A stretch of 64,000 nt of DNA, taken from contig JAITMD010000021.1 in assembly GCA_031277535.1 (NCBI GenBank), forward strand, positions 124,001-188,000. The letters run 5' to 3'. This DNA comes from Flavobacteriaceae bacterium (GTDB lineage Bacteria > Bacteroidota > Bacteroidia > Flavobacteriales > Flavobacteriaceae). The notes beneath the pieces were generated by a model. It searched no databases. It was not told the origin of the DNA and saw nothing but the letters and a program-made list of their open reading frames with translations. Positions 1 to 64,000 of the stretch are shown here, in pieces. Both the position numbers and the translations under genes were made by a program. Numbering within the stretch: the stretch's first letter is position 1; each line of letters begins with the position of its first letter.

Positions 1-169
1 TTAATGCTTCTGCAAAACCTTCTGGATATTCATGTTTTCCACGATTAATAAAGATATAGGACGCTTTAGCAAACGGAAATTGTTTGATAGCAGCATGCTG
101 CATCGTGAATTTATAAAAGTCGTTGTCTAAAATAGAGCTAATAATCTGATGATTTGTTCCTGTTTCCAT
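1..169 (-). CDS. pncB: nicotinate phosphoribosyltransferase, N-terminal fragment
   Basis: The reverse strand from the ATG at 169 reads METGTNHQIISSILDNDFYK and continues with FTMQHAA, the N-terminal signature of nicotinate phosphoribosyltransferase (LxDxDFYKxTMQ). The enzyme joins nicotinate to PRPP in NAD salvage in the cytoplasm. Only about 56 residues lie in the window; the gene runs off the left edge. It starts 7 nt after the stop of the DUF2971 gene and is probably read from the same transcript. The ORF track missed it because it is truncated. Confidence 0.85.
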   Translation of the reverse strand, partial: METGTNHQIISSILDNDFYKFTMQHAAIKQFPFAKASYIFINRGKHEYPEGFAEAL

Positions 170-175
170 AAGCAG

Positions 176-877
176 TTAAATTAGAATATCGCTTTCTAAG
201 TCTGATTTTTCTACTTTAAAATCGAAATCAAGTTTATTCATTAACTCAATAACTAATTTCTTATACCAATTTTCAGACTTAGGGTGGATATATATTCTTT
301 CAATTAATTGTTCAATATCTACATGTATTTTTACTCCTTCATGTACAGATAAGTTTAGAGGAGTTACATCTGAGATAATTCGAACTTCTTTTTCGTATTG
401 AAAACTTTTTCTCTTGAATAAAAAAGGGAAAAAGTCATCTTCGTACGGTATGTGTTCATGTCTGTAATCGATGTATTCTACTTCACCTATGTGTTGTGGA
501 ATACGCGTTTCTAAAGCCAATGCCTCTTGCAGACGGCCTATAGTAGATTGTATAGCCAGTCCTTCATTGTTTTTAGTAAATATTTGCCACATCGCAAAAG
601 ATTCGTACTCATTGATATGCCAACTACTAATTACAATGTTTTTCCTTTTTTGTTTGTATCCATCTAAAAAGGTAGGATTGCTTGCTGCTATTAGTTTTAA
701 CTCTTCATAAGTCGGTTCGCTAAAAGTACCTTCGTACTGATCTTCGAACTTGTCAGAACGAGACATGAACAATTTTTTTGACAACAAGAGGTCTAAGAAT
801 TTAGACAAATCCAGATACTTCCAAACAATGGTGTTTGGATCTGTAGGAATGTGTATGTTCTTGTTGACTTGATACAT
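176..877 (-). CDS. DUF2971 family protein
   Basis: The 233-residue soluble protein has the DUF2971 pattern: an N-terminal YLDLSKFLDLL segment, SRSDKFEDQYEG, then SSWHINEYESFAMW and a C-terminal YEKEVRI segment. These proteins occur widely in bacteria, often beside mobile or defence genes, and have no settled biochemical role. Here it sits in a housekeeping operon. Its ATG overlaps the stop of the upstream exporter gene by one base (TAATG), which suggests translational coupling. The family call rests on motif reading; I propose no function. Confidence 0.7.
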   Translation of the reverse strand: MYQVNKNIHIPTDPNTIVWKYLDLSKFLDLLLSKKLFMSRSDKFEDQYEGTFSEPTYEELKLIAASNPTFLDGYKQKRKNIVISSWHINEYESFAMWQIFTKNNEGLAIQSTIGRLQEALALETRIPQHIGEVEYIDYRHEHIPYEDDFFPFLFKRKSFQYEKEVRIISDVTPLNLSVHEGVKIHVDIEQLIERIYIHPKSENWYKKLVIELMNKLDFDFKVEKSDLESDILI

Positions 878-2706
878 TATTCAAATGATTGTAATGATAC
901 TAATTTAGCATAAGTACCATTTAGGTGTATTAATTCGTCGTGTGTACCTTGTTCTACTATGTGTCCTTTTTGCATTACTACAATAAGGTCGGCATTCTGA
1001 ATTGTAGACAGACGGTGTGCAATAACTACAGACGTTCTGTTTTTCATCATGTTTTCCAAAGCAACCTGTACCAGTTTTTCGCTTTCTGTATCCAAAGCAG
1101 AAGTAGCCTCATCCAATATCATAATAGGAGGATTCTTTAGTACTGCACGAGCAATAGAAAGACGTTGTCTTTGTCCACCCGAAAGTTTACTACCTGAGTC
1201 TCCAATATTAGTTTCAATTCCCTTTGGCAAGTCTTTTACAAACTCATAAGCATTAGCAACTTTAAGTGCTTCTACAATTTCTTCGTCTGTGGCATCCTCT
1301 TTCCCTAATTTAAGGTTGTTTTTAATGCTGTCGTTAAATAAGATACTATCTTGTGTCACCAAACCAATCATACCTCTTAAATTGTCTAATTTTAAGTCTC
1401 TGATGTCTTCGTTGTCGATTTTAATGGTTCCTTCGTTAATATCCCAAAATCGAGTCAATAGATTAGCAATTGTACTCTTACCACTTCCAGATTGTCCTAC
1501 TAAGGCAACTGATTTTCCTTTCGGAATAGTAAGTGTAAAGTCTTTCAGTACATACTCATCTTCGTATTTAAACGAAATGTTTTGCATTTGTATGTCTGTA
1601 TCAAAAGACGTTTTTGCTATTGCATTTTCTTTACTTACGATAGGGTTTGTTTCTTCCAATACATGAAGTACACGTTCTGCAGCAGCATTACCACGTTTTA
1701 GAGAGTAAGAAGCTTTAGACATCGCTTTAGCAGGAGTAAGGATGTTATAAGCCATACCAATGTAAGCGATAAAAGCAGCACTCGTTAATGTACGTTCACC
1801 TAATACTAAGTGTCCTCCATATACTAATAATACGGCGATAGTTACAATACCTAAAAACTCGCTTAAAGGAGAAGATAAGTTCTGACGATTCAATATCTTA
1901 TTGTTTAACTCGTAGAAAGATTGTGTAGAATCTTGAAATCTGTTGTTAAACGTTTTCTCAGAGTTAAAGCTCTTAACTACTTTTAACCCTGATAGTGATT
2001 CTTCTATAATAGATAAGAAATAACCTTGTTCTTCTGAGGCTTTCTGAGAGCTTTTCTTTAATGATTTACCTACTTTAGAGATAATAACTCCAGATATAGG
2101 AACGAATAGGAATACAAACAACGTTAGTTCTACACTAATCATAAACATAGCTATGATAGTGAAAACAATCGTTAATGGCTCTCGTACCAATACCTCCAAG
2201 ATAGATAAGAAAGAGTGTTGTATTTCAAGTACATCCGATGTAATACGAGAAATAATATCTCCTTTTCTTTTTTCTGAGAAGAATGACAAAGGCAATTCTA
2301 ACGACTTCTTGTACATGGCGTTTCTAATGTCTTTTAGGACACCATTGCGCAAGAAAGTAATAAAGTACATTGCCCAGTAGTTAAACAAGTTCTTTAGTAA
2401 GAATAAAGAAATAATTAGACCAGCCATAACCATCAATGTATTCTGTGCACCATACTCATTAGAATACATTGTAATAAAGTAAGACATATACTGTTCTAAG
2501 TAATCTTTTGCTTCTAATAGTCCTGTATATACAGGTTTTTCGGTTATTTTTTTATTAGCGTTAAATAACACAGTCATCATTGGGATTAATGCCACAAAAG
2601 ACAGTGCGCTTAATAATGCATATAGTATATTGAAGAAAATGTTTAGATATGCATATTTTTTATAGGGTATCGCGAAGCGAAATATTTTCTTGAAGTATTC
2701 GTTCAT
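877..2706 (-). CDS. ABC transporter, fused permease and ATPase (MsbA-like exporter)
   Basis: This is a 609-residue half-transporter. An N-terminal six-helix exporter domain (about residues 1-330) is followed by a nucleotide-binding domain with Walker A GQSGSGKST, signature LSGGQRQR, Walker B IMILDEATSALD and H-loop VIAHRLST. The length and order match MsbA/lipid-exporter type proteins that work as homodimers in the inner membrane. The substrate cannot be read from sequence; lipid or a cell-envelope precursor is likely, given the glycosyltransferase and phosphohexomutase upstream. It is separated from the upstream mutase gene by a terminator, so it may have its own promoter. Confidence 0.85.
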   Translation of the reverse strand: MNEYFKKIFRFAIPYKKYAYLNIFFNILYALLSALSFVALIPMMTVLFNANKKITEKPVYTGLLEAKDYLEQYMSYFITMYSNEYGAQNTLMVMAGLIISLFLLKNLFNYWAMYFITFLRNGVLKDIRNAMYKKSLELPLSFFSEKRKGDIISRITSDVLEIQHSFLSILEVLVREPLTIVFTIIAMFMISVELTLFVFLFVPISGVIISKVGKSLKKSSQKASEEQGYFLSIIEESLSGLKVVKSFNSEKTFNNRFQDSTQSFYELNNKILNRQNLSSPLSEFLGIVTIAVLLVYGGHLVLGERTLTSAAFIAYIGMAYNILTPAKAMSKASYSLKRGNAAAERVLHVLEETNPIVSKENAIAKTSFDTDIQMQNISFKYEDEYVLKDFTLTIPKGKSVALVGQSGSGKSTIANLLTRFWDINEGTIKIDNEDIRDLKLDNLRGMIGLVTQDSILFNDSIKNNLKLGKEDATDEEIVEALKVANAYEFVKDLPKGIETNIGDSGSKLSGGQRQRLSIARAVLKNPPIMILDEATSALDTESEKLVQVALENMMKNRTSVVIAHRLSTIQNADLIVVMQKGHIVEQGTHDELIHLNGTYAKLVSLQSFE

Positions 2707-2721
2707 ATAAGGGTATAGGAA

Positions 2722-2757
2722 TAAAAAAGTGAGACTGATAACTTATGTTATCAGTCT
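2722..2757 (-). terminator. intrinsic terminator after the phosphohexomutase gene
   Basis: A perfect 11-bp stem AGACTGATAAC/GTTATCAGTCT with a 4-nt loop is followed on the minus strand by CAC and a run of six T. It sits 8 nt past the mutase stop codon and upstream of the ABC exporter. Confidence 0.8.
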
Positions 2758-2764
2758 ATACTTT

Positions 2765-4486
2765 TTAGTTTAAGTTCATTTCTTTAATGATATCCTGGAT
2801 TCTTGTATCCAACAGTTTTTCTGTTGCTTTTATGTCTTCCAATTTATCGACAGGTTCGTTTACACTGAAGTAAAACTTGATCTTTGGTTCTGTTCCACTT
2901 GGACGAGCAGCAATCTTTGTTCCATCTTCTAAATAATAAATTAAAACGTTAGATTTAGGAATATTGATTTGTTCTATCTCGTCTGTAAATAAGTTTTTAG
3001 CTTGACTTGTTTGGTAATCTTCTACACATACTACGCGTTGACCTATAATCTCACTCATCGGATTTTCTCTTAACTCTACCATCATTTGTTTGATTTCTTC
3101 AGCTCCAGAAATTCCTTTTTTCACAATAGAAATTAAGTGTTCTTTGTAGTATCTATGATCGATGTATAAGTTCATTAATTGTTCGTAGAAAGAGCTTCCA
3201 TTAGCTTTTGCATTTGCAGCAATTTCACATACTAATAGGGCAGAGGCAACAGCATCTTTATCGCGTACAGCATCTCCTACCATGTATCCAAAACTTTCTT
3301 CTCCACCACCAATAAATTTTTGATCTGGACAATCGTTGATAAACTTAGCTATCCATTTGAATCCTGTTAATCCTACTTTACACTCTACACCAAAAGTTTC
3401 TGCTAAATCCAGCATCATTGGAGTAGATACAATAGTAGAACCAATAAATTCATTTCCTTTGAATCCGTGGTTGCGGTGCCAACGTGCCAATAAGAAAGCC
3501 GTCATCATAACCATTGTTTGGTTTCCATTCAATAGAATCATTTTTCCATCCAAGTCACGCACTCCAATACCAATACGATCAGAATCTGGGTCAGTACCTA
3601 TAACAATATCTGCCCCTTTTTCTTCAGCCAATTGCAAAGCCATAGTTAGTGCCTCTGGCTCCTCTGGGTTTGGCGATTTCACAGTAGGGAAGTCACCATT
3701 AGGTTCTGCTTGTTCTTGTACGATATATACATTTTTATATCCAGCAGCCTCTAAGGTTCTTGGAATCAATTTGATTGATGTACCATGAAGAGAAGTATAC
3801 GCTATTTTTACAGCGTCTTTTGCCTCTTGTGCAATTTTAGATCCAGCATTTTGTAACGTAGATTCGATAAACGCTTGGTCCAATTCTTCTCCTACATACG
3901 TGATCAAGTTGTCATTTCCTACAAAGTTTACTTGTTCATAAGTAAGGTTGTTGATCTCGTTGATTACAGCTGCATCGTTTGGAGGAACTATTTGTCCACC
4001 ATCTTGCCAATACACTTTGTATCCATTGTATTCTGGTGGATTGTGAGATGCAGTCAATACGATACCTGCATTACATCCATAGTGTTTTACTGCGAAAGAT
4101 AATTCTGGTGTAGGACGCATATCAGAAAACAGATATACTTTAATTCCATTTGCTGTAAATACGTCAGCTACTACTTTTGCTAATTCTTTACTATTGTGAC
4201 GACAGTCAAAGTTAATAGCTACTTTCCATTCTTGATTAGGGAAAGATGTTTTGATATAATTTGAAAGTCCTTGTGTATTTTTACCTAAGGTATATTTGTT
4301 GATTCGGTTTGTACCAACACCCATAATCCCTCTCATACCACCAGTTCCAAACTCCAAGTTCTTGTAAAAACTATCGTTCAGTTGGTTGATGTCATTCTCG
4401 ATTAAGTCTTGTACTGCAGCTTGTGTTGCAGCATCAAATGGTTCTTTTAACCATTGTTTAGCCTTTTCTAAATTTTCTTTTTCCAT
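2765..4486 (-). CDS. phospho-sugar mutase (phosphoglucomutase/phosphomannomutase)
   Basis: The 573-residue alpha-D-phosphohexomutase carries all four family signatures: catalytic serine loop TASHNP (near residue 145), metal-binding DPDSDRIG (about 302), sugar-binding GGEESFGY (about 393) and phosphate-binding RPSGTEPKIKF near the C-terminus. It interconverts hexose-1- and hexose-6-phosphates in the cytoplasm, feeding sugar-nucleotide synthesis and glycogen. The length is typical of the long PGM2-like forms common in Bacteroidota. It lies 11 nt downstream of a GT2 glycosyltransferase in the same orientation, consistent with a role in envelope glycan supply. Substrate preference (glucose or mannose) is not resolved. 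Confidence 0.9.
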   Translation of the reverse strand: MEKENLEKAKQWLKEPFDAATQAAVQDLIENDINQLNDSFYKNLEFGTGGMRGIMGVGTNRINKYTLGKNTQGLSNYIKTSFPNQEWKVAINFDCRHNSKELAKVVADVFTANGIKVYLFSDMRPTPELSFAVKHYGCNAGIVLTASHNPPEYNGYKVYWQDGGQIVPPNDAAVINEINNLTYEQVNFVGNDNLITYVGEELDQAFIESTLQNAGSKIAQEAKDAVKIAYTSLHGTSIKLIPRTLEAAGYKNVYIVQEQAEPNGDFPTVKSPNPEEPEALTMALQLAEEKGADIVIGTDPDSDRIGIGVRDLDGKMILLNGNQTMVMMTAFLLARWHRNHGFKGNEFIGSTIVSTPMMLDLAETFGVECKVGLTGFKWIAKFINDCPDQKFIGGGEESFGYMVGDAVRDKDAVASALLVCEIAANAKANGSSFYEQLMNLYIDHRYYKEHLISIVKKGISGAEEIKQMMVELRENPMSEIIGQRVVCVEDYQTSQAKNLFTDEIEQINIPKSNVLIYYLEDGTKIAARPSGTEPKIKFYFSVNEPVDKLEDIKATEKLLDTRIQDIIKEMNLN

Positions 4487-4497
4487 GAGCGTAAGTA

Positions 4498-5469
4498 TTA
4501 ATGTTTTGGAGCAGCCAAACTTAGATATTCAGCTACTTTATAACGATTATTAATCGTTTTTGTTTTTAATATTATTTCTCCTAAGAACCCCGCCAAAAAG
4601 AGTTGAGTTCCTATAATCATTGTTGCCAGTGCAATATAGAACCAAGGGTCTTGTGTAACCAAAATAGCAGGTTCGTGTGTATAGAGTTTATATAGTTTTC
4701 GCGCGCCTATAATAAAGGCAGAAAGAAAACCAATACAAAACATCGCTACACCCCAAGCACCAAAAAAGTGCATAGGACGTTTACCAAATTTAGAAAGAAA
4801 CCATATAGTAATCAAGTCTAAAAAACCATTGATAAAACGACTCATCCCAAACTTTGTGGTTCCGTATTTACGCGCTTGATGCTGAACAACTTTTTCGCCT
4901 ATTTTGTTGAAGCCTTCATTTTTAGCCAATACAGGAATGTATCGATGCATCTCTCCTGATACTTCTATATTTTTCACCACTGTATTTTTGTAAGCTTTTA
5001 GCCCGCAGTTAAAATCGTTTAGATACACTCCCGAAGTTTTGCGTGCTGCCCAGTTAAATAGTTTGGAAGGAATATTCTTGGCAATTACAGAGTCGTAACG
5101 TTTCTTTTTCCATCCAGACACTAAGTCGTATCCTTGCGTGGTAATCATTTGATACAATTCAGGAATTTCATCAGGACTGTCTTGTAAGTCTGCATCCATT
5201 GTAATTACCACATCACCTTGTACTTGTGCAAAACCAGCATGTAGTGCTTGCGATTTTCCAAAATTCTTTTGAAAGCGAATACCTTTTACATGAGTATCTT
5301 TTGCTGAGAGTTGGCTTATTATTGCCCAAGAATCATCTATACTACCATCGTCTATAAACACTACCTCATAGGTATAGTTGTTTTGATGCATTACTTTTGT
5401 AATCCATGTGTACAACTCTGGTAACGACTCTGCCTCATTAAGCAAAGGAATAACAATTGATATATTCAT
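4498..5469 (-). CDS. GT2-family glycosyltransferase (polyprenyl-phosphate sugar transferase type)
   Basis: The 323-residue protein has a GT-A fold start (VIPLLNEAESLPELY), FIDDGSIDDSW and the metal-binding DADLQDSPDEIPEL, followed by two hydrophobic helices at about 230-260 and 275-300. This layout is that of DPM1/GtrB/ArnC-type enzymes that move a sugar from UDP or GDP donor onto undecaprenyl phosphate at the inner membrane. It follows the DUF4199 gene by 3 nt and precedes the phosphohexomutase, so the three form an operon. The exact sugar cannot be stated. Confidence 0.88.
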   Translation of the reverse strand: MNISIVIPLLNEAESLPELYTWITKVMHQNNYTYEVVFIDDGSIDDSWAIISQLSAKDTHVKGIRFQKNFGKSQALHAGFAQVQGDVVITMDADLQDSPDEIPELYQMITTQGYDLVSGWKKKRYDSVIAKNIPSKLFNWAARKTSGVYLNDFNCGLKAYKNTVVKNIEVSGEMHRYIPVLAKNEGFNKIGEKVVQHQARKYGTTKFGMSRFINGFLDLITIWFLSKFGKRPMHFFGAWGVAMFCIGFLSAFIIGARKLYKLYTHEPAILVTQDPWFYIALATMIIGTQLFLAGFLGEIILKTKTINNRYKVAEYLSLAAPKH

Positions 5470-5472
5470 AAA

Positions 5473-6033
5473 TTATTGCTGTTCTTTCGTAGGTTCGTTG
5501 CTTACTGGTGCAAACTCAGATTTATTTCTAAAGATAGCAGCCAACAGCAATCCAAGAATAGAGTATCTTAAGATACTACCTGCCCATAAGAACAACTGTG
5601 ATTTAATAGTGAATTGTTCTAAGTTTTTAGCTTGAGTTAATTGTTCTGTTTTTTGTTCAGGAGTTAACTCAATATTTTTTAATGTTTCTACCAACATATT
5701 GTACAATGCATCTTTTAATTCTGCTTTTGCTGCTGGATCCACAATATTGAAAAGGACATTATACGTTAAATAGTTTACCGTAAGTCCTATACTAATCATA
5801 ATTAGGTAGGGTGTAAAGGCGTCTTTAAAGGTAATTAATCCACCAATTCTTTTTTTGGTTAGCACAATTACAGCTATACCAATAAGAGTAATCATCCCTA
5901 TATTAAAAAAACCAACAAATGTGTTGACAAATAAGGCTTTATCTATAAAAAATATACTAACATTGAAAAGGATGTAGTAGAAAGATAGTAGGACACCGAA
6001 TTGTACACCGGTTTTTGTGATAAGATTCTTCAT
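5473..6033 (-). CDS. DUF4199 membrane protein
   Basis: The 186-residue protein has four hydrophobic segments, with a pair at the N-terminus (YYILFNVSIFF, GFFNIGMITLIGIAVIVL), the GLITFKDAF motif typical of DUF4199, and a final helix near 155. Families of this type sit next to GT2 glycosyltransferases across Flavobacteriia, as here, which suggests a partner role at the inner membrane. No catalytic motif is visible. It is the first gene of the operon and has a candidate -7 box 30 nt upstream. Confidence 0.75.
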   Translation of the reverse strand: MKNLITKTGVQFGVLLSFYYILFNVSIFFIDKALFVNTFVGFFNIGMITLIGIAVIVLTKKRIGGLITFKDAFTPYLIMISIGLTVNYLTYNVLFNIVDPAAKAELKDALYNMLVETLKNIELTPEQKTEQLTQAKNLEQFTIKSQLFLWAGSILRYSILGLLLAAIFRNKSEFAPVSNEPTKEQQ

Positions 6034-6062
6034 TTTTATTTTTATCGTACACTTTAGAAATA

Positions 6063-6070
6063 CAAATATA
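6063..6070 (-). promoter_or_regulatory. -7 box for the DUF4199-GT2-mutase operon
   Basis: CAAATATA on the plus strand reads TATATTTG on the minus strand, an exact TAnnTTTG Bacteroidota -7 element 30 nt before the start codon. No clear TTTG -33 element was found at the expected spacing. Confidence 0.5.
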
Positions 6071-6400
6071 CTAAAATAGGAGTGGAAGTTTATCGTATTA
6101 ATATAATGTTCGTGCTAAAAAAAGTAGTTTGTTTTTTTATAGATTTGAAGGCAGACAATTGTTTTGTGAAAAAGAATCTTTCTGATTTCGATTTAGTGCA
6201 TAGGATGTTTAAAAATTCTTAATTTATTTGAATAGTGAAATAAGTAAATAAATGGAGTGTTTTTTGTCAAGAAAGTTTGAGTGTTTTAGGGTGTTATTTA
6301 CCTTTTTGTTATTTGTGTGTAAAAATAGCTTTTTTGACTTGTTTTTGAGCGTAAAATTTGCTTCAATCCCTTTTGATTACTGAGTTTTTAGTGGTTTTGT
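6071..6400. other. AT-rich non-coding stretch
   Basis: This is part of a gap of about 900 bases between the DUF4199 gene and rpmE2. I see no ORF of plausible length, no tRNA and no strong hairpin here, only T-rich sequence with several TTTTTG runs. The interesting portion of the gap is the dispersed repeat that follows. Confidence 0.5.
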
Positions 6401-6515
6401 TTTGCCGTTCTTCGGGAGTTGTTCGGAGATTGTTCCAAAAATAGGGGTGTTTTCCGAAGCGTTTCCGAAGAAACCTCGATCAATACCGCATAAAAACTGG
6501 TCTGAGGAGTGATTT
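6401..6515 (-). repeat. dispersed intergenic repeat, copy 1 (diverged)
   Basis: Read on the minus strand this stretch contains CCTCAG, then TTATGCG and TATTGATCG, matching in order the CCTCAG / TTATGCG / ATTGTTCG block at 20,781-20,816. It then carries TTCGGA and TCCGAA units (CTTCGGAAACG, CTTCGGAAAAC, CTCCGAACAAC, CTCCCGAAGAAC) where copies 2 and 3 have GGACAAT and ATTGTCC units. The copy is diverged, so homology is inferred from the order of shared blocks. Confidence 0.5.
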
Positions 6516-6796
6516 TTGATGTTTAAAAATCAGGAAATATCAAAATTGAAAAAGGTGTAAAAATGGTATTTTTTACTTTTTTTGATAGTGTGTCTAAAAG
6601 CTTTGATTAGTGAATAAAAAAATGAAACAAAGCTTCGTTTTAGAGTTTAATACGATACAAATATACAAAAAAATAACCGTTTAATTGACAGGAAATTATG
6701 AATATAAAAGGGATAGTGGATTGCTATGCAAGAGAGGAGGGGATGCTTTCGAAAGTTTTCTAAAGCATTAATTATGAAATAAAATAAAATTAGTTG

Positions 6797-6826
6797 TTTG
6801 ATATTTCGATTATAGTTGTAAATTTG
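6797..6826 (+). promoter_or_regulatory. promoter of rpmE2
   Basis: TTTG at 6797 and TAAATTTG at 6819 are separated by 18 nt, a near-consensus Bacteroidota housekeeping promoter (TTTG-N19-TAnnTTTG). It predicts a leader of roughly 110 nt before the L31 start codon. Confidence 0.75.
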
Positions 6827-6942
6827 CAGTCTGAAAATACAAATAAAGTATAACAACAAAAGTTATTGAAAGTTTATACCTTTCTTGGAATACAGGAAGC
6901 TTCAGAATAGACAATAACTCAAAATTAAATAAGATTTACATC

Positions 6943-7194
6943 ATGAAAAAAGGTATTCACCCAGAAAATTACCGCTTAGTAGCATTTAAAGATATGTCTA
7001 ACGAAGACGTATTCATCACAAAATCAACAGTAGATACAAAAGAAACTATCGAAGTTGACGGAGTAGAATACCCAGTGTTCAAAATGGAGATTTCTCGTAC
7101 TTCTCACCCATTCTACACAGGTAAATCAAAACTTATCGATACTGCAGGACGTATTGATAAATTCAAAAGCAAATACGCTAAATTCGGAAAATAA
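6943..7194 (+). CDS. rpmE2: 50S ribosomal protein L31, type B
   Basis: The 83-residue protein begins MKKGIHPENYRLVAFKDMSN and contains the L31 signature SHPFYTGKSKLIDTAGRIDKF. It has no cysteine at all, so it is the zinc-independent (C-minus) type B form. It binds the central protuberance of the 50S subunit and contributes to a bridge with the 30S subunit. It stands alone, with its own promoter, a leader of about 110 nt and a terminator, as expected for a highly expressed ribosomal gene. Confidence 0.95.
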   Translation: MKKGIHPENYRLVAFKDMSNEDVFITKSTVDTKETIEVDGVEYPVFKMEISRTSHPFYTGKSKLIDTAGRIDKFKSKYAKFGK

Positions 7195-7213
7195 TTCTGA
7201 TTTAAGATATAAG

Positions 7214-7246
7214 AAAAGCCCTCACTATTGTGTGGGCTTTTTTTTT
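7214..7246 (+). terminator. intrinsic terminator of rpmE2
   Basis: AAAGCCC...GGGCTTT hairpin followed by a run of nine or more T, about 20 nt past the L31 stop codon. Confidence 0.85.
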
Positions 7247-7288
7247 GTATTTATATGACAAATATGTGAATGATTCACCTTATTCTTT

Positions 7289-7296
7289 TACCTTTG
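7289..7296 (+). promoter_or_regulatory. -7 box for the GlmU-like gene
   Basis: TACCTTTG matches TAnnTTTG exactly and lies 26 nt before the start codon; no good -33 element is visible. Confidence 0.45.
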
Positions 7297-7321
7297 AGTA
7301 TCTTAAAACAAAGTAAGAATT

Positions 7322-8512
7322 ATGAATTATATTTTATTTGACGGTGATGTAAGAGAGGCTTTATTGCCATTTACATTTACTCGTCCTGTAGCAGATATTA
7401 GAGTAGGGATTTTGACTATACGCGAAAAATGGGAAAAACGTTTGGGGTATACAACAACTACAATTACAGAAGAGTATTTGGCTCAGAAATATCCTATGGT
7501 AGAAGTAGAGAATAATGTAATGATTAATGCTGCTTATTTACCTACTGATGTTTTGGTAGAAATGGTTTTGAATTTAGAACCAATGCAAGGTATTATTTAT
7601 GAGGATGATATTGTGGCTTTTTATGCACAAGACAATCAAGAAGAGGTTGATTTTGATAACTATGAGTTGTTGACTTGTGAAACTACCTTGACAAAAATTG
7701 CTCATAAGTGGGATATCTTTCAAAAGAATGATGAGGCAATCCGCGAGGATTTTGAATTAATAGTAGATGATCGTTTTTCGGAACCTTTGTCTAAAACAGT
7801 GAATGTTATTTGCCCAGAGCAAGTGTTTGTGGAAGAAGGAGCAAAATTGGAATATGTGACTTTAAATGCTTCTACAGGGCCAATCTATATAGGGAAAGAT
7901 ACGGAAATAATGGAAGGGGCTATTATTCGTGGTCCATTTGCTTTGTGTGAAGGAGCTCAAGTAAAAATGGGAGCAAAAATATATGGTGCAACTACTATTG
8001 GACCAGAGTGTAGAGTAGGTGGAGAGGTGAGTAATTCTGTGATGATGGGATATTCAAATAAAGGGCATGATGGCTTTTTAGGAAATTCTGTATTAGGAGA
8101 ATGGTGCAATTTAGGAGCGGATACAAATAATTCTAACTTAAAGAATAATTACGCGCCTGTGAAAGTGTGGAGTTATGAAACGCAATCTTATGAAAATACA
8201 GGATTGCAGTTCTGCGGATTAATGATGGGAGATCACAGCAAAAGTGGTATTAATACTATGTTTAATACAGGAACTGTGGTAGGTGTGGCTTGTAGCGTAT
8301 TTGGTGGAGGTTTCCCTTCTACGTACTTACCAAGTTTTACTTGGGGTGGAGTGGAAAGCAATGAGGTGTACAATGTTGAAAAAGCATTGGAAACTATGAA
8401 AATTGTGATGTCAAGACGCCATATAGAATTAACGGATGAGGATGAACAAATTATCCGTCATTTGTCTGAAGAAGCAAATTTGGATCGCTTTGAACATAAT
8501 CTAAAAAGATAG
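7322..8512 (+). CDS. GlmU-family putative sugar nucleotidyltransferase
   Basis: The 396-residue protein begins MNYILFDGDVREALLPFTFTRP, the hallmark of the Bacteroidota GlmU-like family. These have a divergent nucleotidyltransferase-like N-terminal half and a left-handed beta-helix C-terminal half built from hexapeptide repeats (IYIGKDTEIMEGAIIRGPF, GAKIYGATTIG). The family is annotated as a sugar-1-phosphate nucleotidyltransferase/acetyltransferase relative, but the classical pyrophosphorylase motif (LxxGxGxxxxxR-K) is absent at the N-terminus, so the reaction is uncertain. It is monocistronic, framed by a -7 box and a terminator. Confidence 0.82.
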   Translation: MNYILFDGDVREALLPFTFTRPVADIRVGILTIREKWEKRLGYTTTTITEEYLAQKYPMVEVENNVMINAAYLPTDVLVEMVLNLEPMQGIIYEDDIVAFYAQDNQEEVDFDNYELLTCETTLTKIAHKWDIFQKNDEAIREDFELIVDDRFSEPLSKTVNVICPEQVFVEEGAKLEYVTLNASTGPIYIGKDTEIMEGAIIRGPFALCEGAQVKMGAKIYGATTIGPECRVGGEVSNSVMMGYSNKGHDGFLGNSVLGEWCNLGADTNNSNLKNNYAPVKVWSYETQSYENTGLQFCGLMMGDHSKSGINTMFNTGTVVGVACSVFGGGFPSTYLPSFTWGGVESNEVYNVEKALETMKIVMSRRHIELTDEDEQIIRHLSEEANLDRFEHNLKR

Positions 8513-8530
8513 GATTTAGAATGCTATATA

Positions 8531-8568
8531 AAAGAAAGGACAAGTTCGCAAACTTGTCCTTTTCTTTT
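8531..8568. terminator. bidirectional terminator
   Basis: AAAGAAAGGACAAGTT-cgca-AACTTGTCCTTTTCTTT is a long near-perfect hairpin with T/A tracts on both sides. It lies between the convergent GlmU-like and BamA-like genes. Confidence 0.85.
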
Positions 8569-8637
8569 ATCAGTATATCGTTATTGCGTATGCTGTGTTT
8601 ATTCCAGTTTATCTTAATTTATAGGATAGATAATTGG

Positions 8638-10473
8638 TTAATAGTATGAAATAGTTTGCGGTTTTGAATAGTTGAAGTTTGGTAACTCAACATTGTATTG
8701 TCTTGAATTGGCATAGAATACACTTCTACCTGTATCCGGCATTGTTGGAAAATACACAAAAGATACAGCAATGCTGCTAAATACCAAATAGTCATTGTTT
8801 GCTACAAACCCTATACTAAAACGAGAGTATAGTTTTGGGTCTAAGAAACGGTCTTTGTTTGTTCCTAAAAAGGCTCCTTCTATATTAATGAAAGGATTGA
8901 TACGAAACCCTTTCCATTCAAAAGGGGCGTATGATTGCCATTGGTAACCAAAAGATAAACGTTTGGTTCCTGTGAGTGTACTTGCGGCAAGCCCTTCTAC
9001 TACATTCCCTAAACCTATTTTATCACCTACATGATCAATTCTATTAAAACCAACCATTAGCTGTGGTAAAAAGAAATGTCTAAAACGCCATTTACCTAAA
9101 ATGAATAATTTGGTAAAATAGGTTCCATCAAATCGGAAAGCAGCTTGTTCTGCGTGTCCTTGATAAAAGTAACTACCCCATTCAATATTACTGCCAAAAT
9201 AACCATATCGGGTATATCCTCCTATGGCAAATTTTAGTCCTAAGTATCCACGTCGTTTATCGTATTGATTTCTAAAACCTCCTGTTATTGCTGCAACTTT
9301 ACCTACTTGAACGTCTTCTATGATATCGTAGTTAAAGATATAGCGATCTTGTACATAGTTAATTGAACTTATACTAAGTGCTCCTAAGTAGGTATTGGAA
9401 TCGCGGTAGAATCCAAAAGGATCATATTCAGGCGTAGGGCTTTCTGTATAGTCTTGACGGTTGTAGCGGAAGGCCATACGCAGATTGGTAATTACAGGTT
9501 TGTCTACAAAACTCTTAAACAAAGGAATGGAATAACCGACCCAAGTATCAAAAGTGTTTATTTTGAAGGGTTGAGCTTCAAATTTTTGCATAGAATCGGG
9601 TAAGTATTGATTGTAAAACTGTTGAAAAAGACTTACTCCTCCAGCCCATTTGGTATAGGGTGAATAAAAAGAGCGATCAAAAGAAAGCCCTTTGAAATAG
9701 TTACCATTTAAGTCTATGTCGTAGGTCAGATTTGCACGTACAAAAGATCTTTGGATGTTGTTGATTCTATAATTAAAGTAATAACCTTGCGTTTTTTCAA
9801 TATAGTTTGTACTAAATTCGAAAGTAACATCATGCCCAAAACCTCCAAAGTTTCTATCTACAAATTTGATTCTTGCTTTTGATGTAGACATAGATCCCGT
9901 AGGATAAATACTCCAAGAGTCTAATTCGCGAATCAATACATCAATAGTATCTTTTGATGTAGCCAAAGGAATTGGATAAATACTTACCCTTCTTACAAAG
10001 CGTTGCGTACGAATTAAACGTTCACTTTCTTTTACTTTTAAAGAGTCAAAACGTTGACCTTCTTTAAAAAGTAAATAGTTGCGTATTGTAAATTGCTTTG
10101 TTTTTAAGTGAAATCTATTTCCAATGTCTTCCAGTTTTGTTTCTGGAGTTCTTAGAGAATCAGAATCAGAATATCCAAAAGGATCAAGGGTAACAATGCG
10201 TATGTTGCGTATTACTTTTCCTTGACCAAGTTCAAGGTTCTGATTGTTTTTGATTACTGGAGCGTTGGCAATTAGTTTCTTATTGTTTTTATAGACTAAT
10301 TTATTAAACATCTTACCCAGTTTAGACGTGCGTTCTTTTTTGGTTAAGAGCTGTTCGCTTTTCTTTTCTTCTACTTTAGGTAAGGTATCTTGCTTGACAG
10401 GCAATACTTCTTGTGTCCATGCTGTTGAAAAGCATAGAAAAAAAAGTAATATACATAGAGTAGAATGACGCAT
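8638..10473 (-). CDS. outer-membrane beta-barrel protein with POTRA-like domain (BamA/Omp85-like)
   Basis: The 611-residue protein has a signal peptide (MRHSTLCILLFFLCFSTAWTQ). A region at about 90-200 resembles a POTRA domain (YLLFKEGQRFDSLKVKESERLIRTQRFVRRVSI, then DTIDVLIRELDSWSI). It is followed by about 400 residues rich in alternating aromatic and polar strands that look like a 16-strand barrel. The last strand ends in an aromatic (SYY). Such proteins are found throughout Flavobacteriia beside or apart from true BamA; whether it inserts or translocates proteins is not known. It is monocistronic. Confidence 0.72.
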   Translation of the reverse strand: MRHSTLCILLFFLCFSTAWTQEVLPVKQDTLPKVEEKKSEQLLTKKERTSKLGKMFNKLVYKNNKKLIANAPVIKNNQNLELGQGKVIRNIRIVTLDPFGYSDSDSLRTPETKLEDIGNRFHLKTKQFTIRNYLLFKEGQRFDSLKVKESERLIRTQRFVRRVSIYPIPLATSKDTIDVLIRELDSWSIYPTGSMSTSKARIKFVDRNFGGFGHDVTFEFSTNYIEKTQGYYFNYRINNIQRSFVRANLTYDIDLNGNYFKGLSFDRSFYSPYTKWAGGVSLFQQFYNQYLPDSMQKFEAQPFKINTFDTWVGYSIPLFKSFVDKPVITNLRMAFRYNRQDYTESPTPEYDPFGFYRDSNTYLGALSISSINYVQDRYIFNYDIIEDVQVGKVAAITGGFRNQYDKRRGYLGLKFAIGGYTRYGYFGSNIEWGSYFYQGHAEQAAFRFDGTYFTKLFILGKWRFRHFFLPQLMVGFNRIDHVGDKIGLGNVVEGLAASTLTGTKRLSFGYQWQSYAPFEWKGFRINPFINIEGAFLGTNKDRFLDPKLYSRFSIGFVANNDYLVFSSIAVSFVYFPTMPDTGRSVFYANSRQYNVELPNFNYSKPQTISYY

Positions 10474-10517
10474 GGATAAGCTTGTAAATTAGTTTGTGTT
10501 TAGATATAACCCTAAAA

Positions 10518-10961
10518 TTAGGTGTTTATTTCCAAATCTTTGATATAATCTTCATGTTCATAAAAAAACATTTCAAAAGAAGTCATCTTTTCATTGAAAA
10601 AGTCATAGATGGTATCCCATGTAGCTTTATTATTAATGCAAACATGATCTAAGTTTACCCAAATACGACTGATAAGTTTTCCATTTTCTAAGTAGAAGTT
10701 TCTCTCAAAGATTGCCTCAGGTAAATAGTCTTCTAATAAAATTGTTTTTAGTGATTCTATTTTCTCATAGTAAATCTTGCGTTTCTCTTCATCTTTTGGT
10801 TCGATGTCTAATAGTACTTGAGCTTTTTTATTATCAGCATAAAATTTGAATGTCACATCTTTTATTTTTGTATTGTGTAACAACCATTTACGAGGATACG
10901 TATCAGCGAAAGTAATCCAAAATTCTTTTTTTATTCTCAGCGCTTCTTCTTTGCTATACAT
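10518..10961 (-). CDS. DUF4268 domain protein
   Basis: The 147-residue soluble protein has the DUF4268 pattern, with KKEFWITFADTYPRKWLLHNTKIKDVTFKF at the start and VNLDHVCINNKATWDTIYDFF near the end. The same domain appears as the C-terminal part of some restriction and nuclease-like proteins, but here it stands alone and I see no catalytic residues. It is divergent from the Nudix gene with only 34 nt between start codons, so the two may share a control region. Confidence 0.75.
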   Translation of the reverse strand: MYSKEEALRIKKEFWITFADTYPRKWLLHNTKIKDVTFKFYADNKKAQVLLDIEPKDEEKRKIYYEKIESLKTILLEDYLPEAIFERNFYLENGKLISRIWVNLDHVCINNKATWDTIYDFFNEKMTSFEMFFYEHEDYIKDLEINT

Positions 10962-10995
10962 AGATAATGTTGTAAATTTAGTATGAGATTATTAA

Positions 10996-11670
10996 ATGAA
11001 TGACAAACTTATGACATTTGATTCTTTTTTACATAAGATTAGTGAAATTAAAAAAACGACTCCAGCAGGATTAAGGGCTCATCAAATGATGACACCTAAG
11101 GAGCGTATGCCGTTTTTGCAGGTAAATGAGTTTTTGGATAGGCAACCCAAAAAGTCTGCTGTAATGATGTTGTGCTATCCGAAGAATAATACAACTGCTG
11201 TTTTGCTGATTGAACGAGCAGTGTATAAAGGGGTGCACTCAGGACAAGTAGCTTTTCCTGGAGGGAAGTATGAGTTAGAAGATGTTGATTTAATGTACAC
11301 AGCACTTCGCGAAACAAATGAAGAAGTGGGGATATCGGCAGGAGCAATTGAGGTAATTAAGCCTTTTAGCCCAGTGTATGTACCACCCAGTAATTTTGTG
11401 ATTCAACCCTATTTAGGGATAGCTACAGTTACACCTACTATTATTCCTGCTTTGGATGAGGTTGCGAATATCATAGAGTTGCCATTAGAATTGTTGTTGG
11501 ACGATAGCATAGTAAAGCAAGTGCAGTTGAAAACAAGTTATGCAGAGCAAACAGTTGTACCCGCATTTATTTACAATAACTATACAATTTGGGGCGCTAC
11601 AGCAATGATGTTGAGTGAATTGAAAGTCACTTTGAAAGGGGTACTTGTTAACGAAGAAACATACTTATAA
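10996..11670 (+). CDS. CoA pyrophosphatase-type Nudix hydrolase
   Basis: The 224-residue protein has the NuCoA (UPF0035) motif VLLIERAVYKGVHSGQVAFPGG joined to the Nudix box GGKYELEDVDLMYTALRETNEEVGI. This combination defines the CoA/acyl-CoA pyrophosphatases, which cleave CoA to phosphopantetheine and 3',5'-ADP in the cytoplasm. The length is normal for the family. It is divergent from the DUF4268 gene and about 110 nt upstream of plsC. The substrate is inferred from the motif only. Confidence 0.85.
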   Translation: MNDKLMTFDSFLHKISEIKKTTPAGLRAHQMMTPKERMPFLQVNEFLDRQPKKSAVMMLCYPKNNTTAVLLIERAVYKGVHSGQVAFPGGKYELEDVDLMYTALRETNEEVGISAGAIEVIKPFSPVYVPPSNFVIQPYLGIATVTPTIIPALDEVANIIELPLELLLDDSIVKQVQLKTSYAEQTVVPAFIYNNYTIWGATAMMLSELKVTLKGVLVNEETYL

Positions 11671-11723
11671 TCTTAGAAACATTATTTAATAAAGTAATCA
11701 TCTTTGTTGAATAAATGATAAAG

Positions 11724-11756
11724 TTTGATTTTATAATTGAGAATGTGGTAACTTTG
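11724..11756 (+). promoter_or_regulatory. promoter of the PlsC-type acyltransferase gene
   Basis: TTTG at 11724 and TAACTTTG at 11749 are 21 nt apart; the -7 box is exact and lies 26 nt before the start codon, but the spacing is slightly long. Confidence 0.5.
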
Positions 11757-11782
11757 CTCCCAGTTATAGTGGAAAATTAATT

Positions 11783-12616
11783 ATGGGATTATTTAAAAGA
11801 AATCCATTTGGACATATTTTGTTTATCAAAAAATGGATTATTAGGGTGTTTGGTTTTTCTACGCATCAACGTTTTAGAGGTTTTAATAATCTTCAAATAG
11901 AGGGATCAGAAGTATTGCGCAATTTGCCAGAACATAATGTGTTGTTTATTTCGAATCACCAAACATACTTTGCAGATGTGGTAGCTATGTACCATGTATT
12001 TAATGCAAGTTTGAAAGGAAGAGTTGACTCTATCAAGAATATTTTTTATATATGGAATCCGAAGTTGAATATCTATTATGTAGCAGCTTCAGAAACAATG
12101 AAGTCAGGCTGGTTGCCGCGTATTATGGCTTATGTAGGAGCTGTAACTGTAGATCGTACATGGCGTAGTAATGGTAAGGAGTTGGAACAACCGAAAGAGG
12201 TCAATAAAGATCAACAAGAAAATATTAAGTTGGCTTTAGATGATGGTTGGGTAATTACATTTCCACAAGGAACAACGAAATCTTTTAAGCCAATACGAAA
12301 AGGAACAGCACATATTATAAAAAATTATAAACCGATTGTTGTACCAATTGTTATTGATGGTTTTAGAAGGTCGTTTGATAAAAAGGGATTGCATCTAAAA
12401 AAGAAAGGTATTCTACAATCTATGGTTATAAAAGAGCCTTTAGATATTGATTATGAAAATGATACTATTGAGCAAATTGTAGAGAAAGTAGAAATGGCTA
12501 TTGAACAACATCCTTCTTTCTTGAAAGTATTGCCTGAAGAGTTTATTGAGCAAGAAAAAGAATTGAACGAGAAAAGAACGTTCGAATATTATAAAAAAGA
12601 CGAGAACAAGTTTTAA
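11783..12616 (+). CDS. 1-acylglycerol-3-phosphate acyltransferase family (PlsC-type)
   Basis: The 277-residue protein has an acyltransferase motif I of NHQTYFAD (about 58-65) and a motif III of FPQGTTKSF (about 172), a divergent form of FPEGTR. In the usual PlsC motif the histidine and aspartate are four residues apart; here five residues lie between them. PlsC converts lysophosphatidate to phosphatidate at the inner membrane. The divergent motifs mean the acceptor could differ, for example an aminolipid or ornithine-type lipid. It is monocistronic, with its own promoter and a terminator shared with the TlpA gene. Confidence 0.78.
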   Translation: MGLFKRNPFGHILFIKKWIIRVFGFSTHQRFRGFNNLQIEGSEVLRNLPEHNVLFISNHQTYFADVVAMYHVFNASLKGRVDSIKNIFYIWNPKLNIYYVAASETMKSGWLPRIMAYVGAVTVDRTWRSNGKELEQPKEVNKDQQENIKLALDDGWVITFPQGTTKSFKPIRKGTAHIIKNYKPIVVPIVIDGFRRSFDKKGLHLKKKGILQSMVIKEPLDIDYENDTIEQIVEKVEMAIEQHPSFLKVLPEEFIEQEKELNEKRTFEYYKKDENKF

Positions 12617-12623
12617 AAGTTAT

Positions 12624-12662
12624 AAAAAAATAAGCTACTCCTAAAGAGTAGCTTATTTTTTT
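12624..12662. terminator. bidirectional terminator between plsC-type and tlpA-type genes
   Basis: AATAAGCTACTC-ctaaa-GAGTAGCTTATT is a perfect 12-bp stem with A and T tracts on the two sides, placed between convergent genes. Confidence 0.9.
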
Positions 12663-12673
12663 ATAGGTTGATA

Positions 12674-13204
12674 TTATAGAGAAAGTACTTTATTCATAAA
12701 CTCTTCTACTTCTTTAGAGTCATAATCAACACCACCTACAATACGTTGAATCATATTTCCCTTTTTGTCAAAAATTACAGTTGTTGGGATAGATGTACCT
12801 AAGTAGGTAGAAGGGATAGCTCCACTTGGTATATATACTGGCAGACTTAATCCCTTTTTATCCATAAAGGCTTTTGCTTTTTCATATTTTCCATCGATAT
12901 CAACCAATAAAAAGACAACATTCTTTTTAGCCATTTTATCTTTTAAAGCTTGGATTGATGGCATTTCTTGAATACACGGACCACACCAAGTTGCCCAAAA
13001 GTTTACAAAAACGACTTTACCTTTTAAAGAGCTCAGAGTTACTTTTTTTCCATTAGCATCTATAAAGGTAGCGTCTGTATTGCTTGTTGTTATTGTTGAT
13101 GTCTCTTGTTTTGTTGCTTTTTGTGCCCAAGTTGTCGTATTAAAAGAGATAGTGAAAACAGTTAAACATAAAACTGTTTTTAGTATGTTCTGTATTTTTT
13201 TCAT
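12674..13204 (-). CDS. TlpA/ResA-family thiol-disulfide oxidoreductase
   Basis: I start this gene at 13204 (MKKIQNILKTVLCL...), because the ORF-track start at 13264 adds 20 residues before an obvious signal peptide. The mature 150-residue part is a thioredoxin fold with the redox motif WATWCGPCIQEMP and a cis-proline region SIPTTVIFDKKG. TlpA-type proteins reduce disulfides in the periplasm, often for cytochrome c or cofactor maturation. No cytochrome genes are nearby, so the client is unknown. It is convergent with the plsC-type gene. Confidence 0.87.
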   Translation of the reverse strand: MKKIQNILKTVLCLTVFTISFNTTTWAQKATKQETSTITTSNTDATFIDANGKKVTLSSLKGKVVFVNFWATWCGPCIQEMPSIQALKDKMAKKNVVFLLVDIDGKYEKAKAFMDKKGLSLPVYIPSGAIPSTYLGTSIPTTVIFDKKGNMIQRIVGGVDYDSKEVEEFMNKVLSL

Positions 13205-13535
13205 GTGTATTAATATTTTTGTGAATAGAATATTAGTTTTTGAACTCCTTAAAAAAGAGCACAAAATAGTTACAGCTTATTGTACAACAGGTACAAAAGC
13301 TACTGTTTTTAATTAATTTATTGGAATTAAATAAGTAGTGCTTGTTTGTTTCTTAAGTTTATTTGTATTGTGTACTTATAGAGTAGTCGTATGGATGATG
13401 AATGACTTTCTGTCAAATGGATTGATAGAAAGGGTATGGAACTCTGTAAGTTATTATGATAAATGAAGCTGTTGAATGTACATTATAAGATAACGTTAAT
13501 TCAACCAAGCACTTGATAGAATTTGTTGCAAACAA
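13205..13535. other. non-coding gap with an imperfect inverted repeat
   Basis: The only structure I see is AGCTTATTGTAC-aacag-GTACAAAAGCT at 13,274-13,301, an 11-12-bp inverted repeat with one mismatch just upstream of the TlpA gene. It could be an operator or a leader hairpin. There is no credible ORF and no exact TAnnTTTG box on the minus strand. Confidence 0.4.
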
Positions 13536-13955
13536 TCAAATTCTGAAGTTTTCGTACTGAATGAAAAGAGGTATAGTCCTCTGGTGTGCATTTGTACTCT
13601 TGTATAAAGGGTGATTGGTTGACTTTCGAATAATTCTATAGGCTGTCCATAGAAAGAGAATAGTAGGTAAAAGTAAAGCGACCCAAGGATTATTGAATTC
13701 AAAACCTGCTTTTTGAATCACAAAATCACTATCGTCTAAACTCATGTACTTCTGACACATTTTTGCTGTGACAGTTGTTTGTCTTTCAGATTTAGACGAA
13801 TCAACTGGATGATGCTCTGTATTCTCTTTTTCGTCAAGTATATGATTAATGGTTGTCTGTATAGAACAAGAAGCAAATACAATCCACAGCGCACAGAAAA
13901 CAAGAATACCTTGTTGTGCTTTTTTTAGAATGGTATGTATGGTTTTATTTATCAT
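13536..13955 (-). CDS. hypothetical protein with two hydrophobic segments
   Basis: I start at the second methionine (13955, MINKTIHTILKK), because the TAnnTTTG box at 13962-13969 overlaps the first one. The 139-residue product has an N-terminal hydrophobic segment (GILVFCALWIVFASCS). A polar middle with QKYMSLDDSDFVIQ follows, then a second helix (PWVALLLPTILFLWTAYRII), and a basic tail. The middle and second helix resemble small membrane proteins encoded with metal or TonB systems in Flavobacteriia, but I do not recognise the family. Confidence 0.5.
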   Translation of the reverse strand: MINKTIHTILKKAQQGILVFCALWIVFASCSIQTTINHILDEKENTEHHPVDSSKSERQTTVTAKMCQKYMSLDDSDFVIQKAGFEFNNPWVALLLPTILFLWTAYRIIRKSTNHPLYKSTNAHQRTIPLFIQYENFRI

Positions 13956-13961
13956 ATAGAA

Positions 13962-13969
13962 CAAACTTA
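13962..13969 (-). promoter_or_regulatory. -7 box upstream of the 13,536 gene
   Basis: CAAACTTA reads TAAGTTTG on the minus strand. It lies 6 nt before the chosen ATG, so transcription would start at or very near the start codon, giving a short or absent leader. Confidence 0.4.
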
Positions 13970-14257
13970 TAGTATTTCAGTTTTAATTACAAGTTTTTCT
14001 TTTATTGTAACTTAATTATAACGGATTGTGTGTTTGGAATAATGAGATATGAGATTTTTTATATCTTTTTTAGCAAGGATATTTTACTTTTCAATCTATC
14101 AATGATCTCTTTTAAATCAAGAGATTCTTGTTTTTATTTGTTAAAAAAGTGTTTAATGAGTAGAGAAGATTAGAAAAAAATAATAGGTATTCTTATATTT
14201 ATGGTATAGAATTTGAGATATATATTATACAAACCAATTAATCTAAAACAAACAGAT
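13970..14257. other. non-coding gap upstream of the DUF4397-like lipoprotein
   Basis: The gap is AT-rich and contains a small inverted repeat ATCTCTT-ttaaatc-AAGAGAT near 14,105-14,127. No ORF or RNA gene is seen. TAGAATTTG at about 14,208 is one base too long for an exact TAnnTTTG box. Confidence 0.4.
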
Positions 14258-14977
14258 ATGAAAAAAGTATTAAGTATACTACTTGTAGTATTCACATTAG
14301 GGATGTTAACAAGTTGTAGTAATGATGATGAGAATAATTACTATGTAAATGTTGGAGGCTTTACTATGGTAAACGCCTATACGGGAGATGATGCTGTGCA
14401 ATATTTTGCGAATGGTAATCCGCTTCAGGGGTATAGTACTCCTTTAGTTTATAAAAATTTTGGTTTTGCAAAGTTGTATTCAGGTAATAGAAGTATTCTT
14501 ATTAGAGGAATGCGCTCAAATGAAAGAATTGCAGCTTCTAATTTAAGAGTAGATAACAATAGATTCTATTCTTCTTTTATAGGAGGTACAAAAGAAAATA
14601 CAATTCACTTTACTACTGAGGATAGAGTTACAGAGGTTAGTCTATTAGATGCTACTAATTTATGTGGTGTACGTTTCTTTAATTTAAGTGCTGATGCAGG
14701 AAAATTCTCTTTAAAGTTTGATGAAGAAGCTATAAAACCTGTTTTTAAAGATAGAGTTGCAGACTCACAAGCTACAGCTCCAAAAAGTCAAGTTTTTGTA
14801 CCTGTTGAGGCAAAAACATATAAATTATCTATTTTAGATCAAAACAATACTGTTATTGCTACAAAAGAAGGGGTGACATTAGCAAAAGGAGCTTCTTATT
14901 CTATCTTTTTGATAGGAACCAAAACAATGGTAAATAAAGAATATTATATCGGGGTGCTCAAACAACCTGTTAATTAA
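14258..14977 (+). CDS. DUF4397-like surface lipoprotein
   Basis: I place the start at 14258, where MKKVLSILLVVFTLGMLTSC gives a lipoprotein signal with cysteine in the lipobox. The ORF-track extension adds 15 residues with no signal character. The mature part of about 220 residues is beta-rich (VGGFTMVNAYTGDDAVQYF, FGFAKLYSGNRSILIR) and ends in a segment reading YSIFLIG, the pattern of DUF4397 proteins. These are exported lipoproteins of unknown function common in Bacteroidota. It is monocistronic and followed by a strong terminator. Confidence 0.7.
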   Translation: MKKVLSILLVVFTLGMLTSCSNDDENNYYVNVGGFTMVNAYTGDDAVQYFANGNPLQGYSTPLVYKNFGFAKLYSGNRSILIRGMRSNERIAASNLRVDNNRFYSSFIGGTKENTIHFTTEDRVTEVSLLDATNLCGVRFFNLSADAGKFSLKFDEEAIKPVFKDRVADSQATAPKSQVFVPVEAKTYKLSILDQNNTVIATKEGVTLAKGASYSIFLIGTKTMVNKEYYIGVLKQPVN

Positions 14978-15014
14978 TATAAGATTTTCATAGTTCATAA
15001 TTTTTAGTTGATTT

Positions 15015-15052
15015 AACGTGCTATCTGCTCCAACAGATAGCACGTTTTTTTT
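15015..15052 (+). terminator. intrinsic terminator of the DUF4397-like gene
   Basis: AACGTGCTATCTG-ctccaa-CAGATAGCACGTT is a perfect 13-bp stem followed by eight T. Confidence 0.92.
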
Positions 15053-15093
15053 GTTTTATTTGTAAAGCGATGAGTTTAGTAAACAGATTGTGA

Positions 15094-15101
15094 TATATTT
15101 G
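15094..15101 (+). promoter_or_regulatory. -7 box for the PH-domain gene pair
   Basis: TATATTTG is an exact TAnnTTTG match 26 nt before the start chosen at 15127. It supports that start over the track start at 15103. Confidence 0.45.
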
Positions 15102-15126
15102 TTTGTACCACATAAATAGTATAGTT

Positions 15127-15705
15127 ATGACAAGTGAATTTAGGAATGAAGTAGTTGTGAGTAGTGAGCTTCCAAAAATAGAAGAGATTACTTATACTGC
15201 TTTGGATAAACAATATCGAAAAGTAGTATTTTATCAATCGTTGATTACTGTCTTTTTGTTTATTGGAATGGGTAGTATTCCTACATTTTACACCTTTGAA
15301 AACGAAGGACTTGTTTTTTTGAATGACAAAAGTTTATTTATACTCTTAGGATTTGGAGTATTGGCTATTTGCCTCTTTATTATTAATATGTTGAGTGTAA
15401 ATTGCAAGGGATATGCTGTACGTCAACATGATTTGGTATACAAGAGTGGAGTAATAAGTAAGTCTATTACCATTATTCCTTATAACAGAGTACAGCATTT
15501 AGAACTATATGAAGGAGCTATCTCTCGTATCTTCCATTTATGTCGATTAGAATTGTTTACAGCAGGAGGTTCAATGGGCGACTTAAAAATACCTGGACTA
15601 AGCAAAGAAGAAGCAGAACGCATTAAAACATTTATAGTTGCGAAAGTACAACCTTTGCAAACAGAAGAGAAGGAAGAAGAAAACAAAGATCAAACTGTAT
15701 TATAG
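15127..15705 (+). CDS. bacterial PH-domain membrane protein (YdbS-like)
   Basis: Starting at 15127 (MTSEFRNEVV) gives 192 residues with two adjacent hydrophobic helices (about 35-60 and 70-95). One bPH2 domain follows, reading VRQHDLVYKSGVISKSITIIPYNRVQHLELYEG and then LELFTAGGSMGDLKIPGLS. YdbS/YdbT-type proteins are paired inner-membrane proteins of unsettled function, linked to envelope stress in some bacteria. The stop codon is 1 nt from the ATG of the larger partner, so the two are a clear operon. Confidence 0.85.
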   Translation: MTSEFRNEVVVSSELPKIEEITYTALDKQYRKVVFYQSLITVFLFIGMGSIPTFYTFENEGLVFLNDKSLFILLGFGVLAICLFIINMLSVNCKGYAVRQHDLVYKSGVISKSITIIPYNRVQHLELYEGAISRIFHLCRLELFTAGGSMGDLKIPGLSKEEAERIKTFIVAKVQPLQTEEKEEENKDQTVL

Positions 15706-15706
15706 A

Positions 15707-17185
15707 ATGAATTTCTATCAACCTCAACGTCAAGCTGCAATAGGCATAATTGTCAATTTCTTATATAGTGTACAAAAGTTTGCCAGAGCTTTTATTCCTT
15801 TAATCTTGTTTTTTTTGTTCAAACAAGATGCAACAAAGTTTGAAAAAAATATAGTTGTTTTTGTCATTGTCCTGATTTTATTATTTGTAACATCTTACCT
15901 CAATTATAGGTATTTCACGTTCTATATAGATAAAGAAACACAAGCGTTTATTATTAATAAAGGTTTTATCAATAAAAAGAGAATTACAATACAACTTAAT
16001 AGAATACAGCAAGTGAATATTTACCAATCTTTTATCAATAAGTTGGTAGGTATTTATACGATCGAAGTAGACTCTGCAGGGAGTAATGATAAAGAAGGTA
16101 TTATTCGATCTGTTTCTAAAGAGATGGCAGACGAATTAAAACAGGTATTGTTAGCACATCACAATGATAAGAGTAATGCTGGAGATGAAAATGAAACGAT
16201 ACCTATTAGTAAAGAATATGGTATAAGTATTCTTACCTTGATGAAAGTAGGCGTTACCTCAAATTATCTTTATACAATAGGGGTATTGTTTTTATTTGTC
16301 AATACTTTAATAAATGAAGTGAGTAAATTGTTTAATAAAGAATTGGATGGCGAGGCTATAGATCTATTTATTGAAAAAGACTTAACGATTGTATTTGGTG
16401 TTTTATTAATCTGTAGTTTCTTTTTACTTGTTTTTATAGTTAATATCTGTCGTACGTTGTTGAAGTTTTACAATTATAAAATAAAAGTAGAACAGCAAAC
16501 TTTATTACTTTCTCATGGTTTATTAGCTACTCGAAGTACTTTGATTAAACCCAATCGAGTACAAAAGGTTGTTATAGAGCAAAATTACTTTCAGAAGCTG
16601 TGGAATATATGCAATTTTAAGATTAATCAGGTTGCAGAGAATACTGCTATTCAAAAGAAAGCCGCAATGGAAATACCTGGTTGTTCAACAGAGGAAAAGA
16701 ATGCTTTTTTCCGTCTTATTTTTGATAAAGATTTATTGATTGAAGGACAAGAACTAAAACACAACTACAGATATTTTGGTTTTCGTTTTTTTATCGGAGT
16801 TTGTTTACCCGTATCCTTGTTTGTTCTGTTGTTTAGAGAAACATTTACACTACAGGAAGTAATAAGTATGTCAATAGGATATACTCTATTGGTAACCGCA
16901 TTAATTTATCGTCTGTATCGAGTAGGAAGATTAATTGTCAACAATGATTTTATTATGATACGCAAAGGGATTTGGGATGTGAGTTATACTGTATTTGAAT
17001 CGCATAAAATACAAAAGTTGGTATTGCATCAATTGTTTTGGCAACGCCATGCCAATGTAGGTAGTATCAGTATTTATACTGCTGGAGGAATCTTGAATTT
17101 TAGTACAACAGATTACAGACAATTGAAAGAGTTTTCAAACAAATGGTTATACCATTTAGAACGAGAAAACATTCCTTGGATGTAA
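15707..17185 (+). CDS. bacterial PH-domain membrane protein (YdbT-like)
   Basis: I use the ATG at 15707 (MNFYQPQRQAAIG), directly after the upstream stop; the track start at 15638 lies inside the neighbouring gene in another frame. The 492-residue product repeats a unit of paired membrane helices plus a bPH2 domain three times. The PH cores read KKRITIQLNRIQQVNIYQSF, TRSTLIKPNRVQKVVIEQ and SYTVFESHKIQKLVLHQLF. This matches YdbT, the larger partner of YdbS. It is followed by a bidirectional terminator. Confidence 0.85.
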   Translation: MNFYQPQRQAAIGIIVNFLYSVQKFARAFIPLILFFLFKQDATKFEKNIVVFVIVLILLFVTSYLNYRYFTFYIDKETQAFIINKGFINKKRITIQLNRIQQVNIYQSFINKLVGIYTIEVDSAGSNDKEGIIRSVSKEMADELKQVLLAHHNDKSNAGDENETIPISKEYGISILTLMKVGVTSNYLYTIGVLFLFVNTLINEVSKLFNKELDGEAIDLFIEKDLTIVFGVLLICSFFLLVFIVNICRTLLKFYNYKIKVEQQTLLLSHGLLATRSTLIKPNRVQKVVIEQNYFQKLWNICNFKINQVAENTAIQKKAAMEIPGCSTEEKNAFFRLIFDKDLLIEGQELKHNYRYFGFRFFIGVCLPVSLFVLLFRETFTLQEVISMSIGYTLLVTALIYRLYRVGRLIVNNDFIMIRKGIWDVSYTVFESHKIQKLVLHQLFWQRHANVGSISIYTAGGILNFSTTDYRQLKEFSNKWLYHLERENIPWM

Positions 17186-17203
17186 TTGATATCTATATGT
17201 TAT

Positions 17204-17245
17204 AACAAAGCCTCAATGAATATTTTATTGAGGCTTTGTTTTTAT
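17204..17245. terminator. bidirectional terminator
   Basis: AACAAAGCCTCAAT...ATTGAGGCTTTGTT is a perfect 14-bp stem with a T tract downstream, between the convergent PH-domain and SRPBCC genes. Confidence 0.9.
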
Positions 17246-17664
17246 AAAGAAGTATGTTCAGCACGTTGTTTTAGAGCTTCATTCATTGCTACAAAGCCTT
17301 GATACGTTTCTGTTTTGAGTTTTTGTTTTAATAAAGGAACTAAAAGACCAGAGAATTCTTCACTATGTACAAATTCACAAGTTTGCTCATCTATTTCATT
17401 TATTTCATAGCGATGAAGTCCATCAAATACTCCTTTAAACCATAAAGTACCCAACCATGCAAAATGTTTGTTGTATTGTTTGGTTTGTACAATAGGTTTA
17501 AATTTCATTGTACCTATATCTACTTGGAGTTGTTGTCCAATGTGAGGCACACCTTTGATACTACGAATAAAGGGATTCCATTCAGCATACGCTTTAAAGT
17601 CCATTAATATTTGCCAAACAGTAGAAGCGTTGGCTTGAATCAATATAGAAGATGTAATTTTCAT
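17242..17664 (-). CDS. SRPBCC-family (START-like) protein
   Basis: The 140-residue protein fits the polyketide-cyclase/SRPBCC fold: IQANASTVWQILMDFKAYAEWNPFIRSIKG at the N-terminus, a central strand with GTMKFKPIV, and a C-terminal amphipathic helix (VPLLKQKLKTETYQGFVAMNEALK). These proteins bind hydrophobic ligands in a deep pocket. No catalytic residues are evident. It lies 80 nt downstream of a Crp-family regulator in the same orientation and may be co-transcribed with it. Confidence 0.85.
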   Translation of the reverse strand: MKITSSILIQANASTVWQILMDFKAYAEWNPFIRSIKGVPHIGQQLQVDIGTMKFKPIVQTKQYNKHFAWLGTLWFKGVFDGLHRYEINEIDEQTCEFVHSEEFSGLLVPLLKQKLKTETYQGFVAMNEALKQRAEHTSL

Positions 17665-17743
17665 TTTTCTTTGTTTTTGTATAGCACAAAGATTGATGTT
17701 TTAAGACACTTTCCTCTTGACAAAAATCAAGAAAACACAGCAG

Positions 17744-18316
17744 CTATTTTTTTTCAATACTCTTCTTTCTTAGTCTACTCAATGTTTCAGGGGTAACGCC
17801 AATGATAGAGGCAATGTATTGATGAGGTACTTCATTAAAGAGATAACCGAAATAGGTCATAAAATGCAAGTAACGCTCTTCACTATTTAAAGCAATAAAA
17901 TTGTAGATGCGCTGTTCCATTTGTTCAAAACAATGACCAATAAAATGTCTTTCTTTTTCGGGCCAATGCTTGATGTGTTGGTATAAGATATTGTAATCTT
18001 TGATTTTTATCTCATATACCACAAGATCTGATAATGCCTCTAAGTTCCATTTTGTTTTGTTGCCAAATAACCAAGCGCCTAAATCAGTAACAAAGTAATT
18101 AGGTATACATATCCATTGAGTAATCTCTTTGCCCTCATGATTGGCATAGGCTCGAATGTAACCTTTTACCAAGAAGTAGAGCGATTGGCAAGTCGTGTCT
18201 TGGTGTACCAAGATTGTTTGCTTGGTATATTTCTTTTCTTCAAAATAAGTAGCTGCAAATTCTGCTTCAGCAGCAGTTAATTGCAACATCTGTTGTAAGG
18301 ATAACTGTAAAGACAT
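17744..18316 (-). CDS. Crp/Fnr-family transcription regulator
   Basis: The 190-residue protein has an N-terminal cyclic-nucleotide-binding-like beta barrel (QTILVHQDTTCQSLYFLVKGYIRAYANHEGKEITQW) and a C-terminal helix-turn-helix with IIGVTPETLSRLRKK. The phosphate-binding cassette of true cAMP receptors is not conserved. This compact layout, ending just after the recognition helix, is typical of Bacteroidota Crp paralogues of unknown ligand. It is followed by the SRPBCC gene, a plausible target. Confidence 0.85.
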   Translation of the reverse strand: MSLQLSLQQMLQLTAAEAEFAATYFEEKKYTKQTILVHQDTTCQSLYFLVKGYIRAYANHEGKEITQWICIPNYFVTDLGAWLFGNKTKWNLEALSDLVVYEIKIKDYNILYQHIKHWPEKERHFIGHCFEQMEQRIYNFIALNSEERYLHFMTYFGYLFNEVPHQYIASIIGVTPETLSRLRKKSIEKK

Positions 18317-18331
18317 AAGGCTAATATAAAA

Positions 18332-18358
18332 AAAAACGCCTTGTGAAAAGGCGTTTTT
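18332..18358 (-). terminator. intrinsic terminator of the DUF4369 gene
   Basis: AACGCCTT-gtga-AAGGCGTT stem followed by a T run on the minus strand, 5 nt past the stop codon of the DUF4369 lipoprotein gene. Confidence 0.85.
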
Positions 18359-18362
18359 ATCA

Positions 18363-19121
18363 TTAGTTTGTTTCAGACGTAGCTTGTGTTGTCGTAATTT
18401 TTTGTTCTTCAGCTTTACGCTCTTTAATAAACTCTCCTAAATCTTTACCATATTTGTTCTTTAAGATTTGAGGTGTCAAAGAGTTGTAAATAGTATCTAA
18501 ATATTTGATATTTCGATCATATAATTCTGTTAGAGCAATATAAGGCGAAACATCAGCATCTTTATGTACTACTGCAAAGTTCACAGCATTTAAGTATCTT
18601 CTGGCCAATAGTTTTCTGTTAACCGCTAATAAACTATCTTTTTTTGCCATGTTGTTTGCTTTTTCTGCATTGAAAATTTCAACAATCAAGTCATTTTGTT
18701 TATCAACTATTAAGGTACGAGATTTAATGTATTCATTAAATAAATCGTTGTTTTTAGAACCTGTAACTTTAGCATCTTTATAAAAACCTGCTAAGGTAGT
18801 ATTGATTGTCATTTCACCTGGTTCAGCAAAAAACATCAATTGATTGTCAATTGATTTAGATTGACCTCTATCCAAAGTTAAAAAGAATACTTCTGGCGAA
18901 TCAATATTTAATTTGAAATTAAAGTTTGAATCAGTCCCATTAACAACTATTGAGTCAACAATAGCATATACTGTATCTTTTACTTGATGCAAGTACAATT
19001 TACCTTGTTTTAGTCCATCTACTTTTCCTGTAACGGTTAGATTTCCAGTTTTAGAATCTTTGTTACAAGAAGTAAATAATGCACCACCTGCAATTAAAAG
19101 AGCAAAAATAAGTTTCTTCAT
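18363..19121 (-). CDS. DUF4369-domain lipoprotein
   Basis: The 252-residue protein has a lipobox signal (MKKLIFALLIAGGALFTSC) and then the DUF4369 pattern GNLTVTGKVDGLKQGKLYLHQVKDT and GEMTINTTLAGFYKDAKVTGS. In many Bacteroidota this domain precedes a TlpA-like thioredoxin domain; here the C-terminal half is helical and charged (KKDSLLAVNRKLLARRYL) and no CxxC is present. It is therefore a stand-alone or truncated relative, probably anchored to a membrane facing the periplasm. Function unknown. Confidence 0.8.
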   Translation of the reverse strand: MKKLIFALLIAGGALFTSCNKDSKTGNLTVTGKVDGLKQGKLYLHQVKDTVYAIVDSIVVNGTDSNFNFKLNIDSPEVFFLTLDRGQSKSIDNQLMFFAEPGEMTINTTLAGFYKDAKVTGSKNNDLFNEYIKSRTLIVDKQNDLIVEIFNAEKANNMAKKDSLLAVNRKLLARRYLNAVNFAVVHKDADVSPYIALTELYDRNIKYLDTIYNSLTPQILKNKYGKDLGEFIKERKAEEQKITTTQATSETN

Positions 19122-19126
19122 ATGTA

Positions 19127-19450
19127 TTATTTGAATAGGTCTAATCCTGGAATATTTGGCATTCCATCTTTTGCAGCAACAGCTAATTCTGCTTCGTTTA
19201 TATTTGTTGCTTTTTCAATGGCGCGGTTCAAGACCATTACCAAATAATCTTCCAACTGTTCTTTGTCTTCCATTAAATCATCAGCAATAGTAATTGAGCG
19301 GATTGTTCTATTAGCAGTAAGTGTTACTTGCAATAGTCCATCATTACTTTTGTCATCGATTAGTACAGTGTCTAATCTCTTCTTTGTTTCTTCAATTTTA
19401 GCTTGGGTTTCTTGTAATTTACCCATCATTCCCATTAGGTCGCCAAACAT
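19127..19450 (-). CDS. YbaB/EbfC-family nucleoid-associated protein
   Basis: I start at 19450 ([19 protein letters not shown]); the track start at 19555 lies upstream of the likely promoter and adds 35 residues unlike the family. The 107-residue product has the YbaB layout: a long N-terminal helix, a three-strand sheet ([18 protein letters not shown]) and a C-terminal helix ending in [11 protein letters not shown]. YbaB dimers bind DNA and are often encoded next to dnaX/recR; here the neighbour is a DUF4369 lipoprotein gene 6 nt downstream. Confidence 0.88.
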
Positions 19451-19477
19451 AATTAATCGTTTAATTGTTTTCAATAG

Positions 19478-19485
19478 CAAATGTA
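19478..19485 (-). promoter_or_regulatory. -7 box for the YbaB gene
   Basis: CAAATGTA reads TACATTTG on the minus strand, an exact TAnnTTTG match 28 nt before the chosen start at 19450. It argues against the longer track start. Confidence 0.5.
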
Positions 19486-19595
19486 TTAAAATCTTTGAAG
19501 TTTTATATACCTTAATTTGCTTGTGTAATAGGTTTAAATGCAAAGGACATGCCAAAACTTAATCTACATCAAGTGTAGATAAGCGTAAGAGGTGT

Positions 19596-19603
19596 TATTT
19601 TTG
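19596..19603 (+). promoter_or_regulatory. -7 box for the 19,640 acetyltransferase gene
   Basis: TATTTTTG fits TAnnTTTG and lies 37 nt before the start codon; no -33 element is clear. Confidence 0.35.
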
Positions 19604-19639
19604 TAAAACAGAATGAAATAATAATCCAAATCCATAGCT

Positions 19640-19957
19640 ATGAAAGAAGAATTCGTAAATTTAGAAGTGAATAAAAATGTTGATACCAAAAGATTTGAAT
19701 TAACAGTAGATGGTTATACCGCTTTTATAGATTATGCAGAAGAAGGTAATATCATTAAGCTAATCCATACTGAGAGTCCAGAAGAGTTGGCAGGTAGAGG
19801 TGTGGCAACAGCTTTGATAGAAAAGAGCTTGATGTATATAGAAGAAAACAACTATCAATTGTTCCCTTTATGTCCATTGGTGTATGCTTATATTAAACGT
19901 CATCCAGAGTGGAAAAGAGTGGTATCAATAGATTTTCCTGCTTACGATAAACTTTAA
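19640..19957 (+). CDS. small GNAT-type N-acetyltransferase (Acetyltransf_CG-like)
   Basis: The 105-residue protein is a minimal acetyltransferase with FIDYAEEGNIIKLIHTESPEELAGRGVATALIEKSL and PLCPLVYAYIKRHPEW. The cysteine in the PLCP motif is the conserved one of the COG2388 family. Acetyl-CoA binding is through the GRGVA loop. The substrate is unknown for the whole family. It ends 12 nt before an NAD(P)H-dependent FMN reductase gene and is probably co-transcribed with it. Confidence 0.85.
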   Translation: MKEEFVNLEVNKNVDTKRFELTVDGYTAFIDYAEEGNIIKLIHTESPEELAGRGVATALIEKSLMYIEENNYQLFPLCPLVYAYIKRHPEWKRVVSIDFPAYDKL

Positions 19958-19969
19958 TACCCAAATAGA

Positions 19970-20500
19970 ATGAAGATAATAGGATTTGCAGCAAGTACAT
20001 CAAGTAGCTCTATTAATAAGAAATTAGTTGAGTATAGTGCTTCATTTTTAACAGAAGGTGAGGTCGAAGTCATTGATCTAAATGATTATAAAGTACCTAC
20101 TTTCTCAGTAGATGAGGAGAAAAATGGTTTTCCTGATGGAGCAAAGCGTTTCTTAGAGAAGATAAAAGAGTCTGATGCTATTATTTGCTCTATGTCTGAA
20201 CACAATCGCAATTGGACAGCTGCATTTAAAAGTTTGTTTGATTGGTGCTCTCGTATAGAGTTAAAGTTATTTCAAGAAAAATCAATGTTTGTCATGTCAA
20301 CTTCTCCTGGAGGGTATGGAGGACAAAATTCACTGAATATCGCTAAGACAGTATTTCCAGCTTTTGGAGGACAGATTAAAGATACTTTTGCACTACCTAA
20401 GTTTTACGAAAACTTTGATGAGGTGAATGGTATCATTAACACAAAGCTTGACGAAGAACTAAAAGAAAAACTAAAGAAGTTTAGAAGTGAACTTCACTAA
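19970..20500 (+). CDS. NAD(P)H-dependent FMN reductase-family protein
   Basis: The 176-residue flavodoxin-like protein begins KIIGFAASTSSSSINKKLV, the FMN-phosphate loop, and has SMSEHNRNWTAAFKSLFDW and MSTSPGGYGGQNSL, the flavin-ring contacts of the NADPH_FMN_red family. Members reduce quinones, azo dyes or chromate in vitro; the physiological role is usually unknown. It is second in an operon with a small acetyltransferase and is closed by a strong terminator. Confidence 0.85.
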   Translation: MKIIGFAASTSSSSINKKLVEYSASFLTEGEVEVIDLNDYKVPTFSVDEEKNGFPDGAKRFLEKIKESDAIICSMSEHNRNWTAAFKSLFDWCSRIELKLFQEKSMFVMSTSPGGYGGQNSLNIAKTVFPAFGGQIKDTFALPKFYENFDEVNGIINTKLDEELKEKLKKFRSELH

Positions 20501-20526
20501 ATTAAATAATTATATAATTCATATAG

Positions 20527-20562
20527 AAAAGGTTAGATAAAAAATTATCTAACCTTTTTTTG
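20527..20562 (+). terminator. intrinsic terminator of the FMN reductase gene
   Basis: AAAAGGTTAGATAA-aaa-TTATCTAACCTTTT hairpin extended by a T run. Confidence 0.9.
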
Positions 20563-20773
20563 TTTTTATAGCGATTAAACTCCTTTTTGCAGCTATTAAA
20601 ATGACTATGAGAAGTCTTTTTTTGCTGATTACTACTTTATTTCCCTTTTGTAAAGCTAAATTTTAAAAAAAATACTACTTTTTTTGAGTCAACTAAATGA
20701 TTTTTATATCATAAGTAGTTGTTTTTTAGTTGTTTGAGTGTTTTTTATTTATTTCGGTTACATTTTTAGACAG
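20563..20773. other. T-rich non-coding stretch
   Basis: No gene is seen. It contains TACTACTTTTTTTG at about 20,673, which recurs at about 58,472. Both occurrences lie a few hundred bases or less from a dispersed-repeat copy, but on different sides relative to that copy's orientation, so they need not belong to the same unit. Confidence 0.35.
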
Positions 20774-20917
20774 GCTATCACCTCAGTATTTACCGTACTT
20801 ATGCGTGAATTGTTCGACAATTGTAGGACAATACGTCGAGTTTAGTGCAGTAGAGAAGGTGTTTGTCCAAGGATTGTCCTTTTACTGTCCTCGTATTGTC
20901 CTTCTATTGTCCTCTAA
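20774..20917 (+). repeat. dispersed intergenic repeat, copy 2, with tandem TTGTCC units
   Basis: The copy reads CTCAG...TTATGCG...TTGTTCGACAATTG, then GGACAATACGTCGAGTTTAG, then four TTGTCC-type units about 11 bp apart (ATTGTCCTTTT, ACTGTCCTCGT, ATTGTCCTTCT, ATTGTCCTCTA). Its block GGACAATACNTCGAGTTTAGT matches copy 3 at 20 of 21 positions, and the surrounding 90 bases align as well. GGACAAT can pair with any of the ATTGTCC units. Confidence 0.7.
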
Positions 20918-21102
20918 AAGCATATCAATCCTATTTTGAGTTCAGATTTTAGTAGTAGTCATCTTAGTAGTATTTTAGAGTATTATCATTCTTTTACTGA
21001 AGAGATAGGAGATACTATTAGATGTGTTATTGGCGTTATAATTATTCATTCTGCAGAGACTAACTATCAGGAATGAAAAGTGTTTTTGTTAGTAATAACT
21101 AA

Positions 21103-21131
21103 TTGGTTACTAAATGAATTCTGTATCTTTA
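21103..21131 (+). promoter_or_regulatory. candidate promoter of the S41 peptidase gene
   Basis: TTG at 21103 and TATCTTTA at 21124 are 18 nt apart; the -7 box departs from consensus only in its last base, and the start codon is 29 nt further on. Confidence 0.45.
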
Positions 21132-21159
21132 AAAACAATAAAAACAAACTAATAATACT

Positions 21160-22857
21160 ATGAGAAAGATTTTCTTCTTATTTACCTTGCTATTTTGCAC
21201 AATCACTTTTGCACAAAAGAGTGATACTACTTTGCCTGATACAGAACACTTGATTAGAGTTTGGGGCTTAGTAAAATACAAACATCCCAATGTAAGTAGA
21301 GGTGGTTATGATATGGATCAAGAGTTTCTGAAAGCTTATACTAATGTTCAAAAGCTGAATACAAAAGAGGAGCTAAATACTTTTTTAATACAGTGGATTA
21401 AGCAGTTTGACTCTTCTAAACGTGTTGTAAAAAAAGAAGAGTTTAAAGGCAATGAAGATAAGCGATTTAAAGGCAATGCAAGGTTTGAATGGATAGATGA
21501 TGATAGTTATAATGCGGAGCTAAAGGGGATTTTAACTGCACTAAGAGACAATGCGAATGTAGGAGAGTATTACTTAGGGCTTCATAGTATAAGTGGTTTT
21601 TTAAAGATAGAAAATGAAAGAGCTTTACCTGACTTTAGCAATGAGAATGAAAGCCATCGTGTGCTATTTTTATCTTCGTTTTGGAATACCATGCGTTATG
21701 CTAATGTGAATATATATTTGACATCTACTCCTTGGGATGAGGTATTGACTACTTTTATTCCATTGGTAAAAGATAAAAAAGGAAAGGATTTTGAATATTT
21801 AAAAGATGAATTGTCTGCTGCTTTAAATGACTCTCATAGTGATTATACAACAAGTAAGTATATAATTGATAATTCTAAGTATTATCCTGTATTTAGAAGT
21901 GAATTAGTAAACGATTCTTTAGTTATTACTTCTTTACAAGATAAGGATATTGCTCAAAAAGAAAATATAGCTTTAAGAGACGTTATTTTTAGTATAGATG
22001 ACGTGTCTGTGAAAGAGTATATTGCTAATAAGTTTACGAAATATATGAGTTGCTCTACCCCATCTTATTTAAAACATTATTTAAAGTATCTTTTTCCTCT
22101 TGTAAACGATAAACAGAAGTTGGCATTAGGAATAAAGAAGGTTAATGGAGATATAATTAAAACGGAGGTAAGCTTATTTGCCTTAGAAGAGTTAGGTAAG
22201 TTGAATAATTGGGCGTTTTTGTCTAAGGAAGATAAGTTTCCTATCATTCCTCAAGGTATTGGCTATTACAATTTAGATAAAGCAACACCTAAGAGTGTAA
22301 AAGAAATATTTAAGAACTTTGCTGATAAGAAAGCAATTATCTTAGACTTGAGAAATTATCCAAGGGGAATTAGTGAAAGTGATGTACCTAAGTATTTATT
22401 GCCTGAAAAGCGTAGGTTTTTAGACTTATTAGAGTGGAGTAGTCCTGCTTATGGAGAGTGGGGACAAAAAGGGGCCATAACAATGGTAGCAGACCCATTT
22501 GTGACTGGCAATAAGAATAAAAATTATTACAAGGGAACCGTAATACTATTAGTAGATCATAATACAGCAAGTAAGTCTGAGTTTATGGCTATGGCTATAC
22601 AACAAGCACCTCATTGTGTAACGATAGGTAATCAAACTTCAGGTGCGGTAATGAATAGAATGCCAGTTATTGTAAAAGATGGCACTAGAATAGACTTTAC
22701 CAGTGGAGGAGCTTTTTACCCAAATGACAGAGCATATAGTGTACAACGCAATGGGATAAAGATAGATCACATCGTGCCAGAGCAGGCTACAGGTTATAAC
22801 AGTTATAGTGTGATACAGTATGCTGTGGATTGGGCAAAGGAGAATGTTTTAAAGTAA
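21160..22857 (+). CDS. S41-family peptidase (tail-specific protease-like), exported
   Basis: The 565-residue protein has a signal peptide (MRKIFFLFTLLFCTITFAQ), a helical N-terminal domain, a PDZ-like segment (KENIALRDVIFSIDDVSVKEYI, about 265-290) and a C-terminal S41 domain. In the S41 domain DLRNYPRG, VDHNTASKSEFMAMA and IGNQTSGAV correspond to the family core, with the serine of TASKSE as probable nucleophile. The usual lysine of the GxTxGK motif is replaced (GNQTSGAV), so the base or activity is uncertain. It acts in the periplasm. The next gene starts 82 nt downstream. Confidence 0.82.
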   Translation: MRKIFFLFTLLFCTITFAQKSDTTLPDTEHLIRVWGLVKYKHPNVSRGGYDMDQEFLKAYTNVQKLNTKEELNTFLIQWIKQFDSSKRVVKKEEFKGNEDKRFKGNARFEWIDDDSYNAELKGILTALRDNANVGEYYLGLHSISGFLKIENERALPDFSNENESHRVLFLSSFWNTMRYANVNIYLTSTPWDEVLTTFIPLVKDKKGKDFEYLKDELSAALNDSHSDYTTSKYIIDNSKYYPVFRSELVNDSLVITSLQDKDIAQKENIALRDVIFSIDDVSVKEYIANKFTKYMSCSTPSYLKHYLKYLFPLVNDKQKLALGIKKVNGDIIKTEVSLFALEELGKLNNWAFLSKEDKFPIIPQGIGYYNLDKATPKSVKEIFKNFADKKAIILDLRNYPRGISESDVPKYLLPEKRRFLDLLEWSSPAYGEWGQKGAITMVADPFVTGNKNKNYYKGTVILLVDHNTASKSEFMAMAIQQAPHCVTIGNQTSGAVMNRMPVIVKDGTRIDFTSGGAFYPNDRAYSVQRNGIKIDHIVPEQATGYNSYSVIQYAVDWAKENVLK

Positions 22858-22939
22858 TTGAAGGGTGAGGATAAGTGTCTCTTATTGTTTTTATTAGTTT
22901 GATAATTAAAATGATATTTTTAATACTTAAATGACGATT

Positions 22940-23647
22940 ATGAAAAAAATAGTTATAGTACTACTATTGTTTTTAATATCTTGTATAGGATGGGCTCAGA
23001 AGAGAGTTAATGAAGATAAATTGATTCGAAGAGATAGTATATATTTCTTGAAATTAAATAAACCTTTTACTGGAATAGCAGTAAAGTATAACAAGCAGGG
23101 AAAAGTGGTAGAGGAGACTTCTATGGTTGATGGATTAGAAAATGGAGTTTATAAAGCGTATTATGATAGTGGTAAACTTAAAGGAATTGCTACTTTAAAA
23201 AACGGTAAGGTTGAGGGAAACTCATGGTTGTATTTTGAGGATGGAAGAATACAAGGTTTTATGAAAATAATAAATGGGTTACAAGAAGGAGTTTCAAAGA
23301 TGTATTACGACAATGGTCAACTTTTAGTTGAAACGTATGCAGAAAAAGGAAAGTTAAATGGCCCAATGAAACGATACTATGAAAATGGACAATTGGAGAT
23401 AGAAGTGACTTATAAGGATGATGAGTATCATGGTATCAGAAAAGTATATTATGAGAATGGCAATGTTGATTTTGAGTACCATTATGTAGATGGCTTGAGA
23501 GATGGAGAGTATAGGGATTATTATAAGAGTGGTCAAGTGAAGCTTTTAAGGGTTTATCGAAAAGATAAGTTGGTTGGAAAAACAATTTATTATGATAGAC
23601 AAGGGAATGTAATTGAAAAACTGAAAGAGGAAGATATAGAAGAATAA
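22940..23647 (+). CDS. exported MORN-variant repeat protein (YwqK family)
   Basis: Starting at 22940 gives a clean signal peptide (MKKIVIVLLLFLISCIGWAQ); the ATG three codons upstream is also possible. The rest is about eight copies of a 22-24-residue repeat with core YY-(D/E)-(S/N)-G-(K/Q)-(L/V), for example KAYYDSGKLKG, KMYYDNGQLLVE and KRYYENGQLEIE. YwqK-type proteins are often annotated as antitoxins from one Bacillus system, but in Bacteroidota they are usually exported proteins of unknown role. No toxin gene is adjacent. Confidence 0.85.
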   Translation: MKKIVIVLLLFLISCIGWAQKRVNEDKLIRRDSIYFLKLNKPFTGIAVKYNKQGKVVEETSMVDGLENGVYKAYYDSGKLKGIATLKNGKVEGNSWLYFEDGRIQGFMKIINGLQEGVSKMYYDNGQLLVETYAEKGKLNGPMKRYYENGQLEIEVTYKDDEYHGIRKVYYENGNVDFEYHYVDGLRDGEYRDYYKSGQVKLLRVYRKDKLVGKTIYYDRQGNVIEKLKEEDIEE

Positions 23648-23688
23648 GAATATTCTATCTTCGTTCTGAATATAAGAGAGTACTAACG

Positions 23689-24201
23689 ATGAACCACACA
23701 ATAGCCAACTTTTCTAATTGGGAAGAAGCCGAAACACATATCAGTAATTTATATTGTTGGAGTAACTCTAAAAGTGTAAATTCTGTTCTTTTAGAAGAAG
23801 AAGTGTCTTTACTACTTATTGCTGAGAATACAAATGCAGCAAATGATATCAACCAATTTGACTTTGGTTATATATCGAAAGTAGTTGAAACTATTGATGT
23901 TTATATAGAAGATGCTATTGAGGGAATCAAGAAAGAGTTGGAACATAATCCTATTCTGTTTGGAGTAAAGCAAGAGCAGGTTGTGGATTATTTGAATATT
24001 ACCAATAAAGACTTTCCTGTGGCTATGCCTAACGTTACATTTTATCCTAATAATGAAATGTATATACAGTTTTATGATGCTAACTTTCCGAATATTGAGT
24101 CTGGACTTGGGATAGGTGTATGTTTTGAAAAGGATAGAGTGACTTCTGTAGATATTCCAAAGGCAGATGAAGATAATATGATTGATCAAGATTTAAGGTA
24201 A
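23689..24201 (+). CDS. hypothetical protein
   Basis: The 170-residue soluble acidic protein is not one I recognise. It has an N-terminal WEEAETHISNLYCW segment, a helical middle (VVETIDVYIEDAIEGIKKEL) and a C-terminal strand-rich part (MYIQFYDANFPNIESGLGIGVCFEKDRV). The end of this part resembles the fold of small immunity or SMI1-like proteins, but only loosely. It lies 41 nt after the MORN-variant gene and is convergent with the HxlR gene, sharing a terminator. Confidence 0.6.
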   Translation: MNHTIANFSNWEEAETHISNLYCWSNSKSVNSVLLEEEVSLLLIAENTNAANDINQFDFGYISKVVETIDVYIEDAIEGIKKELEHNPILFGVKQEQVVDYLNITNKDFPVAMPNVTFYPNNEMYIQFYDANFPNIESGLGIGVCFEKDRVTSVDIPKADEDNMIDQDLR

Positions 24202-24278
24202 AAGAGAAAATACAACAAAGTAGGTTGTATGGAAATTGGTAAGAAAAAGATGGATAAAGAATAGCTTTAGAAATAACG

Positions 24279-24313
24279 AAAAGGTCAGAAGTATTCACCT
24301 CTGACCTTTTTTG
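24279..24313. terminator. bidirectional terminator before the HxlR gene
   Basis: AAAAGGTCAGA...TCTGACCTTTT stem with flanking A and T tracts, between convergent genes. Confidence 0.88.
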
Positions 24314-24319
24314 TATAAA

Positions 24320-24661
24320 TTACATTTGTTTGTGTTCTCTCTCTATTTGTTTTTCTCCCCATTGTTTGAGGTATTCGATAAAAGGCATTAACTCTTTGCC
24401 TACTTCGGTTAGAGAGTACTCTACTTTAGGTGGTACTTCATGATACACTTTTCTAAAGACAAGGTTGTCATCTTCTAATTCGCGTAAGGCTTGTGTCAGC
24501 ATCTTGGGTGTGACATCTGATAGAGCTTTGCGCAACTCCCCATATCTCATGATGTTTTTTGTGTGTAGATACCACAGCAGTCGCCCTTTATATTTACCTC
24601 CTATACGCTTAAAAGCGTAGTCCACAGGGCAAGAAGGTTCGTTAGGTAATATTTTTTTCAT
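24320..24661 (-). CDS. HxlR-family transcription regulator
   Basis: The 113-residue winged-helix protein has the family start SCPVDYAFKRIGGKYKGRLLWYL, the recognition region VTPKMLTQALRELEDD and the wing VYHEVPPKVEYSLTEVG. The single N-terminal cysteine is at the position used by redox-sensing members such as HypR and YodB. It is divergent from a quinone-oxidoreductase-like gene, the classic arrangement for HxlR regulators that respond to electrophiles. The 129-nt gap between the start codons contains the likely operator. Confidence 0.9.
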   Translation of the reverse strand: MKKILPNEPSCPVDYAFKRIGGKYKGRLLWYLHTKNIMRYGELRKALSDVTPKMLTQALRELEDDNLVFRKVYHEVPPKVEYSLTEVGKELMPFIEYLKQWGEKQIEREHKQM

Positions 24662-24735
24662 AAAAAGTAAAAAATAAGATACTGAGTATCACTATTAGTA
24701 TGTTTTAGGTGTGTAAGGTACAAAAAAGTGCATAC

Positions 24736-24766
24736 TTGACAGGTAGGTACTACTTAAATACTTTTG
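24736..24766 (+). promoter_or_regulatory. promoter of the zinc-free alcohol dehydrogenase-like gene
   Basis: TTG at 24736 and TACTTTTG at 24759 are 20 nt apart, and the start codon follows 25 nt later. The inverted repeat AGTATG...CATACT (24,696-24,736) overlaps the -33 element, placing a possible HxlR site on the promoter. Confidence 0.55.
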
Positions 24767-24790
24767 CTATTGAAATCAAAAAGACATAAT

Positions 24791-25738
24791 ATGAAAGCAA
24801 TACATTTGAATAAAGCAGGAGGAATAGAAGAGTTACAATACGTGGAAGTACCTCAGCCTGTTATCAAGCCGACAGAGGTATTAGTAGCAGTAAAAGCAAT
24901 AAGTATTAATCCTGTAGATGTAAAGGCAAGAGCCTATGAGGGGGTGAAACAATGGATTTTCGGAGGACAATCGCCAGTGGTTTTAGGTTGGGATATCGCA
25001 GGGACGGTAGTTGAGGTAGGAGACGAGGTAACAGCATTAAAAGTTGGAGATGAGGTATTCGGGATGGTTAACTTTTTTGGACAAGGAAATGCGTATGCAG
25101 AATATGTGGCAGTACCAGCTACACATTTAAGTTTATTACCTCACGGAGTTACTCATACAGAAGGAGCAGCTATAGCAATGGTTGGTTCTACTGCTTATCA
25201 GGCATTGGTAGATGTGGCAAAAGTAAAACAAGGAGATAAGGTATTAGTACACGCTGCATCAGGTGGAGTGGGACATGTAGCTGTACAAATCGCTAAGGCT
25301 TTTGGAGCTCATGTAATTGGTACTTCATCTGCTAAGAATAAAGACTTTGTCTTAGCAATAGGAGCGGATGAGCATCTTGATTATACAACAAGAGTTTTAA
25401 GAGAAACAATAAGTGATGTAGATATTGTGATTGACACGATACAAGGTAATACTCTATTGGAGTCTGTAGCTGTAGTACGCCCAGGTGGGGTTATCGTTAC
25501 CTTGCCTTCTCCTGAGATTAGTGAAGAGGCTTTAGTATTGGCAAAAGATAAAGGGGTGACAATCGCCTTTATGATGGTAGAATCAAAACAAGAAACGATA
25601 AATGCTCTTGCTCAATTAATGGCTAAGGAAGTAGTAAAACCTATCATTGCTCAGGTATTTGTATTTGACGAGATGGGACAAGCTCATTTGGCTGTAGAAA
25701 CAAATAGAACAGTAGGGAAAGTGGTAGTGGTTTTGTAA
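24791..25738 (+). CDS. NADP-dependent oxidoreductase, quinone-reductase branch of the MDR family
   Basis: I use the ATG at 24791 (MKAIHLNKAGGIEELQYVEV); the track start adds nine residues that overlap the -7 promoter box. The 315-residue protein has the GroES-like start with SINPVDVKARAY, the cofactor motif VLVHAASGGVGHVAVQIAKAFGAHVIGTSS and no zinc-binding cysteines. It is thus the zinc-free quinone-oxidoreductase type that reduces quinones or alkenals with NADPH. Control by the divergent HxlR regulator is inferred from the arrangement. Confidence 0.88.
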   Translation: MKAIHLNKAGGIEELQYVEVPQPVIKPTEVLVAVKAISINPVDVKARAYEGVKQWIFGGQSPVVLGWDIAGTVVEVGDEVTALKVGDEVFGMVNFFGQGNAYAEYVAVPATHLSLLPHGVTHTEGAAIAMVGSTAYQALVDVAKVKQGDKVLVHAASGGVGHVAVQIAKAFGAHVIGTSSAKNKDFVLAIGADEHLDYTTRVLRETISDVDIVIDTIQGNTLLESVAVVRPGGVIVTLPSPEISEEALVLAKDKGVTIAFMMVESKQETINALAQLMAKEVVKPIIAQVFVFDEMGQAHLAVETNRTVGKVVVVL

Positions 25739-25756
25739 TTAAGAATTCAAAATTAA

Positions 25757-25795
25757 GAATGTGTGCTTATAGTTATAGGCATACATTCTGTTTTA
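25757..25795 (+). terminator. probable terminator of the oxidoreductase gene
   Basis: AGAATGTGTGC...GCATACATTCT (one mismatch) followed by TGTTTT. A second hairpin TTGTAGG...CCTACAATTTTTT lies at about 25,841-25,876. Confidence 0.6.
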
Positions 25796-25968
25796 ATGTA
25801 AGGATGGTTTATTAACAGTGTCACCCAAATCACATAACACATTGTAGGGCATATTACTATATATCCTACAATTTTTTGATTATTTGTTTTAATTAGAGGC
25901 TGGAATGGCGCATGTCACATATTTACAACTTTGAATTCATGTGATTGAGGTTTGTCATATGATGAGAG

Positions 25969-26634
25969 TTATTTTTTAGAGTTAATGTCTTGAAGTCTCT
26001 TGTCTACAATGACAATAATATCAAATACTTCCTTAAAGTAGTTAAAAGCATTGTCAGTAGCATGTTGCTGTATATGTAATTGAGCTAACGCAGGGCTTAA
26101 CGTTGAAATAGTTTTTTCTTCATATGGTATATCCTCTAATCCTTTATTATTAAAAAAATCATCAATAGAATACATTTTACCTGAAAAATAATCTGGAGCG
26201 TTTTTAATAATTTTCTTTGTTTCTGAATGGGAATAAGGATTTCTATATTTATTCTTAAAACCTATTAAGCACTTATATTCTATATCATTAATTAAACCGG
26301 TTGCTTTTAATTCACTTAAAGTATTGTTTAATGTTTCACTATCAATATTATATGATTCTATTAGCCTAGTGTTGTAAAGATTATCATCTGTATAATTTAA
26401 ACCAGTTGTTTTGTATTCTATTATTGATAATTTTATGAATCTTTCAAGTAAGTGGTTTGTAACACAGATACTGGCTATATAATTGTTTAGTAGTAGACAA
26501 TTAATATTTTCATTTATAAGAATTTTTAGACTACAAAACGAATATAAAGACTGAGAATCTATATAAGGGAAGTATTTATCAATGTTATTATTGATGTTTT
26601 TTGTAAGGTGTTGAATGTATATTTCTTTTTTCAT
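25969..26634 (-). CDS. HEPN-motif protein, candidate RNase toxin or defence protein
   Basis: The 221-residue all-helical protein is very rich in Asn, Ile and Lys. It carries KYRNPYSHS at residues 129-137, an R-N-x3-H arrangement (R131, N132, H136) matching the catalytic Rx4H motif of HEPN ribonucleases. No named HEPN subfamily is recognised. It is a single gene flanked by non-coding DNA with terminator-like hairpins, has no MNT partner, and its composition is more AT-rich than its neighbours. An Abi-like or toxin role is an inference from the motif alone. Confidence 0.55.
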   Translation of the reverse strand: MKKEIYIQHLTKNINNNIDKYFPYIDSQSLYSFCSLKILINENINCLLLNNYIASICVTNHLLERFIKLSIIEYKTTGLNYTDDNLYNTRLIESYNIDSETLNNTLSELKATGLINDIEYKCLIGFKNKYRNPYSHSETKKIIKNAPDYFSGKMYSIDDFFNNKGLEDIPYEEKTISTLSPALAQLHIQQHATDNAFNYFKEVFDIIVIVDKRLQDINSKK

Positions 26635-26647
26635 TTTGTGTTTTATA

Positions 26648-26655
26648 CAAAGATA
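26648..26655 (-). promoter_or_regulatory. -7 box for the HEPN-motif gene
   Basis: CAAAGATA reads TATCTTTG on the minus strand, an exact match 14 nt before the start codon; the predicted leader is about 7 nt. Confidence 0.45.
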
Positions 26656-26713
26656 TAAATTTTGGTATATTTAATTTTTTTGAGATTAAGGAAGGAATAA
26701 TAGCGCTTAAAAA

Positions 26714-26746
26714 TATGGTCAAAGATATTTACTTTGATCTTTTTTG
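26714..26746 (+). terminator. orphan terminator-like hairpin
   Basis: GGTCAAAG-atattta-CTTTGATC followed by six T. No plus-strand gene precedes it, so it may end a small RNA or be a remnant. Confidence 0.5.
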
Positions 26747-26750
26747 TGAA

Positions 26751-26860
26751 CACCTTATGGCTTTTGATTAATATAGGATGCACTACTGAAATCAGTCATC
26801 TCTATAGCCAACAAAGTCCATTAAATAAACATCATAAGGCAAATAAGGTCATTTGCGCCA
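26751..26860 (+). ncRNA. candidate structured RNA or hairpin element
   Basis: Nested complementary segments run CCTTATG (26,753), GGC, TATAG, GATG, ACTG-AAAT-CAGT, CATC, CTATA, GCC and CATAAGG (26,839). They give a long stem with a four-base bulge (cact) and a large internal loop. A second hairpin, GCAAAT-aaggtc-ATTTGC, follows at once. The promoter box of the downstream peptidase gene comes after this element, so it is probably not part of that mRNA. It matches no riboswitch I know. Confidence 0.4.
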
Positions 26861-26889
26861 TGCTAACAATTATTTAAGTTAGAATAGCT

Positions 26890-26897
26890 TACTTTTG
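26890..26897 (+). promoter_or_regulatory. -7 box for the oligopeptidase B gene
   Basis: TACTTTTG fits TAnnTTTG and lies 19 nt before the start codon. Confidence 0.45.
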
Positions 26898-26915
26898 TGT
26901 TTTAACAATTGAATA

Positions 26916-28976
26916 ATGAGTAAGCATATACAAGCGCCAGTGGCTACAGTGAAACCTCACGAGCTAACAGCACACAATCATACGAGAATAGATAATTACT
27001 TTTGGTTAAACGATAGAGAAGATCAGGAAGTAATTGATTACTTAAATGCAGAGAACGCATACTACGAAGCGGGGACTGCACATACGAAGGCTTTTCAGAC
27101 AGACTTGTTTGAGGAGATGAAGAGTAGAATAAAAGAAGACGATAGTTCAGTACCTTATTTCTACAATGGGTATTACTATATCACTCGTTTTGAAAAAGGA
27201 AAAGACTACCCTATTTTTTCTCGTAAGAAAGAGAGCTTAGAAGCAGAAGAAGAGATTATGTTTGACTGTAATGTGATGGCAGAAGGGCAGTCTTATTTCC
27301 ACTTAAGAGGTATCAATGTATCAGAGGATAACCAATGGGTAGCTTTTGGGGTAGACACTGTATCTCGTAGAGAATATACCCTACAAGTAAAGAACTTAAT
27401 AACAGGAGAATTATCTCCTATCTCAATAGAGAAAACAACGGGTGGCTCGACTTGGGCTGCGGATAACAAAACGTTGTTTTACTCTCGCAAAGACGAAGTA
27501 ACACTTCGTGCGGATAAAATCTACAAACACAAATTAGGTACTCCAATAGATCAAGATGTGTTAGTGTACTTCGAAGAGGATGACACTTTTGACACGCATA
27601 TCTTTAAAGAGAAATCGCGTAAATACTTAGTAATCGGAAGTGAGAGTACCCTGACAAGTGAGTATCGTATTTTAGAATCTAATAATCCTGATGGAGAATT
27701 TAGAATCTTCCAAGAGAGAGTGCGTGAAGTAGAGTACAATATCTCTCACTATAATGGTCATTTCTACATCATGACTAATTTAGACGATGCAGATAACTTT
27801 AAGTTGATGCAATGTCCTGAAGATAAAACTGGAGTAGAGCATTGGGTGGAGCTTATTCCACACAGAGAAGAAGTGCTGTTAGAAGGAGTTGATATCTTTA
27901 AAGATTACTTAGTGATCTCAGAGCGTTCGAATGGATTAGTTCATTTGAAAATACAACCTTGGGACAAGAATCAAGAGGCGTACTACTTGCCATTTGAGAG
28001 TGAAACATACAATGCATATACAGGTACTAACTTAGACTTTGATACAGAGATCTTGCGTTATGGATATCAGTCTATGAATACTCCTTCTTCTGTAATCGAC
28101 TTCAATATGCGTACGCGTGAGAAGGAAGTGAAGAAAGAACAAGAGGTGTTAGGGACTTTTGACAAGAATAATTATGTAGAAGAGCGCATCTGGGCTACTG
28201 CAAAAGATGGAGTAAAAATACCTATGTCTATTGTGTATAAAAAAGGCATGAAGAAAGACGGCACTAATCCATTCTTACAATATGCGTATGGTTCGTATGG
28301 ATATTCTATGGAACCTTATTTCTCTACGACGCGATTGAGTTTATTAGACCGTGGATTTATTTACGCAATAGCACATATTCGCGGAGGTGAAGATATGGGA
28401 CGTCAGTGGTATGAAGACGGTAAACTATTAGAAAAGTGGAATACATTTGACGATTTTATTGCTTGTTCAGAATATGTAATCGCTGAGGGATATACTTCTG
28501 CAGCGCATTTGTATGCAGAAGGAGGATCAGCAGGAGGATTGTTGATGGGAGTTGTGGTAAATAAACGTCCTGAGTTATACAACGGAGTAATCGCTCAAGT
28601 ACCTTTTGTAGATGTAATGACGACGATGTTAGATGATACGATTCCATTGACTACTGGAGAATATGATGAGTGGGGTAATCCGAATGAGAAAGAATATTAT
28701 GACTATATGCTTTCTTATTCGCCGATTGATAATGTTATAGCACAAGACTATCCAAATATGTATGTATCTACAGGATTACACGATTCGCAAGTACAGTATT
28801 GGGAACCTGCTAAATGGATAGCTAAGTTGCGTGTGATGAAAACGAATGATAAGCAACTGTATTTGGATACGAATATGGAGGCTGGACATGGTGGTGCATC
28901 GGGTCGTTTTGAAGCATTAAAAGAAGTAGCGAAAGAGTTTGCTTTTATGTTCGATTTAGAGGGAATAAAAGAGTAA
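26916..28976 (+). CDS. ptrB: oligopeptidase B (S9A serine peptidase)
   Basis: The 686-residue protein has an N-terminal seven-blade propeller and a C-terminal alpha/beta hydrolase. The catalytic serine is in AEGGSAGGLLMG (about 535), the aspartate in GLHDSQVQYWEPAKW (about 620) and the histidine in EAGHGGASGR (about 655). The start MSKHIQAPVATVKPHELTAHNH is typical of oligopeptidase B. It cuts small peptides after Arg or Lys in the cytoplasm; no signal peptide is present. It is monocistronic. Confidence 0.92.
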   Translation: MSKHIQAPVATVKPHELTAHNHTRIDNYFWLNDREDQEVIDYLNAENAYYEAGTAHTKAFQTDLFEEMKSRIKEDDSSVPYFYNGYYYITRFEKGKDYPIFSRKKESLEAEEEIMFDCNVMAEGQSYFHLRGINVSEDNQWVAFGVDTVSRREYTLQVKNLITGELSPISIEKTTGGSTWAADNKTLFYSRKDEVTLRADKIYKHKLGTPIDQDVLVYFEEDDTFDTHIFKEKSRKYLVIGSESTLTSEYRILESNNPDGEFRIFQERVREVEYNISHYNGHFYIMTNLDDADNFKLMQCPEDKTGVEHWVELIPHREEVLLEGVDIFKDYLVISERSNGLVHLKIQPWDKNQEAYYLPFESETYNAYTGTNLDFDTEILRYGYQSMNTPSSVIDFNMRTREKEVKKEQEVLGTFDKNNYVEERIWATAKDGVKIPMSIVYKKGMKKDGTNPFLQYAYGSYGYSMEPYFSTTRLSLLDRGFIYAIAHIRGGEDMGRQWYEDGKLLEKWNTFDDFIACSEYVIAEGYTSAAHLYAEGGSAGGLLMGVVVNKRPELYNGVIAQVPFVDVMTTMLDDTIPLTTGEYDEWGNPNEKEYYDYMLSYSPIDNVIAQDYPNMYVSTGLHDSQVQYWEPAKWIAKLRVMKTNDKQLYLDTNMEAGHGGASGRFEALKEVAKEFAFMFDLEGIKE

Positions 28977-28994
28977 GTTTTTTTATATTTTTAG

Positions 28995-29002
28995 TAAATT
29001 TG
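28995..29002 (+). promoter_or_regulatory. -7 box for the cysteine-synthase-like gene
   Basis: TAAATTTG fits TAnnTTTG 57 nt before the start codon; no -33 element is evident. Confidence 0.4.
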
Positions 29003-29058
29003 TTAGTATAACATAGGCAATTGAGGTATAGTCAATTGCCAATAGTAAATAAGATATT

Positions 29059-30090
29059 ATGAAAGAAGAAATTCAAGCGTATGATAATGTATTGGCTCTT
29101 GTAGGAAATACGCCAATTGTAAAATTGAGTAAAGCAACAAAAGGGTTAAAAGGGAATTTCTATGGTAAAGTAGAGGCGTTCAGTGCTGGACAATCTGCAA
29201 AGGATAGAATAGCGATGCACATTATCGAAGCAGCTGAGAAAAAAGGTATTTTAAAACCAGGTAGTACTATCGTAGAGACTACATCAGGTAATACAGGATT
29301 TAGTATTGCGATGGTAAGTGCTATAAAAGGATATAAATGTATTTTGTCAGTAAGTGATAAGTCTTCTCCAGATAAGATAGATATGTTACGTGCAATGGGG
29401 GCTACTGTGTATGTATGTCCTGCTAATGTGGCTGCTGATGACCCTCGTTCATACTACGAGGTAGCTAAGCGCGTACAACAAGAAACACCTAACTCTATCT
29501 ATATCAATCAATATTTTAATGAGTTAAATACTGAGGCACATTACTTATCTACAGGTCCTGAAATATGGGAACAAACAGGAGGTAAGATTACTCATTTCGT
29601 TTGTTGTTCTGGTACAGGAGGTACAATATCAGGTACAGCTCGTTTCTTAAAAGAAAAGAACCCAAACATTCAAATCTTAGGGGTAGATGCTTATGGTTCT
29701 GTATTAAAGAAATATCATGAGACAGGAGAGTTAGATCCTAATGAGATCGCTCCTTATAAAATAGAAGGATTAGGAAAGAACTTAATTCCTACAGCTACTG
29801 ACTTTTCTGTTATTGATAAGTTTATCAAAGTAACAGATAAAGATGCTGCTCAGACTGCAAGAGAGTTAGCACGTACGGAAGGATTGTTCTTAGGATATAC
29901 TTCTGGTGCAGTGCTACAAGCTACTCGTCAATATGCTGCTGAAGGAGCTTTTGATGAGAATAGTGTTGTAGTGATGTTATTTCCAGATCACGGTTCTCGT
30001 TATATGAGTAAGATCTATAGCGATGCTTGGATGGAACAACAAGGTTTCTTAGATGGAGAGCCAAAGAATGAGATTACTTATATTAAGTAA
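29059..30090 (+). CDS. PLP-dependent cysteine synthase/cystathionine beta-synthase family
   Basis: The 343-residue fold-type II enzyme has [11 protein letters not shown] at the start, the PLP lysine in [11 protein letters not shown] (K48) and phosphate-binding [11 protein letters not shown], plus a [12 protein letters not shown] loop. It lacks the CBS regulatory domains of full cystathionine beta-synthase. The family makes cysteine from O-acetylserine or condenses homocysteine with serine; which applies here is not decided by the motifs. It stands alone with its own promoter. Confidence 0.85.
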
Positions 30091-30189
30091 TTATTAAAGT
30101 TTTAATAAAAAATAAATCATTTTTACTTGTTTTGTGGCCAGGATTGAAAAAATGGTTCGATTGTTGTATTTGTATTGAAAAATTTGAAT

Positions 30190-30369
30190 ATGATGAAACA
30201 GATTAGTCTTAATGATTTTAAAGAAGATGTGTCAACTTATGTAGACTTTGTGATTGATAATGGATTCGATTTGATTATTAATGAAAGTGAAGAAAACGGC
30301 GTTGCAATTGTACCCTTAGATGAGTATAAAGCATTAAAGAAAATGGCAAGTGAACAAGCTGTAAATTAA
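30190..30369 (+). CDS. Phd/YefM-like antitoxin, apparently without a toxin
   Basis: The track start is a TTG at 30175; the ATG at 30190 (or 30193) gives MMKQISLNDFKEDVSTYVDF, the N-terminus expected for a Phd/YefM fold. The 59 residues follow the pattern sheet-helix-sheet: NDFKEDVSTYVDFVIDNGFDLIIN followed by ENGVAIVPLDEYKALKK. In true modules a RelE or Doc toxin follows at once, but here a terminator lies 50 nt downstream and the next gene is an SH3 protein. It may be a solitary regulator, or the toxin has been lost. Confidence 0.7.
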   Translation: MMKQISLNDFKEDVSTYVDFVIDNGFDLIINESEENGVAIVPLDEYKALKKMASEQAVN

Positions 30370-30418
30370 TAGCTGGATAAGTTGAATTTTTCTTTTTAAG
30401 AGAAAAATGGAAGTATAT

Positions 30419-30446
30419 AAGCACCTCTTAGGAGGTGCTTTTTTTG
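30419..30446 (+). terminator. intrinsic terminator after the Phd/YefM-like gene
   Basis: GCACCTC-ttag-GAGGTGC stem with flanking A and seven T. Confidence 0.9.
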
Positions 30447-30511
30447 TTTCTGAAAGTATCTAAATACTTATGATTTTGTATAGTTTGTTACATTTGTATA
30501 AAAAGAAAGTA

Positions 30512-31213
30512 ATGAAAAAAAGAGGTATATTATGTTTAGTACTATTATTAACGACAATGTCTTATGGGCAATTAGCTAAAATAGTGGATAAAGACGGTTA
30601 TGTGAATGTAAGAAAGAGTGGTCAGATAGGTAGTCCAATTAATGGTAGATTGAATACAGGAGAGATTGTCTTTCTATTTGAAGTAGATGAAAGTAGTCCA
30701 AATTGGTCAATTATAGAAACAGGAATACGCAATGAAATAAGCGGATATGTACATAATTCTCGCTTAAAAATGTTAGACACTTATACACAGATTCCCTTAG
30801 TGAGTTCCCTTAATGATGAATTAAAATACTCTGGCAGTAATATTACTATTACTATCAGTATGGGAGCTTTTAATTATTCAAAGAATAAAAGTAAGTTTAG
30901 TAAACATAAAGGGACAAATTTTATCTGGGCATATAACGGACAAGAGATGAGAGGAACTGATGGAACAGAGCCAACTAAACAATATACTTCTATTAAAGTA
31001 AAACAAAAAGGAGTAGATATTGTTGTACCTACTAAAGCTTTTGAAAATATGTTTCAACCAAGTGATGCAGAATACACAGCATGCTACTATGATAAGTCTG
31101 ATGATACAATATACATAACAGCAAACAACAGTGATGGAGCAGGTTCTTATATTGTAATATGGATATTTAAAGGTGGAAAATATATATATAATGATGTTTA
31201 TATACCATTTTAA
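30512..31213 (+). CDS. exported SH3-domain protein
   Basis: I start at 30512 (MKKRGILCLVLLLTTMSYGQ, a signal peptide); the track adds 14 residues upstream. Residues 22-85 form a bacterial SH3 domain (DKDGYVNVRKSGQIGSPINGRLNTGEIVFLFE, then NWSIIETG and SGYVHNSRL). The remaining 140 residues are beta-rich and not recognised. SH3 domains of this kind bind cell-wall peptides or ligands in exported proteins. It is monocistronic with a strong bidirectional terminator. Confidence 0.8.
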   Translation: MKKRGILCLVLLLTTMSYGQLAKIVDKDGYVNVRKSGQIGSPINGRLNTGEIVFLFEVDESSPNWSIIETGIRNEISGYVHNSRLKMLDTYTQIPLVSSLNDELKYSGSNITITISMGAFNYSKNKSKFSKHKGTNFIWAYNGQEMRGTDGTEPTKQYTSIKVKQKGVDIVVPTKAFENMFQPSDAEYTACYYDKSDDTIYITANNSDGAGSYIVIWIFKGGKYIYNDVYIPF

Positions 31214-31258
31214 AAAATAGAAAAGGACAACTGATGAGGTTGTCCTTTTCTATTTTTT
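31212..31258. terminator. bidirectional terminator
   Basis: AAAAAATAGAAAAGGACAAC...GTTGTCCTTTTCTATTTTTT is a 20-bp stem between the SH3 gene and a convergent small gene whose stop codon it overlaps. Confidence 0.9.
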
Positions 31259-31402
31259 ATCATTAGGGATATTGAATATAATAGCAATAAGAAAGAAACC
31301 TATACCTGTGATAGTAGGAGGTAATATATCTGCTTTTAGTCCTAAAAAGATTAGATAACCTCCTAATATAGCTAATAATACAGAAAGAGAAATTTTAAGC
31401 AT
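31250..31402 (-). CDS. small membrane protein of 50 residues
   Basis: Not in the ORF track because of its size. The reverse strand from the ATG at 31402 reads MLKISLSVLLAILGGYLIFL, then GLKADILPPTITGIGFFLIA and IIFNIPNDKK before a stop inside the terminator arm. It has two hydrophobic helices joined by a short polar turn. The codon pattern, the clean start and the terminator at its end support a real gene. Short two-helix proteins of this kind are common in Flavobacteriia, but I cannot assign a family. Confidence 0.6.
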   Translation of the reverse strand: MLKISLSVLLAILGGYLIFLGLKADILPPTITGIGFFLIAIIFNIPNDKK

Positions 31403-31649
31403 ATCAATAGTGGTTTTATAAATTATTAGTGGTTAATACTCAAATATAGAAATAAACTTTTAGAAAGAGTAACTGATTGAATGGAATCTAATTGTTTTCT
31501 AATGGATTAATGTAAGAGAAAAACTAATATTAGCTGTTTTTACATAACTGTTTGTATTCTAATAATATTTGTTTGTGTGTTGTTTTTTGATAGATGTGTA
31601 ACATTTTTACTTAATATGATACTTATTGGTAGAACCAAAAAAGATAGAT

Positions 31650-32525
31650 ATGAAATTAGTTGTAAAAAATTTAAGTAAGACTTATAAAAATGGGGTAAAA
31701 GCATTAGATAATCTTGATCTTGAAATAGGAGCAGGAATGTTCGGCTTGTTAGGACCTAATGGAGCAGGGAAGTCTTCTTTAATGCGTACTATTGCTACGC
31801 TTCAGAAACCTGATAGCGGAACGATACACTTTGGAGATATTAATGTATTAGAACAACAAAATGAGTTTAGAAAAATATTGGGGTATTTGCCACAAGATTT
31901 TGGTGTATACCCTAATATGTCTGCTGTAGACTTATTAGATTACTTTGCCCGTTTAAAAGGAATTGCTAATAGCTCTCAACGAAAGGAAATAGTAAAAAGC
32001 GTTTTGGATGTAACTAATTTATATGAGGTACGAGGAAAAAGTGTGAGTGGGTATTCAGGAGGAATGAAACAACGTTTTGGAATAGCTCAATTATTATTAA
32101 ATAATCCAAAGTTAATTATAGTAGATGAACCAACAGCAGGATTGGATCCTGCTGAAAGACATCGTTTTTTAAATGTCCTGCGAGAGATTGGTAATAATAA
32201 TACAGTTATCTTTTCTACGCATATTGTTGATGATGTTAATGAGTTGTGTCATGAAATGGCTATTTTGAATGGTGGACATTTATTAGAAAGAAGTACTCCT
32301 AAAGAGGCAGAGCAGAAGTTAGAAGGGAAAATATGGACAAGAGAAACAACAAGGGAAATAGCAGAGGAGTTGAGTAAAGAGTTGAATATTCTTTCTGGAA
32401 AATATAATCAAGAAAATAAGTTAAACATAAGAGCGTATTCTGAAGTATCGTTGACAGAAGCTGGTTTTGTGCAAGTGAAGCCAAACTTAGAAGATGTTTA
32501 TTTTGTTGCATTAAAAAATAACTAA
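31650..32525 (+). CDS. ABC transporter ATP-binding protein
   Basis: I start at 31650 (MKLVVKNLSKTYKNGVKALD); the track's TTG start adds eight residues. The 291-residue ATPase has Walker A GPNGAGKSS, signature SGYSGGMKQR, Walker B LIIVDEPTAGLDP and H-loop FSTHIVDD, the pattern of the CcmA/NatA-like class that pairs with ABC-2 permeases. Its stop is 2 nt from the start of the permease/peptidase fusion gene, so the two form a transporter. The substrate is unknown. Confidence 0.92.
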   Translation: MKLVVKNLSKTYKNGVKALDNLDLEIGAGMFGLLGPNGAGKSSLMRTIATLQKPDSGTIHFGDINVLEQQNEFRKILGYLPQDFGVYPNMSAVDLLDYFARLKGIANSSQRKEIVKSVLDVTNLYEVRGKSVSGYSGGMKQRFGIAQLLLNNPKLIIVDEPTAGLDPAERHRFLNVLREIGNNNTVIFSTHIVDDVNELCHEMAILNGGHLLERSTPKEAEQKLEGKIWTRETTREIAEELSKELNILSGKYNQENKLNIRAYSEVSLTEAGFVQVKPNLEDVYFVALKNN

Positions 32526-32527
32526 GG

Positions 32528-35500
32528 ATGTTTGGAACTATTTTTTCTTTTGAATTAAAACGCTGGTTAAAAAATTGGGTGTTTTATCTTTACCTATTGT
32601 TGTTTTTTGCCTTAGGTTTTTTGACTATGGCAAGTGCTATAGGTGTGTTTGATATTGTTAGTGTTACTTCTACATCATTAGTACATTTTAACTCTCCTTA
32701 CATTTTAAGTAATCTGGTAGATGGTTTTAATAACCTATTGTATTTTTTGTTTCCATCTATTATAGGAGCATCTGTTTATAGAGATTTTAAGTACAATGTA
32801 CACCATATATTGTTTTCGTATCCATTCTCCAAGTTAGAATATTTGGCAGGTAAGTTTCTTAGCTCATTTTTAGTGACTTTCTTGATAAGTTTGGCTATTG
32901 GAGTAGGACTTTTTATGGCAACACTACTACCATGGGCAAATGAGGGATTGTTAGGAGGAAATAATTTATGGAGTTATGCACAAGTGTACCTATTAACAGT
33001 AATTCCTAATATGTTATTTTTTGGAAGTATTGTTTTTGTTGTAGTTACAATGTCCAGAAGTATCTATATCGGTTTTGTGGCTATGGTGGTATTGTTAATT
33101 ATACAAGGAATATTAGGTGGATTAGCACAGGATTTAGACAACAAAGAGTTGGTTGCTTTATTAGATCCTTCAGGAAAAGCTGCACTGAGTTATTATACGG
33201 AATATTGGACAATTTCTGATATAAACAACAATAATCTACCCATTGAAAAATGGTATCTATTGAACCGTTTAGTTTGGTCGGGAGTATCTATGTTATTTTT
33301 AGGAGGGTTATTAAAATTATTTACGTTTACACAACAACCCTTTACTTTTGCACGTAAGGCTAAGAAGGGAGAAAGAGTTACTAAGAATAATTTTGCAGGT
33401 TTAATGAAAATAGAGTTACCTAAAGTAAATTATAATTATTCATTAAAAGCGAATTGGGGTAATATTTTAAGTTTTACAAAATTAGAAGTAAAGTACTTAG
33501 CAAAGAACAAGGTTTTCATGATCTTGGTTGGATTGGGAATCTTATTGATGTTGTTAACTACCTCTGCTGCAACTTCAATGTATGGGACAACTATTTACCC
33601 AGTGACTCGAGTAATGTTAGAAATACCAGGTTCTACTTTCCAGTTAGTAATAATTATAATTACATTTTTAGGCGCAGGACTTTTAGTACATAGAGGAAAG
33701 TTGTCTCGAATGGATTTATTAGTTGATGCTACTCCTACACCAAATTATGTGTTTTTTGTTTCTAAACTTTTAAGTTTAGTAATTGTTCAGCTACTTCTAC
33801 TTTTAGTAATTATGCTTGGAGGTATAATTATGCAAGCTTATAATGGATATTATAATTTTGAGATAGGATTATATTTACAGAAGTTAATTGCAATTGATTG
33901 GATTTGGTATATTATATGGGGAGGCTTGGCTATTGCTGTGCAAACTTACTTTAGAAATTATTTAGTTGGATTCTTTGTACTATTAATTTTCTTTATGTTT
34001 GGTGGACAACTTTCAAAATTAGGGATAGAGCAACGTATTTTCCATTTTAATAAATTACCTCATAGTGCTTATTCAGATATGAATGGTTTTGACAGTGATT
34101 TAGGATCATACTATGTGTATGCATTATATTGGATTATGTTTATAGGCGCAATTAGTGGTTTAACATTATTGTTTTGGAGAAGAGGAATAGTATTGTCTAT
34201 TAAAGAACGTTTTTATTTTGCAAAGCGTAGAGCAAATAAACAAATTGTTATACCTATTGTTTTATTAGCAATCGGATTCTTATCATTAGGAGGATATTTG
34301 TACTATGAAAAAACAATATTACATGTTTATACTTCTGAAAAAGAAGGAGAGTTACAAGTAGTTGATTTAGAGAAGAAGTATAAAAAGTATGAAAACATGC
34401 TTTTACCACGCATTACTGATATTAAAGTAAATGTAGATTTATTCCCAGAAACAAGAGATTTTGTAGCAAAAGGACAATTTGTTTTATTGAACAAAAATTC
34501 TGTAGCGGTAGATAGTTTGTTTGTTAATTATATGTCAGATTTAGTGAACGATATTACTATTGAAGGCGCAGAACGAGTATTAAATGATACAGTTTATGGA
34601 ATAAGTATTTATAAGTTGAAAAAACAATTGTTGCCTAACGAGCAATTGGTTTTAAAATTTGTTACAAAAAACAAACCAAATACTTTATTGCGAAATAATT
34701 CGTCTGTACTTAGTAATGGAACTTTTATGAATAATAGTTTCTTTCCATCATTAGGTTATAATGCACAAGCAGAGTTAACAGATGATGAGGTGCGTAAAAA
34801 ATATGATTTGAAGCCCAAAGAGCGTATGGCTTTGCAAACAGATAAAAAAGCTTTACAAAATACATATATTAGTTCTGATGCTGATTGGATTACTTTTGAA
34901 ACAACTGTAAGTACTTCTCCAGAGCAGATTGCTATAGCCCCAGGATATTTACAGAAAGAGTGGACAGATAAGGGAAGACGTTATTTCCATTATAAGATGG
35001 ATCAAAAAATGTTGAACTTCTATGCGTATAATTCTGCGAGATATGAAGTAAAGCGTGATAAATGGAATGATATTAATATAGAAGTATACTATCATAAAGG
35101 TCATGAATACAATGTTGATAGAATGATTAATGGAGTTAAAAAATCTTTAGCCTATTATGAAAAGGAGTTTAGCCCTTATCAACATAAACAAGTGCGTATT
35201 ATTGAGTTTCCCAATACCATGGGGACATTTGCTCAATCATTTGCGAATACAATTCCTTTTTCTGAATCAATAGGTTTTATTGCTAATGTAGATGATAAAT
35301 CAGATGATAAAGTAGATTATCCATTTTCTGTAACTTCTCATGAGGTAGCACATCAATGGTGGGCTCATCAAGTAATTGGAGCTAATGTACAAGGAGCAAC
35401 TATGCTGTCTGAGAGTTTAGCAGAGTATAGTTCATTAAAGGTATTAGAAAAAGAATATGGGAAAGGACAAATGCATAAGTTTTTACAAGATGCATTAAAT

Positions 35501-36202
35501 GGATATCTAAGGGCGAGAGGTAATGAAAGTAAAAAAGAACAACCTCTGATGTTTAATGAGAATCAACAATATATTCATTACAACAAAGGTTCTTTAGTAT
35601 TCTATGCTTTAAGTGACTATATAGGAGATGATAGACTGAATGGGGTATTGAAAAACTATATTAAAAAAGTAGCTTTCCAAGATGCTCCTTATACTACAGC
35701 TTCTGAATTAGTTGCAGATATTAAAGTTGCTACTCCAGATTCGTTGAAAGATATGGTAAAAGATATGTTTGAAACTATTACTCTTTATGATAATTACATT
35801 GATAAGGCTGAAGTGAAAAAATTAGCAAATGGTAAGTATGAGGTGAAAATCAATGCAGTAGTAAGTAAGTATAGAACAAATGATAAAGGAGATCGAATCT
35901 ATTCGGACTTTAGTAATGTACCATTAAAGAAAAGTGGCTCAAAAGAAGAGAAGGAAAAAGAAGAAATAAAGTCATTACCTTTAGCTGATTATATAGAGAT
36001 TGGTGTCTTTTCTACAAAAGAGAGTATAGATAAAAAGAAACAAGGAGATAATGAAAAGGTACTTTATTTAAAGAAAGTAAAAGTGGATAAAATACACAAT
36101 AATTATACGATTATTGTAGATGAAAAACCAACAGAAGTAGGTATAGATCCTTATAATAAATTAATTGATACACGTTCTTACGATAATCGTAGGAAATTGT
36201 AA
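32528..36202 (+). CDS. ABC-2 permease fused to an M1-family aminopeptidase domain
   Basis: The 1224-residue protein has about twelve membrane helices in residues 1-600, arranged as two ABC-2-type blocks, then a long domain facing away from the cytoplasm. From about 840 to 1060 this shows the M1 peptidase core, with the zinc site HEVAHQWW (H938, H942) and the acidic ligand region SESLAEYSS about 20 residues on. The GAMEN exopeptidase motif is not clearly seen (NTMGTFAQSFANT at the expected place). This fusion is known in Bacteroidota, but its role, perhaps peptide processing during export or import, is not established. Confidence 0.88.
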   Translation: MFGTIFSFELKRWLKNWVFYLYLLLFFALGFLTMASAIGVFDIVSVTSTSLVHFNSPYILSNLVDGFNNLLYFLFPSIIGASVYRDFKYNVHHILFSYPFSKLEYLAGKFLSSFLVTFLISLAIGVGLFMATLLPWANEGLLGGNNLWSYAQVYLLTVIPNMLFFGSIVFVVVTMSRSIYIGFVAMVVLLIIQGILGGLAQDLDNKELVALLDPSGKAALSYYTEYWTISDINNNNLPIEKWYLLNRLVWSGVSMLFLGGLLKLFTFTQQPFTFARKAKKGERVTKNNFAGLMKIELPKVNYNYSLKANWGNILSFTKLEVKYLAKNKVFMILVGLGILLMLLTTSAATSMYGTTIYPVTRVMLEIPGSTFQLVIIIITFLGAGLLVHRGKLSRMDLLVDATPTPNYVFFVSKLLSLVIVQLLLLLVIMLGGIIMQAYNGYYNFEIGLYLQKLIAIDWIWYIIWGGLAIAVQTYFRNYLVGFFVLLIFFMFGGQLSKLGIEQRIFHFNKLPHSAYSDMNGFDSDLGSYYVYALYWIMFIGAISGLTLLFWRRGIVLSIKERFYFAKRRANKQIVIPIVLLAIGFLSLGGYLYYEKTILHVYTSEKEGELQVVDLEKKYKKYENMLLPRITDIKVNVDLFPETRDFVAKGQFVLLNKNSVAVDSLFVNYMSDLVNDITIEGAERVLNDTVYGISIYKLKKQLLPNEQLVLKFVTKNKPNTLLRNNSSVLSNGTFMNNSFFPSLGYNAQAELTDDEVRKKYDLKPKERMALQTDKKALQNTYISSDADWITFETTVSTSPEQIAIAPGYLQKEWTDKGRRYFHYKMDQKMLNFYAYNSARYEVKRDKWNDINIEVYYHKGHEYNVDRMINGVKKSLAYYEKEFSPYQHKQVRIIEFPNTMGTFAQSFANTIPFSESIGFIANVDDKSDDKVDYPFSVTSHEVAHQWWAHQVIGANVQGATMLSESLAEYSSLKVLEKEYGKGQMHKFLQDALNGYLRARGNESKKEQPLMFNENQQYIHYNKGSLVFYALSDYIGDDRLNGVLKNYIKKVAFQDAPYTTASELVADIKVATPDSLKDMVKDMFETITLYDNYIDKAEVKKLANGKYEVKINAVVSKYRTNDKGDRIYSDFSNVPLKKSGSKEEKEKEEIKSLPLADYIEIGVFSTKESIDKKKQGDNEKVLYLKKVKVDKIHNNYTIIVDEKPTEVGIDPYNKLIDTRSYDNRRKL

Positions 36203-36209
36203 ATAGGAG

Positions 36210-36244
36210 AGTAAGCTATCTGTAATCAGATAGCTTATTTTTTT
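36210..36244 (+). terminator. terminator after the ABC/M1 operon
   Basis: AAGCTATCTG-taat-CAGATAGCTT stem followed by an A and a run of eight T. Confidence 0.9.
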
Positions 36245-36268
36245 ATATCTTGTAGATGTATTTGAATT

Positions 36269-36853
36269 ATGTATATGATATTAGATGAGTTAATAAAGGA
36301 ATATCAAATTTCTGATTTTTCTATCTCAACAAGAGATAAGGAAGTGTTTGATTCATATTTTAAGTTGATAGAGATTAAAAAAGGAACCTACCTTATTAGA
36401 GAAGGAGAAATCGAATATTTTAGTTATTTTATTGCTTCTGGAATATTGAAGTGTTGGGTATATACTGTTGAGATGGAGCAAAAAGTTTTTTGGTTTTCTA
36501 TGGCTAAAACATTTTCAATGTCTAATGTGTCTTTCTCACTTCAACAGGTTTCAGAGTTTTACGTGGAAGCTGTGACAGATTGCATATTGTATAAAACGTC
36601 TTATAATCAGGTAGTTGAATTGTATAAAGAATTGCCACACATTGCTTCTATAATGAATATCATGACAGCTAAATTGATGAATATTATTTTAATGCGACAA
36701 TTAAATTTAATTAAATACACTCCTGAGCAACATTACTTATGGTTACAGCAAGAATATAAAGCGCAACTTAATTATATTCCATTGCAAGATATTGCTTCTT
36801 ATTTAGGAATTACTCCACAGGCATTAAGTAGAATTAGAAAAAGAATTACTTAA
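36269..36853 (+). CDS. Crp/Fnr-family transcription regulator
   Basis: The 194-residue protein has an N-terminal cNMP-binding-like barrel (KKGTYLIREGEIEYFSYFIASGILKCW) and a C-terminal helix-turn-helix at SYLGITPQALSRIRKR. The ligand-binding RxE/D residues of cAMP receptors are not kept. It belongs to the same compact Bacteroidota group as the regulator at 17.7 kb but is a diverged paralogue. The next gene, a GNAT acetyltransferase 61 nt downstream, may be co-transcribed. Confidence 0.85.
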   Translation: MYMILDELIKEYQISDFSISTRDKEVFDSYFKLIEIKKGTYLIREGEIEYFSYFIASGILKCWVYTVEMEQKVFWFSMAKTFSMSNVSFSLQQVSEFYVEAVTDCILYKTSYNQVVELYKELPHIASIMNIMTAKLMNIILMRQLNLIKYTPEQHYLWLQQEYKAQLNYIPLQDIASYLGITPQALSRIRKRIT

Positions 36854-36914
36854 CTTAAGTTCAGTAGAATTGAAGAAGGATTCAAGTTCTTTGTAGAAGT
36901 AAAATATTAAAGTT

Positions 36915-37346
36915 ATGATTGTAAAAATTGAAGAGAGGGATAAACACAGATTATTAGAAATATGGGAAAGTGCAGTTCGTCACACACATGATTTTTTAGC
37001 TGAACAAGATTTTTTGTATTTTAAGGAACATATGCCGCTGTATTTTGGATATGTTCAATTGTGGGGATATCGAGATGAAAATGGTGAGTTAATGGGATTT
37101 GTTGGGATTTCAGATGATATGGTAGAGATGCTATTTATTCATCAGGATGCTCGAGGAAAAGGAATAGGAAAACAATTATTAAAGTATGTTGTAGAAAATT
37201 ACGATATAAAGAAAGTTGATGTAAATGAACAAAATCAGCAGGCTGTAGGATTTTATATCCATATGGGTTTTATAACACAAAGTAAATCTGAAAAAGATAG
37301 TCAAGGAAAAGATTATCCACTTTTGCATATGGTATTAAAAGAATAA
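36915..37346 (+). CDS. GNAT-family N-acetyltransferase
   Basis: The 143-residue protein has the GNAT core: a first helix (LLEIWESAVRHTHDFL), strands around DENGELMGFVGISDDMVEMLFIHQDARGKGIGKQLLKYV with the acetyl-CoA loop RGKGIG, and the C-terminal VNEQNQQAVGFYIHMGF. This pattern resembles the YjaB/PhnO-type small-molecule or protein acetyltransferases. The substrate is not predictable. It is closed by a bidirectional terminator. Confidence 0.88.
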   Translation: MIVKIEERDKHRLLEIWESAVRHTHDFLAEQDFLYFKEHMPLYFGYVQLWGYRDENGELMGFVGISDDMVEMLFIHQDARGKGIGKQLLKYVVENYDIKKVDVNEQNQQAVGFYIHMGFITQSKSEKDSQGKDYPLLHMVLKE

Positions 37347-37377
37347 TAGTTTTAGAAGATTTGGTTCTTCTTTAAAG

Positions 37378-37412
37378 CAAAAGGCTAATCTATGTATATA
37401 GTTAGCCTTTTG
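37378..37412. terminator. bidirectional terminator
   Basis: CAAAAGGCTAA...TTAGCCTTTTG stem between the convergent acetyltransferase and amidotransferase genes. Confidence 0.85.
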
Positions 37413-37422
37413 TTGTTTAAAA

Positions 37423-38148
37423 TTAAATAATTGAATTGCAATAGTCATACATTAACTTATCTAAGAATAAGTATAGTGCTTGATTCATTTGCGTGTAATT
37501 AAAACTTCTTAGCATCTCAGGTGTTTGGACAAAAGTTTTATGCGAATTGTATAATAAGTTGTCCCGATCATTAATAATAAGTAATTCAATAAGCTCTGGA
37601 GTAAATTCCATATGACACTGAAAACCATAGACTAAATTAGAATATGCTATGATTTGTCTTGGACAACCTGCACTATTTGCAATTATTGTGGCTTCTGGTG
37701 TAAGGCCAGGCATATCATTGTGCCAATGTCCGACTAATAAAGTACTGTCAAAATGGGAAAATTTAGGATCAGCTTTTCCTTCTTCTGTTAATGATATTGG
37801 CCATACTCCAATTTCTGTTTCAGGACTGTGACTGTAAGCAGAACATAAAGCTTCTCCAATTAGTTGAGCTCCTAAGCATACTCCTATGACTGCTTTTTTT
37901 GCTTTGATACATTTTAAGATTAATTCTTTTTCAGCCTGAGCATTAAAGTGAGGGCATTGCTCTATAGGTGTTATAGGGTCTTGTGGGCCACCCAAAACAA
38001 TTAATAAGTCAATATGTTCTGCGGATGTAGGGAGTATATTCTTTTCATACAATTTTGTCATACTGACACTATAATCCTTTTTTATTGCCCATTGTAGATA
38101 TGCTCCAGGACTTTCAAAATGTTCATGTATTACAAAGTGGATATGCAT
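37423..38148 (-). CDS. class I glutamine amidotransferase-like protein
   Basis: I start at 38148 (MHIHFVIHEHFESPGAYLQW); the track start at 38190 lies upstream of a -7 box. The 241-residue protein has the glutamine amidotransferase core with the nucleophile elbow GVCLGAQLIGEAL and the catalytic His-Glu pair in QCHMEFTPE. It resembles the GMP-synthase-like stand-alone amidotransferases (GuaA1-like), often involved in amine or gamma-glutamyl metabolism. No synthase partner is adjacent. Confidence 0.85.
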   Translation of the reverse strand: MHIHFVIHEHFESPGAYLQWAIKKDYSVSMTKLYEKNILPTSAEHIDLLIVLGGPQDPITPIEQCPHFNAQAEKELILKCIKAKKAVIGVCLGAQLIGEALCSAYSHSPETEIGVWPISLTEEGKADPKFSHFDSTLLVGHWHNDMPGLTPEATIIANSAGCPRQIIAYSNLVYGFQCHMEFTPELIELLIINDRDNLLYNSHKTFVQTPEMLRSFNYTQMNQALYLFLDKLMYDYCNSII

Positions 38149-38173
38149 TAGTATAGTTTGTTTTTTGTTGAAA

Positions 38174-38181
38174 CAAAGATA
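38174..38181 (-). promoter_or_regulatory. -7 box for the amidotransferase gene
   Basis: CAAAGATA reads TATCTTTG on the minus strand, 26 nt before the start chosen at 38148. Confidence 0.5.
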
Positions 38182-38268
38182 TTCGAACAAGATGTAGCAT
38201 GTATAGTCCAGATTTTCTATTTGTAATACAGTCCAGAAGATAGGTATAGGATTTTAATGTATGGATAT

Positions 38269-38305
38269 AAAAAAAGAGAATGTTTGTACAAACATTCTCT
38301 TTCTT
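38269..38305 (-). terminator. intrinsic terminator of rplS
   Basis: AGAGAATGTTTG-ta-CAAACATTCTCT is a perfect 12-bp stem; on the minus strand it is followed by seven T. Confidence 0.9.
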
Positions 38306-38324
38306 ATAACTCTTAGAAAGTTGA

Positions 38325-38675
38325 TTATCTTCTTCTTTCTTTGATTTTTGCTTTTTTACCAGTAAGTTCTCTAAAGTAGAAGATACGAGCTCTACGTACT
38401 TTACCTCTTTGGTTAACTTCGATTTTCTCTAAAGCTGGCATATTGATAGGGAAGATACGCTCTACACCTACGTTTCCTGACATTTTACGGATAGTAAAAG
38501 TTTCAGTAGCTCCAGCTCCTCTTCTTTGGATTACAACTCCTTTGAAGAACTGAGTTCTTTTTTTGTCACCCTCTTTAATTTCGTAGTAAACAGTGATCGT
38601 GTCTCCTGCGTTGAATTGAGGAAAATCTTTTTTTGCAACTAATTCGTCTTGAACGAATTTCATTAAATCTGCCAT
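38325..38675 (-). CDS. rplS: 50S ribosomal protein L19
   Basis: The 116-residue protein has the L19 pattern: FNAGDTITVYYEIKEGDKKRTQFFKGVVI, then GVERIFPINMPALEKIEVNQRGKVRRARIFYFRE. It sits at the interface of the two ribosomal subunits. It follows trmD in the usual order, but with a 182-nt gap that contains its own -7 box and a GC-richer leader. This suggests independent, possibly autogenous, control. The rpsP and rimM genes that normally precede trmD are absent here. Confidence 0.97.
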   Translation of the reverse strand: MADLMKFVQDELVAKKDFPQFNAGDTITVYYEIKEGDKKRTQFFKGVVIQRRGAGATETFTIRKMSGNVGVERIFPINMPALEKIEVNQRGKVRRARIFYFRELTGKKAKIKERRR

Positions 38676-38700
38676 TTCTGTACAATATATTAATTTAATT

Positions 38701-38737
38701 CCAGAGCAACATACACGGACTTCGCCAGAGGTTGGTC
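38701..38737 (-). ncRNA. putative L19 leader element
   Basis: In the predicted rplS leader, a GC-richer island stands out from AT-rich flanks: RNA CCAACCUCUGGCGAAGUCCG followed by UGUAUGUUGCUCUGG. CAAC can pair with GUUG, and CUCUGG occurs twice. Ribosomal-protein leaders are known for L19 in other bacteria. I cannot confirm that this one belongs to a described flavobacterial family. Confidence 0.45.
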
Positions 38738-38749
38738 TAAAAGTGGATG

Positions 38750-38757
38750 CAAATATA
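38750..38757 (-). promoter_or_regulatory. -7 box for rplS
   Basis: CAAATATA reads TATATTTG on the minus strand; it predicts a leader of about 68 nt. Confidence 0.5.
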
Positions 38758-38857
38758 TAAAATTAATCAATAAGTTACTCTATTTTTTGAAATGAATAAC
38801 TGTTTGCTATTCTGGTTATTAAGATGTAATAGAATAACAATTTGCATAGTTAGAATT

Positions 38858-39541
38858 TTAATCTTCTCTTTCTAAAAGATCTGGCCTTCTGTTTTTTGTG
38901 TGTTCATAAGCCATATCTTCACGCCATTTATCAATAACGGCAAAGTTTCCACTTAATAATACATCTGGTACTTTCCATCCTTTATATTCAGCCGGTCGAG
39001 TATAAATTGGCGGAGCTAATAGATTATCTTGAAAACTATCTGTCAAAGCGGATGTTTCGTTAGATAAAACGCCTGGAATTAAACGAATAACAGCATCACA
39101 TAAAATTGCCGCTCCTAATTCTCCTCCTGAAAGAACATAATCTCCAATAGAGATCTCTTTTGTAATAAAATGATCACGAACACGTTGATCTACACCTTTA
39201 TAATGCCCACATAGTATAATAATGTTTTTTAACATTGACATACCATTTGCCATCTGTTGATTTAGAGTTTCTCCATCAGGAGTCATATAGATTATTTCAT
39301 CATATTCCCTTTCAGCTTTTAAAGCAGAGATACATTTGTCGATTGGCTCAACACTCATTACCATACCTGCTCCTCCTCCAAATTGATAATCATCTACATT
39401 TTTATGTTTATTGGTACTATAATCACGCAAATTGTGGAAGTGTACTTCGACTAATCCTTTTTCAATAGCTCTTTTTAAGATTGAAGCTTGAAAAGGACTT
39501 TCAATAAGCTCAGGTAGTACTGAAATAATATCTATACGCAT
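38858..39541 (-). CDS. trmD: tRNA (guanine-37-N1)-methyltransferase
   Basis: I start at 39541 ([20 protein letters not shown]); the track start at 39568 overlaps the promoter box. The 227-residue SPOUT enzyme has the SAM-binding trefoil-knot signature [28 protein letters not shown] and the C-terminal [14 protein letters not shown]. It methylates G37 of tRNAs that read CNN codons, preventing frameshifts. It lies upstream of rplS, the conserved order, with a separate rplS promoter between them. Confidence 0.95.
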
Positions 39542-39565
39542 AATTCTAAGAGAATAAATTTTTGA

Positions 39566-39573
39566 CAAAGGTA
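39566..39573 (-). promoter_or_regulatory. -7 box for trmD
   Basis: CAAAGGTA reads TACCTTTG on the minus strand, 25 nt before the start at 39541. Confidence 0.5.
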
Positions 39574-39603
39574 CAATTGAAATTTATAGTACGCAAAAAC
39601 GAA

Positions 39604-39936
39604 CTAATGAGCTTGACTTTTAGAAAATAATTGAATAATTAAAACACCTATGATAATAAAAATGATACCTATCAAAGCAGGTAGGTCTAATTTTTGTTTG
39701 TATAAAAAGTAGGCTGCTATAGTCACTAAAACTATTCCAATGCCAGACCACAGGGCATATGCTATTCCAATTGGAATGGTACGTAAAGTGAGACTTAGAA
39801 GATAAAATGCTCCCCCATATCCAATTAAAGTAATAAGAGTAGGAAAAAGTTTAGTAAATCCTTCACTTGCTTTAAGTGAGGTTGTAGCAATTGTTTCTAA
39901 TAGTATAGCTATTAGTAAGAAGATAATGTTCTTCAT
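39604..39936 (-). CDS. small multidrug resistance (SMR) family transporter
   Basis: The 110-residue protein has four membrane helices and the SMR landmarks: the charged glutamate in helix 1 (AILLETIATTSLKASEGFT) and YALWSGIGIV in helix 3. SMR dimers exchange protons for quaternary amines, guanidinium or similar cations in the inner membrane. The sequence fits the Qac/EmrE branch rather than the paired types, since only one copy is present. It is upstream of trmD but separated from it by a promoter. Confidence 0.88.
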   Translation of the reverse strand: MKNIIFLLIAILLETIATTSLKASEGFTKLFPTLITLIGYGGAFYLLSLTLRTIPIGIAYALWSGIGIVLVTIAAYFLYKQKLDLPALIGIIFIIIGVLIIQLFSKSQAH

Positions 39937-40302
39937 TTTTTCTGTAAAAATAATCTATTTATTCTAATCCTTAAATTTATGAACTGCTTGTCAATTGTCT
40001 TTTAAAAGTCTATTCCTCTGTTGTCTCAATCAGTTTACAACTTTTTTCTTTCAAATTACATTGTAATCAGTGAGACTTACTTAATTGTATAGCGTGTATA
40101 AATTGTTTTTTTAGTAAACAATTTATACTGTATTTACCTAAGTACCATATTTTGTAGAATGACATCAAATAATAAAAGATAAATAAGTGATGATTCATTG
40201 ATAGGTAAATGCTATTGTAATGATTCTATATTTATTGTGTTTTTTATCATTTCTTATGCTATCTTAAGATTTGTCTTTTTGAATTGGTATACCTTTGTCT
40301 TT
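39937..40302. other. non-coding gap with a perfect 13-bp inverted repeat
   Basis: GTATAAATTGTTT-tttttagt-AAACAATTTATAC (40,096-40,128) is a perfect inverted repeat without a T tract on either side, so it looks like a regulator site rather than a terminator. It lies between the divergent SMR and MFS genes. An exact -7 box, TACCTTTG, is at 40,290-40,297, only 5 nt before the MFS start codon chosen. Confidence 0.5.
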
Positions 40303-41460
40303 ATGAGTTTATCAAAATCAAATGTGTTTTTTATGGCTTCAATTACAGGGTTAATTGTAGCTAATTTATATTATTGCCAACCTTTAGTCCCCTTAATTGC
40401 TGAAGAATTTGGTGTGGCAGAGTCAAGTGCAGGAGCATTAACATATCTAACTCAAGCAGGTTATGCAATTGGAATGTTTTGTATGATTCCTTTGGGAGAT
40501 ATGTTGGAGCGAAAGAAACAAATTATTGTAACAACCATTCTTGCGACAATATCATTAGGCGCAATAGCTGTAACTAAGAACTTTGTTTTATTGCAAATTC
40601 TTAGTTTTTTATTAGGTGCCACATCTATTGTTCCTCAATTAGTATTGCCTATGGCAGCGAGTCTGTCATCTGAAGAGCAAAGGGGAAAAGTAATCGGAAC
40701 TATTGTCAGTGGTCTGTTAATAGGTATTTTATTTTCACGTACGTTAAGTGGTTTTGTAGGTGTGTGGTTAGGTTGGAGAGGAATGTTTTGGATTGCTACT
40801 GGGATAAGTGTTTTATTAGTTATTATGATTAGTATTCGATTACCTAATAATAAATCTACTTTCTCAGGATCCGTTTTGAAATTGTATACCTCTATGTTTA
40901 CTCTTATTAAAGAACAAGTAGTATTACGTGAAGCAACACTTATTACAAGTTTGGCATTTGCACAGTTTGGGACTTTTTGGACTACAATGGTTTTATTGTT
41001 GCATAATAAACCTTTTGAATATGACACCGCATTAATTGGCAGTTTTGGTTTAATAGGAGCTTGTGGTGCATTTGCAGCACCTTTAGTAGGGAAAATTGGT
41101 GGTGCAGGTGGTGCGCGTAAAATTATTTTTTATGGTATTATTTTGACTCTATTAAGCTTTGTAGTGTTTTATTTTTCAGCGACTTCAGTTGTAGGAATTA
41201 TTATTGGAATTGTATTAATAGATTTAGGATTGCAATTGATTCACGTATCAAATCAAACACGTATATATTCTTTGTTGCCAGAAGCAAGAAATAGGTTGAA
41301 TACTGTCTATATGTCATTTAGTTTTCTTGGAACAGCTTTTGGCTCGGCTTTTGGTTTATATTTGTGGAAGTTTTTTGGATGGAGTGGAGTAACTATTGGA
41401 GGAGCAATATTAGCATTGTTATCTTTAGTAGTATTTGCTCTTGGACGTACCAAAGAATAA
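40303..41460 (+). CDS. MFS transporter (sugar or drug efflux type)
   Basis: I start at 40303 (MSLSKSNVFFMASITGLIVANLYYCQPLV); the track extension of 35 residues adds an extra hydrophobic segment and crosses the -7 box. The 385-residue protein has twelve helices and the motif-A-like loop PLGDMLERKKQ between helices 2 and 3. The YYCQPL start is typical of the DHA1-like branch found in many bacteria. The substrate is unknown. It is divergent from the SMR transporter, and a palindrome lies between them. Confidence 0.85.
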   Translation: MSLSKSNVFFMASITGLIVANLYYCQPLVPLIAEEFGVAESSAGALTYLTQAGYAIGMFCMIPLGDMLERKKQIIVTTILATISLGAIAVTKNFVLLQILSFLLGATSIVPQLVLPMAASLSSEEQRGKVIGTIVSGLLIGILFSRTLSGFVGVWLGWRGMFWIATGISVLLVIMISIRLPNNKSTFSGSVLKLYTSMFTLIKEQVVLREATLITSLAFAQFGTFWTTMVLLLHNKPFEYDTALIGSFGLIGACGAFAAPLVGKIGGAGGARKIIFYGIILTLLSFVVFYFSATSVVGIIIGIVLIDLGLQLIHVSNQTRIYSLLPEARNRLNTVYMSFSFLGTAFGSAFGLYLWKFFGWSGVTIGGAILALLSLVVFALGRTKE

Positions 41461-41498
41461 AGATTTAAAAACAAGTATAATTGTAAATAAGAACAATA

Positions 41499-42431
41499 AT
41501 GGAAAACGGAATTTACGCAAAATTTAATACAACTAAAGGTTCTATTTTAGTAAAACTAACAGAAGATAAAACACCTGGTACAGTTGGTAACTTTGTAGGA
41601 TTGGCAGAAGGAAACTTAGAGAATACAGCTCGTACACAAGGAAAACCTTATTATGATGGATTAAAATTCCACCGTGTTATACCAGATTTTATGGTACAAG
41701 GAGGTTGCCCAATGGGACAGGGTTCTGGAGGTCCAGGATATAAATTTGACGATGAGTTCCATCCTTCATTAAAACACGATGGACCTGGAGTATTATCTAT
41801 GGCTAATGCTGGACCAGGAACAAATGGTTCTCAGTTTTTCATTACACATGTCGCTACTCCTTGGTTAGATGGAAAACATACTGTATTTGGACATGTAGTA
41901 GAAGGACAAGATATAGTTGATGCTATTGCTCAAGATGATTTAATCGATTCTTTAGAAATTGTAAGAGTTGGAGAAGAAGCTCAGAAGTGGAATGCAATCG
42001 AAGCTTTTAGAGTATTTGAAGGGGCAAGAGAAAGAAGAGAAGCTGATGCTAAAAAAGAAGCAATGGAAGAAGTTGAAAAATTATCTGCTGGGTTTGAAGA
42101 AACAGCAAGTGGATTAAGATACCAAATGATTGTAAAGGGGACAGGAAAACAAGCAGAAAAAGGGAAAACAGTTTCTGTACACTATAAAGGAACTTTAGCA
42201 AATGGACAAGAGTTTGACAACTCATTCAAAAGAAAAAGCCCAATTGAGTTTCCTTTAGGACAAGGTTATGTAATCGAAGGATGGGATGAAGGTATCGCAT
42301 TGTTAAAAGTAGGAGATAAAGCAAGATTTGTAATTCCTTCGTATTTAGGATATGGAGAAAGAGGTGCTGGAGGGGTTATTCCACCAAATGCAACACTTAT
42401 TTTCGATGTAGAATTAATGGATGTAAAATAA
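41499..42431 (+). CDS. peptidyl-prolyl isomerase, cyclophilin-FKBP fusion
   Basis: The 310-residue protein joins a cyclophilin domain (about 5-165; [32 protein letters not shown]) to a C-terminal FKBP domain (about 200-310; [47 protein letters not shown]). Both fold types catalyse proline isomerisation. It has no signal peptide, so it is cytoplasmic. This two-domain arrangement is known in Bacteroidota. A perfect palindromic terminator follows. Confidence 0.93.
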
Positions 42432-42438
42432 CATTATA

Positions 42439-42474
42439 AAGAAGACTCTTATTGTTAACAATAAGAGTCTTCTT
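42439..42474 (+). terminator. palindromic terminator of the PPIase gene
   Basis: AAGAAGACTCTTATTG-ttaa-CAATAAGAGTCTTCTT is a perfect 16-bp stem; the track start of the next gene (42452) falls inside it and is therefore not used. Confidence 0.85.
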
Positions 42475-42499
42475 GTCTTTAAATTACTTAGTTATTATT

Positions 42500-43438
42500 A
42501 TGAAGCAAGATTTAATTGATTGTTTAGAGCGAATTAGACCTTATATTCATCATACTCCAATTATGGAGTCAAGACATATAGAAAACTTTTTAGGAAATGA
42601 TTTGTTTTTTAAGTGTGAAAATTTTCAACGAGCAGGAGCTTTTAAAATGAGGGGAGCCACTAATGCTATATTACAATTAACTAAAGAACAACGAAGTAAA
42701 GGAGTTGTAACCCATTCATCTGGTAATTTTGCGCAAGCATTAGCATTAGCTGCTCGTTCAGTAGGTGTGAAATGCTATATTGTTATGCCATTTAATGCAC
42801 CAGAAGTAAAGCGTAATGCAGTACTTGTATATGGTGGGGAAGTAATCGAATGTGCTGCTACTTTAGAAGCAAGAGAACGTGTGTCAAAACAAGTCATGGA
42901 AGATACAGGAGCAACTTTTATTCATCCATCAAATAATCTAAATGTAATTATTGGACAGTCAACAGCTGCTCAAGAATTATTGAAAGAACAACCAGATTTA
43001 GATGTTATTATAACACCAGTTGGAGGAGGAGGATTAATTGCTGGTACAGCTTTGGCTGCAAAGCATTTTGGGAAAGAAAGTATTGTAGTTATAGGAGGGG
43101 AACCCTTAGAAGCAGATGATGCATTTCGTTCTTTAGAAAGCGGCATCATTGAAAGTAATGAAACAACTGATACAATTGCAGATGGACTTAGAACACAATT
43201 AGGAGATATTAACTTTCCTATTATTAAAGAACATGTTAGATGTATTGTTAGAGTACGTGAAAATGAAATAGTGAGTGCTATGAGATTGATTTGGGAACGA
43301 ATGAAAATCATAGTTGAACCAAGTAGTGCGGTTGCTTTGGCTGTATTAATAAAGGAGAGACCATATTTTGAAGGAAAAAAAGTAGGTATTATTCTATCTG
43401 GAGGTAATGTTGATTTAGATAGTTTGCCCTTTGAATAA
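42500..43438 (+). CDS. PLP-dependent threonine/serine dehydratase or serine racemase
   Basis: I start at 42500 (MKQDLIDCLERIRPYIHHTP). The 312-residue fold-type II enzyme has the PLP lysine in GAFKMRGATNAI, SSGNFAQALALA, the phosphate loop GGGGLIAGTA and C-terminal SGGNVDLDSL. It lacks the ACT-like domain of biosynthetic threonine deaminase, so it is the catabolic or racemase type. It is monocistronic between two terminators. Confidence 0.88.
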   Translation: MKQDLIDCLERIRPYIHHTPIMESRHIENFLGNDLFFKCENFQRAGAFKMRGATNAILQLTKEQRSKGVVTHSSGNFAQALALAARSVGVKCYIVMPFNAPEVKRNAVLVYGGEVIECAATLEARERVSKQVMEDTGATFIHPSNNLNVIIGQSTAAQELLKEQPDLDVIITPVGGGGLIAGTALAAKHFGKESIVVIGGEPLEADDAFRSLESGIIESNETTDTIADGLRTQLGDINFPIIKEHVRCIVRVRENEIVSAMRLIWERMKIIVEPSSAVALAVLIKERPYFEGKKVGIILSGGNVDLDSLPFE

Positions 43439-43478
43439 ACAAAAAGAGAGATGTTATATACATCTCTCTTTTTGTTTA
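43438..43478. terminator. bidirectional terminator
   Basis: AAACAAAAAGAGAGATG...CATCTCTCTTTTTGTTT is a 17-bp stem between convergent genes; the last arm overlaps the stop codon of the EamA transporter gene. Confidence 0.9.
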
Positions 43479-44375
43479 TAGATGTTTTCGCTTAAACCAA
43501 GTCAGTTTTTTACGACCAAAATAGAGTCCTAAAATGATTAATACGCCACCTATAATTTGTGGAATACCAAGTTTCTCTTCATCTAATAGCCCCCAGCAGA
43601 AAGCAATTAAAGGCATTAGTAAAGAAACAGAAGATGCAAAGGTTGCATTTGTATCTTTGATTAGTTTATAGTAGTATATATTGGCTAAAGCACTTCCAAA
43701 GAGTGCTAATAAAAATACATAACCAATTCCTTTTAGTGCTTCTGGATGCTCCATTAAGGTTTGAAAGAAACCAGAAGTAATTAAAACAATTAATGCAGGG
43801 AGTAAAAGTACTAATTCGATAAAGGCTGTCCATACTAAAGGAGGAATGTTGCCCATATATTTTTGAGTTAACAAGCCACTATAGGCATACATCATTGCAG
43901 CAATAATAAGTAATAAATGATAAAACCAATTGCCAGTTTCAGCTATTGTATCTCCTTGTGTTTGTAATAAAAGTACAACTCCAATAAAAGATAGAAGAAC
44001 TCCAATTACCTCACCTAAATGTGCTTTATATTTAAAGAAGATAGCGCCAAGTATAATAACAAATATAGACATTAAGGCATTTAGAATTCCAGCAACAGAA
44101 CTATCTAAGTGCATTTCTGCTATAGGAAATAAAAACATAGGAATAAAACTACCTACTACCGCAGTAAGAAATAACCAATGGAATCCTTTTTTTGGAAGTA
44201 ATTGAATGTGCTTTAAAGAGGTTGGTAATAAAAATAACCCTGCAAAAGTTATGCGTAATGCCCCAACTTGTATAGGGGTGAAAAAATCAAGTCCACGTTT
44301 TATCAAGATAAAAGACGATCCCCATATTAAAGAAAGAACAAAAAGGGTAAGCCAATGTTTCGGTTTAATTTCCAA
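43476..44375 (-). CDS. EamA/DMT-family transporter
   Basis: The 299-residue protein has ten predicted helices in two EamA repeats, with the starts LIWGSSFILIKRGLDFFTP and, in the second half, KYMGNIPPLVWTAFIELVLLLPAL. DMT transporters export metabolites or amino acids from the inner membrane; the substrate cannot be predicted. It is monocistronic. Confidence 0.87.
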   Translation of the reverse strand: MEIKPKHWLTLFVLSLIWGSSFILIKRGLDFFTPIQVGALRITFAGLFLLPTSLKHIQLLPKKGFHWLFLTAVVGSFIPMFLFPIAEMHLDSSVAGILNALMSIFVIILGAIFFKYKAHLGEVIGVLLSFIGVVLLLQTQGDTIAETGNWFYHLLLIIAAMMYAYSGLLTQKYMGNIPPLVWTAFIELVLLLPALIVLITSGFFQTLMEHPEALKGIGYVFLLALFGSALANIYYYKLIKDTNATFASSVSLLMPLIAFCWGLLDEEKLGIPQIIGGVLIILGLYFGRKKLTWFKRKHL

Positions 44376-44405
44376 AATAAAGTAATTGAATTAAGTGAGT
44401 AAAGA

Positions 44406-44436
44406 TAAAAAAAAGACCGCAATCACTTGCGGTCTC
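44406..44436 (-). terminator. intrinsic terminator of the GltB-like gene
   Basis: GACCGCAA-tcac-TTGCGGTC stem with a T run (eight) on the minus strand. Confidence 0.88.
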
Positions 44437-44459
44437 TTAGTTCTTATATTTTTGTAAAA

Positions 44460-46013
44460 CTATTGTTTCTTACGAGTATCTAATTGATCAAAATACATTT
44501 CTTGGAAACTTTTGTTTACTCCATGGTTAACACGTTTGTGGAAAGTCTTAGGTTCTATTTCAGAAGGCTTTTCATAACCAATAGCACTGATAAATTCACC
44601 TAATGCTTTCATTGTGTTTTTATGGAAGTTAGCTACACGCATTCTCTTATCTGTAACATCAAGTGATCTGTATAATGTTTCATCTTGTGTTGCAATACCA
44701 ACAGGACAGTGACCACTATCACATTGTAATGCTTGGATACAACCTAAAGCGAACATCATTCCACGTGCACTATAACAAGCATCTGCTCCTAAAGCCATTG
44801 TTTTAGCAATATCAAATGCCGAAATAATACGTCCTGATGCTAATAATTTGATTTTATCTCTAAGTCCGTTTTCAATTAATGTTTTGTTAGCAAATACTAA
44901 AGCATCATTTAAAGCCATACCCATATAGTCAATAAATTCTAATGGAGCAGCTCCTGTTCCTCCTTCAGCACCATCAATAGTGATAAAGTCAGGGTAGATA
45001 TTTGCTTCCATCATTGCTTTTATAATATTTGTAAATTCATCTCTACGTCCAATACAAATTTTGAAACCAACAGGTTTTCCATTTGAAAGGAATCTCAATT
45101 TACCAATAAACTGTACTAATTCTTGTGGATTAGTAAAAGCAGTATGAGCAGATGGAGAGTGAACTGTTGTATGTGGAGTAATATTTCTAATTTGAGAAAT
45201 TTCTACTGTGTTTTTTTCAGCAGGTAATAAACCTCCATGTCCTGGTTTAGCTCCTTGAGATAATTTGATTTCAATCATCTTTACTTCTGGATAGTTTGCA
45301 CGCTCTTCGAATAAAGCTTCGTCAAAGAATCCTTTAGCATCACGACAACCAAAGTATCCTGTACCAATTTGCCAAATTAAATCTCCTCCAGAACGGTGGT
45401 ATTGACTGATTCCTCCTTCTCCTGTATTGTGTGCAAATCCACCAATTTTAGCTCCTTCATTTAAAGCTGTAATTGCTTTTTTACTTAAAGCACCATAACT
45501 CATTGCACTAATGTTATAAACACTTGCACTATAAGGTTGTTTACAGTCAGATCCTCCAATAAGAGTTCTGAAATTAGTATCATCTACGTGTTTAGGGTAA
45601 ACAGAGTGTGCTGCCCATTCATATCCAATTCGGTTAGGATCATCTTGCATACCAAAAGAAACAGTTTGTTTCTCGTTTTTAGCTCTTTGGTAAACAATAG
45701 AACGCTCACGTCTATTGAATGGTTTTCCATCTAATTCACCTTCCCAAAAATATTGACGCATCTCTGGACGAATAGATTCAAACATGTATCTAAAACGAGC
45801 AAAGATTGGGTAATTTTTACGGATTGTATGTTTTGTTTGATTTAAGTCAGTAATAGCTAAGTAAGCAAGAAATCCTGAGATAAGAGTATTAATAATACCC
45901 GCCAGTGATTGATATAATGCTAATGTAACTAATGAATAAGCAAGATAGATGAATACTGCCGCAATAGTTACCTGTCCAAATGTAAATCGATTTAAAAATT
46001 TTTTGTGAAACAT
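44460..46013 (-). CDS. FMN-binding glutamate synthase-like protein, membrane anchored
   Basis: The 517-residue protein has two N-terminal membrane helices, then the FMN and iron-sulfur barrel of glutamate synthase (SVYNISAMSYGALSKKAI, EIKLSQGAKPGHGGLLP, DGAEGGTGAAPLEF). It also carries the 3Fe-4S cysteine set CIQALQCDSGHC, spaced C-x5-C-x4-C. It lacks the amidotransferase domain and has no small subunit next to it, so it is not a normal GltB. Such GltS-like stand-alone proteins are widespread; the substrate is not established. The leader contains paired structure. Confidence 0.88.
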   Translation of the reverse strand: MFHKKFLNRFTFGQVTIAAVFIYLAYSLVTLALYQSLAGIINTLISGFLAYLAITDLNQTKHTIRKNYPIFARFRYMFESIRPEMRQYFWEGELDGKPFNRRERSIVYQRAKNEKQTVSFGMQDDPNRIGYEWAAHSVYPKHVDDTNFRTLIGGSDCKQPYSASVYNISAMSYGALSKKAITALNEGAKIGGFAHNTGEGGISQYHRSGGDLIWQIGTGYFGCRDAKGFFDEALFEERANYPEVKMIEIKLSQGAKPGHGGLLPAEKNTVEISQIRNITPHTTVHSPSAHTAFTNPQELVQFIGKLRFLSNGKPVGFKICIGRRDEFTNIIKAMMEANIYPDFITIDGAEGGTGAAPLEFIDYMGMALNDALVFANKTLIENGLRDKIKLLASGRIISAFDIAKTMALGADACYSARGMMFALGCIQALQCDSGHCPVGIATQDETLYRSLDVTDKRMRVANFHKNTMKALGEFISAIGYEKPSEIEPKTFHKRVNHGVNKSFQEMYFDQLDTRKKQ

Positions 46014-46077
46014 AAAAGTGAATTTAATGTAATCGGTTTGTTGCTTAGTTTGTAATCAGGTTTTTCAATTATTTTTT

Positions 46078-46140
46078 CTCTACCCTAACACCCGTTTTTA
46101 CAGGTGATTTTCTACTTGTAAATCAATCAGTATGTTAGGT
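46078..46140 (-). promoter_or_regulatory. structured leader of the GltB-like gene
   Basis: On the minus-strand RNA, CCUAAC and GUUAGG enclose a small hairpin CACC-UGUAAAAACG-GGUG. The two stems lie within a leader of about 130 nt predicted from the TACCTTTG box at 46,153-46,160. I match it to no known riboswitch. Confidence 0.35.
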
Positions 46141-46152
46141 TTTTAAACAGAG

Positions 46153-46160
46153 CAAAGGTA
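46153..46160 (-). promoter_or_regulatory. -7 box for the GltB-like gene
   Basis: CAAAGGTA reads TACCTTTG on the minus strand; a -33 element is not clear. Confidence 0.4.
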
Positions 46161-46274
46161 GCAAAGATTTTGAATTTACCGAGTTTTTCTAATTATAATT
46201 TTGAAATTATAACCACTAAAAAATATCAATATGATAATTAATTTTGATATTAGCTATAAAAGTTTGATAATATG

Positions 46275-47567
46275 TTATTTAATCGGTTTTTTTAATGACG
46301 TAAACGCTTTATTTTTAATATGAATAATATAAGAATGGAATCTTGTAACTTGTTGAGATTTATAGATTGTTTGTGTACCTGATGATGTGTAAGCTACTAA
46401 GACAATTAAAACTAAGTATGGAATCATTGATATTCCAAACAATTCTGCTCCCATAATAGCACAAGCAACAGGCGTTTTAGTAGCACCTGCAAAAACAGCA
46501 ATAAAACCTAATGCAGCAACAAAACTAACTTCTAAAGAAAAGTATGGTGCCAAGAAACTACCTAATGTAGCACCTATGAAAAATAAAGGGGTTACTTCAC
46601 CTCCTTTAAATCCTACACCCAAGGTTAAAGCTGTAAGTAATAGCTTTAATATAAAAACTTCTCCTCCTTGATTATGAATAAATGAATCAGATAAAGTTGG
46701 TAAACCTAAACCTAAATATCTGTAATCCCCAATTAAGGTGATGATACCAATAAATACAATAGCTCCTATAAAAGGTCTAAGAGGAGGATACTTAATGTAT
46801 TTACTACTTAATAGGGCAATATGTTCTGTTGCTTTAATGAAAAGTAAGGTTGCTAACCCAAATAGAATACCTCCACCTATCAGTTGAATAAGTAGCAAAA
46901 AAGTAATATCAGGAATACTATAAACACTATAGTGACTATGCGAAATTCCCCATAGATTACAAGTTATATGAGCGATAAAGGCTACTAATACAGTAGGGAA
47001 TATAGTTTTGTAGGGTACCTGTTTAAAATGCATAAGTTCAAATGCAAATAATATACCTGCAAATGGAGTACCAAACACAGATGCAAAACCTGCACTGATT
47101 CCCATAAGTAGAATAGCTTTTCTTTCAACTTTCGTAAGTTTGATAAAAGAAGATATTTGATCCGCAATTGCACCTCCCATTTGTACTGCAGTACCTTCTC
47201 TTCCAGCAGAACCACCAAATAAATGGGTAATTAACGTTCCAAATAAAACCATAGGAGCCATTTTGAAAGGAATTGTTTTTTGTGGGGCATAGTATTCCTC
47301 TATCAAAAGATTATTTCCCTTATTTGCAGTATCGCCATAGTAATGATAATAGAGCCCAACGATGAAACCTCCTATTGGTAAAAAGTATAATAAGTATGGA
47401 TGTAAGTTTCGCAGATTAGTTACTTCAGCTAATAAATATAAGAATAGAGCAGAAGCACTACCAATAGGGATCCCTATGAATATAGCAAGTATTATCCATT
47501 TAAAAAGATACGTAAAAAAAGAATTTGTAGTAAAAAGATGTCCTTCTGATGTTTTAAAATTAATCAT
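46275..47567 (-). CDS. CLC-type channel/antiporter of the fluoride (CLC-F) branch
   Basis: The 430-residue protein has about ten to twelve membrane helices and the CLC signatures GREGTAVQMGG (after FGGSAG) and GFKGGEVTPLFFIGATLG. The GSGIPE filter segment of chloride-type CLC proteins is replaced by KGNNLLIEE, matching my memory of the GNN-type filter in fluoride/proton antiporters. This branch exports fluoride from the cytoplasm. The leader carries a fluoride riboswitch, strong independent support for the assignment. Confidence 0.88.
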   Translation of the reverse strand: MINFKTSEGHLFTTNSFFTYLFKWIILAIFIGIPIGSASALFLYLLAEVTNLRNLHPYLLYFLPIGGFIVGLYYHYYGDTANKGNNLLIEEYYAPQKTIPFKMAPMVLFGTLITHLFGGSAGREGTAVQMGGAIADQISSFIKLTKVERKAILLMGISAGFASVFGTPFAGILFAFELMHFKQVPYKTIFPTVLVAFIAHITCNLWGISHSHYSVYSIPDITFLLLIQLIGGGILFGLATLLFIKATEHIALLSSKYIKYPPLRPFIGAIVFIGIITLIGDYRYLGLGLPTLSDSFIHNQGGEVFILKLLLTALTLGVGFKGGEVTPLFFIGATLGSFLAPYFSLEVSFVAALGFIAVFAGATKTPVACAIMGAELFGISMIPYLVLIVLVAYTSSGTQTIYKSQQVTRFHSYIIHIKNKAFTSLKKPIK

Positions 47568-47607
47568 AATCTACCTGATAGGTTTATACATTAGTATTTC
47601 TATTGTT

Positions 47608-47654
47608 AGTAGACGTCATCAGCGCTTAGGCGGTTCAAGGCAGACATCATTGCC
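47608..47654 (-). promoter_or_regulatory. fluoride riboswitch (crcB motif)
   Basis: The minus-strand RNA reads GGCAAUGAUGUCUGCC, UUGAA, CCGCCUAAGCGCUGAUGACG, UCUACU. It shows P1 GGCA/UGCC, a second stem CGC-CUAA-GCG, the conserved GCUGAUGnCnnCUACU tail, and a pseudoknot GAUGUC with GACGUC that pairs over all six positions. This is the crcB (fluoride) aptamer layout. It lies about 40 nt upstream of the CLC-F start codon. Confidence 0.92.
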
Positions 47655-47668
47655 ATAAATATATAGTG

Positions 47669-47676
47669 CAAAGATA
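47669..47676 (-). promoter_or_regulatory. -7 box of the fluoride-responsive transcript
   Basis: CAAAGATA reads TATCTTTG on the minus strand; transcription would begin about 8 nt before the riboswitch P1 stem. Confidence 0.6.
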
Positions 47677-47705
47677 TAAAAAAAGCCTGATTATAAATCA
47701 GGCTT
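47677..47705 (-). terminator. intrinsic terminator of the DUF3276 gene
   Basis: AAGCCTGATT-ata-AATCAGGCTT stem with a T run on the minus strand, just before the promoter of the CLC-F gene. Confidence 0.88.
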
Positions 47706-47722
47706 TATATGAATTTAAAAGA

Positions 47723-48082
47723 TTATATATCATCAAAACTAACGTCAGTATAGCTACTTACGTTCTCATCTCTTGTATATTCCTTTTTAAAATCTTTTTG
47801 ATGTCTTTCAGAAATAACTTCCTCTCCTTTGTTTTGCAAAACGTAGTCTGTCATTTCATCTAAGATTTCTTTGAATGCACCGAAGTCTTCTTTATATAAA
47901 TAAATCTTGTGCTTTTTGAAGTGGAAAGAACCATCATCTTCAGTGAATTTTTTACTCTCTGTAATCGTAATGTAATAATCATCAGCTTTTGTAGCTCTCA
48001 CATCGAAGAAGTAAGTTCTTCTTCCTGCTCTTAATACTTTTGAGAAAATTTCCTCTTTTTCTAACATTTCGTTATCTCTCAT
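47723..48082 (-). CDS. DUF3276 / PUR-family nucleic-acid-binding protein
   Basis: The 119-residue protein has the PUR-like core EEIFSKVLRAGRRTYFFDVRATKADDYYITITESKK and HFKKHKIYLYKEDFGAFKEILDEMTDYVLQNKG, followed by a charged tail. Bacterial PUR proteins such as Borrelia BpuR bind DNA and RNA and act as regulators; the fold is a beta-sheet with a helix. It is monocistronic. Confidence 0.88.
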   Translation of the reverse strand: MRDNEMLEKEEIFSKVLRAGRRTYFFDVRATKADDYYITITESKKFTEDDGSFHFKKHKIYLYKEDFGAFKEILDEMTDYVLQNKGEEVISERHQKDFKKEYTRDENVSSYTDVSFDDI

Positions 48083-48156
48083 AATCCTTCTATCAATTAA
48101 TTGATTTGTTCATATAGCATTCAAAAGTCTAAAAAAAAACCTAATTAACCAACTAA

Positions 48157-49908
48157 TTATAAAATTTCTTTTTCACTTAATTGTTTTTGATGTAGTTCTT
48201 GATAGTATCCTTCTTCTAAAATAAGTTCTTCATGCGTCCCCTGCTGAATGATATGTCCTGCATCAAGTACTATTATTTGATCTGCATGTTTAGCGGATGA
48301 TACTCTATGGGTAACAATAATCGTTGTAATAGATTGACTGTGTGCTTGTAAGTTTTGTAATATTCGCTCTTCTGTTTCTGTATCTACAGCAGATAGTGAA
48401 TCGTCTAATAGCAAGATAGGAGCATCTTTTATTAATGCTCTTGCAATAGAAACTCGTTGCTTTTGTCCTCCGGATAACGTTAATCCTCGTTCTCCCAATA
48501 CAGTATTATATCCTTTTTCGAATTGAATAATATTGTGGTGTACAACAGCTTTTTCCGCTACTGCAATAACTTCTTCTTCTGTAGCATTCTCTTTTCCAAA
48601 TTTGATATTATTGCTGATAGTATCCGAAAATAGGAACGCATCTTGGGGTACCATTGCAATGCCTTGTCGTAAACTTTTTAAGTTACAATCTTTGATAGGA
48701 ACATTGTCAATTAATATTTGCCCTTTATCTGTATCATACATTCTTGTAATCAACGAGAGTATAGTTGATTTACCAGAACCGGTTTTTCCTAATATTGCTA
48801 ACTTCTGTCCTTTGGCTAAATGGAAACTGACATGACTTAAAGCTTGTATCCCTGTGTCTTCATATTTAAAAGAAACTTCTTTAAAAGTGATAGCCCCATT
48901 TATTTTACTTTCTGTTGGATTCGTATTGTATATTTCAGGTTTAACATCCAAGAATTCATTGATACGTTTTTGTGAAGCTTCAGCTTCTTGAATCATTGTA
49001 GATACCCATCCTAATGATGCAACAGGCCAAGTAAGCATATTGATATATAAAATAAACTGAGCAATAATACCAATATCACCAATTTGTCCATTAAAGTATA
49101 GCAATGCTCCGATTGTGATTACAATTAAATTACTTAACCCGATTAAGAAGATCATTAAAGGACCTATCAAAGAATTGGATTTAGCTAACTTTAAAGCTCT
49201 GTGTTTACTGTCAGTTGTTAGTTGTTCAAAATCTGCTTGTTTTTCTTTCTCTATTGCGTAAGCCTTAATTACTCGTATACCAGAAAATATCTCTTGTGTA
49301 AAAGTTGATAGAGCAGATAAGTTTTGTTGAAAGTTTGCACTTCTATTATTGATATCACGACTCAATTTAAAGATAAAATATCCCAAAAGAGGAAGAGGTA
49401 ATAACGAATAGAAAGTTAGTTGTGGAGAGATAAGGTACATCTGTGTTAATACTACTGCAAAACGAATCAACGTATTAATAGAGTACATAACAGCTGGTCC
49501 TACGTATTGACGTACTTTACCAACATCTTCACTAATGCGGTTCATTAAATCTCCTGTACGATTTTGTTTGTAAAAACTTTGTGTCAAAACCTCATAATGC
49601 TTAAACACTTCATTTTTTAAATCAAATTCAATATGACGAGACATAACAATTAAAGTTTGTCTCATCAAGAATGTAAGAAACCCAGCAATTAAAGTTGTGA
49701 TTAATATCCAAGTGATATTTTCAAGTAATAACTTTGTTACGGTGTCTTTGTGTAGCGTTTCTATTTTTTCTAATACACGAATAGAGTCTCCAACCAATTT
49801 AGGTGTGTATAGTGTGAAAATTTGTGCTACAATGGTAATAACCACTCCTAAAAGAAAGCGGTATTTATATTTAAAAAAATACTTATTTAGATGGCGTAGT
49901 GCACTCAT
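48157..49908 (-). CDS. ABC transporter, fused permease and ATPase
   Basis: I start at 49908 (MSALRHLNKYFFKYKYRFLL), the usual beginning of this family; the track adds 20 hydrophobic residues. The 583-residue half-transporter has six membrane helices and a nucleotide-binding domain with Walker A GKTGSGKST, signature LSGGQKQR and Walker B ILLLDDSLSAVD. It resembles the MdlB/SmdB-type multidrug exporters and is a diverged paralogue of the exporter at 877-2706. The substrate is unknown. Confidence 0.88.
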   Translation of the reverse strand: MSALRHLNKYFFKYKYRFLLGVVITIVAQIFTLYTPKLVGDSIRVLEKIETLHKDTVTKLLLENITWILITTLIAGFLTFLMRQTLIVMSRHIEFDLKNEVFKHYEVLTQSFYKQNRTGDLMNRISEDVGKVRQYVGPAVMYSINTLIRFAVVLTQMYLISPQLTFYSLLPLPLLGYFIFKLSRDINNRSANFQQNLSALSTFTQEIFSGIRVIKAYAIEKEKQADFEQLTTDSKHRALKLAKSNSLIGPLMIFLIGLSNLIVITIGALLYFNGQIGDIGIIAQFILYINMLTWPVASLGWVSTMIQEAEASQKRINEFLDVKPEIYNTNPTESKINGAITFKEVSFKYEDTGIQALSHVSFHLAKGQKLAILGKTGSGKSTILSLITRMYDTDKGQILIDNVPIKDCNLKSLRQGIAMVPQDAFLFSDTISNNIKFGKENATEEEVIAVAEKAVVHHNIIQFEKGYNTVLGERGLTLSGGQKQRVSIARALIKDAPILLLDDSLSAVDTETEERILQNLQAHSQSITTIIVTHRVSSAKHADQIIVLDAGHIIQQGTHEELILEEGYYQELHQKQLSEKEIL

Positions 49909-49981
49909 ATAAAATAATATAGTATAGATAAGTGTTTGTATAAGTGATAAAACAAGTACATGACTCATTTTATAATAGCCA

Positions 49982-49989
49982 CAAATATA
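49982..49989 (-). promoter_or_regulatory. -7 box for the 48,157 exporter
   Basis: CAAATATA reads TATATTTG on the minus strand. The transcript would start near 49,975, just before the longer track start, so this box does not by itself exclude that start. Confidence 0.45.
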
Positions 49990-50097
49990 GCTGATTATTG
50001 ACTATTAGAAATTAGAGAATCTAAATTGTTTTTTAAAATTCAAGTTAAAAAATGAAAACTCCTTGATGTATATCGTGAAATAAGAAAGATAATTTTA

Positions 50098-50105
50098 TAC
50101 ATTTG
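50098..50105 (+). promoter_or_regulatory. -7 box for the nusB operon
   Basis: TACATTTG fits TAnnTTTG and lies 47 nt before the nusB start codon. Confidence 0.5.
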
Positions 50106-50151
50106 CACTTTCAAAAATATCAGAAATAATTTTTTAAGTTCTTATAGTAGC

Positions 50152-51093
50152 ATGTTAAATCGAAGACACATTCGTATCAAGGTTATGCAGACGCTTTATG
50201 CAATGCAACAAAGTAATTCAGACCACGTTCAAGGTGGTGAAAAATTCTTAACCTATAGTATTGAAAGTATTCAAGAGTTATATCTTTTGATGCTGACAAC
50301 ATTAGTGGAGATAAAAAGAAAAGAAACGGAGTATCTTTCAATTGCCCAAAAGAAACATTTAGCTACTAAAGAGGAACGCAATCCCAACAATAAACTTATC
50401 GATAATGCTGTATTAGCTTTACTTGAAAGTTCTACATCTATTTCTTCAAAAATAGAAGAAAGAGGAATGAAGCAATGGCAAGTAAAGGATCACTATATCC
50501 AAATGTTATTAGATGAAATTAAGGAGAGTGATATTTATAAAAAATACATGAGTGCTCCTTCTTCATCTTTTGACGAAGATCGTCAGTTTGTAGTAGATAT
50601 TTTTACAGATATTATAGCTCCTAATGATAAAATTTATGAGTTTTTAGAAGATAGCCAAATGACTTGGTTAGATGATATTCCTGTAGTTAATACACTTATT
50701 CAAAAACAGCTACGTCAAGTAAAAGATTCTACAGCAGTATTCTTTGTACCAAAGGTATATAAAGATTCAGAAGATCAGGAGTTTGCTATTAATTTGTTTA
50801 GAAAAACAATCTTGAATTATTCAGAATTAGCAGAAGAATATGAAGGACGTACACCAAACTGGGATGCAGATCGTATTGCAGAAATAGATACTGTTATTTT
50901 GAGAATGGCTATTTGTGAGATGCTTAAATTTAGTTCAATTCCTGTTAAAGTTACAATAAATGAGTATTTAGAAATCGCAAAAGAATATTCTACACCAAAA
51001 AGTAGTATATTTATCAACGGTATCCTTGACAGTATTTCTAAAGACTTTGACAAAGAAGGAAAGATTACGAAAATAGGTAAGGGATTACTATAA
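50152..51093 (+). CDS. nusB: transcription antitermination factor NusB, long form
   Basis: The 313-residue protein starts MLNRRHIRIKVMQTLYAM and ends with the NusB core NWDADRIAEIDTVILRMAICEMLKFSSIPVKVTINEYLEIAKEYSTPKSSIFINGILD. Classical NusB is about 140 residues; here a long helical insertion lies between the first helix and the core. This long form is usual in Flavobacteriia. NusB with NusE/S10 binds the boxA RNA of rRNA operons. It heads an operon with a DUF1573 lipoprotein (20 nt gap) and yajC. Confidence 0.93.
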   Translation: MLNRRHIRIKVMQTLYAMQQSNSDHVQGGEKFLTYSIESIQELYLLMLTTLVEIKRKETEYLSIAQKKHLATKEERNPNNKLIDNAVLALLESSTSISSKIEERGMKQWQVKDHYIQMLLDEIKESDIYKKYMSAPSSSFDEDRQFVVDIFTDIIAPNDKIYEFLEDSQMTWLDDIPVVNTLIQKQLRQVKDSTAVFFVPKVYKDSEDQEFAINLFRKTILNYSELAEEYEGRTPNWDADRIAEIDTVILRMAICEMLKFSSIPVKVTINEYLEIAKEYSTPKSSIFINGILDSISKDFDKEGKITKIGKGLL

Positions 51094-51113
51094 CCCATTA
51101 TTAATTATAGAAT

Positions 51114-51566
51114 ATGAAAAGAATAGCTTTATTAGCGGTAGCAATTGGATTGTTATCAGTTTCTTGTAAAAACAACGATGCATCAAGTAAAATTGATGAA
51201 GCAAACGCAGAAAAAGTAGAACAATCTTCTACTGCAACAACAGGTACACCTGCAATTGAGTTTGATAAAACAGAACACGACTTTGGTAATATTGGAAATA
51301 ATGAGTCGGTTGAAACAGAATTCTCTGTTAAGAATACAGGAACAGCAGATTTAGTAATTATCAATGCAACAGCATCTTGTGGATGTACTGTACCTGAGTA
51401 TCAAAAAACACCTATTAAACCAGGAGAAACATCTAAGTTGAAAGTGCGTTTCCAAACAGGAGCAGTAGGTTCTCAACAAAAAACAGTTACTTTAACAACA
51501 AATACAGAAAAAGGAGAAGAGCTATTGACAATTAAAGCAAATGTAGCTGCTCCAGCTCAACAATAA
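51114..51566 (+). CDS. DUF1573 lipoprotein
   Basis: The 150-residue protein has a lipobox signal (KRIALLAVAIGLLSVSC) and a DUF1573 immunoglobulin-like domain: EFDKTEHDFGNIGNNESVETEFSVKNTGTADLVI, NATASCGCTVPEY, and TTNTEKGEELLTIKANV. It is one of the most common lipoproteins in Bacteroidota, placed on the cell envelope, function unknown. It sits between nusB and yajC, an order often seen in Flavobacteriia. Confidence 0.9.
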   Translation: MKRIALLAVAIGLLSVSCKNNDASSKIDEANAEKVEQSSTATTGTPAIEFDKTEHDFGNIGNNESVETEFSVKNTGTADLVIINATASCGCTVPEYQKTPIKPGETSKLKVRFQTGAVGSQQKTVTLTTNTEKGEELLTIKANVAAPAQQ

Positions 51567-51586
51567 TCTAAATTAAATATTACAAT

Positions 51587-51862
51587 ATGGAAGGTTTACA
51601 ACAGTTTTTACCGATTATTTTAATGTTTGTGGTAATCTATTTCTTAATGATTCGTCCACAACAAAAGAAAATGAAGCAAGAGAAAGAATATGAGACTAAC
51701 ATTAAAGTTGGTGATAGAATTGTTACTAAATCGGGAATTCATGGAAGAATTAATGAATTAAACGAAACAACAGTAGTTATTGAAACAATGGCTGGTAAGT
51801 TGTTAATGGAGCGTTCAGCAATCTCTATGGAAATGAGTCAAAAACTAAATGAGAAAAAATAG
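51587..51862 (+). CDS. yajC: preprotein translocase subunit YajC
   Basis: The 91-residue protein has one membrane helix (ILMFVVIYFLMIRPQQKKMKQEKEYE) and the small cytoplasmic domain VGDRIVTKSGIHGRINELNETTVVIE. YajC associates with SecDF at the inner membrane and aids secretion. It is the last gene of the nusB operon and is followed by a strong terminator. Confidence 0.95.
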   Translation: MEGLQQFLPIILMFVVIYFLMIRPQQKKMKQEKEYETNIKVGDRIVTKSGIHGRINELNETTVVIETMAGKLLMERSAISMEMSQKLNEKK

Positions 51863-51879
51863 TCTCATTACTGTATAAG

Positions 51880-51914
51880 AAAAAGCGTTATCAACAAGTG
51901 ATAACGCTTTTTTT
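51880..51914 (+). terminator. intrinsic terminator of the nusB-yajC operon
   Basis: AAAAAGCGTTATCA-acaag-TGATAACGCTTTTTTT. Confidence 0.92.
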
Positions 51915-51944
51915 ATGTCATATAGTTGCGAGTCTTACTATCAA

Positions 51945-52493
51945 TTACTTTTTGTACTTATCGTTTAAGCCTTTGTTGTCCATTATCATCGGAATAGCTT
52001 TTTCTATTCTACTTATTTTTGTCTTTTCTTGTTTCGCTTGTTCAAAGTGTTCGACGTATTCTTTTTGTTTGTAAGGAGGTAATGCATTAAAAGCATCGGA
52101 TAACACTTTGTATTTTGTAATGTAGCAATCAAATAGAGCAGATTGTACAACTGTACTTTGTATAGGAGTTAAGGTAACACCTTGCTTTTCTATAGCAATA
52201 GCTTCTTCTATATAAAGCTTCAATAGATCAGGATTTAGTTCTCCTATTGATGTAAAACGCCATTGCCTAAGTAATTTGGTTTTTCCTTCTTGTGCATTGA
52301 TCAACACATGTGCTCCGTCTTTTAGAAATACACCTTTGTAAAACCATATAGCAACATAGTTTTTAAAACCACCTACAGCAACAATTTTAGCCTTGCCCAG
52401 ACAATATACTTTTGTACCCCATTTGATTTGAGGTGTCAGTTCTGTCTGTTCAATGATTGATTCAACAAACGAAATTTCTTTGATCCATTCCAT
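51945..52493 (-). CDS. YdeI/OmpD-associated family protein (DUF1801 plus OmdA)
   Basis: The 182-residue protein combines an N-terminal DUF1801 domain (IKWGTKVYCLGKAKIVAVGGFKNYVAIWFYKG) with a C-terminal bacteriocin-protection YdeI segment (FNALPPYKQKEYVEHFEQAKQEKTKISRIEKAI). Members are linked with envelope-stress and peptide tolerance in enterobacteria. Its start codon directly follows the T run of the gap terminator, so it is the next gene after gap on the minus strand, with a weak or absent promoter of its own. Confidence 0.85.
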   Translation of the reverse strand: MEWIKEISFVESIIEQTELTPQIKWGTKVYCLGKAKIVAVGGFKNYVAIWFYKGVFLKDGAHVLINAQEGKTKLLRQWRFTSIGELNPDLLKLYIEEAIAIEKQGVTLTPIQSTVVQSALFDCYITKYKVLSDAFNALPPYKQKEYVEHFEQAKQEKTKISRIEKAIPMIMDNKGLNDKYKK

Positions 52494-52520
52494 AAAAAAA
52501 GCTATCCTGTTTCGGATAGC
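52494..52520 (-). terminator. terminator between gap and the YdeI gene
   Basis: GCTATCC-gaaaca-GGATAGC stem followed on the minus strand by seven T and then directly by the ATG of the YdeI gene. Confidence 0.8.
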
Positions 52521-52532
52521 AAGAATATAAAA

Positions 52533-53540
52533 TTATTTCTTTATTTGCTCAAAGTACTGTATAAGATCAATAAGTCTTGAGGAGTATCCAATTTCATTGT
52601 CATACCAACCTACTATTTTTACCATTTTATCCAATACAGAGGTCAATTGCGAATCAAACAAACACGAGTGTGGATTACCCAATATGTCTACTGATACAAT
52701 AGGATCTTCTGTGTAAGCAAGTATTCCTTTTAGCGTTGTTTCTGAAGCAGTTTTAAAGGCTTGGTTAATTTCTTCTGTTGATACTTGTTTTTTAACATAG
52801 CAAGTTATGTCAGTTAGAGAACCATCAGGTACAGGTACGCGAATTCCTCCACCACCTATCTTGCCTTCGTATTCAGGAAATATCTTTGTTAATGCTTTAG
52901 CTGCACCAGTAGTGGTTGGAACAATAGATTGTGCCGCTCCACGTGCTCTGCGCAAGTCTTTGTGTGGTTGATCGTGCAAGCTTTGATCTGTAGTATAAGA
53001 GTGTACAGTTGTTATATAAGCTTGTTCTATTCCACAAAGCTCACGAATAACTTTTATCATAGGAGCTGCATTGTTTGTTGTACAACTCGCATTAGAAATA
53101 ATCAGTTCGTCACCTGTCAATATTTCGTTATTGACACCCAATACAACTGTTTTGATGATATTGTCTTCCGGGGGAACAGATAATATTACGCGTTTAGCAC
53201 CTTGCGTTAAATGTTCTTCTAATGCTGCATATGTTTTTCTTTTGCCAGTTGCTTCTATTACATAATCAATGTCAAGAGATTCCCAATTTAAGTTAGCAAT
53301 GTCTTTTTCTCTTAAGAATAGAATTTTGTGATCGTCAATAAGTAAATGTGTATCATCAAAGCTTACCTTGTTTGGCAATATACCATGAATACTGTCATAT
53401 TTTACTAAATGCGCCATTGTTTTAGCATCTGCCAAATCATTGATTGCAACCACCTCTATAGTAGGGTGGTTTAAAAGTAACTTAAATAAGTTTCGACCAA
53501 TTCGACCAAAACCATTAATTGCAATACGAATTTTATTCAT
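52533..53540 (-). CDS. gap: glyceraldehyde-3-phosphate dehydrogenase, type I
   Basis: The 335-residue protein has the NAD-binding start INGFGRIGRNLFKLL, the catalytic cysteine in SNASCTTNNAAP, and WYDNEIGYSSRLIDL near the end. It oxidises glyceraldehyde 3-phosphate in glycolysis, or reduces 1,3-bisphosphoglycerate in gluconeogenesis. The cysteine motif SCTTNN differs from the more usual SCTTNC. Flavobacteria often carry two gap genes with different cofactor use; I cannot tell which this is. Confidence 0.92.
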   Translation of the reverse strand: MNKIRIAINGFGRIGRNLFKLLLNHPTIEVVAINDLADAKTMAHLVKYDSIHGILPNKVSFDDTHLLIDDHKILFLREKDIANLNWESLDIDYVIEATGKRKTYAALEEHLTQGAKRVILSVPPEDNIIKTVVLGVNNEILTGDELIISNASCTTNNAAPMIKVIRELCGIEQAYITTVHSYTTDQSLHDQPHKDLRRARGAAQSIVPTTTGAAKALTKIFPEYEGKIGGGGIRVPVPDGSLTDITCYVKKQVSTEEINQAFKTASETTLKGILAYTEDPIVSVDILGNPHSCLFDSQLTSVLDKMVKIVGWYDNEIGYSSRLIDLIQYFEQIKK

Positions 53541-53552
53541 AAATGTCTTTAG

Positions 53553-53580
53553 ACAAAATGGTCGCTACAATGAGCGACCA
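53553..53580 (-). terminator. terminator of lipA
   Basis: TGGTCGCT-cattgt-AGCGACCA stem followed by ATTTTG on the minus strand, between lipA and gap. Confidence 0.75.
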
Positions 53581-53588
53581 AGTTAATT

Positions 53589-54461
53589 TTATAAAATATG
53601 TTTTTGTGCCTTGTAAGACGAACGCACCAATGCACCACTTTCTACGTGTCTAAAGCCCATTTCTAAGCCTATTTCTTCGTATTTCTTGAATTGCTCTGGT
53701 GTGATGAATTCTTTTACAGGCAAGTGTTTTTTACTTGGTTGTAAATATTGTCCAATAGTGATGATATCAAGATTTACAGCTCTTAAGTCTTTCATTGTTT
53801 GAATTACTTCTTCTTCTGTTTCTCCTAAACCAAGCATAATTCCCGATTTAGTTCTTTTCACTCCTTTTTCTTTTAAGTATCTCAATACTTCTAAGCTACG
53901 GTCATATTTTGCTTGAATACGTACTTCACGAGTCAAACGGCGTACCGTTTCCATATTGTGAGACACTACTTCAGGCATCACTTCTATAATACGGTCAATA
54001 TTGCGCTCCATACCTTGAAAGTCAGGAATCAATGTTTCCATTGTAGTTCCTGGACTAATACGACGTACAGCTTTTACTGTTTCTGCCCATATAATAGATC
54101 CTCCATCTTTAATGTCATCTCGGTCAACACTTGTAATTACAGCGTGTTTGATATTCATCAATTTAATTGAACGAGCTACTTTTTCTGGTTCATCCCAATC
54201 TACTGTTTCTGGACGTCCCGTTTTTACTCCACAAAATCCACAAGAACGAGTACAAACATTTCCTAAAATCATAAAGGTAGCAGTTCCTTCTCCCCAACAT
54301 TCTCCCATGTTTGGACAACTTCCTGAAGTACAAATGGTGTGTAATTTATATTTATCTACCAAACCTCTTAATTCGGTGTATTTTTTTCCTGTAGGAAGTT
54401 TCACACGAAGCCACTTCGGTTTTGGTGTCGGTTGTATATTTGAATCTAAAACAGTTTCCAT
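53589..54461 (-). CDS. lipA: lipoyl synthase
   Basis: I use the ATG at 54461 ([20 protein letters not shown]); the track start at 54476 lies at or before the predicted transcription start. The 290-residue radical-SAM enzyme has both iron-sulfur sites: the auxiliary cluster [12 protein letters not shown] and the SAM cluster CTRSCGFC. The C-terminal SSYKA serine completes the auxiliary site. It inserts sulfur into octanoyl groups on lipoyl domains, which serve pyruvate and 2-oxoglutarate dehydrogenases. Confidence 0.95.
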
Positions 54462-54480
54462 AGTGTAAAATTTCAAAAGA

Positions 54481-54488
54481 CAAATATA
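54481..54488 (-). promoter_or_regulatory. -7 box for lipA
   Basis: CAAATATA reads TATATTTG on the minus strand, 20 nt before the start chosen at 54461. Confidence 0.45.
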
Positions 54489-54677
54489 ATTATTCTTGTT
54501 GGTTAAAACACGGCTTTTAATAATCTATTTGGTATTGAAAGAGGGAAAGAATAAATCAAGCAATTAGAATAAGTAGTGAAATAGAGAAAGGTTTATTGTA
54601 TAAGGATACAGAGCGGTGTAGAACTTATATTTTGTCTTTTTTCCGAAAAGACTCCTTTAGTTTGTAAGCAAAGACCT

Positions 54678-54685
54678 TATCTTTG
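54678..54685 (+). promoter_or_regulatory. -7 box for priA
   Basis: TATCTTTG fits TAnnTTTG and lies 25 nt before the start codon; no good -33 element at the normal spacing. Confidence 0.45.
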
Positions 54686-54709
54686 TTAGGTTAATATCAT
54701 CGTGCAGTT

Positions 54710-57160
54710 ATGTTTTATTTTGTTGAAGTGATTGTGCCTTTAGCATTAAATCCAACTTTTACGTATCAAGTTAGTCAAACGGAATTTGAGTTTATTCAAG
54801 TAGGGATGCGTGTAGCCGTACCCTTCGGAAAGAATAAAGTATATACAGCTGTTGTGATAGATAAACATCACAATCAACCAGAGATGTATCAAGCCAAAGA
54901 AATACACGAAATAATTGACTTACGCCCTGTGGTTACTGCTCAGCAAATTGATTTGTGGCGATGGGTAGCAGATTATTATATGTGTACAATAGGTGAGGTG
55001 TACAAAGCAGCAATGCCTTCTCGTTTATTGCTGGAAAGTGAAACGTTGATTCAGTGGAATGAAAAAGCTGTAATTGCAATTGACGATTTAGACGATTCGG
55101 AGTATTTGTTGTACGAAGCCATGCAAACGCAGGCTATTTTGAAGGTAGATGAAATTATTTCGATTTTAAATAAAAAGAAAGTATTTCCAGTAATTAATTC
55201 TCTTTTGGCAAAAGGAGCTATTGTACTTCAAGAAGAATTGGTAGAGAAGTATAAGCCTAAACAAATACGCTATGTTCGAATAGCAGAGAATTTTTTAGGA
55301 GATAACGGATTGGGGGCTTTAATGGAGGCTGTTGGTAAATCGGAAAAGCAACGTGCCTTGGTCATGAAGTACTTTCAATTGAATGCCGTTCAAAAAAGAC
55401 CTGTTAGTGTGAAACAGTTAGTGGAAGAAACAGAAACTTCTAATGCGATTGTGAAAGCACTAATAGAGAAAAATATTTTTGAAGAATATTATTTAAATCA
55501 CGATAGAGTAGTATTTAATGATGCTTCTCAAGATGTAATAGCGTTGAGCGACGAACAGAGCAAGGCTTTGTGGGAGATAGAACAACATTTTGAACAAAAA
55601 GACGTAGTGCTGTTGCAGGGAGTTACCGCTTCGGGTAAAACAGAAGTATATATTAAACTAATTGAACAGTACCTTGCACAAGAAGGACAAGTTTTGTTTC
55701 TATTACCCGAAATTGGACTAAGCGCACAGTTAGTTACTCGACTAACAAATTATTTTGGCAATCAAGTAGCAGTTTATCATTCGCGCTATTCTCACAACGA
55801 ACGTTTAGAAGTTTGGGATCAAGTGCTTTATCAGTCAGAAAAAGCGAAGGTAGTTATTGGTACCAGACTTTCTGTATTTTTACCTTTTAGGGATTTAAGA
55901 TTGGTTGTGATTGATGAAGAACAAGAGGCAAATTACAAACAAAACGAGCCTGCCCCTCGCTACCACGGAAGAGATGTAGGAATTGTATTGGCAACTCAGC
56001 ACAAGGCAAAGGTATTGATGGGATCAGCTACACCAAGTTTGGAAAGTTATTACAATGCCACACAGCATAAGTATGGTTTAGTACAATTAAAAAAGCGCTA
56101 TTCCAATGTGATGTTACCTGACATTGTGTTGGTAGATATCAAAGACAAGTACAAGCGAAAACAAATGACAGGTCATTTCTCAGATTTTTTGATTAATGAG
56201 ATTAATATGGCTTTGTCATTAGAAGAGCAGGTTATTTTGTTCCAAAACAGACGCGGTTTTTCTCCTGTGGTCGAATGTATGACGTGTGGTGCTGTACCCG
56301 AGTGTCCGCATTGCGATGTCAGTTTAACGTATCACAAGTATAAAAACGAGCTTTGTTGCCACTATTGCGGTTTTGTGTTACCAATGCCCAAACAGTGTTT
56401 CCGTTGCCATAGTGTAGATTTGAATACAAAAGGTTTTGGAACAGAACAAGTAGAAGAAGAGTTAAAAACGTTGTTTCCCAATAAGCGCATTGCTCGTATG
56501 GATCAGGATACGACCAAAGGGAAATATGGTTATGAGAAGTTGATTGAGGCTTTTGAGTCTCGACAAATTGATATTCTAATTGGAACACAAATGTTGGCCA
56601 AAGGATTTGATTTTGACAATGTCAATTTAGTAGGTATTATGAATGCAGATAATGCTTTGCACTTTCCCGACTTTAGAGCACATGAAAGAGCTTACCAAAT
56701 GATGACACAGATAGCTGGTAGAGCAGGCCGAAAAGAAAAGAAAGGAAAAGTAGTGGTACAAACATTTAATCCCTATCACAACATTATTCAGCAGTTTACC
56801 AACTATGATTATGAAGGAATGTACAAAGAGCAAATGTATGATCGTTACAACTTCAAGTATCCACCTTTTTATCGCTTGGTGCGTTTAACATTAAAACACA
56901 AAGATTTTGCAAAACTAAAAGAAGGTTCGTTTTGGTTGTACAACAATTTAAAAGAGCAGTTGGGGGTACCAGTATTAGGCCCTGAAGAACCTGCGATTAA
57001 TAGAATACGCAATCAGTACATCCGCGTTATTTTAATTAAAATACCACAACAAGTCCCTCTTCTAAAAACAAAAGGGAATATCAATAAGATACTTAAAAGT
57101 TTTGAGGCTATTGGAGCTTATCGTTCCATAAAAGTAGTCGCTAATGTTGACTTTTATTAA
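54710..57160 (+). CDS. priA: primosomal protein N' (replication restart helicase)
   Basis: The 816-residue protein has an N-terminal DNA-binding domain (FYFVEVIVPLALNPTFTYQV), Walker A GVTASGKTEVYIKLI, motif II VVIDEEQEANYKQ, the zinc site CMTCG/CPHC/CCHYCG/CFRCHS and the C-terminal helicase core IGTQMLAKGFDF. PriA reloads DnaB at stalled forks. The usual DEEH of motif II reads DEEQ here, which may be a lineage variant. It is monocistronic. Confidence 0.94.
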   Translation: MFYFVEVIVPLALNPTFTYQVSQTEFEFIQVGMRVAVPFGKNKVYTAVVIDKHHNQPEMYQAKEIHEIIDLRPVVTAQQIDLWRWVADYYMCTIGEVYKAAMPSRLLLESETLIQWNEKAVIAIDDLDDSEYLLYEAMQTQAILKVDEIISILNKKKVFPVINSLLAKGAIVLQEELVEKYKPKQIRYVRIAENFLGDNGLGALMEAVGKSEKQRALVMKYFQLNAVQKRPVSVKQLVEETETSNAIVKALIEKNIFEEYYLNHDRVVFNDASQDVIALSDEQSKALWEIEQHFEQKDVVLLQGVTASGKTEVYIKLIEQYLAQEGQVLFLLPEIGLSAQLVTRLTNYFGNQVAVYHSRYSHNERLEVWDQVLYQSEKAKVVIGTRLSVFLPFRDLRLVVIDEEQEANYKQNEPAPRYHGRDVGIVLATQHKAKVLMGSATPSLESYYNATQHKYGLVQLKKRYSNVMLPDIVLVDIKDKYKRKQMTGHFSDFLINEINMALSLEEQVILFQNRRGFSPVVECMTCGAVPECPHCDVSLTYHKYKNELCCHYCGFVLPMPKQCFRCHSVDLNTKGFGTEQVEEELKTLFPNKRIARMDQDTTKGKYGYEKLIEAFESRQIDILIGTQMLAKGFDFDNVNLVGIMNADNALHFPDFRAHERAYQMMTQIAGRAGRKEKKGKVVVQTFNPYHNIIQQFTNYDYEGMYKEQMYDRYNFKYPPFYRLVRLTLKHKDFAKLKEGSFWLYNNLKEQLGVPVLGPEEPAINRIRNQYIRVILIKIPQQVPLLKTKGNINKILKSFEAIGAYRSIKVVANVDFY

Positions 57161-57165
57161 ATAAT

Positions 57166-57222
57166 AAACCACAAGATATTGTAGAGAAACGTAATTTCGA
57201 AAGCAAGATCTTGTGGTTTTTT
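57166..57222 (+). terminator. terminator of priA
   Basis: AAACCACAAGAT...ATCTTGTGGTTT is a perfect 12-bp stem with a long loop and six T. Confidence 0.82.
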
Positions 57223-57346
57223 GTTGAAGTATAATTTGATTAAAAAAGAATGAATACTTGTGAAAAGAGTGATTATAGATGCGATTTAAGCTATTTGTCA
57301 TATAAATGTCGTAGAGATGTGGAGTGATTATCTATAAATATTATGG

Positions 57347-57354
57347 TAGTTTTG
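57347..57354 (+). promoter_or_regulatory. -7 box for the XRE regulator gene
   Basis: TAGTTTTG fits TAnnTTTG 20 nt before the start codon. Confidence 0.4.
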
Positions 57355-57373
57355 AGATAATCAAAAAACAAGT

Positions 57374-57925
57374 ATGGAAATAGGAACAAGATTAAGAGAA
57401 CTTCGAATTCAGAAAGGATTTTCTCAAGAAGAATTAGCGAATCGATCAGGAGTTACTTTACGTACAATTCAACGAATAGAAAAGGGAGATAATGAACCAA
57501 GAGGAAATACCCTGCAAATGTTGTGTGCTGTATTGGAAATCAATGTAGCAGATTTGGTAGTATTAAAAAAGACAGCGGATAATTCAGTAATTAAAACCAT
57601 GTACTTGTCTGTTTTGGCAGGCATAGTAGTTCCTTTAGGAAATATTATATTACCAACAATCATTTGGCATATTAATAAAGAGAAAGTAAAAGAGGCTAAA
57701 TCAGTAGGAAAACATATTATATGGAGTCAAGTAGTATTAGGAACTTGTTCTTCATTATTGATTATGTTTTGGATTTTTATAGGGTTACAACAAGGGGTTA
57801 AGTACGATGCTCTTATCTATGTGTCTTTTTTAATTGGTATTGTAAATTATGCTATTGCATTGTACGCTTTTTTTCAGATTGATAAAAAAGAGAAGCGTTA
57901 TTATTATATTCCTCTCTTTAAATAA
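57374..57925 (+). CDS. XRE-family regulator with C-terminal membrane helices
   Basis: The 183-residue protein has an N-terminal helix-turn-helix (GTRLRELRIQKGFSQEELANRSGVTLRTIQRIEKGDNEPRG, residues 3-45). It is followed by three or four hydrophobic helices (YLSVLAGIVVPLGNIILPTIIW, VVLGTCSSLLIMFWIFIGL, LIYVSFLIGIVNYAIALYAFF). The membrane part resembles DUF4870. Membrane-bound XRE regulators of this kind are known in Bacteroidota; the signal is unknown. It borders the accessory toxin-remnant region but need not control it. Confidence 0.85.
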   Translation: MEIGTRLRELRIQKGFSQEELANRSGVTLRTIQRIEKGDNEPRGNTLQMLCAVLEINVADLVVLKKTADNSVIKTMYLSVLAGIVVPLGNIILPTIIWHINKEKVKEAKSVGKHIIWSQVVLGTCSSLLIMFWIFIGLQQGVKYDALIYVSFLIGIVNYAIALYAFFQIDKKEKRYYYIPLFK

Positions 57926-58130
57926 TTAGCAATATCTTCTCTTTTGCCTTTCTTTCTTCCTTCCCAAACAATACATTAATATCTGTAATGAAAAACTACT
58001 GAAGCACTTGTTTTATAGTAGTGGGATGGTGTAACATCAAGACTAATACAAATTTTTTAAGTGTTTTTTACCTCTATTGTGTTTTTGTCAATGAGAGAGG
58101 ACTTTGTTGTTTCTTTAATTTTGATAGGGG
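57926..58130. other. non-coding stretch at the edge of the accessory region
   Basis: No ORF of interest or terminator of good quality is seen between the XRE gene and the third repeat copy. Confidence 0.4.
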
Positions 58131-58229
58131 TTTAGAGGAGAATACTGGGAGTATAAGAGGACAATTGTTCGACAAATAACCTTTTTTCCCAACTAAACTC
58201 GAGGTATTGTCCACGCATTGTCGAATGAA
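58131..58229 (-). repeat. dispersed intergenic repeat, copy 3
   Basis: On the minus strand this reads TTCGACAATGCGTGGACAAT, ACCTCGAGTTTAGTTGGGAAA, GTTATTTGTCGAACAATTGTCC, then CTCCTCTAAA. It aligns block by block with copy 2: TTCGACAAT, GGACAATACNTCGAGTTTAGT, TTTGTC, ATTGTCCT, CCTCTAAA. The tandem TTGTCC units of copy 2 are partly lost (TACTCCCAGTATTCTCC). Confidence 0.7.
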
Positions 58230-58591
58230 CTTAGAAGAAACCTTGATTTATATAGCTTCAAGAGCAGTTGTAGTTGATGTGGAAAATAAAAAGAATTTCA
58301 TAATGTACTGATATTTAGATAGGTGTTTTTTTTAGGCTTAAAAAAAAGGTGGTGTTTTTTTTGAAAATAAGGTGGTTTATGTACTTATTTGAAGTAAAGA
58401 AGAAAAAAAGTGAAGTATTTATTCATATTTAGGTTCCTAAATATAGCAATATTGAATGATTTTGAAAATAACGTACTACTTTTTTTGTGAGGAGTATTTG
58501 TGATTTCTATAAATCAGTATGGATTGATTCTTACAGTTTGATTCTTAAAACCTTAACAGGAAGAAGTGAATGATTTTTTATTCTAAGCACT
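58230..58591. other. non-coding stretch before the first cassette junction
   Basis: No gene is seen. GGTGTTTTTTTT occurs twice (about 58,321 and 58,351), and TACTACTTTTTTTG near 58,472 matches a stretch at about 20,673 near repeat copy 2. Confidence 0.35.
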
Positions 58592-58724
58592 GCGGTTGTA
58601 GGCTTTACTAAAAATAAGACAAATGATAATCTAAAAGGGAATAGTTCATACATGGTTATTAAAAGAAATGCAGAAAAAAATTGTAGATTTAGAATCTGAA
58701 TTAGCCAATATTAGTGGTGGTGTA
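58592..58724 (+). repeat. cassette junction repeat, copy A
   Basis: It begins GTTGTAGGCTTTACTAAAA and ends with a 67-nt core (58,658-58,724) reading ATTAAAAGAAATGCAG...TCTGAATTAGCCAATATTAG...TGGTGGTGTA. The core matches copy B at about 64 of 67 positions, with one single-base indel that frameshifts this copy (MVIKRNAEKNCRFRI then stop). Confidence 0.8.
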
Positions 58725-58912
58725 TATAGTCAGATAAAAATTGAAGACTCATGAAAAAACAAGTCAGAAGGGATAATCAATATAGATGATTATAACGGAG
58801 AAAATATAGTTTTCTTAATTTATTAGGAGTGGAGAGTTATCAAGAAGAGTATTTTAATTTAAGAGCAATACAAAATAAAACTCCTATAAAAGGAAATTCA
58901 GTAAAGGTTTAG
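58592..58912 (+). pseudogene. polymorphic-toxin-type C-terminal remnant 1
   Basis: Frames join as SGGVYSQIKIEDS, stop, KNKSEGIINIDDYNGENI, a frameshift, then FLNLLGVESYQEEYFNLRAI and QNKTPIKGNSVKV before a stop at 58912. The junction repeat is fused to it at the left. Broken coding fragments next to an intact small gene (58,936) are what decaying toxin-immunity cassettes look like. The toxin fold is not recognisable. Confidence 0.55.
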
Positions 58913-58935
58913 CGTTGAATAATATATTTCTTATA

Positions 58936-59415
58936 ATGAATAACTTAAAAAATAAAGTAATACTAAACTTAATAATTGTTGTTTTATTTGGAACAACATG
59001 TCTGTCGCAGAATAATTATAAAAGTAATATGGTATTGCTAATAGATGACACGATTGTTACTCAAAAGATAGATTTTGATTTTTATAAAAAAGAGGAGCTT
59101 TTCTATACTCATTCATATATGTTGGGAGAACCTTTAATTGTTTCAAAAGATTTACTTACAGGAGATGATGTTGTTTTAAAATTTAGTTATTGGCAAGGAG
59201 AGGATAAATATAAGTATGCTATTAATTTTAGTGTAGGTTGGATTGATAATACATCATATACAATTATTAAAATTTATAATTTAGATAAAGAAAGATATAG
59301 GAAGGTTTTTTGTAAAGAAAAAGGAAAGTATGTGATAGAAATTAAAAACGCTATTTATGATATGCAAGTAATGAAATGTAAGGAGTTGAAGTGTAAGGAG
59401 TTGAAGTGTAATTAA
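58936..59415 (+). CDS. small exported protein, candidate immunity protein
   Basis: I start at 58936 (MNNLKNKVILNLIIVVLFGTTCLSQ, a signal peptide); the track start is a TTG at 58915. The mature part of about 135 residues is beta-rich (YKSNMVLLIDDTIVTQKIDFDFYKKEE, YAINFSVGWIDNTSYTIIKIYNL) and is not recognised. The tail reads KCKELKCKELKCN, from a 15-bp tandem duplication. The position right after a toxin-like remnant suggests an immunity function in the periplasm. Confidence 0.6.
   Translation: MNNLKNKVILNLIIVVLFGTTCLSQNNYKSNMVLLIDDTIVTQKIDFDFYKKEELFYTHSYMLGEPLIVSKDLLTGDDVVLKFSYWQGEDKYKYAINFSVGWIDNTSYTIIKIYNLDKERYRKVFCKEKGKYVIEIKNAIYDMQVMKCKELKCKELKCN
59374..59412 (+). repeat. 15-bp tandem repeat at the 3' end of the 58,936 gene
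   Basis: AAATGTAAGGAGTTG, AAGTGTAAGGAGTTG, AAGTGTAAT: two complete units and a partial third encode the KCKEL repeats at the C-terminus. Confidence 0.85.
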
Positions 59416-59448
59416 TTGATGTTTTTTAGTATGTATTAGATAATCTTT

Positions 59449-59532
59449 GAATTGGCGTTTGGTAACGATTACTTCAATGCAAACAAAGATGACAAAATCA
59501 AGAAGAATAACGAAAAGATAAAAGAAGATTAA
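59449..59532 (+). pseudogene. C-terminal toxin-type remnant 2
   Basis: ELAFGNDYFNANKDDKIKKN followed by NEKIKED and a stop is the tail of a larger protein that has lost its upstream part (in-frame stop TAG at about 59,437). The N, K and D-rich character fits a C-terminal tip of a larger exported toxin. There is no plausible start codon. Confidence 0.4.
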
Positions 59533-59667
59533 AAAATAAAGAGAAGAAATATAGCCTAAAGGATGGTATTGTTTCTTAAAGTAGGGAAGTGTCAATTTGG
59601 TTTTGTATATCGTATTTATAATCAATATGTTGTATGATGTGATTCGTCTTTTTAAATTGATTTAGTG

Positions 59668-59781
59668 TTTACAGTGGAATATGATAAAATCTTTAAATAT
59701 ATTGAATTAAACAAAGAATATATTGTAGCAAGAGGGGAGGAAGAGATAGGAGTGGTTCCACTTGAATATAAAGAATTATAG
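59668..59781 (+). pseudogene. small gene fragment
   Basis: The frame FTVEYDKIFKYIELNKEYIV then ARGEEEIGVVPLEYKEL and a stop lacks an ATG start. It looks like the end of a small soluble protein, possibly another immunity gene. The low complexity and short length make this tentative. Confidence 0.3.
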
Positions 59782-59878
59782 ATGTCTGCAATATGGTAAA
59801 TACCAATATAAAGCTTAAGAAAAATATGAGAAAAACATTGGCGTCAAAGTAAAGACAAAAAAAATAAATAAATAAAAT

Positions 59879-60502
59879 ATGTTTGAACCATATATTAATT
59901 TAACTTTTGAGGAAGGGTATAAAGGGATTTTAGAGTTAGCTTTGAATAAAGAAAAGGTTGAAAATAAAAATCTTTCTATTTTGTTTATGTTAAGTGAAAA
60001 AGAACTTATTAATGTGTTTTTGGAGAACTTTGGTGGTTTTTCTAAAAGTAATTTAGGTTTTATTGAAAAAAAGATAAATAAATCTCTTTTTGATAATAAT
60101 AGAGATTACGTTTCTGATTTAATTGATTTTTCTATTTTTAAAGGGCTTTATTTAGATTATAATATTATTTTGGATTTGGTAAAACAAAAGAATGAGGATG
60201 AACATTTTGTTATACTATCAGCATTACAATATTTGTCAGAAAATATTAAGTATTATTATATAGAAGAAATTTTTGAATGTATGGAATCTATTGTTGATAG
60301 TAAACACAAGGATAATTTAAAAATTCTTTCATTATTAATCTTGTATAAAATTTCACATTTAGATATATATTTAAATAGAATAGAGAAGATGCTTTTCAAT
60401 GAGGATAATGTAGTATATTTTACTAATAGAATTAAAAATTATGATTTTGAAGAACAATTCTTTAATAATGAAAAATTACTTAGTATAATAGAAAAACTAT
60501 GA
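59879..60502 (+). CDS. helical protein, candidate immunity protein
   Basis: The 207-residue protein is all-helical and leucine/isoleucine-rich (MFEPYINLTFEEGYKGILELAL, LIDFSIFKGLYLDYNIILDLV, HKDNLKILSLLILYKISHLDIYL), in the style of HEAT-like immunity proteins. It has no signal peptide and no catalytic motif. It is intact although the DNA on both sides is full of broken reading frames, which is the usual situation for immunity genes kept after their toxins decay. The family is not identified. Confidence 0.6.
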   Translation: MFEPYINLTFEEGYKGILELALNKEKVENKNLSILFMLSEKELINVFLENFGGFSKSNLGFIEKKINKSLFDNNRDYVSDLIDFSIFKGLYLDYNIILDLVKQKNEDEHFVILSALQYLSENIKYYYIEEIFECMESIVDSKHKDNLKILSLLILYKISHLDIYLNRIEKMLFNEDNVVYFTNRIKNYDFEEQFFNNEKLLSIIEKL

Positions 60503-60659
60503 AGTTAATAAAGATTTGATCTGGAGTATAAATTTTATTAAAGAAAATTTTGGTAATAGTAAAAATATGAAAAAACATGAAAAAACATGTGGGAGTGTAG
60601 ACTTCCTCAATAGATGATTTTTCTTATTATCCATCAAATTTATAAACGTAATTAATTAT
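60503..60659. other. non-coding stretch between the immunity gene and junction B
   Basis: ATGAAAAAACATG occurs as a tandem duplication (gaaaaaacat twice) near 60,570-60,590. No gene is seen. Confidence 0.35.
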
Positions 60660-60793
60660 GCTTATGTAGGCTTCTCTAAAACTTGAACATTCATTAATTC
60701 GGAATGGAGAAGTGTATAAAAATGGCAATTAAAAGAAATGCAGGAAAAATTGTAGATTTAGAATCTGAATTAGCTAATATTAGTGGTGGTGTA
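60660..60793 (+). repeat. cassette junction repeat, copy B
   Basis: It starts TATGTAGGCTTCTCTAAAAC and includes TTAATTCGGAATGGAGAA, shared with copy C. It ends with the 66-nt core at 60,728-60,793 shared with copy A. From the ATG at 60,704 it is open and encodes MEKCIKMAIKRNAGKIVDLE followed by SELANISGGVNPLYWKW, so the core was once coding. Confidence 0.8.
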
Positions 60794-60817
60794 AATCCTC
60801 TTTATTGGAAGTGGTAA

Positions 60818-61550
60818 ATGGGTACTATGTCTAATTCTGCACTATCTTTGTAGAGTACTTGGTACACGGGGTTGTAGCTTTTGTTGGTTTAGCGGCACAA
60901 ATTTCTATAAACCTTCTTTATTTTACAAAAGTCAAGACGACCTCGTAGTAAAGACAACAGAAAAAAGTTTTGATAGTGATGTTTCGTCTGCGGGTATCTC
61001 AAAGAGTGATGCTAAAGTAACTGTAAGTTTTATAAAGAAAAATTCAGGGAATACAGAAGCTTTTCAAAGCAATTCAATAGCATGAGACAATAGTGTAGAA
61101 ATCGTTGACGACCAAAGTGTTCGACAAGGGATGGTTGAGATAGTTAATCAGGATAATAGACGTGGTGGTACTTCTGATGCTAATAATAGAGAATACGGTG
61201 GAGTCCTTAGAAATGGAAAAGTAGTAGAATCTCCAATGGGTCCAGTAGGTAATCCTAAGACTGATCAAGATGCACATATAACTCATCCAAATGTAAGGAA
61301 TAGTGATATTACTTTTCATAGTCATCCAAGTGGTCTGATAATTGAAGGCTCAGGAAATGGACAAGGAACAACCATAGGAGGAAGTACAACTACTTATAAA
61401 TGGGGCAGAGCTCCGTCAGGAGACGACGTTAAAGGAGCTTCAGGAAATGAATATGCTTTCTCTCGTGGAAATGGAATAGTCTATATATACAATCGAAATG
61501 GTGTTGTAGCTACTATTCCGCAAGATCGTTTTGTTACACCTAAAAAATAG
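60818..61550 (+). pseudogene. JAB/JAMM metalloprotease toxin remnant (C-terminal cassette)
   Basis: After junction B the frame reads MGTMSNSALSL, stop, STWYTGL, stop. Another frame gives HGVVAFVGLAAQISINLLYF, and a third FYKSQDDLVVKTTEKSFDSD up to an in-frame TGA at 61,083-61,085. Beyond it DNSVEIVDDQSVRQG joins the intact ORF at 61,131. So a longer toxin has suffered several frameshifts and stops, but its catalytic end is still open. Confidence 0.65.
61131..61550 (+). CDS. JAB/JAMM-type metalloprotease domain, polymorphic-toxin tip
   Basis: The 139-residue open frame keeps every JAMM residue: E21 (NREYGGVL), H63 and H65 in ITFHSHPSG, and S96/D99 in APSGDDVKG. The order E, HxH, SxxD is that of zinc isopeptidases, and the residues around it resemble JAB-like toxin domains known from polymorphic toxins. 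The ATG at 61,131 lies within the degraded frame, so whether it is expressed is open. It is followed 4 nt later by a signal-peptide gene likely to be its immunity partner. Confidence 0.65.
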   Translation: MVEIVNQDNRRGGTSDANNREYGGVLRNGKVVESPMGPVGNPKTDQDAHITHPNVRNSDITFHSHPSGLIIEGSGNGQGTTIGGSTTTYKWGRAPSGDDVKGASGNEYAFSRGNGIVYIYNRNGVVATIPQDRFVTPKK

Positions 61551-61554
61551 AAAT

Positions 61555-62001
61555 ATGAAGATGAAAATCAGCATAATATTTGGCTTAATACTTTCTATTA
61601 CGGTTTGTTATGGGCAGTCAGCTAATCAGTTAAATGATTTGCTTAATAAAAGCATAGAAAAACAAATATTAAAAAAACATTTAGAGCAAGCTATTTTCTT
61701 AAAAGAGAATGTTCCTTCAGATTTTCAATTTGCAAAAACAGTCATTGATAACTGCGAAGTTACTTTTTTTGATAAGAGGAAGTACCGTAAATCTGAATTA
61801 AAGCAAGGGATAAGATCTTTTAGATTACTTCCTATTGTTCTAAAATATAATACTTTGTCGATTACTATAGCGAGTGCATTTGTTTCTCAAGAAGGCAATA
61901 ATATTACTATAAGTAGCAGTGATTATACTACTTATGAATATAGGTATTCTTGTGAAAAAATGCAATGGGAATTATTGGATATTAAAGAGAGAGGAATATA
62001 A
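61555..62001 (+). CDS. small exported protein, candidate immunity partner of the JAMM toxin
   Basis: I start at 61555 (MKMKISIIFGLILSITVCYGQ, a signal peptide). The 148-residue product has a helical N-terminal part (QLNDLLNKSIEKQILKKHLEQA) and a beta-rich C-terminal part (LPIVLKYNTLSITIASAFVSQ, ITISSSDYTTYEYRYSCEKM). It begins 4 nt after the stop of the JAMM frame, the spacing of a toxin-immunity pair. The family is not recognised. A periplasmic site of action would fit an exported toxin. Confidence 0.65.
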   Translation: MKMKISIIFGLILSITVCYGQSANQLNDLLNKSIEKQILKKHLEQAIFLKENVPSDFQFAKTVIDNCEVTFFDKRKYRKSELKQGIRSFRLLPIVLKYNTLSITIASAFVSQEGNNITISSSDYTTYEYRYSCEKMQWELLDIKERGI

Positions 62002-62099
62002 AAACAAAAAACGCTGGGCTGTAAGTCTGACGTTGTGGTTTATTAGCGTTTTGTATTTTGATTTAGCAAAAGCCTGTTTAGTTTTAAAATTTTGAATGT

Positions 62100-62170
62100 A
62101 GGTGTAGGCTTCCCTAAAAATCGGACAGTTGTTAATTCGAAATGGAGAAATGCAGAAAAAAGATGGGACA
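62100..62170 (+). repeat. cassette junction repeat, copy C
   Basis: GTGTAGGCTTCCCTAAAAATCGGACAGTTGTTAATTCGAAATGGAGAA matches the first half of copy B, followed by AATGCAGAAAAA as in copy A. About 28 nt present in copy B between GGAGAA and AATGCAG are missing. In frame it reads VGVGFPKNRTVVNSKWRNAEKRWDRLKKR then stop. Confidence 0.7.
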
Positions 62171-62219
62171 GACTTAAAAAGAGATAACTACAGGGAATGA
62201 AATAAATAAGTGAAAAAGA

Positions 62220-62250
62220 TTTGTAGAGTGTGTATAAAAGTATATCTTTG
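62220..62250 (+). promoter_or_regulatory. promoter of the rpsF-rpsR-rplI operon
   Basis: TTTG at 62,220 and TATCTTTG at 62,243 are 19 nt apart, an exact match to the Bacteroidota consensus; the start codon of rpsF is 35 nt after the -7 box. Confidence 0.85.
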
Positions 62251-62284
62251 CACCCAATTTTATAACAAATAAATTTTTGTATTT

Positions 62285-62626
62285 ATGAATAATTACGAAA
62301 CTGTTTTCATCTTGAATCCCGTTTTATCTGAAACTCAGGTAAAGGAAACAGTAATGAAATTCGAAGAATTTCTTACTTCAAGAGGTGCTGAGATGGTAGC
62401 TAAAGAGGACTGGGGCTTAAAAAAATTAGCTTACGAAATCCAAAACAAAAAAAGTGGATTCTACCACTTATTCCAATTCACTGCTCCAGGAGAGGTAATG
62501 ATTAACCTTGAAACAGAGTTTAGACGTGATGAAAGAATTATGCGTTTCTTAACTGTAGCTTTAGATAAACACGCTTTATCTTGGGCAGAAAGAAGAAGAG
62601 AGAAATTAAAATCTAAAAAAGCTTAA
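62285..62626 (+). CDS. rpsF: 30S ribosomal protein S6
   Basis: The 113-residue protein has the S6 pattern: NNYETVFILNPVLSETQVKETVMKFEEFL, KEDWGLKKLAYEIQNKKSGFYHLFQF and RRDERIMRFLTVALDKHAL. S6 binds S18 and helix 22-23 of 16S rRNA. It heads the rpsF-rpsR-rplI operon in the standard order; the leader is only about 30 nt, too short for the S6:S18 regulatory structure described in other phyla. Confidence 0.97.
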   Translation: MNNYETVFILNPVLSETQVKETVMKFEEFLTSRGAEMVAKEDWGLKKLAYEIQNKKSGFYHLFQFTAPGEVMINLETEFRRDERIMRFLTVALDKHALSWAERRREKLKSKKA

Positions 62627-62632
62627 TTTATT

Positions 62633-62929
62633 ATGTCAAGTATTGAACAATCTGCAAAAGGAAAAAAAGACGGAGATATCAGATATCTAACGCCTTTAAA
62701 CATTGAAACAAACAAAACTAAAAAGTATTGTCGTTTCAAAAAATCAGGAATCAAATACATCGACTATAAAGATGCTGATTTCTTATTAAAATTCGTAAAC
62801 GAGCAAGGTAAAATTTTACCACGTCGTTTAACAGGAACTTCTTTGAAATACCAAAGAAAAGTATCTGTAGCGATCAAAAGAGCACGTCACTTAGCTTTAA
62901 TGCCATACGTAGCTGATTTATTAAAATAA
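62633..62929 (+). CDS. rpsR: 30S ribosomal protein S18
   Basis: The 98-residue protein has [64 protein letters not shown], the complete S18 core, with a flavobacterial N-terminal extension. It forms a heterodimer with S6 on the platform of the 30S subunit. It starts 6 nt after rpsF. Confidence 0.97.
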
Positions 62930-62993
62930 TAAAAAACTAAAGTTGTTGGTTTTCCATTAGTGAAACCTAACTTCTTTCAAAAAGGACATCAAC

Positions 62994-63437
62994 ATGGAAA
63001 TTATCTTAAAACAAGACGTTCAAAAATTAGGATTTAAAGATGACGTAGTAACTGTAAAACCAGGATACGGACGTAACTATTTAATTCCTCAAGGAATGGC
63101 TGTTTTGGCTACACCTTCTGCAAAGAAAGTATTGGCTGAAAACTTAAAACAAAGAGCTCACAAAGAAGCTAAAGTTATTGCTGATGCAAAAGTTATCGCT
63201 GAAGCATTAAAAGCAATGGATATCAAAATCGCTGTTAAAGCTGGTGGAGAGAAATTGTTTGGATCAGTTACAAACCAAGATTTAGTGGAAGCTTTCGCTA
63301 AAAACGGTCAAGAAATTGAGAAAAAATTCGTTACTTCTGGAGTTATCAAACGTTTAGGTAAATATACTGCAAACGTTCGTTTACACCGTGATGTAATTGT
63401 TGAAGTAGCTTACGAAGTTATTCCAGAGCAAGAATAG
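62994..63437 (+). CDS. rplI: 50S ribosomal protein L9
   Basis: The 147-residue protein begins MEIILKQDVQKLGFKDDVVTVKPGYGRNYLIPQGMA, the L9 N-terminal domain, followed by the long connecting helix (LAENLKQRAHKEAKVIADAKVI) and the C-terminal domain (KLFGSVTNQDLVEAF). L9 binds 23S rRNA near the L1 stalk and helps keep reading frame. It is the last gene of the operon. Confidence 0.97.
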   Translation: MEIILKQDVQKLGFKDDVVTVKPGYGRNYLIPQGMAVLATPSAKKVLAENLKQRAHKEAKVIADAKVIAEALKAMDIKIAVKAGGEKLFGSVTNQDLVEAFAKNGQEIEKKFVTSGVIKRLGKYTANVRLHRDVIVEVAYEVIPEQE

Positions 63438-63459
63438 TCTTATAAAGATTATAATATAG

Positions 63460-63487
63460 AAAAGGTCTTCCATTCGGAAGACCTTTT
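63460..63487 (+). terminator. terminator of the rpsF operon
   Basis: AAAAGGTCTTC-cattcg-GAAGACCTTTTT, about 20 nt after rplI. Confidence 0.9.
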
Positions 63488-63609
63488 TGTTTTTACAACA
63501 ATTTTCTATAATCCATTAGTGTATTGCTGATGGATTTTTTGTATTTTGGATAGGCTTAATTGTTTTTAAAAAGAGAAAGGTTGTGGATTTTAAAGTAATA
63601 AAAAGTAGT

Positions 63610-64000
63610 ATGAATCGACTGTTGGTTTCCGGAATCGCTTGTTTATTAGGGCTATGGTTGATTGGTTGTAAAAAAGAGGTTAAAAGTACTGATGTGGTGA
63701 ATAGGACAATAGAGGATACTCGTACAATAAAACAAGAACAACAAGATACAGTTGAGAAGGAAAATAGAATTGATATAAAGCAACAAATTGACAGTGTATC
63801 GAGTTCAGTTGAAAAGGATCAACAAGATGTTTTTGCTTGGAATAATCTGTATGAAGGGGAGGGGGATATTTTGAATCAGGCTGTTCGTTTATTGAAAGTA
63901 AATAAATCGAAAGCTATTGCTTTGATGGATGAGTCAAATCAACTAAAAGTAAAGAATAATTCACTGTATAAAGTTTTTGATGGATTAAAAAGTACGGAGC
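63610..64000 (+). CDS. lipoprotein, N-terminal part (truncated by window end)
   Basis: The frame from the ATG at 63,610 is open to the end and reads MNRLLVSGIACLLGLWLIGC, a lipobox signal, then a polar stretch rich in Gln, Asp and Glu (TIKQEQQDTVEKENRIDIKQ). From about residue 80 a helical region (NLYEGEGDILNQAVRLLKVN) begins. It is an exported lipoprotein of unrecognised family; the C-terminus lies outside the window. The ORF track omits it because it has no stop. Confidence 0.65.
   Translation, partial: MNRLLVSGIACLLGLWLIGCKKEVKSTDVVNRTIEDTRTIKQEQQDTVEKENRIDIKQQIDSVSSSVEKDQQDVFAWNNLYEGEGDILNQAVRLLKVNKSKAIALMDESNQLKVKNNSLYKVFDGLKSTE

What the first reader, a model, noticed from the sequence alone, without database searches (positions are those of the whole stretch)
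47608..47654. Fluoride riboswitch in front of a CLC-F gene
The minus-strand leader matches the crcB aptamer in every main part: P1, second stem, conserved GCUGAUGnCnnCUACU tail, and a six-pair pseudoknot with one GU pair. The downstream protein has the GNN-type filter in place of GSGIP. The RNA and the protein support each other. This makes the channel a fluoride exporter rather than a chloride channel as a generic annotation would say.
Basis: partly seen in the sequence, partly recalled or inferred. Interest (0 to 1): 0.62.

Follow-up and report, generated by a model that had tools for sequence, protein, structure and literature searches.

The report
Fluoride riboswitch controlling CLC-F exporter gene
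A short RNA element that senses fluoride sits directly in front of a gene for a fluoride-proton antiporter (CLC-F) in a flavobacterial genome; this is a real but well-known kind of pairing, and comparison with about a hundred relatives shows how the RNA probably switches the gene on in bacteria that do not use Shine-Dalgarno sequences.

Summary
Rfam RF01734 matches window 47603-47663 (-) at 47.8 bits (cut-off 34), the only such element in the genome. The 430-aa gene that starts 36 nt downstream carries all three published CLC-F signatures (GNNLL, GREGT, GEVTP), and its best solved relative is the Enterococcus CLC-F F-/H+ antiporter (6D0J). The genome has no Fluc/CrcB. In 150 genomes of the genus, 93 have this CLC-F, 57 have Fluc, and one has both, so CLC-F and Fluc appear to fill the same role.

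Riboswitch-controlled CLC-F genes have been known since 2012, so this is a new member of a known kind.

The new part is the expression platform. The aptamer's 3' tail (GUCUACU) can pair with the 7 nt ending one base before the AUG (GGUAGAU). Across 29 dissimilar flavobacterial leaders, tails fit their own leader far better than swapped ones (z 7.4; control segments about 0). There is a TAnnTTTG promoter in front and no terminator between aptamer and AUG. This indicates translational control by start-site occlusion, in a clade whose ribosomes ignore Shine-Dalgarno sequences. Nothing was tested at the bench.

The parts
47678..47706 (-). Intrinsic terminator of the upstream DUF3276 gene, which separates it from the fluoride unit
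   Evidence: Terminator scan, stem 47706-47682 with 11 pairs, T-run after it; sequence
47669..47676 (-). Flavobacterial sigma-A -7 box TATCTTTG (TAnnTTTG); implied transcription start about 47664
   Evidence: Sequence. TAnnTTTG lies within 45 nt upstream of the aptamer in 90 of 102 related loci, 4.8% expected by shuffling. Box position -12 to -5 from PMC9723704
47603..47663 (-). Fluoride riboswitch aptamer, RF01734
   Evidence: cmscan 47.8 bits, full length
47639..47654 (-). P1 hairpin GGCA-AUGAUGUC-UGCC; loop strand GAUGUC (47643-47648) forms the pseudoknot
   Evidence: Sequence and cmscan alignment
47623..47632 (-). P2 hairpin CGC-CUAA-GCG
   Evidence: Sequence, cmscan, RNAfold
47612..47617 (-). 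3' pseudoknot strand GACGUC
   Evidence: Six pairs (one G-U) with the P1 loop; sequence
47608..47614 (-). Switch strand, 5' arm GUCUACU: part of the pseudoknot strand plus the conserved CUACU tail
   Evidence: Pairs with 47569-47575 in the RNAfold MFE and centroid; same arm pairs with the pre-AUG leader in relatives
47569..47575 (-). Switch strand, 3' arm GGUAGAU, ending 1 nt before the AUG
46275..47567 (-). CLC-F fluoride/proton antiporter gene, 430 aa, GNNLL / GREGT / GEVTP
   Evidence: ORF; Pfam PF00654 224 bits; 6D0J E 3.7e-64; signatures read from the translation, defined in PMC11139923

Best explanation
A fluoride-responsive ON switch drives a fluoride exporter. Transcription starts at a TAnnTTTG promoter just in front of the aptamer (inferred from the motif). 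Without fluoride, the aptamer's 3' tail (GUCUACU) pairs with GGUAGAU directly before the AUG, so the start site lies in a hairpin and translation is low (inferred from comparative pairing and folding). When fluoride is bound, the tail is held in the aptamer pseudoknot, the start region opens, and CLC-F is made (inferred from the known aptamer structure). CLC-F then expels F- in exchange for H+ (inferred from homology to a solved, characterised antiporter). Because Flavobacteriales ribosomes do not use Shine-Dalgarno pairing, the switch probably works by structural occlusion of the initiation region rather than by hiding a Shine-Dalgarno sequence (inferred).
For: Aptamer: RF01734 47.8 bits, single copy. 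Exporter: three CLC-F signatures (PMC11139923); 6D0J E 3.7e-64 against 8e-8 or weaker for Cl-/H+ ClcA structures. No Fluc in the genome. In the genus CLC-F is in 93 of 150 genomes and Fluc in 57 of 150, with one genome holding both (35 expected, hypergeometric 4e-39, not corrected for relatedness). Association: 106 related aptamer loci parsed, 102 before CLC-F and 4 before a Fluc-like ORF. Switch: tail-to-leader complementarity, own versus swapped leaders, z 8.8 for 41 cluster representatives and z 7.4 for 29 (13 similar ones reduced to one); P1-loop and P2 controls -0.7 and -0.8. Arms differ completely yet stay complementary: GUCUACU/GGUAGAU, CCUGAUUAA/UUAAUCAGG, ACGUCUAG/CUAGGCGU, GUCUAUUAAA/UUUAAUAGGC. 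Occupying the aptamer core lowers the cost of opening -20..+15 from 8.6 to 5.1 kcal/mol in the window (control 8.6) and from 11.0 to 5.6 on average. No terminator lies between aptamer and AUG; the longest U-run there is at most 5 in all 102.
Against: In the window alone the alternative helix is not significant: p 0.08 against shuffled leaders, fold z -1.05 and -1.56. A first, less complete blocking of the aptamer changed window accessibility by only 0.25 kcal/mol. A number of the 41 representatives have only a 4-5 pair helix that is no better than chance (for example L019, L023, L032, L052, L074). In many relatives the 3' arm ends 16-20 nt before the AUG, where blocking initiation is less obvious. 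RNAfold ignores the pseudoknot and ligand. No expression, binding or transport data exist here.
Confidence: 0.8

Rival explanations
1. The same aptamer and exporter, but control acts on transcription: the alternative hairpin promotes termination (intrinsic or Rho-dependent) in the absence of fluoride.
For: Many known fluoride riboswitches are transcriptional (PMC13273304). In relatives with a distal arm the hairpin lies 16-20 nt before the AUG.
Against: No terminator-like site lies between aptamer and AUG in the window; leader U-runs are 3 or shorter in 88 of 102 loci and never exceed 5. In the window the 3' arm abuts the AUG, leaving no room for a U-tract.
Confidence: 0.12
2. The RNA is a degenerate or non-switching aptamer and CLC-F is expressed constitutively.
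For: Most CLC-F genomes of the genus have no detectable aptamer (22 of 150 genomes have one above cut-off, 93 of 150 have CLC-F), so the gene can do without it. P2 is only 3 pairs here.
Against: Full-length model match with a complete pseudoknot and the conserved tail; promoter motif directly in front; tail-leader pairing kept across dissimilar relatives.
Confidence: 0.06
3. The protein is a chloride or general anion transporter.
For: Generic family models say chloride channel.
Against: All three CLC-F signatures; closest solved relative is CLC-F; the genome's other CLC (L002), with a CBS domain, has neither GREG nor GEVTP and only 22% identity; strict alternation with Fluc in the genus.
Confidence: 0.02

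Closest known systems
Fluoride riboswitch (crcB RNA motif), RF01734
   Same: Full aptamer: P1, P2, pseudoknot, conserved GCUGAUGAC..CUAC tail; placed before a fluoride exporter gene
   Different: Expression platform is a tail-to-start-site hairpin in a clade without Shine-Dalgarno use; the best-studied examples use intrinsic terminators, and the translational examples named in PMC13273304 are from Burkholderia and Pseudomonas
CLC-F F-/H+ antiporters (Enterococcus casseliflavus CLC-F, PDB 6D0J; riboswitch-controlled CLC antiporters, Stockbridge et al. 2012 as cited in PMC11139923)
   Same: GNN-type filter, GREGT, GEVTP, CLC homology over residues 24-407
   Different: Filter GNNLL rather than the Enterococcus GM-type; a Bacteroidota member, the phylum in which CLC-F is most frequent
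CBS-domain CLC of the same genome (L002)
   Same: Pfam Voltage_CLC
   Different: No CLC-F signature, 22% identity, no riboswitch

Membership tests
RF01734 fluoride riboswitch | Covariance model above the gathering score | tested here: met
   47.8 against 34 bits
RF01734 fluoride riboswitch | Pseudoknot between the P1 loop and the 3' tail | tested here: met
   GAUGUC/GACGUC, six pairs, one G-U
RF01734 fluoride riboswitch | Placed 5' of a fluoride-resistance gene on the same strand | tested here: met
   36 nt before CLC-F
RF01734 fluoride riboswitch | Binds fluoride and changes expression | not testable with these tools
   Needs in-line probing and a reporter
CLC-F | GNNLI/GMGLI filter motif | tested here: met
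   GNNLL, last residue I to L; GNNLL is also the commonest form found in the related riboswitch-linked proteins, 58 of 102 (PMC11139923)
CLC-F | GREGT/V with the gating glutamate | tested here: met
   GREGT; aligned with the Enterococcus GREGV
CLC-F | GEVTP with the extra glutamate (E318 in Enterococcus) | tested here: met
   GGEVTP (PMC12035849)
CLC-F | F- over Cl- selectivity and H+ coupling | not testable with these tools
   Needs reconstitution
Translational riboswitch | Ligand-free pairing of an aptamer strand with the initiation region | tested here: met
   Comparative test z 7.4, accessibility change; weak for the window alone
Shine-Dalgarno-masking riboswitch | Ribosome depends on the masked Shine-Dalgarno sequence | tested here: inconclusive
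   AGG lies at -16..-4 in 67 of 102 leaders, but Flavobacteriales SD-dependent control is reported to be limited to rpsU (PMC9976891)

The most novel reading that the evidence does not exclude
Flavobacterial fluoride riboswitches switch translation without a Shine-Dalgarno sequence: the aptamer tail directly masks the non-Shine-Dalgarno initiation region, with a sequence-diverse platform that co-evolves with the tail. In some relatives a second contact, between the aptamer's P1 3' strand (UGCCUUGA) and an AAGGUA/AAGGCA before the AUG, may add to the masking (z 2.7, suggestive only).
Probability: 0.5. Interest if true: 0.42.

Novelty: new member of a known kind. Interest (0 to 1): 0.27.

Why it matters
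It corrects a generic 'chloride channel' annotation to fluoride exporter and shows the sensor that probably controls it. The comparative set gives a ready system for asking how riboswitches control translation in Bacteroidota, whose ribosomes ignore Shine-Dalgarno sequences: the pairing is short, abuts the AUG and can be broken and restored.

Tried and rejected
Single-sequence folding of the window leader: not significant on its own. A first accessibility calculation that blocked only the pseudoknot and tail showed almost no effect in the window, because UGAUG of the core then paired with the coding region; blocking the whole conserved core gave 1.7-3.6 kcal/mol. A six-codon in-frame upstream ORF (AUGUAUAAACCUAUCAGGUAG, 47571-47591) was considered as a regulatory uORF; by eye most relatives' leaders lack such an ORF, so it was set aside as chance. 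Sigma-70 consensus promoters were near chance level and the wrong type for this clade. Literature searches for fluoride riboswitches in Bacteroidetes or Flavobacteria in the held library gave nothing relevant; that library lacks most subscription papers, so absence there is not proof of novelty.

Full report
WHAT WAS CHECKED. RF01734 matches window 47663-47603 on the minus strand over its full length at 47.8 bits (gathering score 34), E 3.7e-10. It is the only RF01734 match in the 3.77-Mb genome. P1, P2, the tail GCUGAUGACGUCUACU and the six-pair pseudoknot with one G-U (GAUGUC with GACGUC) are present as described.

THE PROTEIN. The gene begins 36 nt after the match (46275-47567, 430 aa). Pfam sees only 'Voltage gated chloride channel', and the NCBIfam ClcA/ClcB models match far below their cut-offs. 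The closest solved structures are the three entries of the Enterococcus CLC-F fluoride/proton antiporter (E about 1e-64 to 1e-63); ordinary Cl-/H+ ClcA structures follow only at 8e-8 or weaker. CLC-F proteins are recognised by GNNLI/GMGLI, GREGT/V and GEVTP (PMC11139923); the window protein has GNNLL, GREGT and GEVTP. The glutamate of GEVTP corresponds to the extra inner glutamate E318 of the Enterococcus protein (PMC12035849). The genome's other CLC (locus L002) has a CBS domain, none of these signatures and 22% identity.

GENETIC CONTEXT. There is no CrcB/Fluc in the genome. In 150 genomes of the same genus, 93 have a close CLC-F, 57 have Fluc, one (G519) has both and, by subtraction, one has neither. 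The one with both is 79% complete and in 440 contigs. Chance would put both in about 35 genomes (hypergeometric 4e-39, not corrected for relatedness). The review cited above reports that the two are usually mutually exclusive, about 3% of strains having both; this genus shows it almost without exception. It is strong indirect evidence that this CLC-F does the same job as Fluc.

HOW COMMON. RF01734 is above cut-off in 22 of 150 genomes of the genus, 50 of 400 in a larger draw, 21 of 400 across the family and 36 of 348 across the order. I read 106 of 110 fetched loci: 102 lie directly before a CLC-F gene and 4 before a Fluc-like ORF (the Fluc assignment is by eye from the translations). Riboswitch control of roughly 30% of CLC-F genes is already reported (PMC11139923). 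The pairing itself is therefore ordinary.

THE SWITCH. A terminator of the upstream gene has its stem at 47706-47682. A TATCTTTG box at 47669-47676 fits the flavobacterial TAnnTTTG -7 box, which spans -12 to -5 (PMC9723704), and puts the transcription start near 47664, at the aptamer's edge. The same motif precedes the aptamer in 90 of 102 relatives, with 4.8% expected. There is no terminator between aptamer and AUG. In the ligand-free fold the aptamer tail GUCUACU (47608-47614) pairs with GGUAGAU (47569-47575), which ends one base before the AUG. This uses three bases of the pseudoknot strand, so the two states exclude each other.

IS IT MORE THAN CHANCE? In the window alone, no (p 0.08). Comparatively, yes. 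Leaders were clustered by similarity (41 representatives) and each tail was scored against its own leader and against swapped leaders. Own pairing is much stronger: z 8.8, and z 7.4 after reducing the 13 CCUGAU-type leaders to one (29 representatives). The P1 5' strand with loop and the P2 part give -0.7 and -0.8. The arms change completely while staying complementary, for example CCUGAUUAA/UUAAUCAGG, ACGUCUAG/CUAGGCGU, GUCUAUUAAA/UUUAAUAGGC, ACGUCUACA/UGUAGAUGU. The 3' arm mostly lies either 0-7 nt before the AUG (as in the window) or 16-20 nt before it. Marking the aptamer core as occupied reduces the calculated cost of opening -20..+15 from 11.0 to 5.6 kcal/mol on average, and from 8.6 to 5.1 in the window, where a control block changes nothing. 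A weaker version of that calculation showed little effect in the window. The swap test does not fully remove relatedness among representatives.

WHY THE PLATFORM IS THE INTERESTING PART. Flavobacteriales mRNAs lack Shine-Dalgarno sequences. Initiation in F. johnsoniae depends on structure near the start and on adenines at -3, -6 and -12/-13 (PMC6847099), and Shine-Dalgarno-dependent control is reported to be limited to rpsU (PMC9976891). A switch whose 3' arm covers -8 to -2, including A-3, would act by occluding that region directly. Against a simple view, AGG occurs at -16..-4 in 67 of 102 leaders. In the CCUGAU type it is explained by pairing with the tail; in the distal type it may pair with the aptamer's P1 3' strand (swap test z 2.7, p 0.005), which is suggestive only.

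WHAT IS SHOWN AND WHAT IS INFERRED. Shown by computation: aptamer identity, CLC-F signatures, absence of Fluc, alternation with Fluc, tail-leader complementarity beyond chance across relatives, promoter motif. Inferred: fluoride binding, ON logic, translational rather than transcriptional action, F-/H+ antiport, SD-independence.

VERDICT. The finding is correct and mostly ordinary: a new member of a known kind, with a modestly interesting, testable platform.

Noticed in passing
38707-38734 (-): L19-Flavobacteria ribosomal protein leader (RF03130), 40 bits, above its gathering score; supports a flavobacterial origin of the window.
   Followed up: no
L015 and L135 (genomes G311 and G146, different genera): A fluoride aptamer followed by a Fluc-like gene is 99.94% identical over 1604 nt between two genera, with a pyrophosphatase-like ORF downstream: recent transfer of a fluoride-resistance module, or contamination. 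G146 also has a riboswitch-CLC-F locus (L013).
   Followed up: partly
L018, L024, L027, L042, L043, L053 leaders: AAGGCA/AAGGUA just before the AUG is complementary to the aptamer's P1 3' strand UGCCUU(GA): a possible second long-range contact in the distal-arm class (z 2.7).
   Followed up: partly
L074: A leader with a CCUGAU-type tail that lacks the usual UUAAUCAGG partner, so its switch may be lost or different.
   Followed up: no
47571-47591 (-): In-frame six-codon upstream ORF ending 3 nt before the CLC-F AUG and overlapping the switch arm; most relatives lack one, probably chance.
   Followed up: partly
47723-48082 (-): DUF3276 gene upstream, separated by its own terminator; no link to fluoride seen.
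   Followed up: no
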